From Hyphomicrobiales bacterium (lineage in GTDB: Bacteria > Pseudomonadota > Alphaproteobacteria > Rhizobiales > Rhodobiaceae): DNA of 64,000 bases. The position numbers and the translations under genes were made by a program. The notes under the pieces are model-generated. The model was given only the letters and a program-made list of their open reading frames with translations. It did no database searches and was not told where the DNA came from. Shown one piece after another: positions 1 through 64,000 of the stretch. The DNA lies in the NCBI GenBank assembly GCA_002869065.1, contig PKTR01000001.1, forward strand, positions 549,118 through 613,117. Direction: 5' to 3'. How positions within the stretch are numbered: the stretch's first letter is position 1; every line of letters starts with the position of its first letter.

Positions 1-31
1 AACGCGTTTGCAGGCAGAAAAGGATGAGGCG

Positions 32-1168
32 ATGGAGTTCATAACCGGGTTTGGGTCGACGCTGATCGGCTATGTCGTCCCCTTTCTCTGCGTCTTGACG
101 ATCGTTGTCTTCTTCCACGAGCTCGGGCATTTCCTTGTCGGCCGCTGGTGCGGCGTGAAGGTCAATGTCTTCTCCATCGGATTCGGTCCCGAGCTGTTCG
201 GGCGCAATGATCGCCACGGCACCCGCTGGCGGGTCGCCGCGATTCCGCTTGGCGGCTACGTCAAGTTCGAGGGCGATGAGTCCGCCGCGAGCAATCCCGA
301 TACCGAGGCGCTCAGCCGCATGACGCCGGAACAGCGCTCGGTCAGCTTTCCGGGCAAGAGCGTTGGTCAGCGGGCCGCAATCGTTGCCGCCGGGCCAATC
401 GCCAATTTCATCCTCGCTATCGTCATTTTCGCTGTTCTGTTCGGAGCTTATGGCAAGCAGGTAGTGGCGCCGCGCATCGACTCGGTGGTCGCGGGGTCGG
501 CCGCCGAGGAAGTCGGACTGCAGCCGGGCGACCTCATCCTCTCCATGGACGGAAACACGGTCGAGAGCTTCTCGGATATTCAGCGCATCGTGACGGTCAA
601 CGCCGGTGTGCCGATGGAAGTCGTGATCGATCGTGGCGGCGAAACGCTTGAACGCACCGTTACGCCGAAACTGCGTGTTGTCGAAGACCGCTTCGGCAAC
701 AAGAACACCGTCGGCATGCTTGGCATCCAGCGCAGCACCAAGCGTGAAGACATCATCGTCCAGCACTATGCGCCGCACAAGGCGATCTGGCTCGGCATCG
801 AGGAAACCTGGGATATCGTGGTGCGCACCGGACAATATATTTCCGGCGTGATTGCTGGTCGCCAGCCGGCGGACCAGCTTGGCGGACCGATCCGGGTGGC
901 GCAGATTTCCGGTCAGGTGGCGTCGCTCGGGATTATGCCGTTGATCCACATGATGGCGTTCCTGTCGGTCAGCATCGGTTTGATCAACCTGGTGCCGGTG
1001 CCGATGCTTGATGGCGGCCACCTGCTGTTTTATGCAATCGAGGCGGTGCGCGGCCGTCCGCTGAGCGACAGGGCGCTTGAATTGAGCTTCCGTGTCGGTG
1101 TCGCAATTGTGTTGTCGTTGATGGTTTTGGTAACCTGGAACGATATTATGCATCTGGCGTCTTTATGA
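32..1168 (+). CDS. rseP: RIP metalloprotease RseP (site-2 protease)
   Basis: Inner-membrane zinc metalloprotease (378 aa) that cleaves transmembrane segments, typically of anti-sigma factors and signal-peptide remnants. The zinc motif HELGH lies in the first membrane segment (H29, E30, H33). A PDZ domain occupies roughly residues 120-210. The second catalytic motif LDG lies at about 326-328, before the last membrane helices. I chose the ATG at 32 because an AGGA-type ribosome site precedes it by about 8 nt; an upstream TTG at 8 is less likely. It lies directly upstream of bamA, the usual order in alphaproteobacteria, where dxr normally precedes it outside this window. Confidence 0.95.
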   Translation: MEFITGFGSTLIGYVVPFLCVLTIVVFFHELGHFLVGRWCGVKVNVFSIGFGPELFGRNDRHGTRWRVAAIPLGGYVKFEGDESAASNPDTEALSRMTPEQRSVSFPGKSVGQRAAIVAAGPIANFILAIVIFAVLFGAYGKQVVAPRIDSVVAGSAAEEVGLQPGDLILSMDGNTVESFSDIQRIVTVNAGVPMEVVIDRGGETLERTVTPKLRVVEDRFGNKNTVGMLGIQRSTKREDIIVQHYAPHKAIWLGIEETWDIVVRTGQYISGVIAGRQPADQLGGPIRVAQISGQVASLGIMPLIHMMAFLSVSIGLINLVPVPMLDGGHLLFYAIEAVRGRPLSDRALELSFRVGVAIVLSLMVLVTWNDIMHLASL

Positions 1169-1359
1169 CGTCACCGTCCCGGTAGAAGAAGGGGACCGTG
1201 TCTGCCGGGCAACGGTTGAAGAGAAAATTTCGGTTCGCGGCGGTGCATCACCTTGCAACCCATTCCAAACCTTGTAAGAAGAGGTGTGAGGAATCGGGAT
1301 GGTGGTGGATCTCGGCTCCGCCGGGGAACTTTTGGAAATACAAAGGGCAGTGATACCCG

Positions 1360-3780
1360 ATGCGAGCTAAATTGAGAGCGCTTGTTACGGCGGCTTCGGT
1401 CGCACTTTTTGTTGCCGTGGCGCCGGTGATGGGGGCGGGGCTGTCCGTGATCGGCGCACAGCCGGCGGAAGCCGCAGTCGTGAGCCGCATCGACGTGGTC
1501 GGTGTGCAGCGTGTCGATGCTGAAACCGTTCGCACTTATCTGACCATCTCTCCCCGGCGGTCTTTCGGTGCCGACGATGTCGACGCATCCCTCAAGGCGC
1601 TGTTTGCAACCGGCCTGTTCTCCGACGTGAACATTTCCCAGCGGGGCTCGGCGCTGGTCGTGACCGTCGTTGAGAACCCGGTGATCAATCGCGTCTCGAT
1701 CGAGGGCAACAAGAAGCAGAAGGACGAGATCCTTCTCACCCAGATCCAGTCGAAGCCGCGCAGTGTGCTCACTCGCGCCAAGGTGCAGTCGGACGTTCAG
1801 CGCATTCTCGAGATCTATCGTCGCACCGGTCGCTTCCGCGCGTCCGTCGAGCCGAAGATCATTTCGCTGGCACAGAATCGCGTCGATCTCGTTTTCGAAG
1901 TCGACGAGGGCGACAAGACCGGTATCGCGCGCATCACCTTCATCGGCAACAAGGCTTTCAGCGACGGGCGCCTGCGCGACGTCATCAAGACGCGCGAGAC
2001 GGGCCTGCTTGGCTGGCTGCGTACGACCGACAGCTATGATCCGGACCGGCTGAACGCCGACCAGGAGCTGCTGCGTCAGTTCTACTATCAGCGCGGCTAT
2101 GCCGATTTCCGCATCATTTCCGCGGTTGCCGACCTCGATCGCGAGCGCAACACCTTCTTCGTGACCTTCACGGTCGAGGAAGGCGAGGAGTACACCTACG
2201 GCGACGTTCAGGTGCAGAGCACGCTGGCATCCGCCGACCCCGAGACCCTGCGGGCCTCGGTCGAGACCGATCCGGGTTCGACCTACGATTCGCGTGAAGT
2301 CGAGAAGTCGCTCGAGGAGCTGGTCCTGCAGGTCGCGGAGAAGGGCTATGCCTTTGCTCAGGTGCGCCCGCGCGGCGATCGCGACTACGAGAACCGCACG
2401 ATCTCGATCACCTATTACGTTGATGAAGGTCCGCGCGTTTACATCGACCGGATCAACATCCGCGGCAACACCCGCACGCGCGACTACGTCATCCGTCGCG
2501 AGTTCGACGTTGCCGAAGGTGACGCCTTCAACCGGGTGCTCATCAACAAGGCCGAACGCCGCCTGAAAGACCTCAACTACTTCAAGTCCGTTCGCATCAC
2601 GACCACGCCGGGCACCGCGCCCGACCGCGTCGTCGTCAATGTCGACGTTGAAGAGCAGGCAACGGGCGCCGTTTCGTTCGGCGCGGGTTATTCGACGTCG
2701 GAAGGTATTATCGGCGACATTTCCGTCACCGAGCGCAACTTCCTGGGTCGTGGCCAGTACGTGAAACTCGCCGTCGGCGGCGGTGAAAGCCGCGAGACCT
2801 ACGACTTCGCCTTCACGGAGCCCTATTTCATGGGGCGTCGTCTGTCGGCCGGCATCAACCTTTACCGGCATGTCTATGAAGAGAACGACTACCGCCAGTA
2901 CAACGAAGAGGTCACCGGTGGTGGTCTGAACTTCGGCCTGCCGCTGAATGACGAAATGACGTTCAACACCTTCTACCAGGCGTATGAGCGTAAGTTCGAC
3001 GTGGTCGCGGGTCTCAAGGACGGTTGTTCCTACAGCGGCAGCGGCCCGGTTCCGGCCTCTTGCGACGCAAACAATGACGGTATCGTCGACGCCGACCTCA
3101 GCGCTGCCGAAGTTTCGCGCGCGGTCAAGCAGTCGATCGGCACCACCTTCACCTCGCTGGTCGGTTACTCGCTCGTCTATGACACGCTGGACGACCAGAA
3201 GATGCCGCACGAGGGCATCTACGCGATGTTCAAGCAGGAATTCGCGGGCGTCGGTGGCGACGTGACCTTCCTGCGGACCACGGTCGAAGGCCGCTACTAC
3301 CAGGAGATTATGCCGGATTGGGGCGTGATCGGTATGGCCAAGGCCAAGGCTGGCTACATCACGGGTCTCGGCGAGCGTCTGCGCCTTCCGGATCACTTCT
3401 TCATCGGTGGCGAAACCATTCGCGGCTTCGAATCCCAGGGTATCGGCCCGCGTGACCGCCTGACCGGCGACGCCCTTGGTGGCCGTGCCTATATCGCGGG
3501 TACGGTTGAAGCGAACTTCCCGATCCCGGTGCTGCCGTCCGAACTCGGCTTCTACGGTGCGGTGTTCGCCGATGCAGGTACGCTGTGGGATGTGGATCCG
3601 AAGGCCGCCCGTGGCGTGCCGATCATCGGCAACGACGGTGCCCTCCGCGCATCGCTCGGCGCCGGCCTGCTGTGGGACTCGCCGTTCGGCCTGATCCGCG
3701 CGGACTTCGCCTGGCCGGTCATGAAGGAAGACTACGACCAGGAACAGGTCTTCCGCATCGGTGGTGGCACCACCTTCTAA
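1360..3780 (+). CDS. bamA: Outer membrane protein assembly factor BamA
   Basis: Core subunit of the BAM complex, which folds beta-barrel proteins into the outer membrane. The 806-aa product has an N-terminal signal peptide ending near AQPAEA (about residue 39), then five POTRA repeats to about residue 430, then a 16-strand beta-barrel (Omp85 family). The barrel carries the IRGF form of the conserved (V/I)RGF loop motif, and the protein ends in phenylalanine, the outer-membrane targeting signature. The start ATG follows AAAGGG. A 191-nt gap separates it from rseP, and a strong terminator follows. No skp/ompH gene lies between bamA and lpxD. Confidence 0.97.
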
Positions 3781-3795
3781 TTCGCAACAATGCTG

Positions 3796-3833
3796 AAAAG
3801 CGCGCGATCGGTCCCCGGTCGCGCGCTTTTTCG
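3796..3833 (+). terminator. Rho-independent terminator after bamA
   Basis: A long near-perfect stem with arms AAAAGCGCGCGA and TCGCGCGCTTTT, extended inward by further G-C pairs around a TCC loop, ends in a T-run. It separates the rseP-bamA unit from the lpx genes, so lpxD needs its own promoter or read-through. Confidence 0.85.
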
Positions 3834-3956
3834 TTTAAGGAGCCGTGTTTCGACGCAAATTGCGGCGAACGCGGCCGCCGATACCATATCGCGCTGCCCC
3901 TGCGGCCTGTGATGTGCTATCGCAGCGTGGAATCCTTTCCCGAACCGGAAACGGCG

Positions 3957-5018
3957 ATGAACGACCCTGAATTCTTCAAAGCACCCGATCCCGTCAGCAT
4001 TGAAACGATTTGCGAGTGGACGTCAGCGACCATGGCGGAAGGCGACCCGGCCACCGTCATTCGCGGGGTTGCCGCGCTTGATCTTGCGGCAGCTGGTGAT
4101 CTCACCTTTATCGACAATCCGCGTTACCTGCCGCTGTTGGCCGAAACCGGGGCCAGCGCCTGCTTCGCGCCGAAAAAATTCGTCGACAAGATCCCCTCTC
4201 ACGTGATCGCGCTCGAAGCTAAAGACCCGTACCGGGCCTTTGCCACGGTGATGACCCGCTTCTATCCGGCTGCCACCAAGCTTCGCGGTGTCTGCCCGGA
4301 GCAGGAGGGTATCTCGCCCCGGGCCCATGTCGATGATCAGGCTCGCCTCGAAACCGGTGTGATCGTCGAACCGGGTGCCGTTGTCGGTCCGGACGCGGAA
4401 ATCGGCACAGGTACCGTGATCGCCGCGAACGCCGTCGTCGGTGCCGGCGTGCGTATCGGCCGCGACTGCTACATCGGACCGAACACGACGGTACAGTTCG
4501 CGCTGTTGGGCAATCGGGTGTTCCTGCATCCTGGTGTCTGCGTCGGGCAGGACGGCTTTGGGTTTGCGATGGGACCGGGCGGTCATAGCAAGGTCCCGCA
4601 GATTGGCCGCGTTGTCATTCAGGACGATGTCGAGATCGGTGCCAACACCACCATTGACCGCGGTGCCAATCGCGACACGATCATTGGCGAAGGGACCAAG
4701 ATCGACAATCAGGTTCAGATTGGCCACAACGTCGTTGTCGGTCGCCACTGCGTGATTGTCGCTCAGGTCGGAATTTCCGGCAGCACGCAGCTCGAGGATT
4801 ATGTGGTGCTTGCCGGCAAGGTCGGCCTCGCCGGGCATCTGAAGATCGGCATGGGTGCGCAAATCGGCGGGTCAAGCAACGTCAATGACGATGTGCCGTC
4901 AGGCCAGCGCTGGATTGGTTCGCCCGCCAAGCCGCTGCGGGAGTGGACCCGCGAGCAGTCCGCGCTGAAGGCTCTTGTGCGCAACAAGGCCGCCAAGGGC
5001 GACGACAGCGGCAAATAG
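3957..5018 (+). CDS. lpxD: UDP-3-O-(3-hydroxyacyl)glucosamine N-acyltransferase LpxD
   Basis: Third step of lipid A synthesis: transfers a 3-hydroxyacyl chain from acyl carrier protein to the amine of UDP-3-O-acyl-glucosamine in the cytoplasm. At 353 aa it has the family length. It has an N-terminal uridine-binding region (about 1-105), then a left-handed beta-helix of hexapeptide repeats (I/V-G-x4). The catalytic histidine lies in QIGHNVVVG. The start ATG at 3957 was chosen by alignment with typical LpxD N-termini; an in-frame ATG at 3912 is the alternative, and neither has a strong ribosome site. It opens the lpxD-fabZ-lpxA-lpxI-lpxB cluster. Confidence 0.95.
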
Positions 5019-5146
5019 CGGCGCGACGGGAGAGGTTCCGGGGCTCGCATTTCCCCGAGACCTATGGTTTTCTGTCGCGCCGGAATGAGAAACATGAAGA
5101 CACCGGCACTGGTTACCTGCCCGTTGGGTGCGATGAGGGGCTGAGA

Positions 5147-5611
5147 ATGGAAGAAACCGAGACCAAGAACTTGGAAAGCGCCGATATCATGCGTGTGCTG
5201 GAGCTGCTCCCGCACCGCTATCCGTTTTTGATGGTTGACCGGATCAAGGATATCGACAGCGACAACTCCGCCATTGGCATCAAGAACGTCACTGCCAATG
5301 AACCGCATTTCCTGGGGCATTTCCCGAGCCAGCCGGTGATGCCGGGCGTTCTGCTGATCGAGGGCATGGCGCAGACGGCAGGTGCTATCTGTGTGATGTC
5401 GCGCGAAGGCAACTCGCAGCCCAAGGTCGTGTACTTCATGACCATCGACAAGGCGAAGTTCCGCAAACCGGTTATGCCGGGCGACACCGTGGAATACCAC
5501 GTCAAGAAGACCCGCAACCGGGCCAATATGTGGTGGTTCGAATCCGTTGCGATGGTCGATGGCGTGCGCGTTGCGGAAGCCGAGCTGAGCGCAATGCTGG
5601 TCGACCGATAA
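5147..5611 (+). CDS. fabZ: 3-hydroxyacyl-[acyl-carrier-protein] dehydratase FabZ
   Basis: Hot-dog fold dehydratase of type II fatty acid synthesis (154 aa) that removes water from 3-hydroxyacyl-ACP. The active-site histidine lies in [11 protein letters not shown] and the paired glutamate in LIEGMAQ. The ATG at 5147 follows GAGGGG by about 6 nt. Its place between lpxD and lpxA is conserved in proteobacteria and puts the enzyme that competes with LpxA for 3-hydroxyacyl-ACP in the same transcription unit. The stop lies 8 nt before lpxA. Confidence 0.96.
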
Positions 5612-5619
5612 GGCACCAA

Positions 5620-6426
5620 ATGACAACGAACATTCATCCGACCGCGATCATCGAAGAGGGCGCGGAAATCGCCGATGGCGCATCTATCGGCCCCTACAGC
5701 GTGATCGGGCCCAAGGTGCGGATCGGCACCGGCGCGAAGGTCCACGCTCATGTCGTGATCGACGGCAACACCGAGATCGGCAGCGAGGTCACGATCTACC
5801 CGTTCGCCAGCATCGGTCTGCCGCCGCAGGACCTGAAGTTTCGCGGCGAGGACACCCGCCTCGTCGTCGGCGCGGGGACGACGATCCGTGAGCATGTGAC
5901 GATGAACCCGGGGACCGCCGGCGGCGGTGCCGAAACACGCGTCGGCGAGAACTGCCTGATCATGGTCGGCGCTCACGTCGCGCATGACTGCGTCATCGGC
6001 AACCATGTCATTCTCGTCAACAACGCGACCCTCGCAGGCCATGTTCATATCGGCGACTTCGCCATCCTTGGCGGGCTGTGCGCGGTGCATCAGTGGGTGC
6101 GCGTCGGTTCGCATGCCTTTGTCGGCGGCATGAGCGGCGTCGAGAACGACGTCATTCCGTTCGGCTCGGTCATCGGCAATCGTGCTCATCTCGGCGGGCT
6201 CAACATCGTCGGCCTGAAACGTCACGGCGTTGCTCGCGATACCATCCATGCGCTGCGCAAGGCGTATCGCATGCTGTTCGCCGATGAAGGCACGCTGAAG
6301 GAGCGGGTCGACGATGTCGCGCGGACCTTCGGCGATGAACCCGAAGTCCAGCGTGTGATCGATTTCATCCGCGACGGCAAGGACCGTGCGCTGTGCACGC
6401 CGCGCTCGACGCGCGAGGACGCCTGA
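5620..6426 (+). CDS. lpxA: UDP-N-acetylglucosamine O-acyltransferase LpxA
   Basis: First enzyme of lipid A synthesis; transfers 3-hydroxyacyl from ACP to O3 of UDP-GlcNAc. The 268-aa product is a left-handed beta-helix of hexapeptide repeats through about residue 190, followed by a helical C-terminal domain. The catalytic histidine lies in the HVAHDC segment. The start ATG lies 8 nt after the fabZ stop. Length and motif order are standard. Confidence 0.96.
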   Translation: MTTNIHPTAIIEEGAEIADGASIGPYSVIGPKVRIGTGAKVHAHVVIDGNTEIGSEVTIYPFASIGLPPQDLKFRGEDTRLVVGAGTTIREHVTMNPGTAGGGAETRVGENCLIMVGAHVAHDCVIGNHVILVNNATLAGHVHIGDFAILGGLCAVHQWVRVGSHAFVGGMSGVENDVIPFGSVIGNRAHLGGLNIVGLKRHGVARDTIHALRKAYRMLFADEGTLKERVDDVARTFGDEPEVQRVIDFIRDGKDRALCTPRSTREDA

Positions 6427-6452
6427 CCCGCGAAACGGAGAACCCGGCCATC

Positions 6453-7313
6453 ATGACCGGCGACGGCCACGAGCGGCTTGCCATTATCGCCGGCGGCGGC
6501 AGTCTTCCGGCGGTTCTCGCGCGCCGTGTCGCCGAAACGGGCCGCCCGTTCTCGGTCTTTGCCATCCGTGACGAAGCCGATGCGGAGGCGCTTGCGCCGT
6601 TTCAGCCGATCTGGCTCGGCTGGGGCGAGATCGGCCGCCTTTTCAAGGTCATGAAGGAACACGGGTGCCGCGATATCGTGCTGATCGGCTCCGTGCGGCG
6701 CAGGCCGTCCCTGTGGTCGATGCTGGGCGACTGGGGCACGGTTCGGCGCCTGCCGCGCATTCTCAAAGCGATCGTCGGCGGCGACGACAGCGTGTTGAAA
6801 AAGGTCATCGGGATTTTCGAGAGCGAAGGATTTCGCATCGTCGGGGCCCACGACGTCGCTCCCGAACTCCTTGCACCCGAAGGCTGCATGACGGCGAAAC
6901 GGCCCGACGAGACCAGCGAGCGCGACATCGCCACCGGCAGCGCAATGGTGCATACGCTCAGTCCCTTCGATGTCGGCCAGGCCGTTGTCATTGCGCGCGG
7001 CCGGGTCATAGCGGTCGAAGCCGCCGAAGGTACAGATGCGATGCTGCAGCGCTGCGCCACGCTGCGAAATGACGGCCGCATCGGCCCCGCTGGATGCGGC
7101 GTGCTCGTTAAATGCGTCAAGGCGGGCCAGGAACTCCGCACAGACCTGCCGACCATCGGTCCGGCGACGGTTGAAGCCGTCGCCGCAGCCGGGCTCTCTG
7201 GCATCGCGGTCGAGGCAGGCCATGTGTTGATCGCCGAACCGGATGAAACGATCGCCATCGCCGAGCGCGCCGGAATTTTCCTCATCGGCGTTCCCGTTGG
7301 ACAGGGCTCATGA
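6453..7313 (+). CDS. lpxI: UDP-2,3-diacylglucosamine diphosphatase LpxI
   Basis: Hydrolyses UDP-2,3-diacylglucosamine to lipid X in lipid A synthesis. LpxI is the alphaproteobacterial replacement for LpxH and is unrelated to it. The 286-aa product shows the N-terminal glycine-rich LAIIAGGGSLP segment and the C-terminal DUF1009-type domain with the GPAGCGVLVK motif. The ATG at 6453 follows CGGAG; a GTG at 6393 overlapping lpxA is less likely. It overlaps lpxB by 4 nt (ATGA), implying translational coupling. Confidence 0.93.
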   Translation: MTGDGHERLAIIAGGGSLPAVLARRVAETGRPFSVFAIRDEADAEALAPFQPIWLGWGEIGRLFKVMKEHGCRDIVLIGSVRRRPSLWSMLGDWGTVRRLPRILKAIVGGDDSVLKKVIGIFESEGFRIVGAHDVAPELLAPEGCMTAKRPDETSERDIATGSAMVHTLSPFDVGQAVVIARGRVIAVEAAEGTDAMLQRCATLRNDGRIGPAGCGVLVKCVKAGQELRTDLPTIGPATVEAVAAAGLSGIAVEAGHVLIAEPDETIAIAERAGIFLIGVPVGQGS

Positions 7314-8518
7314 GCGGGGCGGCGCCGGAGCGCCCGACCACGGTGTTTTTCGTGGTCGGCGACGAGTCCGGCGACCAGCTCGGCGCCGCGTTGATGCGAG
7401 GCCTTGTTGCAGGCTCCGATAGAGCCTTCCGCTTTGCCGGTGTTGGCGGCGACCGTATGGAAGCCGAGGGGCTGACCAGCCTTTTCCCGCTGCACGACAT
7501 CGCCGTCATGGGCGCAACCGCTGTCATCGCCAAGCTGCCGACCATTCTGCGGCGTATGCGTGAGACCGTGGATGCGGTGCTCGCTGAAAAGCCAGACATC
7601 CTCGTCATCATCGACTCGCCGGATTTCACCCATCGGGTGGCGAAGAAGGTTCGCAAACGTCGGCCGGATTTGCCGATCGTCGACTACGTGTCGCCATCGG
7701 TCTGGGCATGGCGGCCGGGCAGGGCGCGCAAGATGAAGGCCTATGTCGATCACTTGCTGGCCATTCTGCCGTTCGAACCGGACGTTCATGAACGCCTCGG
7801 CGGGCCTGTGACGACCTATGTCGGGCACCCGCTGATCGAGCGCCTCGACAAGCTGCGCCCGACAGCCGACGAACGCCCGCCATTGGCATCCGCCTCGGCA
7901 CCCGTTCTTCTCGTTCTCCCCGGTAGCAGGCGAGGCGAGCTGGATCGCATGCTCGACATCTTTGGCCAGGCCGTGGAGCTGATCGTCGCGCGGTTCGGGA
8001 AACGCCTCGAGGTCGTGATTCCGGCCGTGCCGCGGCTCGCCGAGACGCTGCGTGAGCGCACCGCGAAGTGGCCGGTCGCGCCACAGGTGGTCGTCGGTGA
8101 AGAGGCGAAATTTGCGGCGTTCCGGCGGGCTCATGCGGCATTGGCGGCATCCGGCACAGTTACGCTCGAGCTCGGTCTCGCGCATGTGCCGATGGTCGTG
8201 GCCTATGTGCTCGACGGCATATACCGGCAGATCAACCGGTTGCGGCGGCTGTTCCCGAACATTGCCCAGGTCGACACGATGGTGCTGACCAACATCATCA
8301 TCGGCGCAAAGGCGATCCCGGAACTCCTCGATCTCGAAGTCACGCCGGAAGCGCTCGCCGAACGGGTGTTGCCGCTGCTTGGTGAAACACCCGAAAGGTC
8401 CGCACAGCTCGCCGCGTTCTCGCGTCTCGATGACGCGATGACGCTCGAGGGCGGTGAAAGCCCGAGCGCCCGTGCGGCGCGTGTCGTGCTGGCCGAGCTC
8501 GACCGCGCCGGGCGCTAG
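7310..8518 (+). CDS. lpxB: Lipid-A-disaccharide synthase LpxB
   Basis: Family 19 glycosyltransferase (402 aa) that joins lipid X and UDP-2,3-diacylglucosamine into the lipid A disaccharide at the inner face of the inner membrane. The N-terminal VVGDESGDQLGA motif, the central YVSPSVWAWRPGR segment and the ASGTVTLELGL nucleotide-binding region are all present. The start overlaps lpxI by 4 nt. It is the last gene of the lpx cluster and faces gltA across a shared terminator. Confidence 0.96.
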   Translation: MSGAAPERPTTVFFVVGDESGDQLGAALMRGLVAGSDRAFRFAGVGGDRMEAEGLTSLFPLHDIAVMGATAVIAKLPTILRRMRETVDAVLAEKPDILVIIDSPDFTHRVAKKVRKRRPDLPIVDYVSPSVWAWRPGRARKMKAYVDHLLAILPFEPDVHERLGGPVTTYVGHPLIERLDKLRPTADERPPLASASAPVLLVLPGSRRGELDRMLDIFGQAVELIVARFGKRLEVVIPAVPRLAETLRERTAKWPVAPQVVVGEEAKFAAFRRAHAALAASGTVTLELGLAHVPMVVAYVLDGIYRQINRLRRLFPNIAQVDTMVLTNIIIGAKAIPELLDLEVTPEALAERVLPLLGETPERSAQLAAFSRLDDAMTLEGGESPSARAARVVLAELDRAGR

Positions 8519-8535
8519 TTCCGACCGGCCGCAAC

Positions 8536-8561
8536 AAAAAGGGCGCCAGATGGCGCCCTTT
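8536..8561. terminator. Bidirectional terminator between lpxB and gltA
   Basis: A perfect 10-bp stem (AAAGGGCGCC, loop AGAT, GGCGCCCTTT). On the minus strand it is followed by TTTTTG, so it should act best for gltA; on the plus strand the T-tract is short. Confidence 0.8.
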
Positions 8562-8587
8562 CGGTTTGCTTGTCTTGGTCCCGCCGG

Positions 8588-9880
8588 TTAGCGGCGCTGT
8601 GCCAACGGCACGTAGTCGCGCTTTTCCGAACCGGTGTAGAGCTGACGCGGGCGGCCGATCTTCTGCGACGGATCTTCCACCATTTCCTTCCACTGGGCGA
8701 TCCAGCCGACGGTGCGGGCCAGCGCGAACAGCACGGTGAACATGTTGTTCGGGAAGCCGAGCGCGCGCAGCGTGATGCCGGAGTAGAAGTCGATATTCGG
8801 GTACAGCTTCTTCTCGACGAAGTACTCGTCGTTGAGCGCGATCTTTTCCAGCTCCATGGCGACCTGCAGCAGCGGATCGTCCTTGAGGCCGAGTTCGTCG
8901 AGCACCTCGTGGCAGGTCTTCTGCATGATGCGCGCGCGCGGATCGTAGTTCTTGTAGACCCGGTGGCCGAAGCCCATCAGACGGAACGGATCGTTCTTGT
9001 CCTTGGCGCGAGCGACATATTCGGGGATGTTGTCGACGCTGCCGATCTCGGCGAGCATGTTGAGCGCCGCCTCGTTGGCGCCGCCATGAGCGGGGCCCCA
9101 AAGGCACGCGATGCCGGCCGCGATGCAGGCAAACGGGTTGGCGCCCGAAGAACCGGCGAGACGAACGGTCGAGGTCGACGCGTTCTGCTCGTGGTCGGCG
9201 TGTAGGATGAAGATGCGATCCATGGCGCGCGCCAGAACCGGATTGACGGTGTAATCCTCACACGGCACCGCGAACGACATATGCAGGAAGTTCGCCGCAT
9301 AGCCGAGATTGTTGCGCGGATACACGAACGGCTGACCGATCGAGTATTTGTAGGCCATGGCGGCAATCGTCGGCATCTTCGCGATCATGCGCATGCTGGC
9401 GATCATCCGCTGGCGCGGATCGGCGATGTCGAGGGAGTCGTGGTAGAACGACGCGAGCGCGCCGACCACACCCACCATGACCGACATCGGATGCGCGTCG
9501 CGGCGGAAGCCCGAATAGAACTTGGTCATCTGCTCGTGGATCATCGTGTGATAGGTCACGCGATCGACGAAGCTGTCCTTTTCCGCGGCGTTCGGCAGTT
9601 CGCCATACAGCAGCAGGTAGCAGGTTTCGAGGAAGTCGCCATGTTCGGCGAGCTGTTCGATCGGGTAACCGCGATAGAGCAGGATGCCTTCATCGCCATC
9701 GATATAGGTGATCTTCGACTCGCAGGACGCTGTCGAGGTGAACCCCGGATCGTAGGTGAAGCTGCCGGTGTCGCGGTAAAGGGTCGAAATGTCGACAACA
9801 TCCGGGCCGATAGTTCCGGCGCGGACCGGAAATTCCAGGTTCTTCCCGTTCATACTCAGGTTCGCCTTATTGTCGGTCAT
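8588..9880 (-). CDS. gltA: Citrate synthase (type II, hexameric class)
   Basis: Condenses acetyl-CoA and oxaloacetate to citrate at the entry to the TCA cycle. The 430-aa product carries the catalytic histidines in [10 protein letters not shown] and [14 protein letters not shown] and the catalytic aspartate in NIDFYSG, in the order expected for Gram-negative citrate synthases. The ATG at 9880 follows GAAAGGG by about 10 nt; an in-frame start 30 nt further upstream is not favoured. It lies downstream of gltX on the same strand, across a 286-nt gap that should hold its promoter. Confidence 0.96.
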
Positions 9881-10166
9881 GTGTCCGTTACCCTTTCTTC
9901 TGGATCGCACGCGATCTGGCCGTCCGGAGCGTCGGCGGATTGGCGGAATTCCGGCGCGGACTAAACGAGCGCAATGGGAGAAATTGTCGCTGTCTGAGGT
10001 ATCTTATTTGCTCTCGCGCGGCAAGGAAATGTCATCGGACAAGCCTCCACCTTATACCAAAGGGTCATATGGGGTGACCTATTTTCGCGAAAAGAACGCG
10101 ACAGAACGGCCGCCCGCCGAAAATTGACGGACGGTCGCTGTATACATGCGAAAAAGCCTATGTGAA

Positions 10167-11597
10167 TCAGCTGGTTTGGTCGCTGATCCGCGCAAGGCTT
10201 TCGTCGCGGCCAAGCACAGCAAGCACATCGAAGATGCCGGGCGACGTCGATCGACCGGTCAACGCGGCACGCAGCGGCTGCGCAACCTTTCCGAGTTTCA
10301 GCTCGGCGCCTTCGGCGTAGGCGCGAACAGCCGCATCGGTGTTTTCGGCCGACCAGTCATCGACCGCTTTGAGCCGCTCGAGAACGCCGGCAAGCACCTG
10401 GCGAGCATCTTCATTCAGAATCTTGGCGGCCTTTTCGTCGAGCGCCAGAGGACGCGTGTCGAACAGGAAGCGGGCACCATCCAGCAGCTCGACGAGCGTC
10501 TTGGCGCGTTCCTTCAGGCCGGGCAGCGCTTGTAGCAACTTTGCGCGCATGTCTGCGTCGATGCGATCCGCGATGCCCGCGCCGCCCTCGATGTGGGGCA
10601 GCAGGTCGATCAGCGCGGTCAGCAGCGTCTCGTCGTCGCTTTCGCGCATATAGATGCCGTTGAGGTTTTCCAGCTTGGCGAAATCGAAACGCGCCGCGGA
10701 GCGGCCGATCCCGTCGAGATCGAACCACTCGATCATCTGCGCTTCGGAAAAGACCTCATCGTCGCCATGGCTCCAGCCGAGGCGAACGAGGTAGTTGCGC
10801 ATGGCGGCCGGCAGGTAGCCCATTTCGCGATACGCCTCGACACCGAGCGCGCCGTGCCGCTTGGAGAGCTTGGCGCCGTCCGGCCCGTGGATCAGCGGAA
10901 TATGTGCCCAGACCGGAATCCGCCACTCCATGGCGTTGTAGATGATCGCCTGGCGGGCCGCGTTGGTCAGATGATCGTCGCCGCGAATGACATGGGTCAC
11001 GCCCATATCGTGATCGTCGACGACGACGGAGAGCATGTAGGTCGGGTTACCGTCCGAGCGCAGGATGATGAAATCATCGAGGTCCTTGTTGGGGAAGTGG
11101 ACCGTTCCCTGGACCTCGTCCTCGACCACGGTCTCGCCATCGAGCGGTGCCTTGATCCGTACCACCGGATCGATGCCTTCGGGCGCCTCGGAGGGATCGC
11201 GATCGCGCCAGCGGCCGTCATAGCGCGGCGGGCGTCCCTCGAGCCGCGCGGACTCGCGCATCTCGGTCAGCTCTTCCGGCGTGCAGTAGCAATAGTAGGC
11301 GCGGCCGGCATCGACCAACGCCTTGGCAACGGCGCGGTGCTTGTCCGCGCGCTCAAACTGGGAAACCGGATCACCGCTCCAGTCGAGCCCCAGCCATGTC
11401 AGGCCGTCGAGGATCGCGGATACGGCATCCTCGGTCGAACGCTGGCGATCGGTATCCTCGATCCGCAGCAGCATCTTTCCGCCCTTGGCCTTTGCGTAGA
11501 GCCAGTTGAACAGCGCCGTGCGTGCGCCGCCGATATGAAGATAGCCCGTCGGGGAGGGGGCGAACCGGGTAACGATATTGGCCATGGTCGCTTTCAT
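10167..11597 (-). CDS. gltX: Glutamyl-tRNA synthetase
   Basis: Class I aminoacyl-tRNA synthetase (476 aa) that charges tRNA-Glu and, in many alphaproteobacteria, also tRNA-Gln. The Rossmann catalytic core starts with [16 protein letters not shown] (HIGH-type motif), and the KMSKS-type loop is KLSKRHG. The C-terminal half is the helical anticodon-binding region. The first ATG at 11597 is used, with a second ATG at 11585 an equally plausible start; neither has a clear ribosome site. It is divergent from comEC, with only about 108 nt between the starts. Confidence 0.95.
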
Positions 11598-11705
11598 GGA
11601 TGGTGTTGGAGAATGCGACGACGCGCGCACACCGGCGCGGACTCGCTTCAGGTCGCCGCTGGTGTAGCATATGCGCAGACAACGAAGAAAGCGGCGGCGC
11701 GCGTA

Positions 11706-14036
11706 ATGGACCCCGCACAAAAGGAAACGGACCACCTGGACGTCGGCAGCGACAGCGGATCGCGCGATGCGATTGCCGGTGCGCGGCGCCAGTTCCTGCC
11801 GCCCGGTCCGTTCGGCACACTGCGGTTCCATCTCGAACGCATTGCCGAGGCGCTGGTCGATGCGCTGCAGCGGGAGTGGAACGCCGGACGGGGCTTCCTG
11901 TGGGTGCCGGTTGCTGTCGCGGTCGGCATCGCGCTCTATTTCGCCTTGCCGCGCGAGCCGATGCTGCTGGCGCTCTTCGCAGGTTTTGTTCTTCTGACCC
12001 TCGCCGCGCGTCGCGCGCGTTCGCGCCCCATCCTGTACGCAGCGCTGGTCTGCGCCGCCGCGGCGATGGCCGGAGTAAGCCTTGCAAAACTGAGAACCGA
12101 TGTTGTCGTCGCGCCCATTCTCGATCGCGAGCGCACTGTCACAATGACCGGCGCAATCGAAACGGTCGAGCAACGCAGCCGTGGTGTGCGCCTGGTGCTG
12201 CGCACGGAGGAAATGGACAAGAAGGTGCCTCAGGACCGTGTGCCCGACCGCGTCCGCGTAACAGTTGCCCGCGACGCGCCGCATCTGGTCGCGGGATCCC
12301 GGGTCACATTCCTCGCCCGTTTGCGGCCGCCACAGGGGCCGGTGATGCCAGGCGGCTATGATTTCGGTCGGGCGTTGTTTTTTGAAGGGATCGGGGCGAC
12401 GGGGTTCGCCTACGGCACGCCGAAACCTGCGGAAGTGGCAAACCCGACAGTCACGAGGTGGGCCGGTCGCGCGCGCAATGTAATCGAGACATTCCGCGCC
12501 GCGCTCGGCGACAGGCTCCGGGAGACGCTTCCCGGGGCAAGTGGCGAAGTGGCGGCCGCGCTTGTCGTCGGCGACCGGGGCGGTATTCCGCAAGACACGG
12601 TTGACGCGCTTCGTCAGGCTGGGCTGGCGCATATTCTGGCGATTTCCGGAATGCACATGGCGCTGGTGACCGGCGCCGTCTTCTGGGTGGTGCGGGCGTT
12701 GCTCGCGCTCATACCCGGCCTCGCGTTGCGTCAGCCCATCCGAAAATGGGCCGCCGTGGCAGCCCTCGCAACGGGCGCCGTCTATCTGATCATCTCGGGT
12801 GCGGGCGTCGCGACGCAGCGTGCCTTCGTCATGGTCGCGGTCGTGCTGCTCGCCGTCCTTGTCGACCGGCCGGCGGTTACCATGCGCTCGGTCGCGCTTG
12901 CAGCGCTCGCCGTGATGGTGTTGGCGCCAGAAATGGTCACCGGGCCGAGTTTCCAGATGTCGTTCGCAGCCGTCGTTGCGTTGATCGCGACCTATGAATG
13001 GGTGACCGGACGGGAAAAGAAATTTGCAGCACCGGCGGGCGGGTTGCCGAGCCTGATCGCATCGCGTGCGGGGCGATACATCCTCGGCCTTGCGCTGACG
13101 TCTCTGGTGGCGGGGTTGGCGACGGCGCCATTGGCCGCCTTTCATTTCCACCGGGTGGCGCCGTTCGGCCTTCTGGCGAACCTGCTGGCCATGCCGGTGG
13201 TCGCGCTGGTGATCATGCCAGCGGCTGTCGCGTCGATGCTCGCCGCTCCCTTTGGGCTCGACCCGCTGATTCTGCCGGCAATGGGGTGGGGCATCGACAC
13301 AGTCATTGCCGTTGCGGGCACCATCGCCGATCTGACGCCGAAAGGTGGTGTGGTCGGCGCGATGCCGCAAAGCGCTGCTCTGGCGTTCGCAGCAGGCTTG
13401 CTCTGGCTCTGCCTGTGGCGAACCCGCCTGCGATGGGGCGGCGTCGGCTTGCTTGCGCTTGGCGCACTCTTGGCGCCGATGGCGGATTGCGCCGATGTGC
13501 TGATTTCCGAGGACGGCAAAACAGTTGCCGTTCGCCGCGCAGATAGCACCCTCGCGGTCCACACCGGGCGCGGCGGTGACTTCGTTGCCGAGACATGGCT
13601 GCGGGCCGACGGCGATAGTCGTTCACCCGACGATCCGTCGGTGATAGCCGGGATCCAGTGCGATCCTCTCGGCTGTATCCTGCCCCTACCGGAACCGGGC
13701 GCGCCCGACTCTCTGGCTCTGGTAGCGCTCAGCCAAAAACCGCTGGCGTTCCTTGAGGACTGTACACGGGCCGCAATCGTGGTTGCGGAACGCTCTGCCT
13801 CGGCGCACTGCAGCGAGGCTGCAATAGTATCCGACCGCGCGACCCGCGCACGAACCGGCGCGCTTGCCCTGACCCTCAAACCACGACGCCCCGGCGAAGC
13901 CGGCAAACCCGCGTTCGAGATCCGAACGGCGCGACCCCGCTACCGGCGTCCCTGGAACCCCGAACCGCCTGAGCCGCGATCCAGAAAGGCGGGTGTCACA
14001 GGCGCCGCTACCCGGTCATTGCCGCAGCCTCAATAG
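11706..14036 (+). CDS. comEC: ComEC/Rec2 family DNA-uptake channel protein
   Basis: Polytopic inner-membrane protein (776 aa) of the family that carries single-stranded DNA across the membrane during natural transformation. It has an N-terminal DUF4131-type region (about 30-200) and a Competence domain with the hallmark HILAISGMH, followed by many hydrophobic helices. The C-terminal region (about 595-776) corresponds in position to the metallo-beta-lactamase domain but shows no HxHxDH motif, so nuclease activity is not expected. The ATG at 11706 was preferred because an upstream in-frame ATG at 11613 has its GGAG too close. It overlaps the convergent lexA by 7 nt. Confidence 0.88.
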
Positions 14037-14740
14037 CGGCGGAACAGACCGACCAGACGACCCTGAATGCGTACCCGATCTGGCCCGAAGATCCGCGTCT
14101 CATAGGCCGGGTTCGCGGCTTCCAGCGCGATCGATGCGCCCTTGCGGCGCAGGCGCTTCAGCGTCGCTTCCTCATCGTCGACCAGTGCGACGACGATTTC
14201 GCCCGTATCGGCCGTATCCGAGCGCTTGATCAGCACCGTATCGCCATCGAGGATGCCGGCTTCGATCATCGAGTCGCCGCGCACTTCAAGTGCGAAGTGA
14301 TGTCCGCCCGCGATCATCTCCGCCGGCACGGAAATCGTATGGCTGTGGTTCTGGATCGCCTCAATCGGCGTACCTGCCGCGATCCGGCCCATGACCGGGA
14401 TCGCCACAGTATCCGCCGCCGTGCTGGGCCGTTCTTCCGCCGGCTGTGGGGGCTTTCCGAGTGATCCCTCGATGACGCTCGGGCGGAAGCCGGTCGAGCG
14501 CGGCGCGGCAAGCCCCGGCGCGACCGACTCAGGCAGCCGGACCACTTCAAGCGCCCGTGCGCGATTGGGCAGGCGGCGGATAAATCCGCGTTCTTCAAGG
14601 GCGGTGATGAGACGATGAATACCGGACTTCGATCTCAGATCCAGCGCATCCTTCATTTCATCGAAGGAGGGCGGAACGCCGGTTTCTTTCACGCGCTCAT
14701 GGATGAACATCAACAGTTCGTACTGCTTCCGGGTCAGCAT
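14030..14740 (-). CDS. lexA: SOS repressor LexA
   Basis: Represses DNA-damage genes and self-cleaves when RecA is activated. The 236-aa product has an N-terminal winged helix (about 1-65), a linker with the cleavage bond A122-G123 (AAGTP), and an S24-type peptidase domain with catalytic S157 (RGDSM) and K195 (ATLKR). The ATG at 14740 gives the standard N-terminus [10 protein letters not shown]; longer in-frame starts would add a tail crossing the promoter. A consensus alphaproteobacterial SOS box lies 45-59 nt upstream, so it is autoregulated. It ends the trpD-trpC-moaC-moeA-lexA run. Confidence 0.96.
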
Positions 14741-14784
14741 GGAGCCGTTCTCCGACGTCGTTTGCGGTGGTACAAAACACGAAC

Positions 14785-14799
14785 GAACAATACACGTTC
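14785..14799. promoter_or_regulatory. LexA operator (SOS box, GAAC-N7-GTTC)
   Basis: GAACAATACACGTTC matches the alphaproteobacterial LexA consensus GAAC-N7-GTTC exactly. It sits 45 nt upstream of the lexA start, fitting autorepression. A second GAAC directly abuts it at 14781. Confidence 0.9.
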
Positions 14800-14846
14800 T
14801 ATTTGTGTTCCGCAAGCGTTCGGCGCGGTCGTTTACCGATCAGGCG

Positions 14847-16058
14847 CTAAAGCCGGATGATCTTGCAGGGGCTTCCGGCCTCGGCGGCGGGTGCGTGCGG
14901 GGGCCGGATAAGGAGTGCTTCGGCACCGGCCATCATCGCAAGAAGCGAGGAATCCTGCAGTTCCCGCGGTGTTGCGACGGTGCGCCCATTGGCGTCGACA
15001 TCGAGTGTCGCGCGCAGATAGTCCTGGCGCAGATCGTTCTCTTTGACGTCGGCGCCGAGAACGGCTGTTTCCTCGTGCGCGAACGGCTTGTCGACGCCGA
15101 GCATGGAGCGAATCAAGGGTGCCAGGAACAGCAGGCTGCACACAAGGCTCGATACCGGGTTGCCGGGAAGGCCGAGTACCTTCATCGGACCGGAGTTGCC
15201 GAACATCAGCGGCTTGCCCGGCCGCATGGCAATGCGCCAGAAACCCATCTGGAAGTCATTTTCGCCAAGTGCGTCCCGAACCAGGTCGTGATCGCCGACG
15301 GAGACGCCGCCAAGCGTGACGAGAATGTCGGCCTTGGCGTCGCGCGCGCGGCGGATCGCAGCCGAAATCGATTCGATGGTGTCGCTTGCAATGCCGAGAT
15401 CGAACGGGATCGCGCCGAGATCGGCGACGATGGCCGCAACGCCGTGGCTGTTCGAGGCGATGATCTGATCGGGACCGGGATTGCCGCCCGCCGGCACCAG
15501 CTCGTCGCCGGTCGCGAGAATGGCGACGACCGGACGGTGACGCACGCGCACGACGCCGTAATTCATCGCCGCGGCCAAAGCGAGTTCGCGATAGCCGAGG
15601 CGGCGGCCCGTCTTGAGCAGCTTCTGACCGAGCGCGAAGTCGAGGCCGGCGGGTCGGATGAACTGATCGACCCGCGCTGGTTCGGTCACCGTGACGGTGT
15701 CGGAATCGGGTTCGCGCAGGGTGTTTTCCTGAATGACGATGGTGTCGGCGCCGGGTGGCACCGGCGCGCCGGTGAAGATGCGCACGGCCTCGCCGGGGCC
15801 GACGCTGCCGTCAAAACCGTGTCCGGCTGCTGCCGTGCCGATCACTTTCAGGTCGACCGGCGGCTCGGCGACATCGTCGGTACGCGCGGCATAACCATCC
15901 ATCGCGGATGCCGAAAAGGGCGGCTGGGTGCGCAGCGCGAACAGGTCCTCGGCGAGCGTGCGCCCATTGGCGTCTTCAAGGCGCACCGCTTCTACCGGCA
16001 TCGCTTTGACGTCGGCGAGCAGTCGGGTCTGGGCTTCGGCGATGGAAAGCAGGCTCAT
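14847..16058 (-). CDS. moeA: Molybdopterin molybdotransferase MoeA
   Basis: Inserts molybdate into adenylylated molybdopterin to finish molybdenum cofactor. The 403-aa product has the MoeA N-terminal domain with SAMDGYA, the central MoCF-biosynthesis domain with LATGDELV and [10 protein letters not shown], and the [10 protein letters not shown] loop before the C-terminal domain (about 325-403). The start overlaps the moaC stop by 4 nt (ATGA), so the two are translationally coupled. Confidence 0.95.
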
Positions 16059-16555
16059 TGATCGTCCTGGTCGGTTCGGACCCAGTGGCCGGAACGGCCG
16101 CCAGATTTTTCGTTCAGCCGGATGTCGGTCAGCGTCATCGAGCGGTCGACCGCCTTGGCCATGTCATAAATCGTCAGGCAGGCAACGCTGACGGCGGTCA
16201 GCGCTTCCATCTCGACGCCGGTCTGGCCGGTCAGTTTTGCCAGCGCGGTGACGCGCAGGCCGGGCAGGGCGTCATCGTAGTCGATATCGACCGAGACCTT
16301 GGAAAGCGCCAGCGGATGGCACAGCGGAATGAGTTCGTGAGTGCGTTTTGCCGCCATGATACCGGCAACGCGCGCCGTGCCGATGACATCGCCCTTTTTG
16401 GCGTCGCCGGCGCGGATCATGGCGAGCGTTTCGGGCTGCATTTTCACGGCGCCCTCGGCGACCGCAACGCGCACGGTCGAAGCCTTGTCGGAGACATCGA
16501 CCATGTCGGCCTTGCCGGACTGATCGATATGGGTGAGGGCGTCGCCGGTGCTCAT
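16055..16555 (-). CDS. moaC: Cyclic pyranopterin monophosphate synthase MoaC
   Basis: Second enzyme of molybdenum cofactor synthesis; converts the MoaA product to cyclic pyranopterin monophosphate. The 166-aa product shows the family signatures [13 protein letters not shown] and [20 protein letters not shown], and the conserved KAVDRSM near the C-terminus. The ATG at 16555 has GGAG 8 nt upstream; a GTG at 16564 in the same frame is less likely. It lies 5 nt after the trpC stop and overlaps moeA. Confidence 0.95.
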
Positions 16556-16560
16556 CGGAC

Positions 16561-17364
16561 TCACTCCACAGGAGAACGCGCGAGCAGAGCGCGGGTTGCC
16601 GCTGCAACATCGTCCTGCCGCATCAGGCTTTCGCCGACGAGGAAGGTCTCGATGCCAACGGCGGAAAGGCGCGCCAGATCGGCCGGCGTGAAGATGCCGC
16701 TTTCCCCGACCAGCAGGCGATCCGACGGCACCATAGGTGCGAGACGCTCGGAGGTCTCCAACGTCGTCTCGAAGGTGCGCAAATTGCGGTTGTTGATGCC
16801 GATCATCGGCGAGGAAAGCTTCAACGCGCGTTCGAGCTCGGCTTCGTCATGCACCTCGACCAGAACGTCCATGCCGCGGTCGATGGCAGCGTCTTCCAGC
16901 CGCTTGGCGAGATCGTCGTCGACGGCGGCCATGATGATCAGGATGCAGTCGGCGCCCCAAAGCCGGGCTTCGTCGACCTGATAGGGATCGAACATGAAGT
17001 CCTTGCGCAGCGCGGGCAGGGGTACCGCCTCGCGCGCCTCGATCAGAAAGTCCGGCGCCCCCTGGAACGACGGCGTATCGGTCAGCACCGAAAGGCAGGC
17101 GGCACCGCCCTCGTAATAGGCGCGTGCCAATGCAGGCGGATGAAAGTCCTCGCGGATCAGGCCCTTCGACGGGCTCGCCTTCTTTATCTCGGCAATCAGC
17201 GCGTAGTCGCCGGCTTCGTGCTTCGCCTTGAGCGCCTTCACGAAGCCGCGCGCGGGCGGTACGTCGGCAAGTCGCGCGATCAGATCGGTGTGCGACAGCA
17301 TGTGTTTCGCGGCGACGATCTCGGCGCGTTTGTATTCCTCGATTTTTTTCAGAATATCCGTCAC
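16561..17364 (-). CDS. trpC: Indole-3-glycerol phosphate synthase TrpC
   Basis: Forms the indole ring in tryptophan synthesis. The 267-aa TIM-barrel enzyme has the signature [12 protein letters not shown], followed by [16 protein letters not shown] and LVGESGI segments. The start is a GTG at 17364, 1 nt after the trpD stop (TGATGTG); no ATG in frame gives the expected N-terminus [11 protein letters not shown]. It is not fused to TrpF, unlike the enterobacterial enzyme. Confidence 0.93.
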
Positions 17365-17365
17365 A

Positions 17366-18382
17366 TCAGGCCTCGTTGGAGACGGCGACCAGCCGCTCGA
17401 GCGCTGCCTTGGCGGCACCGGTGTCGATCGAGGCCTCGGCCCGCGACACGCCATCGGCGAAATCCGAGGCGATACCGGCGACGACGAGGGCCGCGCCCGC
17501 ATTCATCGCGACCACGTCGCGATAGGCGTTGCGTTCGCCCTCCAGCACGGCGCGAAGCGCAGCCGCATTGGTCGCAGCGTCGCCGCCCTTGATGTCCTCC
17601 GATTTGGAAACGGGCAGGCCGACATCCTGCGGCGAGATGGTGAAGGTGGTGATCTCGTCATCCTTCAGTTCGGCGACCTTGGTCGGTCCCGTGTTGGTTA
17701 TCTCGTCGAGTCCGTCGGAGCCATGCACCACCCAGACATGGGTGGAGCCCAGATTGCCGAGCACGCGGGCCAGCGGTTCAACCCATTCCTCGGCGAACAC
17801 GCCGATCATCTGACGCCTGACGCCCGCCGGGTTGGACAGCGGTCCAAGCAGGTTGAAGATCGTGCGCGTGGCCAGTTCGACGCGGGCCGGACCCACATGC
17901 TTCATCGCCGCGTGATGAGATGGCGCGAACATGAAGCCGACGCCGGCCTCGTTGATGCAACGGCTTATACCGGCCGGATCGAGTTCGAGATTGACGCCGA
18001 GCGCCATCAGAACGTCGGCGGCGCCCGACTTCGACGACAGCGCGCGATTGCCGTGCTTGGCGATCGGAGCTCCGGCACCGGCCGCAACGAAGGCCGCGCA
18101 GGTCGAGATGTTGTAGGTGCCGGACGCATCGCCGCCGGTGCCGACGATGTCGATGGCGTTTTCCGGCGCCTCGACCGTCAGCATTTTGGCCCGCATGGTG
18201 CTGACCGCGCCGGTGATCTCGTCAACCGTCTCGCCACGCACCCTCAGCCCGATCAGGAAGCCACCGATCTGTGCCGGGGTTGCTTCGCCCGACATGACGA
18301 TATCGAAGGCTTCACGCGCTTCATCGCGGCTCAGTGCGGCGCCCGAGGCGACCTTGGCGAGGAGCTGTTTGAAATCCGGCAT
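17366..18382 (-). CDS. trpD: Anthranilate phosphoribosyltransferase TrpD
   Basis: Transfers phosphoribose from PRPP to anthranilate in tryptophan synthesis. The 338-aa product shows the PRPP-binding [14 protein letters not shown] loop and [16 protein letters not shown]. It is the stand-alone form without the TrpG domain; no trpG or trpE lies in this window. The ATG at 18382 follows AGGAAG by 10 nt; a TTG 9 nt earlier would sit too close to it. The start lies 50 nt after ppiD, so the whole run may be co-transcribed. Confidence 0.95.
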
Positions 18383-18432
18383 GGCTCGCAATCTTCCTGC
18401 GTCTTTGTTCTTCGACCCCTGGCGCCGTTCGC

Positions 18433-20319
18433 TTACTGTGTCAGCAGCCCGATCGAGCGCTGCAGCGTGGCCTGATTGACGGACACGCCGACAGACCGCT
18501 GCACCTCTGCGATATACTGCGTCATCATCGAGTTGCGCAGCTGAGCCGTGAGCTGGTTCTTCAGCTCGGGCACGCCGGCCGCTTCAGCGAAGAAGGCCGG
18601 TGCGAAGATATCCTTGACAACGACGATGATCTGCTGGTCGCCGACACCCGCGCCGGATGCGGCATGGCCTTCCGGACCGCTGAACAGCGCGTTCAGCGCC
18701 TGCGGCGTGAAGATCGGATCCTGCGACTGGCGCTTCAGCCGTCCCGACTCCTGAACGGCAACGCCGACGTCGGTCGCAACCTGTTCCAGCGTCTCGCCGC
18801 CGTTAAGGCGCGTCACCAGATCGGCGACCTTCTTGTTGGCCTGCGTCTGATACTGCTCTTTCTTCCAAGCAGCGACGACCTCGTTGCGGATCTCGTCGAG
18901 CGCACGGTCGCGTGCCGGGCTTACATCCATGACCTCGTACCAAAGGAAGCCCTTCGGCAATTGCAGCGGATCGTTTTCGAGGCCGACATCGCTCTCGAAC
19001 ACCAGCTTCAGGAACTCGGCCTTTTTCGGCAGGTCGACCGACTTCTTGTCGGGGTCGTTGCCACTCTCGTCGACAGCCTCGACGATGCGCGTCTTGAGGT
19101 CGAAACGTTTGGCGATTTCCTCGAGTGTCGAACCGCCGGCACGGGCGTCCTCAATGGTATCGGAAAGCTCGAGAACTTCGCGGGTGGCGTTCTTTTCCGC
19201 GAGTTCGCGGGCAAGCGTGTCGCGAACCTCTTCGAACGGCGTGACCGTCCCCGGCGTGACGTCGCTGGCGGTTACCAGAACGCTGCCGAAACGGCCATCG
19301 ACAACACCGCTGACGGCGCCATCGGCAAGCGCGAACCCGGCATCGGCGACGGCGGGATCGATCAGGTCAGACTTGGTGACCAGACCAAGGTCGACATCGG
19401 TATCGGTCAACTTCCGCTCCGCCATGATGTCGGCGAAACTGGTGCCGCCGGCGATCTTGGCGGCAGCCTCTTCGGCCTGCTGCTTGTCGGCGAACACGAT
19501 CTGACGGATACGGCGCTTCTCCGGGGTCTTGAAACGATCGCCTGCCGCGTCATAGGCGGCGCGAATATCATCTTCACCGACGTCTTCGGGACGCGCGACG
19601 GTCGCCGGCACGACACTCATCAGCATCAGCTTGCGATATTCCGGTGCGCGGAAACGCACGGTGTTCTTTTCGAAATAGGCCTTCAGCTCGTCGTCGCTCG
19701 GATCGGCGATATCGCCAAGCTGCTCGGGGCCGAGAACGATGTAGCTCGCGACCCGTTCCTCGTCCATGTAGCGGTTCATGGCCTCGAGATAGGCCGTCGG
19801 GATTTCAAGGCCGCCGGTGACCGCATCCGAAAGCTGCTGACGCATCTCCGCGCCGCGGCGCTGCCGGACGTAGAAATCCTCGTTCATGTCGTTGTTGGCA
19901 AGCAACTGGCGGAACATGTTGCGGTCGAAGCGACCGCTGCCGTTCTGCAGCGCCGGATCGTTCTGGATCTGACGCGCCAGCGTTTCGTCGGAAATGCCGA
20001 GCCCGCGATTGCGCGCTTCCTCGTCGAGGGTGGCTTCCGAGACGAGCCGCCCGAGCACCTGTCCGGGAATGCCGGCTGCCACGCCTTCTTCCGGCGTCAG
20101 GCCGCGATTGAGCTGTCGGCCGATCAGCTGCAGCTCGCGGTTATAGGCGTTGCGGAAGGTGCCGGCCGGGATCTCGGTCTCGCCGACCTTGGCGATCGAC
20201 GAGGTGCCGAACCCGGTGAAGATGTCGGCGATCCCCCAGATTGCGAAACTGATTACGAGAAGACCGATGAAGAGTTTGGCTATCCAGCCGGCCGCGCTCT
20301 TGCGCAGTACGTCGAGCAT
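18433..20319 (-). CDS. PpiD-like membrane-anchored peptidyl-prolyl isomerase
   Basis: Periplasmic folding chaperone anchored in the inner membrane (628 aa). One transmembrane helix lies at about residues 12-32 after a short cytoplasmic N-terminus. A SurA-N-like helical region covers about 35-190, and a parvulin-type rotamase domain lies near 265-365 ([11 protein letters not shown] onward, [12 protein letters not shown]). A helical C-terminal region follows. The ATG at 20319 places the helix at the correct distance from the N-terminus. It is divergent from tpiA across 185 nt. PpiD fits better than SurA because of the uncleaved anchor. Confidence 0.88.
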
Positions 20320-20504
20320 GATGGATTCCCGAATGCGTAGGCATAAAGACGCACGCCATCGGCGGATGCCGGCAGCGCGCGAACCGGGCGGATAATAGAG
20401 ACCGCGTCCGCGCGCCGCAAGGCGCACATCTTTGATGAATTGATGGTTTCTGATAAGCCCTGTTGCGAACGGTTTTCGACAATGGTGCTGGGAGGAGAGA
20501 GCGC

Positions 20505-21266
20505 ATGACCACCCCGGGGATCAAGCCGCTTGTTGCGGGCAATTGGAAGATGAACGGCTTGGCAGCCTCTATCGTCGAGCTGGACGCGTTAATCGCCGGC
20601 TATGACGACGCCGTCGCTGCAAACGCCGACACCATGATCTGCCCGCCAGCGACGCTGCTCTCCGCCTTTGCCGCTCGCGCCAAGGGCACCGCCGTGATGA
20701 CCGGTGGCCAGGATTGCCATGCCGAGGTTTCCGGCGCTCATACCGGCGATATCGCCGCCGAGATGCTTGCCGATGCCGGCGCGGACGCCGTTATCGTCGG
20801 TCACTCCGAGCGCCGCGCCGATCACGATGAAACCAGCATCAAGGTGAAGGCCAAGGTCGAGGCGGCCCGTCGCGCCGGGCTCGTCGCCATCATGTGCGTC
20901 GGCGAGACATTCGACGAGCGGGATGCCGGAGAGACCCTCGATGTGGTCGGCGAGCAGGTTGCCGAGTCGCTGCCGGAAGGCATGACCGCCGCGAATCTCG
21001 TCGTTGCCTACGAGCCCGTCTGGGCGATCGGCTCCGGTCTGACGCCGACGCCGGACGACGTCGAGGCCGTACACACCTTCATCCGCGAACGTCTCGTGGA
21101 CATGTATGGCGAGGAAGGCAGCAAGATCCGCATTCTCTATGGCGGCTCGGTCAAGCCGTCGAACGCCGAAACGCTGATGGCGGTCGCCAATGTCGACGGC
21201 GCGCTGGTCGGCGGAGCAAGCCTCAAGGCGAGCGATTTCCTCGGTATTCTTGCCGCCTACCGCTAA
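20505..21266 (+). CDS. tpiA: Triosephosphate isomerase
   Basis: Interconverts dihydroxyacetone phosphate and glyceraldehyde-3-phosphate in glycolysis. The 253-aa TIM barrel has the catalytic lysine in AGNWKMNG, the electrophilic histidine in VGHSERR, the catalytic glutamate in [11 protein letters not shown], and the phosphate-binding GGSVKPSN. The ATG at 20505 is preceded by GGAGGAGAG, a strong ribosome site. Confidence 0.97.
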
Positions 21267-21616
21267 ACCGTCTCGCTTCGGCGAACGCTTACCGGATCAA
21301 CGCCTGGCGACGTCCTGACAGGGGCGCGGCCGGGTGTTTGTTCATCATCCTGCGCGATGGGGTGGAAAGCGCCGCTTCGATCGTGTAAAAGGCGCGCGAC
21401 TTGCCATTTCTTCCGAACAAACGGTGATATCGGCGGTTCGACTCCGACCATCGGGTCGGAATCGTGGTGACTGCGGCCGGACGGGTATCCGGCGCAATCC
21501 TGACCGTCGCACCTTGTACCCGGTTCGGAATGAACGATTTGAAGACGTAGCCCGGTTTTCCGCGCGGTGAACGCGACGGGGGTCCGGGCCGAACGAGTTG
21601 GTCGAAAGAGCCTGAT
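21267..21616 (+). other. 350-nt gap between tpiA and secG with one hairpin
   Basis: No gene is seen here. The clearest element is an inverted repeat at 21440-21463 (arms TCCGACC and GGTCGGA, loop ATCG, extended by two pairs past one mismatch). It has no T-run, so it is not an intrinsic terminator. The secG promoter and leader presumably lie here. Confidence 0.5.
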
Positions 21617-22204
21617 ATGGAAACCGTCGTCATCGTCATCCACCTGATGGTCGTCATTGCCCTCGTGGCCGTGGTGCTTCTGCAGCGTTCCGAAGGCGGC
21701 GCGCTCGGTATTGGCGGCGGCGGTGGCGGTGGCCTCTTTTCAAGCCGCGGCACGGCCAACGTGCTGACGCGCGCGACCGCGATCCTGGCTGCGGGCTTCT
21801 TCGCGACCTCGCTGATCCTGACCATTCTCGCCCAGTTCGACACCCGTCCGTCCGACATTCTCAACACCACCGGGACGCCGACCGATGGTCCGGCCGAAGG
21901 TGCCCCGGCGACCGGTGGCGGCATTCTGAACCAGCTCCAGGGCCAGACTCCGGCAGCTCCGGCCGCGCCGACCATCCCGACCGGCCCGCAGATCCCGGCC
22001 GCACCGGTGAGCGCACCGGCGCCCGCCGAAACGGCTCCGGCCCCGGTGTCGATTCCCGAATCGATGATGGTTCCCTCGACGACGCCGGCCGAAACCGCTC
22101 CGGCGGCGGAAGCCCCGGCAGCCGTTCCCGCGCCGCCGGTCGAGGTTCCGGCCGCCACGATGCCGGAAATGCCGGTTTCCGGCGATACGGCTCCGCAGCA
22201 GTAA
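21617..22204 (+). CDS. secG: Preprotein translocase subunit SecG with long Pro/Ala-rich tail
   Basis: Small subunit of the SecYEG channel. The first membrane helix (about 2-22, ending VVLLQRSEGG), the glycine-rich loop GIGGGGGGGLFSSRG and the second helix (about 50-72) are the SecG domain. Bacterial SecG is usually 75-130 aa. Here the 195-aa product continues with about 120 residues rich in Pro, Ala, Glu and Thr, predicted to be disordered. Such tails are common in Rhizobiales but this one is long. It is followed by pyrG after 116 nt. Confidence 0.92.
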   Translation: METVVIVIHLMVVIALVAVVLLQRSEGGALGIGGGGGGGLFSSRGTANVLTRATAILAAGFFATSLILTILAQFDTRPSDILNTTGTPTDGPAEGAPATGGGILNQLQGQTPAAPAAPTIPTGPQIPAAPVSAPAPAETAPAPVSIPESMMVPSTTPAETAPAAEAPAAVPAPPVEVPAATMPEMPVSGDTAPQQ

Positions 22205-22299
22205 GCCGACCGGCAGCAAGCCGGCCCCTGGCGGCGGGGATTTGCCGCAGTCTTTTTTCGCAGGCCGAGAGCGATTTCGGACTCACCGAATCGTCGTGA

Positions 22300-23955
<1,656 letters not shown>

Positions 23956-24029
23956 CGCGTCATCGAACGGTCCATTTTCGGTGGCATCGGCACCAGTGCG
24001 TTACGTGAGTGAATGAAGGATCCCGATCC

Positions 24030-24911
24030 ATGATGCGTGGTGTCGATCACCTGGTTCTGCCGGTGGAAGAACTCGATATCGCCCGTGCCCGCTACGAGGC
24101 GCTCGGCTTCACCGTGGCGCCCGATGCCCGCCATCCGTTCGGCACCGAGAACGCCTGCGTATTCTTCGCCAACCGCACCTATCTCGAACCGTTGGCCGTC
24201 GGTGAGCGGGCTGTGGTCGAGAAGTTCGCCCGCAAGGGACTGACATTCCTGCGCCGCTATCAGGCTTATCGCTTCCGTCACGGGCTCGACGGGTTCGCCA
24301 TGATGGCGGTGACCAGCGAAGACGCAAAAACCGATCACGCCGTCTATACCGAAGAGGGCTTCGCCGCAGGTGACGTGTTCACCTTCGACCGTCAGGCCGC
24401 GGATGCGTCCGGCAACGAGACGACGATCGGTGTTCGTCTGGCTTTCGCCATCGACGAAAACGCGCCCGACGCCACGTTCTTTTCCTGCCAGCACATCAAC
24501 ACCGATGTATTCTGGCATGCGGACCGCACAACGCATTCCAACGGCGCGCTGGGGCTGGCCGAGATTATCCTGACGGAAGACAATCCGACGGATTTTCAGT
24601 ATATTCTGCAGACCGTTACCGGTCAGCGCGACCCGCGCGTGTCGTCGTTCGGAATGCATTTCTCGCCGCCGAAAGCCGATGTCTCGGTGCTGTCGCCAGC
24701 CGGCTTTGAGGCCATCTATGGCGAAGCCGCACCGAACGCGGGCAGGGGCCTGCGCTTCGCTGCCTTCGTCGTTGGAGTGGAAAGCCTGTCGTCCGTTTCG
24801 GCCATTCTCGGCCTTGGCGATGTCGACCATCGTTTGAACAACGACATGATCGTCGTGCCGCCGGCGCCCGGCCAGGGCACGGCAATCGTCTTCAAGGAGG
24901 TCCGGCCATGA
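24030..24911 (+). CDS. VOC superfamily (glyoxalase-like) protein
   Basis: A 293-aa protein of the vicinal-oxygen-chelate fold. The N-terminus ([18 protein letters not shown]) is the first beta-alpha-beta-beta-beta module and resembles the Glyoxalase_3 group. A second module begins near residue 155 ([11 protein letters not shown]). Candidate metal ligands are the His in VDHLVL, the His in CQHINTD and later acidic residues. The substrate is unknown. AAGGA lies 9 nt before the ATG at 24030. It overlaps kdsA by 4 nt (ATGA), so it is translationally coupled to KDO-8-phosphate synthesis, although no direct role there can be read from sequence. Confidence 0.8.
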
Positions 24912-25756
24912 CCAGTTCCCCGGAAGCCATCGTTTCGGTCGGGTCCGTCCGCTTCGCCAACACGCTGCCGTTCTCGCTGATCGCCGGGCCCTGTGCCATG
25001 GAAAGCCGTGAGCACGCGCTTGAAATGGCGACGGCTCTGAAGGAGATCACCGACCGGCTCGGTATCGGCTTCGTCTTCAAGACGAGCTTCGACAAGGCCA
25101 ACCGCACCAGCCTGAAGAGCGCGCGCGGGATTGGCGTCGAGGCGGCTCTGCCGGTCTTTGCAGAAATCCGGGAGAGCCTCGGCATTCCTGTGCTGACAGA
25201 CGTGCACGAGGCCGAGCAGTGCGCAATTGCCGCCGAGGCCGTCGACATCCTGCAGATCCCGGCCTTTCTCTGCCGCCAGACCGATCTGCTCATTGCCGCG
25301 GCCAACACCGGCTGCGTCGTCAACGTCAAGAAGGGCCAGTTCCTTGCGCCTTGGGATATGGCGAATGTGGTCGACAAGGTCGTCGGCGCGGGCAACAGCC
25401 GTGTCATGCTGACCGAGCGCGGCGCGAGCTTTGGCTACAACACGCTGGTCACCGACATGCGCGGGCTTCCTGTCATGGCCTCGACCGGCGCTCCGGTGAT
25501 CTTCGACGCGACCCATTCCGTGCAACAGCCGGGCGGGCGTGGCGGCACCTCGGGCGGGCAGCGTGAGTTCGTTCCAGTGCTCGCGCGTGCCGCTATGGCG
25601 GTCGGTGTCGCCGGCGTCTTCATCGAGACCCACCAGGATCCCGATAGCGCGCCCTCCGATGGCCCGAACATGGTGCCGCTCGCCGAGATGGAAGCGCTGC
25701 TCGCGACTCTGAAGGCGTTCGATGCGGTCGCCAAGGCGAACCCGGTTTCGATCTAG
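24908..25756 (+). CDS. kdsA: 3-deoxy-8-phosphooctulonate synthase KdsA
   Basis: Condenses phosphoenolpyruvate with arabinose-5-phosphate to KDO-8-phosphate for the lipopolysaccharide core. The 282-aa TIM barrel shows [29 protein letters not shown] and [12 protein letters not shown], the family signatures. A perfect AAGGAGG ribosome site inside the end of the upstream gene precedes the ATG. Confidence 0.96.
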
Positions 25757-25784
25757 CTTCAGCGACGATACGCAGCGGCGGTGA

Positions 25785-27218
<1,434 letters not shown>

Positions 27219-27245
27219 TTGTGCTGAAAAGTCAGGATTTGAAGA

Positions 27246-27275
27246 GGGCGCGGACTTCGGTTTGCGCCCTTTTTA
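27246..27275 (+). terminator. Rho-independent terminator after eno
   Basis: Stem GGGCGC/GCGCCC extended inward by four pairs (two of them G-T) around a TTCG tetraloop and followed by five T. Its T-tract overlaps the last codons of the convergent sensor kinase gene. Confidence 0.85.
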
Positions 27276-28646
27276 TGTGCTCTCGCCAGCGGACGGGAAG
27301 GTGAGGGTGATGCGTGCGCCACCCTCCGGCCCGTTGTCGAAGTGAAGTTCGACGCCGTAATTCGCCGCGATGTCGCGAACGATCGCAAGGCCGAGGCCGG
27401 ACCCCGGAGCGCTCTCGTCGAACCGTTTGCCGCGTTCCCCAAGCCGGTTATGCGCCGCATCGGGAAAGCCCGGCCCATCATCCGACACCGTCAGGCGAAT
27501 ACCATCGGACCCGCTCTCCACGCCCACCGAAACCCGGCTCGCAGCCCATTTCGTCGCGTTCTCGACGATGTTGCCGAGCATTTCGGTCAGGTCGTTGCGT
27601 TCGAGCGGGACGATCAGCCCGGCAGGGCATGTCACCTGCCATGCAAGTGCCTCGCCCTGCGGGGTTTTCTGCACCGTGCGGACAATGGCGTTGAGCGTCT
27701 CGCACAAGGGGGCGGTACCCGGCCGGCCGCGATCGCGGGACTGCAGCCGGGTGAGGGCGAGCTGATGGTCGACATGGCGCTGCATGTCCGCCGCGAGTTG
27801 CGCGAGTTCCCGGCCTTCATCCGCCTGACCCTCATCCTCAAGTCGCTGTGCATGGCCGCGCAGCACGGTGAGCGGCGTTTTCAGCCCGTGCGCGAGATCG
27901 GCCGCGCGCGCCCGCGCGTGATCCATTGCCTTGCCTTGTTCGTCGAGCAGCGTGTTGACCTCGTGCACCAGCGGCATGACCTCTTCGGGAAAGGTTCCCG
28001 AAAGCCGCGTGCTCTTGTCCCCCCGGATCGCGGCAATACCCGCACGGATCGACTGCAGCGGTCGCAGACCGAGCGTTATCTGCGCCCATACGGCCGCAAG
28101 CAGAACCAGGCCGAGAAGCAGCAGCGAGGGCACCAGGTCGGCGGCAAACTGGTTGCGCGCCTCGATCAGGGCGGATCGGTTGAGCCCGACCGCGATCCGG
28201 ATCAGGTGGGGGCCTGAGTCGGTCGGAAAGGCGATCTCCTGTTCGAGAGCGATGAGGGTGCCTCCTGCCGGATCCGGGAGAAGGTGCCGGTGGACTTGGT
28301 GCCGATCGATCACGTCGTCCGGAAAGTCGAGATCGCTGTCCCAAAGCGAACGGGAACGACGAACGACACCGCTCTTGGCGTCCGACGCGCGCCAGTAGAG
28401 CCCGCTCAGGGGGCGCTGGAAGCGTGGATCGGGAAGCAGGAGCTTGATTGCAAATGACGAGCCGTCCGGCGTCAGCACCACATTGCCGGCGATCTGGTTG
28501 ACGTAGGTCTCCAGCTCGGCATCGATGCGACGCTCGACATGACGGGAAAACAGGAAGACGAGGCCGGCACCGGCGAGCGCAAGGGCGAGGGTGATCGAAA
28601 GCAACGAAACAAGAAGCAGGCGCAGTTTAAGCGACGTGCTTCTCAT
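27273..28646 (-). CDS. PhoQ/FeuQ-like sensor histidine kinase
   Basis: Inner-membrane sensor (457 aa). One membrane helix lies at about 10-33, a periplasmic domain at about 34-170, and a second helix at about 171-193, followed by a HAMP-like linker. The phosphoacceptor H253 lies in LAHGLKTPLTVL, closely resembling PhoQ-type kinases. The N box (ENATKW), DDGPGF and GSGLGLAI loops complete the ATPase domain. It overlaps the upstream response regulator by 4 nt. The best guess is the FeuQ/PhoQ group of Rhizobiales; the signal is unknown. Confidence 0.88.
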   Translation of the reverse strand: MRSTSLKLRLLLVSLLSITLALALAGAGLVFLFSRHVERRIDAELETYVNQIAGNVVLTPDGSSFAIKLLLPDPRFQRPLSGLYWRASDAKSGVVRRSRSLWDSDLDFPDDVIDRHQVHRHLLPDPAGGTLIALEQEIAFPTDSGPHLIRIAVGLNRSALIEARNQFAADLVPSLLLLGLVLLAAVWAQITLGLRPLQSIRAGIAAIRGDKSTRLSGTFPEEVMPLVHEVNTLLDEQGKAMDHARARAADLAHGLKTPLTVLRGHAQRLEDEGQADEGRELAQLAADMQRHVDHQLALTRLQSRDRGRPGTAPLCETLNAIVRTVQKTPQGEALAWQVTCPAGLIVPLERNDLTEMLGNIVENATKWAASRVSVGVESGSDGIRLTVSDDGPGFPDAAHNRLGERGKRFDESAPGSGLGLAIVRDIAANYGVELHFDNGPEGGARITLTFPSAGEST

Positions 28647-29308
28647 GCGGTCTCCTCACCGATGTAATAGCCGAAGCCGCGTTTGGTCTTGATCAGTTCG
28701 GCGCCGATCTTGCGCCGGGTTCGCCCGACCAGAACCTCGATCGCGTTGGAATCGCGTTCATAGTCCTGCGCATAGAGGTGTTCGGTCAATTCGATTTGCG
28801 AAACCACGCGGCCTTTCTGCATCATCAGATAGGCGACGAGCTTGTATTCCTGCGGCGACAGGGAGATCGGCACGCCTTCGACGGAGACGCGCATCGTGCG
28901 CGTGTCGAGGGATACGACGCCGTCGGAAATGACCGGCGTCGCGTGCCCGGATGAGCGTCGCACGATGGCGCGCAGCCGGGCGACCAGTTCCTCCATCTGG
29001 AACGGTTTCGGCAGATAGTCGTCGGCACCGGCCTCGATGCCCTCGACGCGTTCCGCCCAGGTGCCGCGGGCCGACAGAACGAGAATAGGAAAATCTCGCC
29101 CGTTGGCCCGCCACCGTTTGAGAACGGCGAGACCGTCCATGCTCGGCAGGCCGAGATCTAGAACGACAGCGTCGTAGTCCTCGGTGTCGCCGAGGAACCA
29201 CGCTTCTTCGCCATCGCTCTCATGGGTAACGATGAAACCCTGCGCCTTCACGGCCGCGACCACATCGCGCGCGATACGCTTGTCATCTTCGACAACGAGC
29301 ACTCTCAT
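28643..29308 (-). CDS. PhoP/FeuP-like OmpR-family response regulator
   Basis: DNA-binding partner of the adjacent kinase (221 aa). The receiver domain (1-115) has acidic residues at 8-9, the phosphoacceptor D51 in VVLDLGLP and K101 in YLPKPF. The C-terminal winged helix (about 125-218) carries YKLVAYLMMQKGRVVS and the terminal GFGYYI. It overlaps the kinase downstream and the PepSY gene upstream by 4 nt each, so the three genes form one coupled operon. Confidence 0.92.
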   Translation of the reverse strand: MRVLVVEDDKRIARDVVAAVKAQGFIVTHESDGEEAWFLGDTEDYDAVVLDLGLPSMDGLAVLKRWRANGRDFPILVLSARGTWAERVEGIEAGADDYLPKPFQMEELVARLRAIVRRSSGHATPVISDGVVSLDTRTMRVSVEGVPISLSPQEYKLVAYLMMQKGRVVSQIELTEHLYAQDYERDSNAIEVLVGRTRRKIGAELIKTKRGFGYYIGEETA

Positions 29309-29679
29309 TCGTCGTCCTCGATCTTGATAATTTTTCCGGTGCGGGCATCGAGATAGATCTCGACGAGTCTCCCGCGCGGATTGATGAGTTTGATTTCGTA
29401 GACCGGAACGCCGTCGTCCTCTTCGTATTCGATCTCGGCGATCTTGCCGTCGAGGTGGTCCTTTGCGCTCGCGAGGATGGTCTGCAGCGGCAGGATGTCG
29501 CCGCGTTGGCGCGCGGCATGCGCGCGGTCGTGATCACTTTCGGCTGCTTCGTTCTCGCTCGCGAGGGCCCGCTCGAAGATGTTGCCCCCATGCGAGAGGG
29601 CGCCGGCGCCTGCGGCGAGAAGGGCGGCGACTCCAATGAACAGAAAACGGTTTTTCAGGCTGATTTGCATGAAGCTCAT
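29305..29679 (-). CDS. PepSY-domain protein, first gene of the two-component operon
   Basis: A small exported protein (124 aa). An N-terminal hydrophobic segment (about 8-28) is a signal peptide or anchor. A histidine- and acid-rich stretch follows, then a PepSY domain (about 55-122) ending VYEIKLI-(NPRG)-RLVEIYLDARTGKI. It overlaps the response-regulator gene by 4 nt. Small periplasmic proteins encoded with such kinases often tune them; FeuN does this for FeuQ in Sinorhizobium, but homology to FeuN is not shown here. The start at 29679 or 29670 is uncertain. Confidence 0.8.
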   Translation of the reverse strand: MSFMQISLKNRFLFIGVAALLAAGAGALSHGGNIFERALASENEAAESDHDRAHAARQRGDILPLQTILASAKDHLDGKIAEIEYEEDDGVPVYEIKLINPRGRLVEIYLDARTGKIIKIEDDE

Positions 29680-29752
29680 TCTGCGCGAAACAAACTGACA
29701 GATGCCTGACAATAGCACTCAGGATGCCGTCAGCCGCACCTCGCTATGGTCC

Positions 29753-29816
29753 GTGTCATCAACCCACCCGGGATGCCCGGGCAAACATGACACCCGCCCG
29801 GAGCTGCCGGGCAAAC
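29753..29816. repeat. Tandem 30-bp repeats and nested inverted repeats in divergent PepSY promoter
   Basis: Two units start at 29767 and 29797. Each has a CCCGG...CCGGG inverted repeat followed by GGGCAAAC. The first unit (CCCGGG-ATG-CCCGGG) is also enclosed by a wider inverted repeat, GTGTCAT at 29753-29759 and ATGACAC at 29787-29793. The block ends 16 nt before the PepSY start codon at 29833. It could be a tandem regulator site or a leader RNA structure. Confidence 0.6.
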
Positions 29817-29832
29817 GACAAAGGACCACTTA

Positions 29833-30117
29833 ATGCGCAAGATCGTTCTCGCCACCGTCGCCGCCTTCACCGTCATCGGCTCCACTGCCGCGTTCGCGTC
29901 GGGTGATGAAGCCAAGTGCACCTCTGCTCCCCGCGACCAGTGGATGAGCGAAGAAGCCGTCAAGGCGAAGGTTATGGAGATGGGTTACGAAGTCCGCCGC
30001 GTGAAGGTCGAGGACGGCTGCTATGAGGCCTATGCCATCGACAAGAACGGCGCGAAGGCCGAACTCTACGTCGATCCGATGACCGGCAACGTCGTCAAGT
30101 CGAAGATGGACGACTGA
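29833..30117 (+). CDS. Small periplasmic PepSY-domain protein
   Basis: A 94-aa exported protein. A signal peptide with a cleavage site near AAFASG (about residue 23) precedes a compact PepSY-type domain (YEVRRVKVEDGCYEAYAID, then AELYVDPMTGNVV). Two cysteines in the mature part (CTSAP and DGCYEA) may form a disulfide. It shares one base with the following cytochrome gene (TGATG), so the two are coupled. Divergent from the PepSY/two-component operon, and probably under its control. Confidence 0.88.
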   Translation: MRKIVLATVAAFTVIGSTAAFASGDEAKCTSAPRDQWMSEEAVKAKVMEMGYEVRRVKVEDGCYEAYAIDKNGAKAELYVDPMTGNVVKSKMDD

Positions 30118-30674
30118 TGTCTGCCGCCGAACTCGATGCCGGCCGCACGACGCGGCCGGCAACGGTGCGGGTCTGGGATCCCCTGGTCCGCATCTTTCAC
30201 TGGGGCCTGGTTGCGACATTCGCCATCGCCTACATCACCGGCGATGAATGGCAGAAGGTTCATGAACCTGCCGGCTACGTCGTGATGGGTCTGATCGCGT
30301 TCCGGATCCTTTGGGGCTTCGTGGGAACACGCCACGCCCGGTTTTCAAAATTCGTCTATCGCCCGTCGACCGTGCTCGGCTTCATGAAAGACACAATTGG
30401 TCTCAGGGCAAAACGCTACATCGGTCACAATCCGGCCGGCGGTGCGATGGTGATCGCGTTGCTGATCGCCCTTGCCGCGATCTCCGCCACCGGCTTCATG
30501 ATGACGACCGACGCTTACTGGGGTGTCGAATGGGTCGAAGAGGCCCACGAAGCCGCCGTCAACATCACGCTCGGCCTCGTCGTACTCCACGTGATCGGCG
30601 TTGTCGTCGCCAGTATCGAACATGGCGAGAATCTTGCTCGGGCAATGGTCACCGGCCGCAAACGCCCTGAGTGA
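30117..30674 (+). CDS. Cytochrome b561 family membrane protein
   Basis: Inner-membrane diheme cytochrome b (185 aa) of the bacterial cytochrome b561/Ni-hydrogenase type. Four membrane helices are visible (about 28-45, 55-72, 108-128 and 148-166). Candidate heme ligands are H28 (RIFHWGL), H49 (KVHEPAG), and histidines in EEAHEAA and VLHVIG. Expected role: electron transfer between quinol and a periplasmic partner. Its coupling to a PepSY protein suggests the two act together. A terminator follows. Confidence 0.87.
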   Translation: MSAAELDAGRTTRPATVRVWDPLVRIFHWGLVATFAIAYITGDEWQKVHEPAGYVVMGLIAFRILWGFVGTRHARFSKFVYRPSTVLGFMKDTIGLRAKRYIGHNPAGGAMVIALLIALAAISATGFMMTTDAYWGVEWVEEAHEAAVNITLGLVVLHVIGVVVASIEHGENLARAMVTGRKRPE

Positions 30675-30697
30675 CTTTCATGGCGAGAAAAAAAGCG

Positions 30698-30730
30698 AAG
30701 GGGCGGGGACCTGTCTGGTTCCCGCCCCTT
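30698..30730. terminator. Bidirectional terminator between cytochrome b561 and BCCT genes
   Basis: A 14-bp GC-rich stem with arms AAGGGGCGGGGACC and GGTTCCCGCCCCTT (one G-T pair) and loop TGTCT. On the minus strand it is followed by a T-rich run, so it serves the convergent BCCT gene best. Confidence 0.8.
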
Positions 30731-30753
30731 GCGTTTATCAAAGTGCCGTGCCG

Positions 30754-32391
30754 CTACGACCGCGGCTCGCTCGCCAGCCCTTTCAGGATCGCAAAGCAGG
30801 CGAGCAGCAGCACGATCGTGAATGGAAAGCCGGTCGAAACGGCCATCGCTTGTAACGCCGCAAGTCCGCCGCCAAGCAGCAGCGCAATCGCGACGAGGCC
30901 TTCGAAAACCGCCCAGAAGATACGCTGCGGCAGCGGTGCATCGACCTTGCCGCCGGCGGTGATCGTGTCGATGACCAGCGAACCGGAGTCCGACGATGTG
31001 ACGAAGAACACGATCACAAGCGCGATACCGATGAACGAGGTGATCGACGTCAGCGGAAGAACGGCCAGCATCTTGAAGAGCTTCAGTTCCAGCGCCGCGT
31101 CCTGCACTCCCGTGTAGCCGTCGGCGATGATCTGGTGGATCGCGGTGCCGCCAAACGCTGTCATCCACAGCACCGACACCAGCGAGGGAATCAGCAGCAC
31201 GCAGACGATGAATTCGCGAACTGTCCGGCCACGGCTGACGCGCGCGATGAACATACCCACGAACGGCGACCAGGAGATCCACCAGGCCCAGTAGAACGAC
31301 GTCCAGCCCTGCGAGAAATTGGCGTCCTCGCGTCCAAACGGGTTCGACAGTCCCGGAAGATACTCGGCATAGGCGACCAGATTGTTGAAGAAGCCCGTCA
31401 TGATAGCGAGCGTCGGCCCGACCGCGATGACGAACAGGAGCAGAAGCGCCGCCAGCACCATGTTGATTTCCGACAGGCGTTTCACGCCGGCATCGAGACC
31501 GGCGACGACCGAGGTCAGCGCAATGCCGGTAATGCCGAGGATCAGGAACACCTTGGTGGCGTCGGTGATTGGTACCCCGAACAGGAAATTCAGGCCCGCC
31601 GTTGCCTGCTCGGCGCCGAAACCGAGCGAGGTTGCGAGACCGAACAGGGTCGCAAAGACCGCCAGCGTATCGATGATGTGTCCGGTCCAGCCCCAGATCC
31701 GTTCACCGAAGATCGGGTAGAAGACGGAGCGGATGGTTAGCGGCAGACCCTTGTTGTAGGAGAACAGCGCGAGCGCCAGTGCGACGATGGCGTAGATTGC
31801 CCACGGGTGCAGGCCCCAGTGGAAGATGGTGGCGGCCATGCCGAGACGCTCGGCTTCCGCGGAGTTGCCGGCCGCTGCTCCAAGCGGCGCCCAGTCGGTC
31901 CGCGCGCCATTGTCGCCGACTGAAATTCCGCCCATCGACGACGAATAGTGCGAGATCGGTTCCGACACGCCGTAGAACATCAGCCCGATGTCCATGCCGG
32001 CGGCAAACAGCATCGCGAACCAGCCGGAGTAGGAGTAATCGGGCGTTGCGTCCTTGCCGCCGATGCGCACCTTGCCGTAGGGCGAGACGATCAGGAACAG
32101 GCACAGAAGAACGAAGATGTTCGCCGCGCCGAGGAAGAACCAGTCGAAGGTCGACGTCAGCCATCCGCGCATAGTGCCGAACAGCGGACCGACGCTGTCC
32201 TGAAATGCCAGCGTGAGAAAGACGAAGGCGACGATGGTCAAACCCGAGATGGCGAACACCGGGTTGTGGATGTCGAGGCCGAAGGGCCCCACGCTTACGG
32301 AAATATTGTCCTGGCCGATCTCGTAATCGGTATCGATGACGTTGGCCGGTCCCTCGGGTTCCGGAATGCCGGACGGTGACGTATCACTCAT
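30754..32391 (-). CDS. BCCT family betaine/choline/carnitine transporter
   Basis: Twelve-helix secondary transporter (545 aa) for compatible solutes or quaternary amines. The family signature is present around FYWAWWISWSPFVGMFIAR and SRGRTVREF. The glycine stretch of helix 3, GMGIG in BetP, reads G132-M-D134-I-G136 here, so an aspartate replaces the middle glycine. The cytoplasmic N-terminus is about 45 residues and the C-terminal tail is very short, unlike osmosensing BetP. AAGGGGG lies just before the ATG at 32391. It is co-oriented with uspA 90 nt upstream. Confidence 0.93.
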   Translation of the reverse strand: MSDTSPSGIPEPEGPANVIDTDYEIGQDNISVSVGPFGLDIHNPVFAISGLTIVAFVFLTLAFQDSVGPLFGTMRGWLTSTFDWFFLGAANIFVLLCLFLIVSPYGKVRIGGKDATPDYSYSGWFAMLFAAGMDIGLMFYGVSEPISHYSSSMGGISVGDNGARTDWAPLGAAAGNSAEAERLGMAATIFHWGLHPWAIYAIVALALALFSYNKGLPLTIRSVFYPIFGERIWGWTGHIIDTLAVFATLFGLATSLGFGAEQATAGLNFLFGVPITDATKVFLILGITGIALTSVVAGLDAGVKRLSEINMVLAALLLLFVIAVGPTLAIMTGFFNNLVAYAEYLPGLSNPFGREDANFSQGWTSFYWAWWISWSPFVGMFIARVSRGRTVREFIVCVLLIPSLVSVLWMTAFGGTAIHQIIADGYTGVQDAALELKLFKMLAVLPLTSITSFIGIALVIVFFVTSSDSGSLVIDTITAGGKVDAPLPQRIFWAVFEGLVAIALLLGGGLAALQAMAVSTGFPFTIVLLLACFAILKGLASEPRS

Positions 32392-32481
32392 GATGTCCCC
32401 CTTGAAGCGCTTGGAGCCGGGTTCAAATGACCCGGGCAGGCGGTCGGCTTTTCCCCAAAAGCCGAAAATTACGTGCAAAAA

Positions 32482-32895
32482 TCAGCGGATGAGGAAAACC
32501 GACGCTGTTGCGTGCTGGGCGATTTTCCCGCCATTCGACGGCCAGATGTAATCGACGACATTCGGAATATGCGTCGCCATCACGACCAGGTCCGCGCCGA
32601 CCTCGTCGATCGCAGCCATCAGGGTTGCATCGAGATCACTGGTCGGATCGTGGCTGATATAGGCTTTCGCGCTTGTCTCGATGCCGTGTCGGGCGCCTTC
32701 GCTGGCAGCGTAAGCATCAAGTTTTTCAGCGTATTCTTCAGGTGTATGGCCAAGCTTGCCCGGCGCGGACGCCGATACACCAACAAAGCACAATGGAATT
32801 TTGTAGTGTTTGGAAAGGTCGTAGGCGGTGTTGATCGCCTTTTCCAGTTTATCCACGTGCGCAAGATCGATGGGCACCAGGATTTTTCTGTACAT
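32482..32895 (-). CDS. UspA-family universal stress protein
   Basis: A 137-aa single-domain Usp fold protein (MYRKILVPIDLAH N-terminus, C-terminal GKIAQHATASVFLIR). The ATP-binding G-2x-G-9x-G(S/T) motif is not seen intact, so nucleotide binding is doubtful. A GAGGGAGG ribosome site precedes the ATG. It is the first gene of a likely two-gene unit with the BCCT transporter; Usp proteins encoded next to osmolyte transporters can act as regulatory partners, as TeaD does for TeaABC. Confidence 0.9.
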   Translation of the reverse strand: MYRKILVPIDLAHVDKLEKAINTAYDLSKHYKIPLCFVGVSASAPGKLGHTPEEYAEKLDAYAASEGARHGIETSAKAYISHDPTSDLDATLMAAIDEVGADLVVMATHIPNVVDYIWPSNGGKIAQHATASVFLIR

Positions 32896-33009
32896 AAATG
32901 CCTCCCTCGCAAGTTCGGCGCCGTCAAAAGACGCTCTTTTTATCGTTTAGAAGAGGGAAGCGTGTTTCAACCGGCAGGGGCTGTCCCGGAACCGGTTTCC
33001 ACAGGTCAA

Positions 33010-33050
33010 TTTGCGACGGAATCGTCACTTTGCGACCAAATATATGGTCG
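33010..33050. promoter_or_regulatory. Operator-like palindrome and direct repeats upstream of uspA-BCCT
   Basis: An inverted repeat CGACCA-AATATA-TGGTCG lies at 33033-33050. TTTGCGAC occurs twice, at 33010-33017 and 33029-33036, the second overlapping the palindrome. The site lies about 140 nt upstream of the uspA start in the 259-nt gap after metC. It looks like a transcription-factor site; the factor is unknown. Confidence 0.45.
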
Positions 33051-33154
33051 AAAATGTAATTAGCCGGCAATAAACAGGCGCGAAGAAGGAGCGCCGGTCC
33101 CGGCAGCACCGGTGTGGCATACCGTCGTGAGTAGGGTGGCGGAATGAGCCGTCG

Positions 33155-34333
33155 TCAGGTATTTCGCAGCCGCTCGAAACCCGCATCGAGGTCGGCCATC
33201 AGGTCGTCCTTGTCCTCGAGCCCGACATGGAACCGGATGAGGGGACCCTCGGCCTTCCATTCGGTTGCGGTACGAATTCCTTCGAGCTGCGGAACGATGA
33301 CGAGGCTCTCGAACCCGCCCCACGAGGCGCCGATGCCAAACAGCTCCATGCCGTCGACCATCGCTTCGACGGCCTCTTGCGAATACGGGTTCAGCACCAC
33401 GCCCATCAGCCCGCAGGCGCCGGTGAAATCGCGCTTCCAGATCGCGTGGCCGGGATCGCTTTCGAGCGGCGGATAGAGCACACGCGCAACTTCGGGCCGC
33501 CCCTCGAGCCATTTCGCGATCGCAAGCGCGCTGACCTCATGCTGGCGGAGCCGTACGCTCATCGTCCGCAGGCCGCGCAAGGCCAGATAGACGTCATCGG
33601 GGCCGACATGAAGCCCGAGCGCAAGGTGAGTCGCCTTCAGTGCGGGCAGAGCTGCCTCGCTCGCGGCGACGGTGCCGATCATGACGTCGGAATGCCCGAC
33701 GATATATTTCGTCGCTGCCTGGATCGACAGGTCGACGCCGTGGCCGATTGCATCGAAATAGAGCGGTGTCGCCCAGGTGTTGTCCAGGAGGACGAGGGCG
33801 CCGCGGGCATGGGCGACCTCGGCAATCGCCGGGATGTCCTGCATCTCGAACGTCAGCGAACCGGGCGCCTCGGTGAACACCGCGCGTGTATTGTCGCGGA
33901 AGAGATCGGCAATGCCGGCGCCGATGGTCGGATCGTAATAGGTCGTCTCGACGCCGAAACGCGCCAGTACGGTGTTGCAGAGACGACGGCTCGGGCCATA
34001 TATCGAATCGGCAACGAGCAGATGATCCCCCGCCGACAGGCACGATTGCAGCGCAACCCCGATAGCCGCCAGACCGCTCGGCGCGAGCACCGTGCCGGCC
34101 GCGCCCTCAAGCGCCGTGATGGCTTCTTCCAGCGCCTCGCTGGTCGGCGTTCCCATACGTCCGTAGGCATAGCGGGACTTGTGACCGTGCATGTCCGCGA
34201 TACTTGGATGAAGAACGGTGGAGGCATGGATCACCGGCGGGTTGACGAAGCCGTTGTTGTCCTGCGGGTGGCGACCGGCATGGGTGATGACGGTATCCGG
34301 CTTGTGGGGTGTTCCGCTCTTGTGCGTGCTCAT
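33155..34333 (-). CDS. metC: Cystathionine beta-lyase (Cys/Met metabolism PLP enzyme)
   Basis: PLP enzyme (392 aa) that cleaves cystathionine to homocysteine, pyruvate and ammonia. The PLP lysine is in AATKYIVGHSDVMIG, and the cofactor-binding segments YAYGRMGTPT, LAPSGLAAIG and LLDNTWATP are present. The family also contains other C-S lyases and gamma-synthases; length and the TKYIVGHSD motif favour MetC. It is divergent from the aap operon. Confidence 0.88.
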   Translation of the reverse strand: MSTHKSGTPHKPDTVITHAGRHPQDNNGFVNPPVIHASTVLHPSIADMHGHKSRYAYGRMGTPTSEALEEAITALEGAAGTVLAPSGLAAIGVALQSCLSAGDHLLVADSIYGPSRRLCNTVLARFGVETTYYDPTIGAGIADLFRDNTRAVFTEAPGSLTFEMQDIPAIAEVAHARGALVLLDNTWATPLYFDAIGHGVDLSIQAATKYIVGHSDVMIGTVAASEAALPALKATHLALGLHVGPDDVYLALRGLRTMSVRLRQHEVSALAIAKWLEGRPEVARVLYPPLESDPGHAIWKRDFTGACGLMGVVLNPYSQEAVEAMVDGMELFGIGASWGGFESLVIVPQLEGIRTATEWKAEGPLIRFHVGLEDKDDLMADLDAGFERLRNT

Positions 34334-34406
34334 TTTGTGATCTCTTCAAATCCGGTGATCGCAGCAAACACCGCTTGAAGCGCTTTTTTTCGTGACATTC
34401 AACCCC

Positions 34407-34435
34407 TTGACCCAGCCGGTTAAATGGCATGTGAT
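34407..34435 (+). promoter_or_regulatory. Candidate sigma70 promoter for aapJ
   Basis: TTGACC and TGTGAT are separated by 17 nt. The predicted transcript would carry about a 140-nt leader before the aapJ start codon. Confidence 0.35.
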
Positions 34436-34581
34436 GCTTGCCCGGGAGTTGGGTTTGCATCCGTTCATCGCGGTTTCGTTCGACAGGGAGGAGATGTCGG
34501 CGGGCCTGCGGCGGCGGAATATGGCGCCAACTTCAGAAAAAACACGATACTCACAGGGTAACAGAAAAGGCAGCATCTCTC

Positions 34582-35598
34582 ATGAAAACCAAACTTATGC
34601 CCGTTCTCATCGGCGCAACGTTTGCCGCGTTTGCGACGACGGCTTCGGCTGCGACGCTCGACGACGTAAAGGCCAAGGGCTTCATCCAGTGCGGTGTGAG
34701 CCAGGGTCTCCCGGGCTTCTCGAACCCCGACGACAAGGGCAACTGGACCGGCCTCGACGTCGACTTCTGCCGCGCGATGGCTGCTGCTGTTTTCGGCGAT
34801 GCGACCAAGGTGAAGTTCACCCCGCTGTCGGCCAAGGAACGCTTCACGGCTCTGCAGTCGGGTGAAATCGACGTCCTGCCGCGCAACACGACCTGGACCA
34901 TGAGCCGCGACACCGCTCTCGGCCTGAACTTCGCCGGCGTCAACTACTACGACGGTCAGGGCTTCATGGTTCGCAAGTCGCTTGGCGTTGCCTCGGCTCT
35001 CGAGCTTTCCGGCGCCAGCGTGTGCACGAACACCGGCACCACCACCGAGCTGAACGTCGCTGACTACTTCCGCGCCAACAACATGCCGTACGAAATCGTC
35101 GCCTTCGAAAAGGCCGACGAAGTTGTGCAGGCCTATGACGCCGGTCGTTGCGACGTCTACACCACGGACGCCTCGGGCCTCTATGCGCAGCGCCTGAAGC
35201 TGACCAGCCCGGACGAGCACACCGTTCTGCCGGAAATCATCTCCAAGGAGCCGCTCGGCCCGGTCGTCCGTCAGGGCGATGACCAGTGGTTCAACATTGC
35301 CAAGTGGACCCTCTTCGCGCAGGTCAATGCCGAAGAAATGGGCGTCACCATGGCCAACGTCGACGAGATGAAGGGTTCCGACAACCCGAGCATCAAGCGC
35401 ATGCTGGGCACCGAAGGTGCGTTCGGCGAGCCGCTCGGCATCGGCAACGACTGGGCCTACCAGATCGTCAAGCAGGTCGGTAACTACGGCGAGATGTTCG
35501 ACCGCAACGTCGGTCCGGAAACCCCGCTCGGCATCGCTCGCGGCGTCAATGCGCTGTGGTCGAAGGGCGGCCTGCAGTACGCCCCGCCGATCCGCTAA
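34582..35598 (+). CDS. aapJ: General L-amino acid ABC transporter, periplasmic binding protein AapJ
   Basis: Periplasmic solute-binding protein (338 aa) of the broad-specificity amino-acid importer. A signal peptide ends near TTASA (about residue 23). The mature SBP_bac_3 fold starts ATLDDVKAKGFIQCGVSQG, with ligand-binding segments PLSAKERFTALQSGEIDVL and TGTTTELNVADYFR. The C-terminal APPIR is typical of AapJ. The ATG at 34582 follows AAAAGG by 11 nt. A stable hairpin lies between this gene and aapQ. Confidence 0.94.
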   Translation: MKTKLMPVLIGATFAAFATTASAATLDDVKAKGFIQCGVSQGLPGFSNPDDKGNWTGLDVDFCRAMAAAVFGDATKVKFTPLSAKERFTALQSGEIDVLPRNTTWTMSRDTALGLNFAGVNYYDGQGFMVRKSLGVASALELSGASVCTNTGTTTELNVADYFRANNMPYEIVAFEKADEVVQAYDAGRCDVYTTDASGLYAQRLKLTSPDEHTVLPEIISKEPLGPVVRQGDDQWFNIAKWTLFAQVNAEEMGVTMANVDEMKGSDNPSIKRMLGTEGAFGEPLGIGNDWAYQIVKQVGNYGEMFDRNVGPETPLGIARGVNALWSKGGLQYAPPIR

Positions 35599-35617
35599 TC
35601 CGCGGCGATCCAACGGA

Positions 35618-35650
35618 CTTCTCCGGGCGGGGAAACCTGCCCGGAAGAAG
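35618..35650 (+). other. Intercistronic hairpin between aapJ and aapQ
   Basis: CCGGGCGGG and CCTGCCCGG-type arms close on a GAAA tetraloop, and the stem extends outward by five more pairs with one bulge. There is no T-run after it. In many binding-protein-dependent operons such a hairpin protects the binding-protein mRNA, giving more AapJ than membrane subunits. Confidence 0.6.
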
Positions 35651-35790
35651 CCTCCGAGTGGGCGGCGGATAAATTCAGAACCGGACACGCTGTCATTTAG
35701 AAATAGCGCGCCGGACCAATCACTTGATCCGCCTCCTGCATAATCCACGACCCCGTCCAGGTGGGGCGGGTGTGGGCCGTGTGAGGGGAT

Positions 35791-36984
35791 ATGGCTGTGG
35801 CAGACAAACGGGGACAGGAAGATGTCCCGAAAGTCGCGTGGATCAACGATCCGAAGATCCGCGGCTTGCTCTATCAGGCGCTTCTCGTAATCGGGATCGT
35901 CTTCATCGGTTACAACATCGTAACCAACGCGATCATCAACCTCGAACGCCAGAACATCGCATCGGGGTTTGGATTTCTCGACAATACGGCCGGCTTCGCC
36001 GTTACGCAGTCGCTGATCGACTATTCCGAGGAATCGAGTTACGGCCAGGCATTTCTCGTCGGCTTCCTCAACACGCTGCTGATTGCCATCATCGGCATCT
36101 TCTTCGCCACCGTGTTGGGCTTCGTCATCGGCATCGCACGGCTGTCCTCGAACTGGGTGATCTCCCGTATCGCCTATGTCTACATCGAGGTCGTCCGCAA
36201 CGTTCCTCTGCTTCTTCAGATCTTCTTCTGGTACTTCGCGGTTCTGCGTGCGGTGCCCAATCCGCGCAACAGCGTCGAGATTCCAGGAAGCATCTTCCTT
36301 AACAATCGCGGTCTGTTCATGCCGAGACCCGTCATGGGTGACGGCGCCGGCGTCGTCGGGATCGCGGTCCTTGTTGCGATAGCCATAATCATCGTGATGG
36401 CGCGCTGGGCTCGTAAACGTCAGATGGCGACCGGCCAGCAGTTCCATACCTTCTATGTCTCGCTCGGCATTCTGTTCGGCCTGCCGCTGATCGCCTTCTT
36501 CGCGATGGGCATGCCGATTACGCTCGATTTCCCGGCGCTCAAGGGCTTCAATTTCGCCGGCGGCATGAAGGTCATCCCCGAATTCGTCGGCTTGCTGCTC
36601 GCGCTTTCGATCTATACCGCGTCCTATATCGCGGAAATCGTCCGTGCCGGCATTCTCGCCGTCAGCCACGGTCAGACCGAGGCGTCCTATTCGCTGGGCC
36701 TGCGGCCGAGCCCGACGCTGCGTCTGGTGATCATTCCGCAGGCCATGCGCGTGATCATTCCGCCGCTGACCAACCAGTATCTCAACCTGACCAAGAACTC
36801 GTCGCTCGCGGTCGCGATCGCCTATCCCGATCTCGTCTCCGTGTTCGCCGGTACGGTTCTCAACCAGACCGGTCAGGCCGTCGAGGTGCTTTCCATCACG
36901 ATGCTGGTCTACCTGGCGCTCAGCCTGCTGACCTCGTTGTTCATGAACTGGTTCAATGCCCGTATGGCATTGGTCGAACGGTAA
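35791..36984 (+). CDS. aapQ: General L-amino acid ABC transporter, permease AapQ
   Basis: First membrane subunit (397 aa) of the HAAT importer. It has helices at about 28-46, 85-110 and onward, a large inserted loop (about 155-235) typical of AapQ, and the EAA-type coupling loop GQTEASYSLGLRPSPTLRLV that contacts the ATPase. GAGGGG precedes the ATG. The stop lies 12 nt before aapM. Confidence 0.94.
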   Translation: MAVADKRGQEDVPKVAWINDPKIRGLLYQALLVIGIVFIGYNIVTNAIINLERQNIASGFGFLDNTAGFAVTQSLIDYSEESSYGQAFLVGFLNTLLIAIIGIFFATVLGFVIGIARLSSNWVISRIAYVYIEVVRNVPLLLQIFFWYFAVLRAVPNPRNSVEIPGSIFLNNRGLFMPRPVMGDGAGVVGIAVLVAIAIIIVMARWARKRQMATGQQFHTFYVSLGILFGLPLIAFFAMGMPITLDFPALKGFNFAGGMKVIPEFVGLLLALSIYTASYIAEIVRAGILAVSHGQTEASYSLGLRPSPTLRLVIIPQAMRVIIPPLTNQYLNLTKNSSLAVAIAYPDLVSVFAGTVLNQTGQAVEVLSITMLVYLALSLLTSLFMNWFNARMALVER

Positions 36985-36996
36985 GGGGGCGGAGTC

Positions 36997-38334
36997 ATGT
37001 CGAATACCGATCTCAGCTACGTCCGAACCGAGTTCAGCGACAGCCTGCCGCCGCCGTCGACGCAAGTCGGCGTCATCGGCTGGATGCGCGCCAACCTGTT
37101 CTCAAGCGTGTTCAATACGGTCCTCACGCTGTTCGGCATTTATCTGATCTATCTGCTGGTGCCGCCGCTAATCCAATTCGCGCTTGTTGACGCGACATGG
37201 GAAGGCGACGGGCGCGAGTCCTGCCTTGCCAATCATGGCGCCTGCTGGGCCTATGTGGATGCGTATTTCTCGCAGTTCATCTACGGCCGCTATCCGGATC
37301 CGGAACGCTGGCGGGTGGACATCGTGTTCGCCTCGGGCATCCTGCTTCTGGTCCCGATGCTGATCCCGAAAGTCCCGTTCAAGCGGGAAAACGCGATCCT
37401 GCTCCTCGGCGTCTATCCGGTGCTGGCCTTTGTCCTGCTGACCGGAGGCAATCTGGACCTCGATGGCTTCCTGCTTCCCGACGCCGTGATGGCGCCGTCG
37501 ACGCTGAAGTTCTGGGTCGATTTCCTGATCATTGCGGCCGCGGCCGTCGGTCTGACCAAGGTCATCACCAGAATGGCGGAGTCCGAGAGCAACGCTCCGG
37601 CAATCGCCATTGCGGTGATTTTCGCACTGATCGCCGTCGTCATGGTGGTCATCGATATCGACTTCGGCATGCGGACGGTTGAAACCGACAAGTGGGGCGG
37701 CCTGCTGGTTACGCTCGTCGTTGCCATTACCGGCATCACGGCGTCGTTGCCGCTCGGCATCCTGCTGGCACTCGGGCGGCGTTCCAAGCTGCCGGCCGTT
37801 CGTCTGTCCTCGGTGATCTTCATCGAGTTCTGGCGCGGCGTGCCGTTGATCACCGTGCTGTTCATGTCGAGCGTGATGCTGCCGCTGTTCCTGCCGGAGG
37901 GCGTGACCTTCGACAAGCTGTTGCGTGCACTGATCGGTGTCGCGCTGTTCTCGGCCGCCTATATGGCCGAGGTGGTGCGCGGCGGTCTGCAGGCGATCCC
38001 GAAAGGCCAGCATGAAGGCGCCCAGGCGCTTGGTCTGACCTACTGGCAGATGATGGGTCTCATCGTCCTGCCTCAGGCTCTCAAGCTGGTCATCCCGGGC
38101 ATCGTCAACAGCTTCATCGCGCTGTTCAAGGACACCACGCTGGTCCTGATCATCGGCCTGTTCGATCTGCTCGGTCAGGTGCAGTCGTCGTTCACCGACC
38201 CGAAATGGTCCACGCCGTTCACCAGCCACACCGGCTACCTGTTTGCGGCGCTGATCTTCTGGGTCTTCTGCTTCAGCATGTCGCGCTATTCCATCTTCAT
38301 GGAGAAGCGCCTGCACACCGGCCACAAACGCTGA
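36997..38334 (+). CDS. aapM: General L-amino acid ABC transporter, permease AapM
   Basis: Second membrane subunit (445 aa). The N-terminal half carries an extra periplasmic loop (about 60-105, with two cysteines CLANHGAC) and additional helices. The conserved permease core starts near residue 235. The coupling loop KGQHEGAQALGLTYWQMM follows. GGGGGCGGAG just upstream is a strong ribosome site. Pairs with AapQ. Confidence 0.94.
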   Translation: MSNTDLSYVRTEFSDSLPPPSTQVGVIGWMRANLFSSVFNTVLTLFGIYLIYLLVPPLIQFALVDATWEGDGRESCLANHGACWAYVDAYFSQFIYGRYPDPERWRVDIVFASGILLLVPMLIPKVPFKRENAILLLGVYPVLAFVLLTGGNLDLDGFLLPDAVMAPSTLKFWVDFLIIAAAAVGLTKVITRMAESESNAPAIAIAVIFALIAVVMVVIDIDFGMRTVETDKWGGLLVTLVVAITGITASLPLGILLALGRRSKLPAVRLSSVIFIEFWRGVPLITVLFMSSVMLPLFLPEGVTFDKLLRALIGVALFSAAYMAEVVRGGLQAIPKGQHEGAQALGLTYWQMMGLIVLPQALKLVIPGIVNSFIALFKDTTLVLIIGLFDLLGQVQSSFTDPKWSTPFTSHTGYLFAALIFWVFCFSMSRYSIFMEKRLHTGHKR

Positions 38335-38341
38335 TTAACGA

Positions 38342-38366
38342 CGGGCGCCGCTTCGAGCGGCGCCCG
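38342..38366 (+). other. Intercistronic hairpin between aapM and aapP
   Basis: An 11-bp GC-rich perfect stem (arms CGGGCGCCGCT and AGCGGCGCCCG) closes on TCG. It is followed by CTTCGCAAAAAG with no T-run. It sits 31 nt before the aapP start, so it may tune mRNA decay or aapP translation rather than end transcription. Confidence 0.6.
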
Positions 38367-38397
38367 CTTCGCAAAAAGTTCAAGGGGAACCGAAACC

Positions 38398-39192
38398 ATG
38401 ACCGAACAAAGCGCGGAAGCGACCGGCGGCACCCGATCGAAATTGGAAATTTCCGAAACCGAAGTCGCCATCGAGATGGTCGACGTCCACAAGTGGTACG
38501 GCGATTTCCACGTGTTGCGTGATATCAATCTGAAGGTGATGCGCGGCGAGCGTATCGTCATCTGCGGCCCGTCGGGCTCTGGCAAGTCGACCATGATCCG
38601 CTGCATCAACCGTCTGGAAGAGCACCAGCGCGGCCAGATCATCGTCGACGGCATCGAGCTGACCGACGACCTCAAGCGGATCGATGAGATCCGCCGTGAA
38701 GTCGGGATGGTGTTCCAGCACTTCAACCTGTTCCCGCATCTGACCATTCTGGAGAACTGCACGCTGGCGCCGATCTGGGTTCGCAAGATGCCCAAGAAGG
38801 AAGCCGAAGACATCGCGATGCACTATCTGGAGCGCGTGAAGATCCCGGAGCAGGCGCTGAAATATCCTGGCCAGCTTTCCGGTGGCCAGCAGCAACGCGT
38901 GGCGATCGCCCGCAGCCTGTGCATGAACCCGCGCATCATGCTGTTCGACGAACCGACTTCGGCGCTCGATCCGGAAATGATCAAGGAAGTGCTGGACGTC
39001 ATGGTCGGTCTTGCCGAAGAAGGCATGACCATGCTGTGCGTCACGCACGAAATGGGCTTTGCCCGCCAGGTCGCCAACCGCGTCATCTTCATGGATGCCG
39101 GCCAGATCGTCGAACAGAACGAACCTGAAGCGTTCTTCAACGATCCCAAGCACGACCGCACCAAGCTGTTCCTGAGCCAGATTCTGCACTAG
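38398..39192 (+). CDS. aapP: General L-amino acid ABC transporter, ATPase AapP
   Basis: ABC ATPase (264 aa) that drives the AapQM channel. Walker A is GPSGSGKST, the Q-loop is [11 protein letters not shown], the signature is [15 protein letters not shown], Walker B is [14 protein letters not shown], and the switch histidine is in [10 protein letters not shown] ribosome site AAGGGGA precedes the ATG. It is the last gene of the aap operon. Confidence 0.96.
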
Positions 39193-39346
39193 CCGGAACA
39201 GGGGCGACTCGGACACACTGTCAGGCGGAGCGGCGCCATGCGTGCCGTTCCGGTAATTGCTGGGGGGCAATTGCAATAGGCCGGGCGAAGCGGCCCCGAA
39301 GGGGTCGGGGCACATTCCGTCGGGTCGAGGGACGGAAGGGCATACG

Positions 39347-39826
39347 GTGTCGAAAAGCTTCCGACTGAGCGGCTATGTCAGCCACGTAGGTCGCAAACTC
39401 GCCTTGGGCGTATCCGATGGCGACGTTTTCAATGCAGCGGTTCAACTTGACGAAACCATCGATGACGGCGCGGCCGTCACCCCGCTGATCGGCACCTATC
39501 CCGGTGCTCTTGAGTCGATCAATGTCGAGATCGGCAAGCTGCGCCTCAAGCTGCAGGCGACCCATCTCAGCAAGATCAGCAAACGCATCGACGAGCCTTA
39601 CGCCTATATCCTGGAAGCCCAGCTCATCCATGCCGATGACGATGGCGCGCATATGCGCGGTACGCTAGAAATCATCCTGATGCAGCGCACCGACGCGGCG
39701 CCGCTGGACGACGACGACTCCCTCGCACCTCCGATGATTGCCCACTACAAGGACAAGCACTGGCGCATCTGGCTCGCCGTCGAAGGCGGCGCAACCGACA
39801 AGATCGAAGGTCCGCTGAACCTGTAA
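39347..39826 (+). CDS. Uncharacterised 159-aa protein
   Basis: No family recognised. The protein is acidic toward the C-terminus (DDDDS stretch near residue 127), has no signal peptide or membrane helix, and has alternating hydrophobic/charged strands that suggest a beta-rich soluble fold. The start is a GTG with GGAAGGG 6 nt upstream, which decides it over upstream in-frame codons. It is downstream of aapP by 154 nt and convergent with sseA. Coding potential is supported by codon-position bias, a good ribosome site and the absence of a competing frame. Confidence 0.7.
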   Translation: MSKSFRLSGYVSHVGRKLALGVSDGDVFNAAVQLDETIDDGAAVTPLIGTYPGALESINVEIGKLRLKLQATHLSKISKRIDEPYAYILEAQLIHADDDGAHMRGTLEIILMQRTDAAPLDDDDSLAPPMIAHYKDKHWRIWLAVEGGATDKIEGPLNL

Positions 39827-39900
39827 CGCGCTTTCCCGAGGCGAAGGTGTTCGTCAGCGAAAAGTCGGCAGGCGGTTCGGATGCGAAAAGGCACGCAACA

Positions 39901-39938
39901 GGCCGACTCGCGGAGTCGCGTGGCCACATCTGTTTTTT
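39901..39938 (+). terminator. Weak terminator-like hairpin
   Basis: CGACT-CGCGG-AGTCG, extended by GGC/GCC past a small bulge, is followed about 14 nt later by a run of six T. The distance to the T-run makes it a weak intrinsic terminator at best. Confidence 0.35.
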
Positions 39939-40066
39939 AGAAACCGGGCAGGGCGCATAAACAATGCATGCGGGATGCATGTGTCGGCGCGCAGTGGTCG
40001 CTAACGCTGGCTCCGGCGTCTGCCCGCATTCGGCTGAAAACTAAGGGGAATCGGGAGGGGGGCTGC

Positions 40067-40909
40067 CTATTCGCCGGTTTCGATCGGCTTGCCGGCGACC
40101 ACCCACTCCGTCCATGAGCCGTCGTACAGCGAATGGTCGTGGTGTCCGATCACTTCGAGCGCGAAGTTAAGCAGCGACGCGGTCACGCCCGATCCGCACG
40201 ACGTGATGATCGGCTTGGACAAGTCGATGCCGGCCTCGGCAATGGCTGCACGGATACCGTCATTGTCCTTGAGCTGGCCGTCGATGGTCAGAAGATCGGC
40301 GCCGGGCAGGTTGATCGCGCCCTTCATGTGGCCGGACGCAACGCCCTCGCGCGGTTCGGGATCCTTACCGATGAACCGGCCGTGGGCCCGGGTGTCGACG
40401 ACTTGCGCCGAGCCGGTCGCGAGCGCCTTTTCCACATCGTCCATGTCGCGCACGCCGCCATGATCGAAACGCGCCGTGAAGTGCCGTTCCTGGCGTTTGA
40501 CGAGACCGAAATCGAGCGGGCGTTGCTCGTCGTCCCATTTCGGCAGGCCGCCTTCGAGAATGACCACATCGGTGACGCCCATCAGCCGGAACGTCCACCA
40601 CACGCGCGGTGCGGAGATGTAGCCTTCGCCGTCATAGATGACGATTTTCTGACCGTCGCCGATGCCGAGCTTGCGCATCTTGGAAGCGAAAACGGTGGTG
40701 TTCGGCAGCATGTGCGGCAGCGTCGACGCGGTGTCGGCGATATCGTCGATGTCGAAATAGACCGCACCCGGCAGATGCTCTTCGAGGTATTCCTCGTAGC
40801 CGTTGCGCTTGGTGATTTCGAGATACCAGGACCCGTCGATCAGCACCACGTCGGGTGACTCGATGTGTTCAGCGAGCCAGTCGGTCGAGACGAGGTGCTT
40901 GCGCGTCAT
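40067..40909 (-). CDS. sseA: 3-mercaptopyruvate sulfurtransferase SseA
   Basis: Two-domain rhodanese (280 aa) that moves sulfur from 3-mercaptopyruvate to thiols or cyanide. The N-terminal inactive rhodanese domain covers about 1-135 and the catalytic domain about 150-275. The active loop C238-GSGVT is the mercaptopyruvate-type loop, not the CRKGVT of thiosulfate sulfurtransferase. AGGGAG precedes the ATG. It lies downstream of alaX and cysK on the same strand. Confidence 0.93.
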   Translation of the reverse strand: MTRKHLVSTDWLAEHIESPDVVLIDGSWYLEITKRNGYEEYLEEHLPGAVYFDIDDIADTASTLPHMLPNTTVFASKMRKLGIGDGQKIVIYDGEGYISAPRVWWTFRLMGVTDVVILEGGLPKWDDEQRPLDFGLVKRQERHFTARFDHGGVRDMDDVEKALATGSAQVVDTRAHGRFIGKDPEPREGVASGHMKGAINLPGADLLTIDGQLKDNDGIRAAIAEAGIDLSKPIITSCGSGVTASLLNFALEVIGHHDHSLYDGSWTEWVVAGKPIETGE

Positions 40910-41036
40910 GTGGTATCTCCCTGAAATTGATGGCCTTGAGGCCATTCTTTCGCGGCCGTGCAGGAGGCCGCCTGTTGAACCCAAATGATATGGACCGGAG
41001 GGCAGGTGGGGGCAAGGGCTCAGACGACGCAGCCGA

Positions 41037-41777
41037 TCAGGCGGTGTCGCCGGTCTCCTCGAGGCGGATGCGCACCCGGCGGTTCTGCTTGCCCTTCTTT
41101 TCGATCTTGGTGACGGAAATCCGGCCGATTTCCCCCGTGGCCGCCACATGCGTCCCGCCACAGGGCTGCAGATCGGCATCCTCGCCGACACGGATCAGAC
41201 GAACCCGGCCGCTACCCATTGGCGGTTTGACGCTCATGGTCTTCACCAGCTCCGGCTGTGCGGCCATTTCCTCGTCGCTGATCCACTCGAACGACACCGG
41301 CAGGTCTTCGGCAATCAGTTCGTTGACCTTTTCCGTAACTTCGTCCTTGTCGATGCCCGCTTCGGGAATGTCGAAATCGAGGCGCCCGTCGCCGTCGCTG
41401 ATCTGGCCGCCGGTTACGGGATAGGGCAGCACGGCCGACAACAGATGCAGCGCGGTGTGCACGCGCATATGTCGATAGCGGCGCGGCCAGTCCACATGGC
41501 AGACGACCTTCTCGCCCGCCTCCGGCATCGTCGAGCCTTCCGCCGGCACATGGACGATCTCTTCCTTGCTCTCACCATAGACCGTGGTCGCGATCGCAAT
41601 CGTCGACCCGTCGGCGCGTTCGAGCGAGCCGCTATCACCCAGCTGACCGCCGCCTGTCGGATAGAAGATCGTCCGGTCGAGCACGATGCCGCCGCGATCA
41701 TTGACCCCGACAACCGTTGCTTCGCACGTCGTCAGATAGGAATCTTCGCGGAAAAGCTGGGTCGTCACGCTGCTCAT
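41037..41777 (-). CDS. Alanyl-tRNA editing protein AlaX
   Basis: Stand-alone trans-editing factor (246 aa) that hydrolyses Ser- or Gly-mischarged tRNA-Ala. It resembles the editing domain of AlaRS. The zinc ligands are in HTALH (HxxxH) and CGGTH (CxxxH), both intact. The FYPTGGGQLGDSG loop is the N-terminal signature of the AlaX-M/L type. The start lies 56 nt after the cysK stop, and the ribosome site is weak. Confidence 0.92.
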   Translation of the reverse strand: MSSVTTQLFREDSYLTTCEATVVGVNDRGGIVLDRTIFYPTGGGQLGDSGSLERADGSTIAIATTVYGESKEEIVHVPAEGSTMPEAGEKVVCHVDWPRRYRHMRVHTALHLLSAVLPYPVTGGQISDGDGRLDFDIPEAGIDKDEVTEKVNELIAEDLPVSFEWISDEEMAAQPELVKTMSVKPPMGSGRVRLIRVGEDADLQPCGGTHVAATGEIGRISVTKIEKKGKQNRRVRIRLEETGDTA

Positions 41778-41833
41778 GGGAGGCCTCGAAAGCTGGACCG
41801 GGCGGGTCTTCCGCGGCGCGCGATGTGCCGCTG

Positions 41834-42874
41834 TCAGGCTGCCGGCTCGAACGGAATGGACAAGGCTTCCTTTGTCGCAAGCCAGTTCGGCACCGGCAAC
41901 CCCTTTTCCGTCAGGAAGGCGGGGTTGAATAGCTTCGAGGCGTAGCGCGTGCCGTAATCGCAAAGGACCGTCACGATGGTGTGGCCGGGCCCGAGTTCCC
42001 TGGCCATGCGGATTGCGCCGGCGATGTTGATGCCCGACGAGCCGCCAAGGCACAGTCCTTCCTGTTCGACGAGATCGAAGATGATCGGCAGCGCTTCGTT
42101 ATCGCCGATCCGATAGGCGAGATCGACCGGCGCACCCTCCAGATTCGCGGTGATCCGGCCCTGGCCGATCCCTTCCGTGATCGACGAGCCTTCCGAGGCG
42201 AATTCGCCGGTTGTGTAGTAGCTGTAGAGCGCCGCGCCCATCGGGTCGGCGAGGCCGATCTTGATCGCCGGATTGAACTCTTTCAGCCCCATGCCGACGC
42301 CGGCGAGCGTACCGCCCGTGCCAACCGCGCAGATGAACCCGTCGATCTTGCCGTCGGTCTGCTGCCAGATCTCCTTCGCCGTCGTGCGGATATGCCCGTC
42401 GCGATTGGCGACATTGTCGAACTGGTTGGCCCAGATCGCGCCGCCGGGCTCGCTGGCGGCAAGCTGTGCGGCGAGGCGGCCAGACACCTTCACGTAGTTG
42501 TTCGGGTTCTTGTACGGCACCGCAGGAACCTCAATCAATTCGGCGCCATAGAGCCGCAGGGCCTGCTTCTTTTCCTCACTCTGCGTCTCGGGGATGACGA
42601 TGACGGTCCGGTATCCGAGCGCGCGCGCGACCATGCTGAGCCCGATCCCGGTGTTGCCGGCGGTGCCCTCGACGATGACGCCGCCCGGCTCGAGCTGTTT
42701 CTTCGCGATCGCGTCCTCGATGATGAACAGCCCTGCACGGTCCTTAACCGACTGTCCGGGGTTGAGAAATTCGGCCTTGCCGAGGATTTCGCATCCGGTC
42801 AGCTCCGAGGCCCGGTTCAGACGGATGAGGGGCGTGTTGCCGATTGTCTGAAGAACGTTGGCGGACACTTGCAT
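41834..42874 (-). CDS. cysK: Cysteine synthase A (O-acetylserine sulfhydrylase)
   Basis: Makes cysteine from O-acetylserine and sulfide. The 346-aa PLP enzyme has K44 in NPGQSVKDR, the TAGNTG substrate loop and the phosphate-binding GTGGTLAG. It is longer than the enterobacterial CysK (about 320 aa), as is usual in one alphaproteobacterial group. GAGGA lies 10 nt before the ATG. First gene of cysK-alaX-sseA. Confidence 0.93.
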   Translation of the reverse strand: MQVSANVLQTIGNTPLIRLNRASELTGCEILGKAEFLNPGQSVKDRAGLFIIEDAIAKKQLEPGGVIVEGTAGNTGIGLSMVARALGYRTVIVIPETQSEEKKQALRLYGAELIEVPAVPYKNPNNYVKVSGRLAAQLAASEPGGAIWANQFDNVANRDGHIRTTAKEIWQQTDGKIDGFICAVGTGGTLAGVGMGLKEFNPAIKIGLADPMGAALYSYYTTGEFASEGSSITEGIGQGRITANLEGAPVDLAYRIGDNEALPIIFDLVEQEGLCLGGSSGINIAGAIRMARELGPGHTIVTVLCDYGTRYASKLFNPAFLTEKGLPVPNWLATKEALSIPFEPAA

Positions 42875-43219
42875 GATGGTGAAATCCTCAATTGAAAACC
42901 GGCCACCGTCGTGGCCCTCGCTCCTAAAAGCTAGGACTCGGAAGGGGTTAGGACAAGAAATCTGATGCCCTTGATGGGCCTGTCTGCTGGTAGGATTATT
43001 CGCGAAACTCCCAATCTGTGAAAAGCGGATCGTTTCCGGCCCAAGTTGGTGCGGTGGAACGTTTCCACGCGGCGGAACAACGATGGCGAGCCGGCTCGAT
43101 ATTGCCGACATATGGTTCAACACGCTTGCCGCCAGCCGGGCACCTGCTAAACTTCTTTTCAAACGTGACTCTTTTTTGCCGCCAGGGCCGATCGGCCCGG
43201 CTGGCATGAGGACAGTGAC
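42875..43219. other. 345-nt divergent gap between cysK and ppx
   Basis: No gene is seen. An inverted repeat GTGGAA-CGT-TTCCAC lies at 43054-43068 and may be an operator. A hairpin with a GGCCGATCGGCC core, flanked by GCCAG and CTGGC at 43181-43205, ends 14 nt before the ppx start codon and would form in the ppx leader. Confidence 0.45.
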
Positions 43220-44812
43220 TTGGACGATCGGCGTGACGAAACGGCGCCGGTTCGTGGTGACAAGTCCGGCGATGATGAGGCGCGCACGCACAACGATGCG
43301 CAGCCTTCGACGCCGGACAAAGGCGAAACCGGAGATCGGGTGCAGCACCAGTCTGCCTCGAAACGGTCGCGCCGCCGCCGCCGCCGGAAGAGAGGGAAGC
43401 GACACGGCGATGCCGTGGCGTCGCAGACGGTGACTGAAACAGGCGCCGGCGATGGCGCGTGCGCGCAACCAGGTTCCAAGGAAAACGCTCCGAATTCCGT
43501 GACGCCGAACGGCGGCGGCCAAGTTTCTACAAGCGCTGGGGAAGGAAACCCTGCCTCGGCACCGGCAAGCGGCCGCAAGCGGCGGACCCGGGCGCGCCGG
43601 CGTCGTGGCGGCAAGGGCAGCGCGCCGAAACCGCTGCAGACAACGGAATTGCCGAATACCTCGGCGCAGGAATTGGCCGCCGGACAGGCGGCGCCACAAG
43701 CACAATCGGCGCCGGAACAACAGAAACGCGATCCCGGAGCCGACGCACCGCAACAGGGCGCGCGTCGCGTTGCTGCGCCGGCGACACCGCGCCGCAAGCA
43801 GGACCTCTATGCAGCGCTCGATCTCGGCACCAACAATTGCCGTCTTTTGATCGCCGAACCGCTGGAGCGCGGTTTCAAGGTGGTGGATGCATTCTCCCGC
43901 ATCGTCCGGCTGGGCGAGGGGATCTCGCATTCCGGCCGGCTGAGCGACGATGCCATGGACCGGGCGATCTCCGCCCTGCATGTCTGTCGCAAAAAGCTGA
44001 GCGACCGTGGCGTCGAACGCGCCCGGCTAATCGCGACCGAGGCCTGCCGTATCGCCGACAATGGCGAGGGCTTCATCACCCGTATCGAGGAAGAAACCGG
44101 GCTGGCGCTGGAGATCGTCAATCGCGAGACCGAAGCGCGCCTCGCCGTTGCCGGTTGCGCCACGCTGATCGATCGCGAGGCCGAGGGCGTCGTCCTGTTC
44201 GATATCGGCGGCGGCTCATCGGAACTGGTCTGGCTCGACCTGCGCAACCGCACCTATCAGCGCGGTGTGGCGCTGACCCGTTTCATCCGCTCCTGGATGT
44301 CTTTACCACTTGGCGTCGTCACGCTGTCGGAGCGCCATGGCGGGGTTCACGTAACGCCGGAGATCTTCGAGGAAATGGTGGCCGATGTCCTCGAGGCGCT
44401 CGAAGGCTTCGGTGAAGCGGAGTCGCTTGCCAAAGCGGTCGCGCGCGGGCAGGTGCATATGCTCGGCACGTCCGGTACGGTAACGACGCTCGCAGGCATT
44501 CACCTCGATCTCGCACGCTACGATCGTCGCCGGGTCGATGGAACCTGGCTTGAGGGCACCGCCATGACGGCAATGATCCAGAAACTGGTCGCCATGCCGT
44601 TCGAGGAGAGGGTCGCCAATCCTTGCATCGGCGCCGACCGGGCCGATCTGGTGCTCGCCGGCTGTGCGATCCTCGAGGCGATCCATCGTAAATGGCCCTG
44701 TCCGCGCCTGCGGGTTGCCGACAGGGGACTCCGCGAGGGCATTCTGGTCGAACTGATGGCCGCCGACGGCGTCTGGCGGCGGCGGCGTTCGCGCACACGC
44801 CGGCCTCGTTGA
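43220..44812 (+). CDS. Ppx/GppA family phosphatase with Arg-rich N-terminal extension
   Basis: Exopolyphosphatase or pppGpp phosphohydrolase of the ASKHA fold (530 aa). The catalytic part begins near residue 195 with [17 protein letters not shown] and includes [10 protein letters not shown] and [12 protein letters not shown]. About 190 residues precede it: low-complexity, Pro/Ala/Gln-rich, with arginine clusters at 49-61 and 119-132, probably nucleic-acid or polyphosphate binding. The start is a TTG at 43220 with GAGG 8 nt upstream; a later start inside the extension cannot be excluded. It is followed by rlmE after 17 nt. Confidence 0.85.
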
Positions 44813-44829
44813 GAACAGGAGAGGACGCG

Positions 44830-45594
44830 ATGAGCCAGAAATCCGGAGAACGCGGCAGCAGCGGACGCGGCAGCAGTGGACGGGGCATCAAGCAGCGCCT
44901 CAAGACCGCCAAGAAGCGCACGCCGTCGTCGCAACGCTGGCTCGAGCGACAGCTGAACGATCCCTACGTCGCGCGGGCAAAGGCCGAAGGATACCGGTCG
45001 CGCGCCGCCTACAAGCTGCTCGAGATCGACGACAAGCACAATCTGTTGAAGAAGGGCATGCGGGTGGTCGACCTCGGCGCCGCGCCCGGCGGCTGGTCGC
45101 AGGTCTCCGTCGCCCGCACCGGTTCGACGGACGACAACATTCTGGTCGTCGGCATCGACTATCTCGGCATGGAGCCGATCGCCGGGGTGACGCTGCTGGA
45201 AAAGGATTTCCTCGACGACGATGCACCCGACATGCTGCGCGACGCACTTGGTGGTCACAACGCCGATATCGTGCTCTCGGACATGGCAGCACCGACGACG
45301 GGCCACAAGAAGACCGACCACCTTCGCATCATGCATTTATGCGAAGTGGCGCTTGAATTCGCCCGCGAGGTGCTCGTGCCTGGCGGGGCTTTCCTTGCCA
45401 AGGTTTTTCAGGGCGGGACCGAGCACACGCTGCTTGCCGACCTGAAACGGGATTTCACCGCCGTCTTCCACGTCAAGCCGGCCGCGAGCCGCGCCGATTC
45501 CGCCGAGCTCTATGTGCTGGCCAAGGGGTTCCGTGGGCGGCGCGACGACGACCGCGGCGACCGCGACGAAATGAATATCAGCGAAGACGAATGA
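44830..45594 (+). CDS. rlmE: 23S rRNA (uridine-2'-O)-methyltransferase RlmE (FtsJ)
   Basis: Methylates U2552 of 23S rRNA in the late 50S subunit. The 254-aa product has the SAM-binding [13 protein letters not shown] and a K-D-K-E tetrad: K in RAAYKLLE, D in VLSDMAAP, K in FLAKVFQG, E in [10 protein letters not shown]. The N-terminus has a [10 protein letters not shown] repeat and basic residues, and the C-terminus is Arg/Asp rich. AGGAGAGG precedes the ATG. Confidence 0.95.
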
Positions 45595-45638
45595 ATATCG
45601 CCCGGCGGCTTTCCAAGTCGCCGGTCGCGTGATATTCA
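45592..45638 (+). other. Hairpin spanning the rlmE stop codon
   Basis: TGAATATC (45592-45599, which includes the stop TGA) pairs with GATATTCA (45631-45638). Inside it, CCGGCG (45602-45607) pairs with CGCCGG (45619-45624). No T-run follows. It lies about 96 nt upstream of guaB and may affect mRNA stability or processing. Confidence 0.5.
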
Positions 45639-45695
45639 CCACCGCCAATCTTTTCAGCCTGTGCCGATTCCATCGGGTGCCTCCATTTTTCGTGA

Positions 45696-47237
<1,542 letters not shown>

Positions 47238-47265
47238 TCGCGCTACGACGCAGTGAACGAAAAAC

Positions 47266-47303
47266 AAAAACCGCGGTCGAAGCAAATTCGACCGCGGTTT
47301 TTT
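47266..47303. terminator. Bidirectional terminator between guaB and bpt
   Basis: A 16-bp perfect stem (AAAAACCGCGGTCGAA, loop GCAAA, TTCGACCGCGGTTTTT) has T-runs on both strands, serving the convergent guaB and bpt genes. Confidence 0.92.
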
Positions 47304-47320
47304 GTTACCGAGATGGCGGT

Positions 47321-48067
47321 TCAGTCCTGCCGGATCCAGCCGTGCGCCGTCAGCATTTCCTGCGGCCGAAAGCGGGCCTTGTAGTCCATCTTGGTCGATC
47401 CTTCGACCCAATAGCCGAGATAGACATAAGGAAGGCCCATGCGCCGCGCTCGTCGGATATGTTCGAGGATCATGTAGGTGCCGAAGCTGCGCTCGGGCCG
47501 GCTGGTGTCGAAGAACGAGTAGACCATCGATAACCCGTCGGAGAGGATGTCGGTAAGCGCGACCCCCAGGAGCGGACCATCGCCGACACCGGTGATACCG
47601 CTGTCGACACCGCGCGGACGATATTCGACGATCATCGTGTCGACATGGGTGTCCTCGATCATCATCGCATAATCCTTGACGCTCATGTCGGCCATGCCGC
47701 CATCGGCATGACGCGCGTCGAGATAGTCGCGAAACAGATCGTATTGTTCAGAGGTTGGCTCCAGCGCCATTTCCGTTCCGATAATGTCGGTATTGGCAGC
47801 CTCGACGCGGCGGAATGACTTCGTTTCGTGAAAGGCATCGACGACGACACGCACTGAAACGCAGGACCGGCAGTTCTCGCAGGCCGGACGATAGGCGATG
47901 TTCTGGCTGCGGCGGAAACCACCCTGGGTGAGAATGTCGTTCAGCGTTGCCGCGCGTTCACCGATCAGGTGCGTGAACACTTTCCGTTCCATGCGATCCG
48001 CCAGATAAGGGCACACAGCAGGGGCGGTCAGATAAAACTGAGGATTGTCGATCATGTGCCGCGTCAT
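47321..48067 (-). CDS. bpt: Aspartate/glutamate leucyltransferase Bpt (arginyl-transferase family)
   Basis: Aminoacyl-tRNA-protein transferase (248 aa) that adds leucine to proteins with N-terminal Asp or Glu, marking them for ClpS/ClpAP (N-degron pathway). The N-terminal domain contains [12 protein letters not shown] and the cysteine cluster CENCRSC, and the C-terminal domain has the SMVYSFFD and [10 protein letters not shown] segments. The ATG at 48067 gives the standard N-terminus; in-frame starts at 48085 and 48094 are possible. It is the last gene of the hemB cluster. Confidence 0.92.
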
Positions 48068-48117
48068 GGCGGTCTGCGACTCCATCAATGCCAAAATATG
48101 ATCTGATCACGACGACA

Positions 48118-49941
48118 TCATAAACCATAGTATAGTGGCACGGTGATGGTGAAGACTATCCAGAGAAGTACGACCAAAGGGATGCCGGCAATGAGAAAAT
48201 CGGCAAACCGATAGTTACCGGGACCCATGACCAAAAGGTTCGTCTGATAGCCGATCGGCGTCGCAAACGAACAATTGGCCGCCAGAATGACCGCCACCAC
48301 GAAGGGCTCCGCCGGCAACCCGCCGCGCGCTGCGATACCAAGCGCGATTGGCGTGAAAAGAACCGCGGTTGCATTGTTCGACAAAAGGTTGGTCAGGATT
48401 GCGATCAACAGGAAAAACCCGGATATCAGCATCAGCGGAGGCTGACCTTCCATCAGCGCGACGACGCCATCGGCAATCGCACGCGCGCCGCCGGTCGCGT
48501 CCAGCGCGGCTGCATTGGCGATCGACGCTCCGACCATCATGTAGATCCGGCTGTCGAGGGCGCGCATCGCCTGGCGCGTGTTGATGCAGCCAGACGCGAG
48601 CATCGCGAAAGCGCCGACGATGGCGGCTGAAACGATCGGCACGAGGCCGCTGGCCGCGGCCGCCACGACCGCACCGAAGATAGCGAGTGCCCGAGGCGCG
48701 TTCGCCCGGCGCGGGACATCCGCCGTCGACCATTCCATGATCAGGATGTCGTGGCTGTTGCGCAGGGTCTCGATGTCGTCGTGATCGCCGGCCAGAAGCA
48801 ACACGTCGCCGGCCTCGAGCAGGATATCCGACATCGCCATGCGCGGCATCCGCGAGCGGCGCTGAATGCCGAGCACCACGCAGCAGATCGTTGCCTGCAA
48901 CCCGGCCTGAACGATGGTCCGCCCGATGAGGCGAGAACCCGGCGCGACGACCGCTTCGGCGAGCATCAGGTCGTCGCCGTCGACGGGGGAACGGGCCTCG
49001 GGCCGCATCGCCTGTGAGGCAAACACGCGGTGTTCGGCGAGCGCGTTGCGCAGTTGCTGGCGGGTGGCGGCGACGACAACACGATCACCCTCGGCAAGCG
49101 TCGTGCTGGCATAGGGCGGCAGGAACGGCGTTTCACCGCGCAGGATCAGGCGGACGGTCATATCGCCGAGTTCGTCGAACATGCCGGCGACCGGCTTGGC
49201 GCCGACCAGCGGATGACCCGGGCCGATTTCGATCTGGGCAATGAACTGCTTGCCGGACGGGCGGCTGGTATCGGTGACGGCGGCCCGGTTGCGCATCAAC
49301 CATGGCACGATGAAAAGGGCGTACCCGGCGCCGGCGAGCGCAAGCGTTGTGCCGATCGGCGTGAAGGAGAAGAAATCGAGCGTGACCACACCCGATCCGG
49401 CGGCAACATCGGCGACCAGCAGGTTGGTCGAAGAGCCGATGATCGTCGTCATGCCGCCAAGAATGGTGATGAAGGACAGCGGCATCAGGATCTGCGACGT
49501 CGACCTGCTCTGCGCCTGCGCAAGCGCGGTTAGAACCGGCAGCGCCATCACCACGACGGGGGTGTTGTTGAGTAACGCGCTCAGCACGCCGGTCCCGAGC
49601 AGCAGGACATAGAGCACGATCGTGCCGTGCCGTCGGCCCCAGTCGGCGATCATCTGGCCGGGGGTTTCCAGTGCATCGGTGTGGAACAGTGCCTGTCCGA
49701 TAACCAGCAGGCAGAGAATCGTGATGAGGGCAGGGTTGGCGAAGCCTGCGAGGAGGTCGCCAGGTCCCAGGGCCACACCGGACGGAGTTGTTGCCGGAAA
49801 CAATGCGAAGATGACGATAAGAGACGCGACCGAACCAAGCGAGATCACCTCGATCGGCACGCGTTCCCACGCGTAGAGCACGATCGTCAAGGCGATCACG
49901 GCGAATGTCAGGACCATTGCGGGGTCCGGCATCGTGCTCAC
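48118..49941 (-). CDS. SLC13/DASS-type anion transporter with two RCK_C domains
   Basis: Membrane transporter (607 aa) of the divalent-anion:Na+ symporter superfamily, of the subtype with cytoplasmic TrkA-C (RCK_C) domains. N-terminal helices (about 10-215) carry the signature ending TTIIGSSTNLL. Two RCK_C domains follow at about 225-305 and 325-405. A second helical half has LSNNATAVLFTPIALG and SFATPIGYQTNLLVMGPG. The substrate is unknown; sulfate or dicarboxylate are common for this type. The start is a GTG with AGGAG 8 nt upstream. Confidence 0.88.
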   Translation of the reverse strand: MSTMPDPAMVLTFAVIALTIVLYAWERVPIEVISLGSVASLIVIFALFPATTPSGVALGPGDLLAGFANPALITILCLLVIGQALFHTDALETPGQMIADWGRRHGTIVLYVLLLGTGVLSALLNNTPVVVMALPVLTALAQAQSRSTSQILMPLSFITILGGMTTIIGSSTNLLVADVAAGSGVVTLDFFSFTPIGTTLALAGAGYALFIVPWLMRNRAAVTDTSRPSGKQFIAQIEIGPGHPLVGAKPVAGMFDELGDMTVRLILRGETPFLPPYASTTLAEGDRVVVAATRQQLRNALAEHRVFASQAMRPEARSPVDGDDLMLAEAVVAPGSRLIGRTIVQAGLQATICCVVLGIQRRSRMPRMAMSDILLEAGDVLLLAGDHDDIETLRNSHDILIMEWSTADVPRRANAPRALAIFGAVVAAAASGLVPIVSAAIVGAFAMLASGCINTRQAMRALDSRIYMMVGASIANAAALDATGGARAIADGVVALMEGQPPLMLISGFFLLIAILTNLLSNNATAVLFTPIALGIAARGGLPAEPFVVAVILAANCSFATPIGYQTNLLVMGPGNYRFADFLIAGIPLVVLLWIVFTITVPLYYGL

Positions 49942-50024
49942 GGTTTTGGCTCCTGCCGTTCCTCACACGGGGAGGGCGGGCGCCGATCCCCATGCGTGGA
50001 CCATCGACGGCAGGAAGCCCGGCG

Positions 50025-50528
50025 TCAATAGCTGCGTGAGAGAGCCGTCGCGTCGAGCACAACCGTACCCAGCACGATATCGTGCAGGCAGCGCTTGCGG
50101 TCGCTGATCAGCGAAACGATGAGCACCAGCGGCGTCAGAAAGGTGACCGACAGCCAATAAAGAATGGCATGAACGGCGGCCAGCAGCGGATACATCCGGC
50201 CGCCGTGCCAAAGCCGCATTTCAAGCCCCATCGCGCGCATGCCGGGCGTCGCCGAGGTCGGGCCGCCAAGCGTGAAGGCACTGTAGATGAGGGCGACCGC
50301 CTGCCACAGGAAGGCATAGAGCAGCCATCCGAGCCCGAAGGTGAACAGGCCGAGGAAGAACACGATGACACCGGACGCGAGGGTCAGGATCGCAATTGCG
50401 GCCACGTCGAGCAGGAACGCGAAGATGCGCCGACGGCGCACGTCGGAGAACAATTCCGGCTGATCGATCGGATCGAAAACGAAATCGCGCCCCTCGAGGC
50501 TTTCCGTGGTGTCGTGGCTATGGGTCAT
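50025..50528 (-). CDS. RDD family membrane protein
   Basis: A 167-aa inner-membrane protein. The N-terminal cytoplasmic segment is acidic. The RDD signature is degenerate (RRRRIFAFLLDVAA). Helices lie at about 35-60, 65-90 and 115-140, with the second conserved segment RKRCLHDIVLGTVV. Function is unknown, although hemB-RDD-bpt neighbourhoods are common in Rhizobiales. AAGGA precedes the ATG. Confidence 0.88.
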   Translation of the reverse strand: MTHSHDTTESLEGRDFVFDPIDQPELFSDVRRRRIFAFLLDVAAIAILTLASGVIVFFLGLFTFGLGWLLYAFLWQAVALIYSAFTLGGPTSATPGMRAMGLEMRLWHGGRMYPLLAAVHAILYWLSVTFLTPLVLIVSLISDRKRCLHDIVLGTVVLDATALSRSY

Positions 50529-50617
50529 AGTGTCCTTGCCCTCCTGAACGGACAAAAACATGGGGATTATCGTCGGGATTTTCAATCCGCTGGCGCCCGG
50601 GCCTTTTCCGCTGCCGG

Positions 50618-51865
50618 TCAGAACTCGGTTTCGGCGACATCGAGCCGATGCACGATATGGCCGGCCGCCTCCAGCGCTGAAATGATCTCGGTCGCGTGCG
50701 CGGCATCGCGGGTTTCGATCGTGACGTCGACCGATGCCCCCTTGGCCGGGACATCGAGGAACATTCGATGGTGCGAAACGTCGAGAATGTTGCCACCGAG
50801 TCGGCCGATCAGTGTCGCGATCTCGCCGAGAATGCCCGGCCGGTCGGTGGTCAATGCGCGGATGGCAACGATACGGTCTTCTCGCGCCAGCTCGCGTACC
50901 ATGATCGAGGCAAGCACACGCGGGTCGATATTGCCGCCGCACAGAACGAGCCCGATATGCCGTCCGACGAACCGGTCAGGTGCGGCAAGCAGCGCGGCAA
51001 GCCCCGCCGCGCCGGCGCCTTCGGCCATCGTCTTCTGCAAGGTCAGGAAGGCATTCACGGCCCGTTCCAGATGAGATTCGTCGACCAGAATGATGTCATC
51101 GACAAACTCCCTCACGATGGGTGCGGTCAGCTTGCCCACGGTCTTGACCGCAATGCCTTCGGCGAGCGTCAACCCGCCGCCGCGTGGTGGTTCGCCATGA
51201 AGAGAACACCACATCGAGGGATAGAGTGCGGCTTCGACGCCGATCACCTGAATGTCCGGTTTGATCGCCTTTGCCGCGATCGCCATTCCGGAAATGAGCC
51301 CGCCGCCGCCGATCGGCACGACCAGCGTGTCGATGGCGGGATCGTCTTGCAGCATTTCAAGCGCAATCGTGCCCTGGCCCCGGATCACGTCCGGATCGTC
51401 GAACGGGTGAACCCAGGTCAGCCCCTCGGCCTCGCGGATCCGTTCGGCCTCGGCGTGCGCCTCGTCGAGCGTTTCGCCGTGCAGGACCACCCGCGCCCCG
51501 CGCGACCGGGTTGCCGCGACCTTCACGAAGGGCGTTGCCGTCGGCATGACGATGGTCGCCGGAATGCCGAGCCGTTCGGCGTGGTAGGCGACGGCCTGCG
51601 CATGATTGCCCGCCGACATGGCGATGACGCCGCGTTTGGCCACAGCCGGGTCAAGCGCCGTCAGCTTGACCAGCGCGCCGCGTTCCTTGAACGCGTTGGT
51701 GACCTGCATGTTCTCGTATTTGACCGCGATTGTGGCGTGGGTCAGCGCCGACAGCTTCGGCGCGGCCAAGAGCGGCGTGCGTACCACTGCGCCGCGGATG
51801 ATCTCCGCGGCCGCTTCGATGTCGGCGAGTGTCGGCGTCGGCTGCGGTTCTGACTTCGTATTCAT
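50618..51865 (-). CDS. ilvA: Threonine ammonia-lyase (threonine dehydratase)
   Basis: PLP enzyme (415 aa) that deaminates threonine to 2-oxobutanoate, the first step toward isoleucine. K60 in NAFKERGAL binds PLP, followed by SAGNHAQAVAY and the phosphate-binding GGGGLISG. A single ACT domain covers about 335-415. One ACT-like domain and no second copy fits the shorter class rather than the enterobacterial biosynthetic form. Its ATG overlaps the stop of the upstream permease by 4 nt (ATGA). Confidence 0.93.
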   Translation of the reverse strand: MNTKSEPQPTPTLADIEAAAEIIRGAVVRTPLLAAPKLSALTHATIAVKYENMQVTNAFKERGALVKLTALDPAVAKRGVIAMSAGNHAQAVAYHAERLGIPATIVMPTATPFVKVAATRSRGARVVLHGETLDEAHAEAERIREAEGLTWVHPFDDPDVIRGQGTIALEMLQDDPAIDTLVVPIGGGGLISGMAIAAKAIKPDIQVIGVEAALYPSMWCSLHGEPPRGGGLTLAEGIAVKTVGKLTAPIVREFVDDIILVDESHLERAVNAFLTLQKTMAEGAGAAGLAALLAAPDRFVGRHIGLVLCGGNIDPRVLASIMVRELAREDRIVAIRALTTDRPGILGEIATLIGRLGGNILDVSHHRMFLDVPAKGASVDVTIETRDAAHATEIISALEAAGHIVHRLDVAETEF

Positions 51866-53253
51866 GGACGGATTTCCTCGACTGCCGGTTTGACACCGAA
51901 CACCCCCTCGGGCTTCAGGATCAGCACGACCACAAGCAACGATAGTACGGCGATATCGCGATAGGCGAGCGGCAAATAAGCCGACCAGAAGGTTTCCGCG
52001 ACACCGATCAGAACTCCGCCGAGCGCCGCTCCGGGAAGCGATCCGATACCTCCGATAACCGCGGCGACAAGTGCCTTCAACCCGACGATCATTCCCATCG
52101 AGAAGCTGGTGCCGCCGTAGTGCAACGCGAACACCGCGCCGGCAAGGGCCGTGAGCGCGGAGGCCAGCGCGCCGGCCCGCACGATCACCCGGCCGGGATC
52201 GATGCCCGTCAATCGTGCCATCAACGGATCGTCGGAAGCCGCCCGCCACGCGCGCCCGAATGTGCCCCGCCGGATGGTCTGTAATACGGCGAGGATCGCC
52301 AGCGCGCACATGCCCGTCACGATCGCCTGCATCGGGGTCCCGACCACATCGAACGTGCCCCCAAACAGCCGAACTGGCGTGTTCAAAACCGGTTGGAGCC
52401 ACCGTTCCTTGGTGCCCTGGGTCAGCCGCATCGTTTCCTGCAGAACGATCGCAAGACCGATTGTTGCGACGAGCAGCGCCTGATTGGTGCGTGGGAGCAG
52501 GGGCAGAAATACATGACGGGCGATCGCGGCCCCGGCGACCGCATTGACGCCAATAGCGACGCCGAACCCGAACAGCAGCGAAAGCACGATGCCGGGATTT
52601 CCGGTCATCAGGGATAGGGCGACACCGCTCAGCGCGCCATAGGCCCCGAGCATGGCGAGTTCGCCAAAGGCGAGGTTGATGCGACCCGTCAGCCCGTAGA
52701 TGAGCGCATAGGCGAGGGCAAGCGTCGCGTAGACGGCGGCCGGCGCCGACGCGTTGATCCATTGCTGCACGAAATAGGCGGCGCCAACCGGGAGATCGGG
52801 TCCAATTGCCTTCGTATCTGCGGGAAGTTCAACGAGCCGCGCCCGGCCTTCAGCACTCGCTCCCAGTTCGCCCAGCCAGAAGCGATTGATCATGAAAAGG
52901 CGAACGCCACTGAACGGGCCGCCCGGTCCGAGCAGTGCCACCACTCGCCGGCGCGCCGGCGAAAAGCCGGTCCCGCCGAAGCGGCAAATGAGGAACTCGC
53001 GTCGCTCTGCCGTTCCGTCTGGAACCGAATAGGCGACCCGAACCGTGGGGCCCGATCCGTCGATGGCATTGATTGCCAACAACCGTATCTGCGGCGCGTC
53101 GAGCTCGACGGCCGGTACGATGTCGACGCAGATGCGCGCCTGCGCATGATCGAGTTCCGAACAGCCGGCAAGCAGCACGGCAAGTGCGAGAAACATGCCG
53201 GCGAGACCAAGTCGTGTCGCGATATGTCCTTCGCCTGGCGCCTGCTCTGCCAT
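51862..53253 (-). CDS. LivH-type permease with N-terminal lipoprotein-like domain
   Basis: A 463-aa protein. Residues 15-31 form a signal with a lipobox (L28-A-G-C31). A hydrophilic domain follows (about 32-155), and a LivH-type branched-chain amino acid ABC permease starts near residue 160 (FVQQWINASAPAAVYATLAL, LINLAFGE-type segment NLAFGELAMLGAYGA) with about eight helices. Typical LivH is about 300 aa with no such domain. No livM, livF, livG or livJ is nearby. It is coupled to ilvA by a 4-nt overlap and lies 19 nt after hemB. Partners must be encoded elsewhere. Confidence 0.82.
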   Translation of the reverse strand: MAEQAPGEGHIATRLGLAGMFLALAVLLAGCSELDHAQARICVDIVPAVELDAPQIRLLAINAIDGSGPTVRVAYSVPDGTAERREFLICRFGGTGFSPARRRVVALLGPGGPFSGVRLFMINRFWLGELGASAEGRARLVELPADTKAIGPDLPVGAAYFVQQWINASAPAAVYATLALAYALIYGLTGRINLAFGELAMLGAYGALSGVALSLMTGNPGIVLSLLFGFGVAIGVNAVAGAAIARHVFLPLLPRTNQALLVATIGLAIVLQETMRLTQGTKERWLQPVLNTPVRLFGGTFDVVGTPMQAIVTGMCALAILAVLQTIRRGTFGRAWRAASDDPLMARLTGIDPGRVIVRAGALASALTALAGAVFALHYGGTSFSMGMIVGLKALVAAVIGGIGSLPGAALGGVLIGVAETFWSAYLPLAYRDIAVLSLLVVVLILKPEGVFGVKPAVEEIRP

Positions 53254-53272
53254 CACCCGTGCGTGGACAGCG

Positions 53273-55652
<2,380 letters not shown>

Positions 55653-55660
55653 GGAGCGAG

Positions 55661-56032
55661 ATGCGGCGGGGGCTCATCACCGGCCTGGTCGGCTGGCTCT
55701 TGGCAACAATCCTCTTTCGTATGATTGGCGCTCCGGTGCTTTCCGTCGGCGCGTACTTCTATACGTTCGCGGTCGGGGGGCTGGCCGTCGCGATCCTCGC
55801 TCTGGTCCTGTGCCGGCTGTTGTGCCAACCGGGCAAGGTTGCCCGCTTCGGCGCCGGACTGGTCATTCCCGGACTGCTCGGCGATGCAGCGGCGGTTCTT
55901 GCCTTCGGTTCGGTCTTCCCAACGGTGTCGCTCGAAAGGGCAGACGAATTCGGCGCTCTGATGCTGTGGGGTTACGCAATCATATTGGCAACGATCGTGT
56001 TGCTTGGAGACAAGGTAGTACGGCAGGCATGA
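55661..56032 (+). CDS. Small four-helix membrane protein
   Basis: A 123-aa hydrophobic protein with about four membrane helices (about 3-22, 28-52, 62-82 and 96-116). No family recognised; the layout resembles small DUF-type inner-membrane proteins. AAGGAGCGAG is 1 nt from the ATG, a close but strong ribosome site. It overlaps the next gene by 4 nt (ATGA), so it is a coupled member of the valine operon. Confidence 0.75.
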   Translation: MRRGLITGLVGWLLATILFRMIGAPVLSVGAYFYTFAVGGLAVAILALVLCRLLCQPGKVARFGAGLVIPGLLGDAAAVLAFGSVFPTVSLERADEFGALMLWGYAIILATIVLLGDKVVRQA

Positions 56033-57084
56033 CAACCGACGAAATCCTTTTCGAACGCCGGGGCCGCACGGGCTTCGTCACGCTGAACCGGCCGCAGGCG
56101 CTGAACGCGCTGACGCACGGAATGGCGAGCGCCCTGCAGGCGCAGCTCGATGAATGGCGCAACGACCCCGAGATCGGCCATGTCGTCGTCGCCGGGGCGG
56201 GCGACAAGGCGTTCTGCGCCGGCGGCGACATCCGCCACATCTACGAACAGGGGATTGCCGGCGACCCGCATCAGATCGACTTCTTCCGCGACGAGTATCG
56301 GCTGAACGTAGATATCAAGCACTATCCGAAGCCCTACATCGCGCTGATCGACGGCATCGTGATGGGCGGCGGTGTCGGTGTGTCCGTGAACGGCTCCCAT
56401 CGCGTCGGCGGCGACAATATCGGCTTCGCCATGCCCGAGGTCGGCATCGGCTTCTTCCCCGATGTCGGCGGCACCTATTTTCTGCCGCGCATGCCGGGCG
56501 AGACGGGGCTCTATTGCGGGCTGACCGGCGCGCGCCTGAAACAGGCGGACGCGCAATGGTCGGGCGTCACCACGCATGCCTTGCCGTCTGCCCGCTTCCC
56601 CGAGCTGATCGAGGCGCTCGAGTCCTCAACCGACGTCGATGCGACGCTCGATGCCTTCGCCTCCGATCCCGGCCCGGCGCCGCTCGCCGCCATGCAGCCG
56701 GTCATTGACGAGACGTTTGGCTCGTCGAATGTCGGAGAGATCCTCAAGCGGCTCGACGACATGACAGGCGAGCATGCCGAATGGGCGGCCAAGACCGCCA
56801 AGACCATTCGCAAGAAGTCGCCGACCTCGATCGAAATCGCCTATCATCAGCTTCGCCGCGGCGCGAAGCTCGACTTCGATCACTGCATGCAGCTCGAATT
56901 TCGCATTGTCAGCCGTGTTCTCAAGGGGCACGATTTCTACGAGGGCATTCGCGCGACGATCATCGACAAGGACAACACACCGCGCTGGCGTCCAGCCGAT
57001 TTCGAACAGATCGAGGTGGTCGACATAGATGGACACTTCGCGGTTCTGCCGGATGGGGATCTGACCTTTCCGGCGCGGGATTGA
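56029..57084 (+). CDS. 3-hydroxyisobutyryl-CoA hydrolase
   Basis: Crotonase-fold enzyme (351 aa) that releases free 3-hydroxyisobutyrate from its CoA ester in valine breakdown. The oxyanion-hole segments are KAFCAGGDIRH and IVMGGGVGVS, and the conserved PEVGIGFFPDVGGTY segment marks the HIBCH group rather than plain enoyl-CoA hydratases. The C-terminal extension (about 260-351) also fits HIBCH. Confidence 0.9.
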   Translation: MTTDEILFERRGRTGFVTLNRPQALNALTHGMASALQAQLDEWRNDPEIGHVVVAGAGDKAFCAGGDIRHIYEQGIAGDPHQIDFFRDEYRLNVDIKHYPKPYIALIDGIVMGGGVGVSVNGSHRVGGDNIGFAMPEVGIGFFPDVGGTYFLPRMPGETGLYCGLTGARLKQADAQWSGVTTHALPSARFPELIEALESSTDVDATLDAFASDPGPAPLAAMQPVIDETFGSSNVGEILKRLDDMTGEHAEWAAKTAKTIRKKSPTSIEIAYHQLRRGAKLDFDHCMQLEFRIVSRVLKGHDFYEGIRATIIDKDNTPRWRPADFEQIEVVDIDGHFAVLPDGDLTFPARD

Positions 57085-57100
57085 CGGGTAGGGACATGGC

Positions 57101-57559
57101 ATGACTTTTCAGGCCGACCAAAACAGCGCGGTCGCTCCGACCCCGGAGACCAGGCAGAAATGGCTGCCGCCCTGGCGCATCACCCAAGTCTGGTACATGC
57201 GCATGATCGGGCTGCACATGCTCGGCGCCGGGGTCATTCACTGGGCGCGCATCGTCGGTTTCGTCGAGTGGCGCGGCAACTGGTTCTGGGAAATGTCGGT
57301 TCCCGATCAGACGGTGACCGTCTATTTCGGCGTCCTCGATCTCGTCTCCGCGATCGGACTTTGGCTCGGTGCTTCCTGGGGCGTCGTGATCTGGATGTTC
57401 CGCATCCTCACCCAGATCATTATGCACACCGCCTTCGCCGACCTGTTCGGCAAGCGTCCATACGAAATCGGCTTCTACATTCTCACGGTCGCGCTTTATT
57501 TCGTCTTCGCCTACCTGGCGCAGCGGGAACAGGAACTCGCGGAGCGCAATCCGCGGTAA
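57101..57559 (+). CDS. Four-helix membrane protein of the valine operon (DUF6163-like)
   Basis: A 152-aa inner-membrane protein with a hydrophilic N-terminus (about 1-30) and four helices (about 35-52, 68-90, 92-112 and 120-140). Aromatic residues are abundant (WYMRMIGLHMLGAGVIHW). It may belong to DUF6163, which is often beside mmsB in Rhizobiales; I am not certain of the assignment. It lies 16 nt after the hydrolase gene and 21 nt before mmsB. Confidence 0.75.
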   Translation: MTFQADQNSAVAPTPETRQKWLPPWRITQVWYMRMIGLHMLGAGVIHWARIVGFVEWRGNWFWEMSVPDQTVTVYFGVLDLVSAIGLWLGASWGVVIWMFRILTQIIMHTAFADLFGKRPYEIGFYILTVALYFVFAYLAQREQELAERNPR

Positions 57560-57580
57560 AACAACAGGGAGTGAAATCTG

Positions 57581-58468
57581 ATGGCAACGGTCGGTTTTAT
57601 CGGTCTCGGCAATATGGGCGGTCCGATGGCTGCCAATCTCGTCAAGGCCGGCCACACGGTCATCGGCATGGACTTGAGTGCCGAAGCCGTGAAGAAGCTG
57701 GAAGAGGCGGGGGGCAAATCCGCGTCCAGCATCGCCGAAACGGTTGGCGAAGCCGAAGTTGTCGTCACCATGCTGCCGGCGGGACGCCATGTCGATGCGG
57801 TGTATCGCGGTACTGAGGGCATCCTCGCCCATGCCCGCCCGGGCACCCTGTTGATCGACTCGTCCACCATCGATGTCGCAACGGCCCGCGCTGTCGCGGC
57901 GTCCGCCTCGGAAGCCGGCATGTCGATGCTCGACGCGCCCGTCTCGGGCGGCGTCGGTGGCGCATCCGGCGGCACGCTGACCTTCATGGTTGGCGGTGAG
58001 GAAGAAGCCTTCCACCGCGCCGAGCCTTATCTCGCCGTCATGGGCAAGACCATCGTTCATGCCGGCGGCAGCGGCAACGGGCAGGCGGCCAAGATCTGCA
58101 ACAACATGATCCTCGGCATTTCGATGATCGGCGTTTCGGAAGCCTTCGTGCTGGCCGAACGGCTCGGCCTCGATGCGCAGAAGCTGTTCGACATTGCCTC
58201 GAAGTCCTCCGGCCAGTGCTGGTCGATGACCACCTATTGTCCGGTGCCGGGTCCGGTGCCGACCTCGCCGGCAAACCGCGACTACGCGGCCGGCTTCACC
58301 GCGGCGATGATGCTGAAGGACCTGAAGCTCGCCCAGGAGGCGGCCAGCGTGTCGGGTGCCGCGACCCCGCTCGGCGCCGAAGCCTCCGCGCTCTATACGC
58401 TCTTCAGCAATGCCGGCAACGCCGACGTCGACTTCTCCGGCATCATCCGCTTCCTGCGCGGAGAATGA
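57581..58468 (+). CDS. mmsB: 3-hydroxyisobutyrate dehydrogenase
   Basis: NAD+-dependent oxidation of 3-hydroxyisobutyrate to methylmalonate semialdehyde (295 aa). The Rossmann motif is GFIGLGNMGGPMA, the substrate-binding loop is DAPVSGGVGGA, and the catalytic lysine is in NGQAAKICNNM. AGGGAG precedes the ATG. The next enzyme, methylmalonate-semialdehyde dehydrogenase, is not in this window. Confidence 0.96.
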   Translation: MATVGFIGLGNMGGPMAANLVKAGHTVIGMDLSAEAVKKLEEAGGKSASSIAETVGEAEVVVTMLPAGRHVDAVYRGTEGILAHARPGTLLIDSSTIDVATARAVAASASEAGMSMLDAPVSGGVGGASGGTLTFMVGGEEEAFHRAEPYLAVMGKTIVHAGGSGNGQAAKICNNMILGISMIGVSEAFVLAERLGLDAQKLFDIASKSSGQCWSMTTYCPVPGPVPTSPANRDYAAGFTAAMMLKDLKLAQEAASVSGAATPLGAEASALYTLFSNAGNADVDFSGIIRFLRGE

Positions 58469-58575
58469 TAAAATTTGCTCCCGCCGCAAAAGGATCAGTT
58501 AACCCTCGTTGCGGTGGGGGCATTTTAATGAAATTTTCATCGTCCCGCTTAAGCCGTTTTTAGACTCGGCCGTGT

Positions 58576-58622
58576 ACTGTCTCCGAATAACAGGGATAAA
58601 ACAGCTCCCAAGCGTAGACAGT
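58576..58622 (+). promoter_or_regulatory. Inverted repeat in the ldtR leader
   Basis: ACTGTCT (58576-58582) and AGACAGT (58616-58622) are perfect complements 33 nt apart. The second arm directly precedes the GAGG ribosome site of ldtR (58623-58626). It could be paired half-sites for a regulator or an RNA stem that limits translation. Confidence 0.4.
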
Positions 58623-58634
58623 GAGGCGGATAAT

Positions 58635-59147
58635 ATGATCAATGCTCAGCGGGCAGTCGAAGTACTTTCCGACGCTGAGGGCGATACTTCGATTAAGCCC
58701 CTTTACCTTGAGGCCCTGACGCTGGTCGAGCGCCTCCACCGTCGTTTGCTTGATGTGATCAAGGATGAATTCGACCGGATGGGCCGCAGCGACATCAATG
58801 GGGTCCAGGCGCTTCTTCTGTTCAATATTGGCGACAGCGAATTGACCGCTGGTGAACTGCGCACGCGCGGTTACTACCTCGGCTCCAACGTGTCGTACAA
58901 TCTGAAGAAGCTCGTCGACACCGGTTTCGTGCATCACCAGCGTTCACGCGTCGACCGTCGTTCGGTCCGCATCAGCCTGACCGAGAAAGGCAAGGAAATC
59001 GCTGGCATTGTAGATTCGCTCTATGAGCGACACATCGGATCAATCGAGCAGGTTGGCGGAATCGGTGCGGGCGACTTCCAGCACCTCAACAAATCGCTGC
59101 AACGGCTCGAACGCTTCTGGACCGACCAGATCCTTTACCGGCTGTAG
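58635..59147 (+). CDS. ldtR: MarR-family transcription regulator LdtR
   Basis: Winged-helix regulator (170 aa). The core wHTH covers about 45-135, with the recognition region LGSNVSYNLKKLVDTGFVHHQRS and the wing around RVDRRSVRISLT. In Liberibacter and Sinorhizobium, LdtR activates the neighbouring L,D-transpeptidase gene and osmotic-stress genes; here ldtP follows directly. GAGG lies 8 nt before the ATG at 58635. Confidence 0.9.
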   Translation: MINAQRAVEVLSDAEGDTSIKPLYLEALTLVERLHRRLLDVIKDEFDRMGRSDINGVQALLLFNIGDSELTAGELRTRGYYLGSNVSYNLKKLVDTGFVHHQRSRVDRRSVRISLTEKGKEIAGIVDSLYERHIGSIEQVGGIGAGDFQHLNKSLQRLERFWTDQILYRL

Positions 59148-59178
59148 GCCCGGAAGCCGGCAAAAAATCGCCGGCAGG

Positions 59179-59211
59179 AAAACGCCCCGGTTTCACGACC
59201 GGGGCGTTTTT
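59179..59211 (+). terminator. Rho-independent terminator after ldtR
   Basis: A 13-bp stem (AAAACGCCCCGGT, loop TTCACG, ACCGGGGCGTTTT) is followed by a T-run, so ldtP must be transcribed from its own promoter. Confidence 0.9.
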
Positions 59212-59531
59212 CGTTGCGATCACCGTTGCCGTCGCGGAAATCGGCTGTGTTGTGTCCTGCGATACACATTCGCTTTAGATTTATGATTAATCATCCCCGA
59301 ACAGGCGGTACACAGCCCCGTCGCCAAGAAGCGGCCACATTGGAGTGACTAGGACTGGTCAGGCACATTGCCAAAGCACGCCGGTGTGACGTGCAAGCCA
59401 GCCGGGTCACGGTTTTGTGCGCCATTCTGGGCGGACCTGCGCGGCGCCTTATGTGTTATGTAATACGATGATTTCGGAACGGAATGCGTCGGAATCGGCG
59501 GTGGGGGCCGTTCGATGAAGAGGAAAAGACG
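59212..59531 (+). promoter_or_regulatory. 320-nt ldtP promoter region with two palindromes
   Basis: No gene is seen. ATGATTAATCAT at 59283-59294 is a perfect 12-bp palindrome. TGACTAGGACTGGTCA at 59346-59361 is an imperfect 16-bp palindrome with one mismatch pair. Either could be the LdtR site, because MarR proteins bind 16-20 bp palindromes, but neither is shown to be. Confidence 0.45.
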
Positions 59532-60839
59532 GTGGTGCTGGTGAACTCGAAAACCTTCGGATTGGCGGCCGGGACGCGACTCTCGCGACGCGTCCTTCTG
59601 ACCCTGACTGCAGGCGTCATCGGTGCGCTGGGCCTTTTGAGCCCGGCTGCGGCGGCTGAAGAAAGCCCGATCTCCGTGCTGATGAAATACAAGCGTCAGG
59701 CGGAATGGGACGACAAGTTCGATTCGACGCTGCGTGATCAGGCCCAGGTCAAATCCGATCAGCCGACACTTTCGACCGAAACGGCCGCCTATATCGAGCA
59801 AGCCATCCAGCGCTACGCGGGCATCGCCGCACAGGGCGGTTGGGGCAACATGCCTGGCGACAGCAAGAGCAAGATGCGCATCGGCGCGCGTGATCGCAAC
59901 GTCATCTATTTGCGCAAGCGCCTGATGATGACTGGCGACCTGCAGCAGTCCGCGGGCCTGTCGGAAACCTTCGATTCCTATGTTGACCTCGCAGTTCGCC
60001 GCTTTCAGGTGCGCCATGGCATCATCCCCGACGGTATCGTGGGACCGGGTACCATTGCCTCGCTGAACGTGCCGGTCGAAGTGCGCCTGCATCAGCTCGA
60101 GACCAATCTCGTGCGTGTGCGCGCCATGTCCGGCTTCCTCGGAGACCGCTACGTGATGGTCAACATCCCGGCGGCCGAAATCGAGGCTGTCGAGAACGGC
60201 CGCGTGCGTTCGCGCCATACCGCGGTCGTCGGTAAGGTCGACCGCCCGACGCCGATCCTGAATTCCAAGATTTACGAGCTGAACTTCAATCCGTTCTGGC
60301 ACGTTCCCGTCTCGATCATCCGCAAGGACCTGATCCCGAAAATGAACGAGGATCCGCAGTACCTCGCGCGTAACAAGATCCGCATCTACGATTCCAAGGG
60401 TGAGGAGCTGACCGCCGAGCAGGTCAACTGGCAGACCGACGAGGCCGTCAACTACATGTTCCGGCAGGACCCGGGTGAGATCAATTCGCTCGGTTCGGTG
60501 CGCATCAACTTCCACAATAAGCATCAGGTCTATCTGCACGACACCCCGTCCAAGACCCTGTTCGGCAAGGACTATCGGTTCCATTCCTCGGGCTGCGTGC
60601 GGGTTCAGAACGTGCGTGAGCTGGTTACCTGGATCCTCGCCTCGTCAGGCGAATGGAGCCGTCAGCAGGTCGACGACGTGATCCGTTCAGGCGAGCGTAT
60701 CGACGTCAAGCTGAAGGATCAGGTGCCGCTCTACACCACCTACATTACCGCGTGGGCGACCCGCGACGGTGTCATCAATTTCCGTGACGACATCTACAAT
60801 CGCGACGGCGGCGGCGACGTGGCGCTGACCACGCAGTAG
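59532..60839 (+). CDS. ldtP: L,D-transpeptidase LdtP (YkuD domain)
   Basis: Periplasmic enzyme (435 aa) that forms 3-3 peptidoglycan cross-links or attaches proteins to peptidoglycan. A signal peptide ends near SPAAAAEE (about residue 42). A peptidoglycan-binding domain lies near 130-175 (FQVRHGIIPDGIVGPGTIA) and the YkuD domain near 195-385, with the active loop HSSGCVRV and nucleophile C355. The start is a GTG at 59532, 5-9 nt after AGAGGAAAAG; an ATG at 59484 in frame would add 16 residues. Confidence 0.9.
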   Translation: MVLVNSKTFGLAAGTRLSRRVLLTLTAGVIGALGLLSPAAAAEESPISVLMKYKRQAEWDDKFDSTLRDQAQVKSDQPTLSTETAAYIEQAIQRYAGIAAQGGWGNMPGDSKSKMRIGARDRNVIYLRKRLMMTGDLQQSAGLSETFDSYVDLAVRRFQVRHGIIPDGIVGPGTIASLNVPVEVRLHQLETNLVRVRAMSGFLGDRYVMVNIPAAEIEAVENGRVRSRHTAVVGKVDRPTPILNSKIYELNFNPFWHVPVSIIRKDLIPKMNEDPQYLARNKIRIYDSKGEELTAEQVNWQTDEAVNYMFRQDPGEINSLGSVRINFHNKHQVYLHDTPSKTLFGKDYRFHSSGCVRVQNVRELVTWILASSGEWSRQQVDDVIRSGERIDVKLKDQVPLYTTYITAWATRDGVINFRDDIYNRDGGGDVALTTQ

Positions 60840-60891
60840 GCCGAGCGCCGCAGCGTCGCCGTTTCAACGACGCAAAAAACCGGCTAATCAG

Positions 60892-60924
60892 AGGACGCGG
60901 ACATTTCCGCGTCCTTTTCTTTTT
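60892..60924 (+). terminator. Rho-independent terminator after ldtP
   Basis: Perfect 10-bp stem AGGACGCGGA / TCCGCGTCCT with loop CATT, followed by a T-rich run. Confidence 0.88.
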
Positions 60925-60955
60925 CGATGCCGCTTCAGCGAGGCAGTAGAGCGAC

Positions 60956-61156
60956 ATGCGACAACGGGGCCGGGGCGAGATCTATCTCGAATTCACGCCG
61001 ATCGGGCGTCAGGTCAAGGTCGCAGCGATCGACGCGGCAACCGGCGTCGAGGTCAGCATCTTCGGGCCTATTGGAACGCCGCAGGCCGAGCTGCAGCGGA
61101 TCGCGGTCGCCAAGCTGAAACGCCGCCTCGCGATGGAGCGGCCGGAGCGGGGATAA
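60956..61156 (+). CDS. Small conserved protein (DUF6898-like)
   Basis: A 66-aa soluble protein. The segment GEIYLEFTPIGRQVKVAAID followed by ATGVEVSIFGP matches the short DUF6898 family that often precedes glyA in Rhizobiales; the assignment is from memory. No motif suggests an activity. The GAGG ribosome site is moderate. It may be co-transcribed with glyA, 141 nt downstream. Confidence 0.7.
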   Translation: MRQRGRGEIYLEFTPIGRQVKVAAIDAATGVEVSIFGPIGTPQAELQRIAVAKLKRRLAMERPERG

Positions 61157-61297
61157 CGGCGCACGAAACTGCCTTCTTGCTTGGTTGAACCGGCGTGGTG
61201 TGCTAAGGGCGTTCGCCTGAACATGACCCGCGAGCCGGCATCGAGGCGCCGGTCGACCGGGTCGGACTTTCTCGAGCGAAGCGGACCCTTTGATCCC

Positions 61298-62581
<1,284 letters not shown>

Positions 62582-62626
62582 CCCGCACCCGGATCGGCAA
62601 TCCGGGTTCGGTAAGGAGAGACAAAC

Positions 62627-63109
62627 ATGCGCTGTCCGTTCTGCGGCGGAGAAGAAACACAGGTCAAGGACTCCCGCCCGACGGAAGACAACACCGCTAT
62701 CCGCCGGCGGCGGATCTGCAGCACCTGTGCGGGGCGGTTCACCACCTTCGAGCGGGTGCAGCTTCGCGAACTCACCGTGATCAAGCGCAATGGCCGCCGC
62801 GTTCCGTTCGACCGCGAGAAGCTGATGCGCTCGGTTCAGGTCGCGCTGCGCAAGCGCCCCGTCGATCCCGAGCGCGTCGAGCGCATGGTGTCGGGTCTCG
62901 TCCGTCAGCTTGAGAGCGCCGGCGAGAGCGAGATCCCGGCAAAGCATGTCGGCGACCTTGTCATGGAAGCGCTCAAGACCCTTGACGACATCGCCTATGT
63001 CCGTTTCGCCTCGGTGTATCGCGACTTCCGTGAAGCGCGCGATTTCGAGGCGGTGCTTGACGAACTCACCAATGAAAGCGGCGAGGGGCCTCTGCCCGAA
63101 GATCGCTGA
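62627..63109 (+). CDS. nrdR: Transcriptional repressor NrdR
   Basis: Zinc-ribbon/ATP-cone repressor of ribonucleotide reductase genes that senses (d)ATP. The 160-aa product has zinc ligands C3, C6, C31 and C34, followed by the RFTTFER segment and an ATP-cone (about 49-139, with [16 protein letters not shown]). AAGGAGAG precedes the ATG. It lies 11 nt before ribD. Confidence 0.97.
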
Positions 63110-63120
63110 TCCCGCGCGTT

Positions 63121-64000
63121 ATGACCGTGCCGCCAAACCTGCCCATCCTCAAACCGGGACCGGAGACAGACCGGCGGTTCATGGCGGCCGCACTGGCCTT
63201 GGGGCGGCGTAATAGGGGAGCCGCTTGGCCGAACCCCGCCGTAGGCGCGCTCATTGTGCGCTTTGACGAGGCCGGCGCCCATGTGGTCGGCCGTGGCGCA
63301 ACGGCGATCGGCGGACGCCCGCATGCCGAACGCGTCGCACTTGATGAAGCAGGCGCAGCGGCCCGTGGCGCCACCTGCTATGTCACGCTCGAACCCTGTT
63401 CGCACTACGGCCGCACGTCACCCTGCACCGATGCGCTGATTGAAGCCGGCGTTGCGCGTGTCGTCAGCGCGCTCGAGGATCCCGATCCGCGTGTCGCCGG
63501 CACCGGACATGCGAAACTGAAGGCGGCCGGCATCGAAGTCACGGTCGGCGTCGGCGCCGCGCAAGCTCGCCTTGCCCATGCGGGCCACACCAGCCGCATC
63601 GTTCAAGGGCGCCCCCATGTGACACTGAAACTCGCGGTGTCCGCCGATGGTTTCATCGGCCGCAAGGGCGAGGGTCAGGTCGCGATCACGGGAGCCGACG
63701 CCCGTCGTGCCACGCAGATCATGCGCATGGAACACGACGCGATCTTGATCGGCAGCGGAACCGCGCTCGCCGACGATCCGCTGCTGACCGTGCGCCTCGA
63801 AGGCCTTGAACACCGCTCCCCGGTCCGGGTGGTGCTTGACAGCCATGCCCGGCTGCCCATCAATTCCGCGCTCGTTCAAAGCACGGATGTTGCGCCGCTC
63901 TGGGTCATGGTGTCGGACGATGCATCCTGGCGCCCGCGTGACGCTCTCGCCGCGGCTGGCGCGACCATTTTGCCCGTTGTGCACGACGCCTGGGGCGGGC
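63121..64000 (+). CDS. ribD: Riboflavin biosynthesis protein RibD (5' part, truncated by window end)
   Basis: Bifunctional deaminase/reductase of riboflavin synthesis. The deaminase domain shows the zinc ligands in RPHAERVAL (HAE) and EPCSHYGRTSPC. The reductase domain begins near residue 160 (GRPHVTLKLAVSADGFIG) and continues to the window edge. About 293 codons are visible, roughly three quarters of the usual length. The start ATG lies 11 nt after nrdR. The open frame continues beyond position 64000. Confidence 0.95.
   Translation, partial: MTVPPNLPILKPGPETDRRFMAAALALGRRNRGAAWPNPAVGALIVRFDEAGAHVVGRGATAIGGRPHAERVALDEAGAAARGATCYVTLEPCSHYGRTSPCTDALIEAGVARVVSALEDPDPRVAGTGHAKLKAAGIEVTVGVGAAQARLAHAGHTSRIVQGRPHVTLKLAVSADGFIGRKGEGQVAITGADARRATQIMRMEHDAILIGSGTALADDPLLTVRLEGLEHRSPVRVVLDSHARLPINSALVQSTDVAPLWVMVSDDASWRPRDALAAAGATILPVVHDAWGG

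Follow-up and report, generated by a model that had tools for sequence, protein, structure and literature searches.

The region between two divergently oriented PepSY-family genes in the window (the whole 64-kb stretch of DNA analysed here) carries nested direct and inverted repeats at 29753-29816. The question raised by this locus is what these repeats do: whether they are DNA sites for the OmpR-type regulator encoded nearby or a switch in the leader of a messenger RNA, the two readings put forward in the initial annotation, or something else. The available portions of the literature on PepSY, regulator, cytochrome b561, and Rhizobiales promoters, including PMC11870441, PMC3997798, PMC8963506, and PMC9426467, held nothing on this leader.

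Methods

Relatives of the locus were gathered as 18 loci from genome contigs and, from the window's order, 90 pieces; matches were found in 139 of 397 genomes of that order and the best listed matches were used first, giving 106 distinct regions upstream of PepSY_2 genes with the window's own included. The regions were scored for the pattern CTGA-N7-CTGA followed by TCAG-N7-TCA; 44 had more than two mismatches and were left out, and six of the 62 box-bearing leaders were shorter than 33 nt and were dropped, so that 56 were tested. Eight of the 56 were left unclassified by regulator, there being no regulator hit in the piece examined. The hairpin tests were devised after the leaders had been viewed, with control stretches handled identically and kinship reduced to one value per genus, under the genus labels of the search of the window's order.

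Results

Genes around the repeats

The repeats are flanked by the following genes:

27273-28646, minus strand: sensor histidine kinase gene (Pfam PF02518 and PF00512)
28643-29308, minus strand: OmpR-family response regulator gene (Pfam PF00072 and PF00486)
29305-29679, minus strand: divergent PepSY protein gene (Pfam PF03413 on the 29305-29718 open reading frame; putative start)
29833-30117, plus strand: PepSY_2 protein gene, 94 aa (Pfam PF13670, E 6e-30)
30117-30674, plus strand: cytochrome b561-type membrane protein gene (Pfam PF01292, E 1e-25)

For the divergent PepSY gene, a start at 29679 or 29670 is likelier than the 29718 given in the list of open reading frames. The cytochrome b561-type gene probably belongs to the same operon as the PepSY_2 gene, and 49 of the 56 loci examined have a relative of it encoded on the same strand. 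Past the cytochrome gene, a terminator scan of 30600-30800 listed nothing; a G+C-rich inverted repeat that was seen by eye at 30702-30735, between this gene and a convergent BCCT transporter gene, is unlisted by that scan. When the response regulator was compared with NCBIfam, none of the best 25 models was matched at its cut-off; its best matches were PmrA and QseB, well under their cut-offs, with PmrA on top at 200.7 of the 330 bits.

A predicted regulator box and promoter upstream of the repeats

The following features were assigned to the stretch between the divergent genes:

29695-29733, no strand: predicted response-regulator box, CTGAC-N6-CTGAC (29695-29710), 8 bp, TCAG-N7-TCAG (29719-29733), shared with relatives
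29745-29750, plus strand: putative -10 hexamer TATGGT, about 11 nt past the box, as in many relatives
29753-29793, no strand: outer inverted repeat, GTGTCAT (29753-29759) and ATGACAC (29787-29793), 7 bp
29757-29759, plus strand: putative transcription start, A29758 in a CATC motif; (C)ATC lies 5-7 nt past the putative -10 in many relatives
29757-29786, plus strand: leader unit 1 with hairpin H1 (29767-29781), ending in GGGCAAAC; from the repeat and alignment, with H1 at p=0.03 in the +1-anchored test
29786-29816, plus strand: leader unit 2 with hairpin H2 (29796-29812), ending in GGGCAAAC; from the repeat and alignment
29820-29825, plus strand: Shine-Dalgarno-like AAAGGA of the PepSY_2 gene, read from the sequence

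The box occurred with at most two mismatches in 62 of the 106 regions upstream of PepSY_2 genes, compared with 5 of 1060 mononucleotide shuffles. Its direct half sites are 11 bp apart, conserved, and upstream of the putative -10, and the box ends about 20 bp upstream of the repeat stretch reported in the initial annotation, where the box itself went unmentioned. The site of the regulator would be better placed at 29695-29733 than at those repeats because the box is common to relatives and the repeat letters are not. The inverted halves of the box could serve both divergent promoters. A sigma-70 promoter scan, the consensus of which is that of E. coli, returned nothing, so the -10 and the start were placed by position. 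Since this -10 puts the start near 29758, the repeats would fall within the 5' leader of the PepSY_2 mRNA.

Box type goes largely with the regulator. Among the 36 loci with the 8-bp spacer, 30 combine a divergent PepSY gene with a regulator that shares 57-75% identity with the window's, and six lack a regulator hit in the piece examined. The 20 loci with other spacers comprise 14 whose regulator is a different one (36-43% identical) and which gave no hit to a divergent PepSY gene, four with the orthologous regulator (L099, L118, L130, and L132), and two with none. The loci with the different regulator (L062, L104, L121, L017, L018, L021, and others) form a second class of PepSY_2 locus that bears the same half sites at a longer spacing. 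A further group (L046, L051, L056, L060, L061, L103, L108, L112, and L117) has, just past an ACAGG direct repeat in the PepSY_2 leader, a long G+C hairpin that is followed in most members by a T run, an attenuator-like layout before the gene as judged by eye.

Elsewhere, a further CTGAC-N6-CTGAC was seen at L143 (G000 C4, 274094-274109), one of five in the genome (a control pattern gave three). It lies upstream of a membrane protein gene that by eye resembles a methyltransferase, with TATGAG at the same spacing and no leader hairpin by eye, and it is a possible second target of the regulator.

Repeats and folds in the leader

The two 30-bp units with a common end and G+C-rich arms that had first been described are borne out: aligned with one-base gaps, 29757-29786 and 29786-29816 score 17, a value that none of 2000 shuffled pairs reached. 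Within them, a 25-nt direct repeat (29762-29786 and 29792-29816) is identical at 19 of 25 positions at a spacing of 30. H1 reads CCCGGG-ATG-CCCGGG from 29767, and H2 reads GCCCGG-AGCTG-CCGGGC from 29796. The units also lie, as had been stated, within 80 nt of the PepSY start, the start codon being at 29833. By the looser test of 19/25 matches at a spacing of 15-60, three repeats were found in the 64-kb window (20 block shuffles gave a mean of 0.6 and a maximum of 3), and the direct repeat is thus rare and non-unique within the window; the two further close repeats, at 44842 and 89, have 19/25 matches at spacings of 15 and 60.

The wider GTGTCAT/ATGACAC inverted repeat likewise exists where it had been placed, but when the 99-nt region was shuffled 1000 times, 111 shuffles contained one or more 7-bp inverted repeats of that reach and 27 contained as many as were observed. 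By eye it is absent from relative L035, and it is probably fortuitous. A GGTCC (29748)/GGACC (29823) pair, which went unmentioned in the initial annotation, encloses all of the repeats. The GTGTCAT and GGTCC arms both begin upstream of the putative transcription start. Were transcription in fact to begin upstream of 29748, the mRNA would include the outer arms, and the GGTCC/GGACC pair would mask part of the Shine-Dalgarno-like site.

For 29748-29840, a stretch of 93 nt, the fold energy is -39.3 kcal/mol (z -3.94, equalled by 0 of 200 shuffles), and the minus strand gives a z of -2.17. The putative leader, 29758-29832, folds at -26.7 kcal/mol (z -2.59, 12 of 1000 shuffles), an absolute energy that is ordinary for this G+C-rich window, in which 411 of 1279 75-nt stretches fold at least as well. 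In the leader alone, one composite hairpin at -26.7 kcal/mol is marginally better than two hairpins at -24.4 kcal/mol.

Two ATG frames were seen in the leader, one at 29773-29790 (ATGCCCGGGCAAACATGA, five codons and a stop) and a second that begins at 29787 and enters PepSY_2 in a different frame; no Shine-Dalgarno-like site was seen before either.

A hairpin kept in position across relatives

A hairpin is enriched at the same leader position in relatives with the orthologous regulator. When leaders were anchored on the putative +1, a hairpin was present in 36 of 36 leaders whose box has the 8-bp spacer (p<0.05 in 26, Fisher 2e-22), compared with 9 of 20 for other spacers (p<0.05 in 2, Fisher 0.51). 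Six of the 36 had p>0.1 (L119, L137, L053, L101, L042, and L148). When each genus contributed a single value and the window was excluded, p<0.05 was reached in 14 of 23 genera (Fisher 7e-13). Anchoring on the start codon, with the window included, gave p<0.05 against shuffles in 17 of 34 leaders beside the orthologous regulator (Fisher 1.6e-15) and a Fisher value of 2.4e-8 over 21 genera. In the same loci, only 1 of 34 control stretches upstream of the box reached p<0.05. No leader hairpin signal was found in the second class of loci, where none of 14 leaders beside the other regulator (36-43% identical) reached p<0.05 and the control stretches were slightly enriched (3/14, Fisher 0.05). The whole-leader minimum free energy gave a weaker signal than the hairpin tests: over 49 leaders the mean z-score was -1.02, compared with -0.12 for controls, with p<0.05 in 20% versus 6%.

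What is kept is the position. The letters of the hairpin arms differ between genera, and loop length and stem length vary as well. In 13 hand-picked alignable leaders, two of which (L114 and L124) have three box mismatches and stand outside the 62, a 6-bp stem was paired in 82% of cells, more than in any of 500 shuffles and compared with 20-58% when the stem was slid; two pairs had changed on both sides, in three cells, numbers that 91 and 37 of the 500 shuffles reached, respectively. A symmetric count of mispairs in 40 leaders gave 14 internal G-U and 12 A-C, which gives no sign of selection on plus-strand RNA as opposed to DNA. The window's H1 starts about 9 nt past the putative start, a greater distance than most of the 28 measured leaders show; in that measurement the window and L035 were anchored on TGTC in place of CATC.

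The doublet

The doubling of the hairpin is specific to the window's species among those compared. A 19/25 direct repeat within 110 nt of the start codon was found in 1 of the 106 upstream regions, the window's, and in none of 1060 shuffles; at 18/25 it was found in three (L124 and L145 being added) and in 5 of 1060 shuffles, and looser settings also bring up L152 and L153. Among the 34 leaders next to the orthologous regulator, the window's was likewise the only one with two separate hairpins that each reach 5 bp or more. The Rhodobiaceae MAG locus L035 (the same record as L016; PepSY_2 54% identical) has at this position a single hairpin with other letters, and the same-genus genomes L138 and L144 each have the box and a single hairpin, also with other letters. 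The simplest origin of the doublet is that unit 2 is probably a tandem duplicate of unit 1, as their alignment suggests. Compared across orthologous intergenic regions, as the initial annotation had suggested, the upstream box and the position of the hairpin were thus kept, and the repeat letters and the doublet were not.

Other candidates

An Rfam search of 29650-29950 gave no matches up to E 5. The repeats are not a dispersed REP-like element, as the 121-nt region matches only itself. The motif CCSGGCAAAC has 39 hits, 37 of them outside the region, and its reversed control has 10; of the 35 stretches around these hits, most fall within long open frames, one, L093, is just before an ATG, and by eye the whole unit is present in none. 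A plus-strand intrinsic terminator or attenuator of PepSY_2 was rejected, since the scan of 29600-29900 found none on that strand; the only candidate was on the minus strand at 29817-29791 (mean of 0.4 in shuffles).

Discussion

On balance, the repeats are probably the 5' leader of the PepSY_2-cytochrome b561 mRNA, in which a stabilising 5'-terminal hairpin, duplicated in this species, lies downstream of a regulator box. We infer the sequence of events as follows, from activation by the regulator through transcription start and stabilisation to the duplication. The OmpR-family regulator would bind the four-part box at 29695-29733 and activate the promoter with the putative -10 at 29745-29750, and transcription would start near 29758. 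The transcript would then open, within about 10 nt, with the G+C hairpin H1, followed by the duplicated H2 and an open Shine-Dalgarno-like site. The 5'-terminal stem-loop may impede a nuclease that depends on the 5' end, such as RNase E, and so slow the decay of the mRNA, on the analogy of ompA, and the duplication may be a redundant or strengthened version of the hairpin.

The 5' stem-loops of E. coli ompA and papA and of B. subtilis aprE lengthen the life of their mRNAs. The leader described here would resemble them in having a hairpin at or near the putative 5' end of the mRNA, upstream of an open Shine-Dalgarno-like site, and differs in the doubling of the hairpin and in the roughly 9 nt left unpaired ahead of H1. 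By this analogy, stabilisation of the mRNA would be the likeliest role of the 5' hairpin. The PmrA box is a CTTAA repeat, and the predicted box is like PmrA/QseB-type boxes in that its CTGA repeats are spaced by 11 bp and lie about 11 nt before the putative -10, and unlike them in its letters, CTGAC/TCAG, and in having two pairs that face each other. As far as the available parts of the sources go, two further systems offer partial parallels. The Caulobacter regulator UzcR is also an alphaproteobacterial two-component regulator of envelope genes, but its site, CATTAC-N6-TTAA (PMC8963506), does not match the box, and it was rejected as a known relative because of this difference. CruR, which precedes copper-regulated PepSY_TM operons in Bordetella (PMC9426467), is likewise a case of post-transcriptional control upstream of a gene set with a PepSY-family member; CruR is a conserved protein that contains a CXXC motif, in contrast to which the leaders here have no more than short ATG frames, seen in 16 of 34 and absent from L035, and a conserved CruR-like upstream frame was rejected.

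Several other explanations of the repeats were weighed. It is highly improbable that they serve the adjacent OmpR-type regulator as tandem operators: direct repetition at a spacing of 30 bp next to a response-regulator operon speaks for such sites, but relatives in which that regulator is 57-75% identical have other letters there while sharing the upstream box, and the repeats sit downstream of the putative -10. The proposal of an OmpR-type regulator therefore holds for the intergenic region, where the box is shared, and fails for 29757-29816, where neither the letters nor the doublet are. A DNA-level element near +1, be it a palindromic operator of another regulator or an element of promoter escape or pausing whose letters drift, is unlikely; the position shortly past the putative start and the mispairs without strand preference would suit it, whereas the variation in loop length, in stem length, and in letters is unlike a fixed operator. 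That a neutral micro-duplication and leftover palindromes have no role at all is very doubtful in view of the hairpin enrichment across genera with negative controls, even though the outer inverted repeat is within chance and the doublet is unique among the 106 upstream regions; a neutral origin for the duplication itself is plausible.

The remaining alternatives concern the RNA. The near-equal folds of the leader leave room for refolding, such that a ligand, a protein, or a small RNA could switch the transcript between two hairpins and one composite hairpin, but this is decidedly unlikely: there is no Rfam match, no common loop letters were seen, the Shine-Dalgarno-like site is in neither hairpin, and the composite fold needs two hairpins, which 1 of the 34 leaders has. 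Of the RNA leader switch first proposed, the leader is thus supported, with a hairpin enriched in place beside the orthologous regulator, and the switch is not, given the missing Rfam match, the AAAGGA at 29820 outside both hairpins, and a GTGTCAT arm that starts before the putative transcript. A broader version, in which the PepSY two-component unit of the window's order carries a 5'-leader hairpin with free letters and a kept position as an RNA part of its circuit, for decay control or sensing, and in which this hairpin has been duplicated in the window's species into a doublet that can refold into one composite stem and make the leader graded or switchable, we regard as unlikely.

Read as a stabilising hairpin behind a regulator box, the leader is a further case of known kinds; its novelty is modest, and the hairpin kept in position with its letters free is the interesting part. 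Two layers of control are thereby separated at the PepSY/cytochrome b561 locus of many genera, a testable box and a position-kept hairpin. If the stabilising role is true, the locus would offer dozens of natural stem variants with which to test what protects the 5' end of bacterial mRNA.
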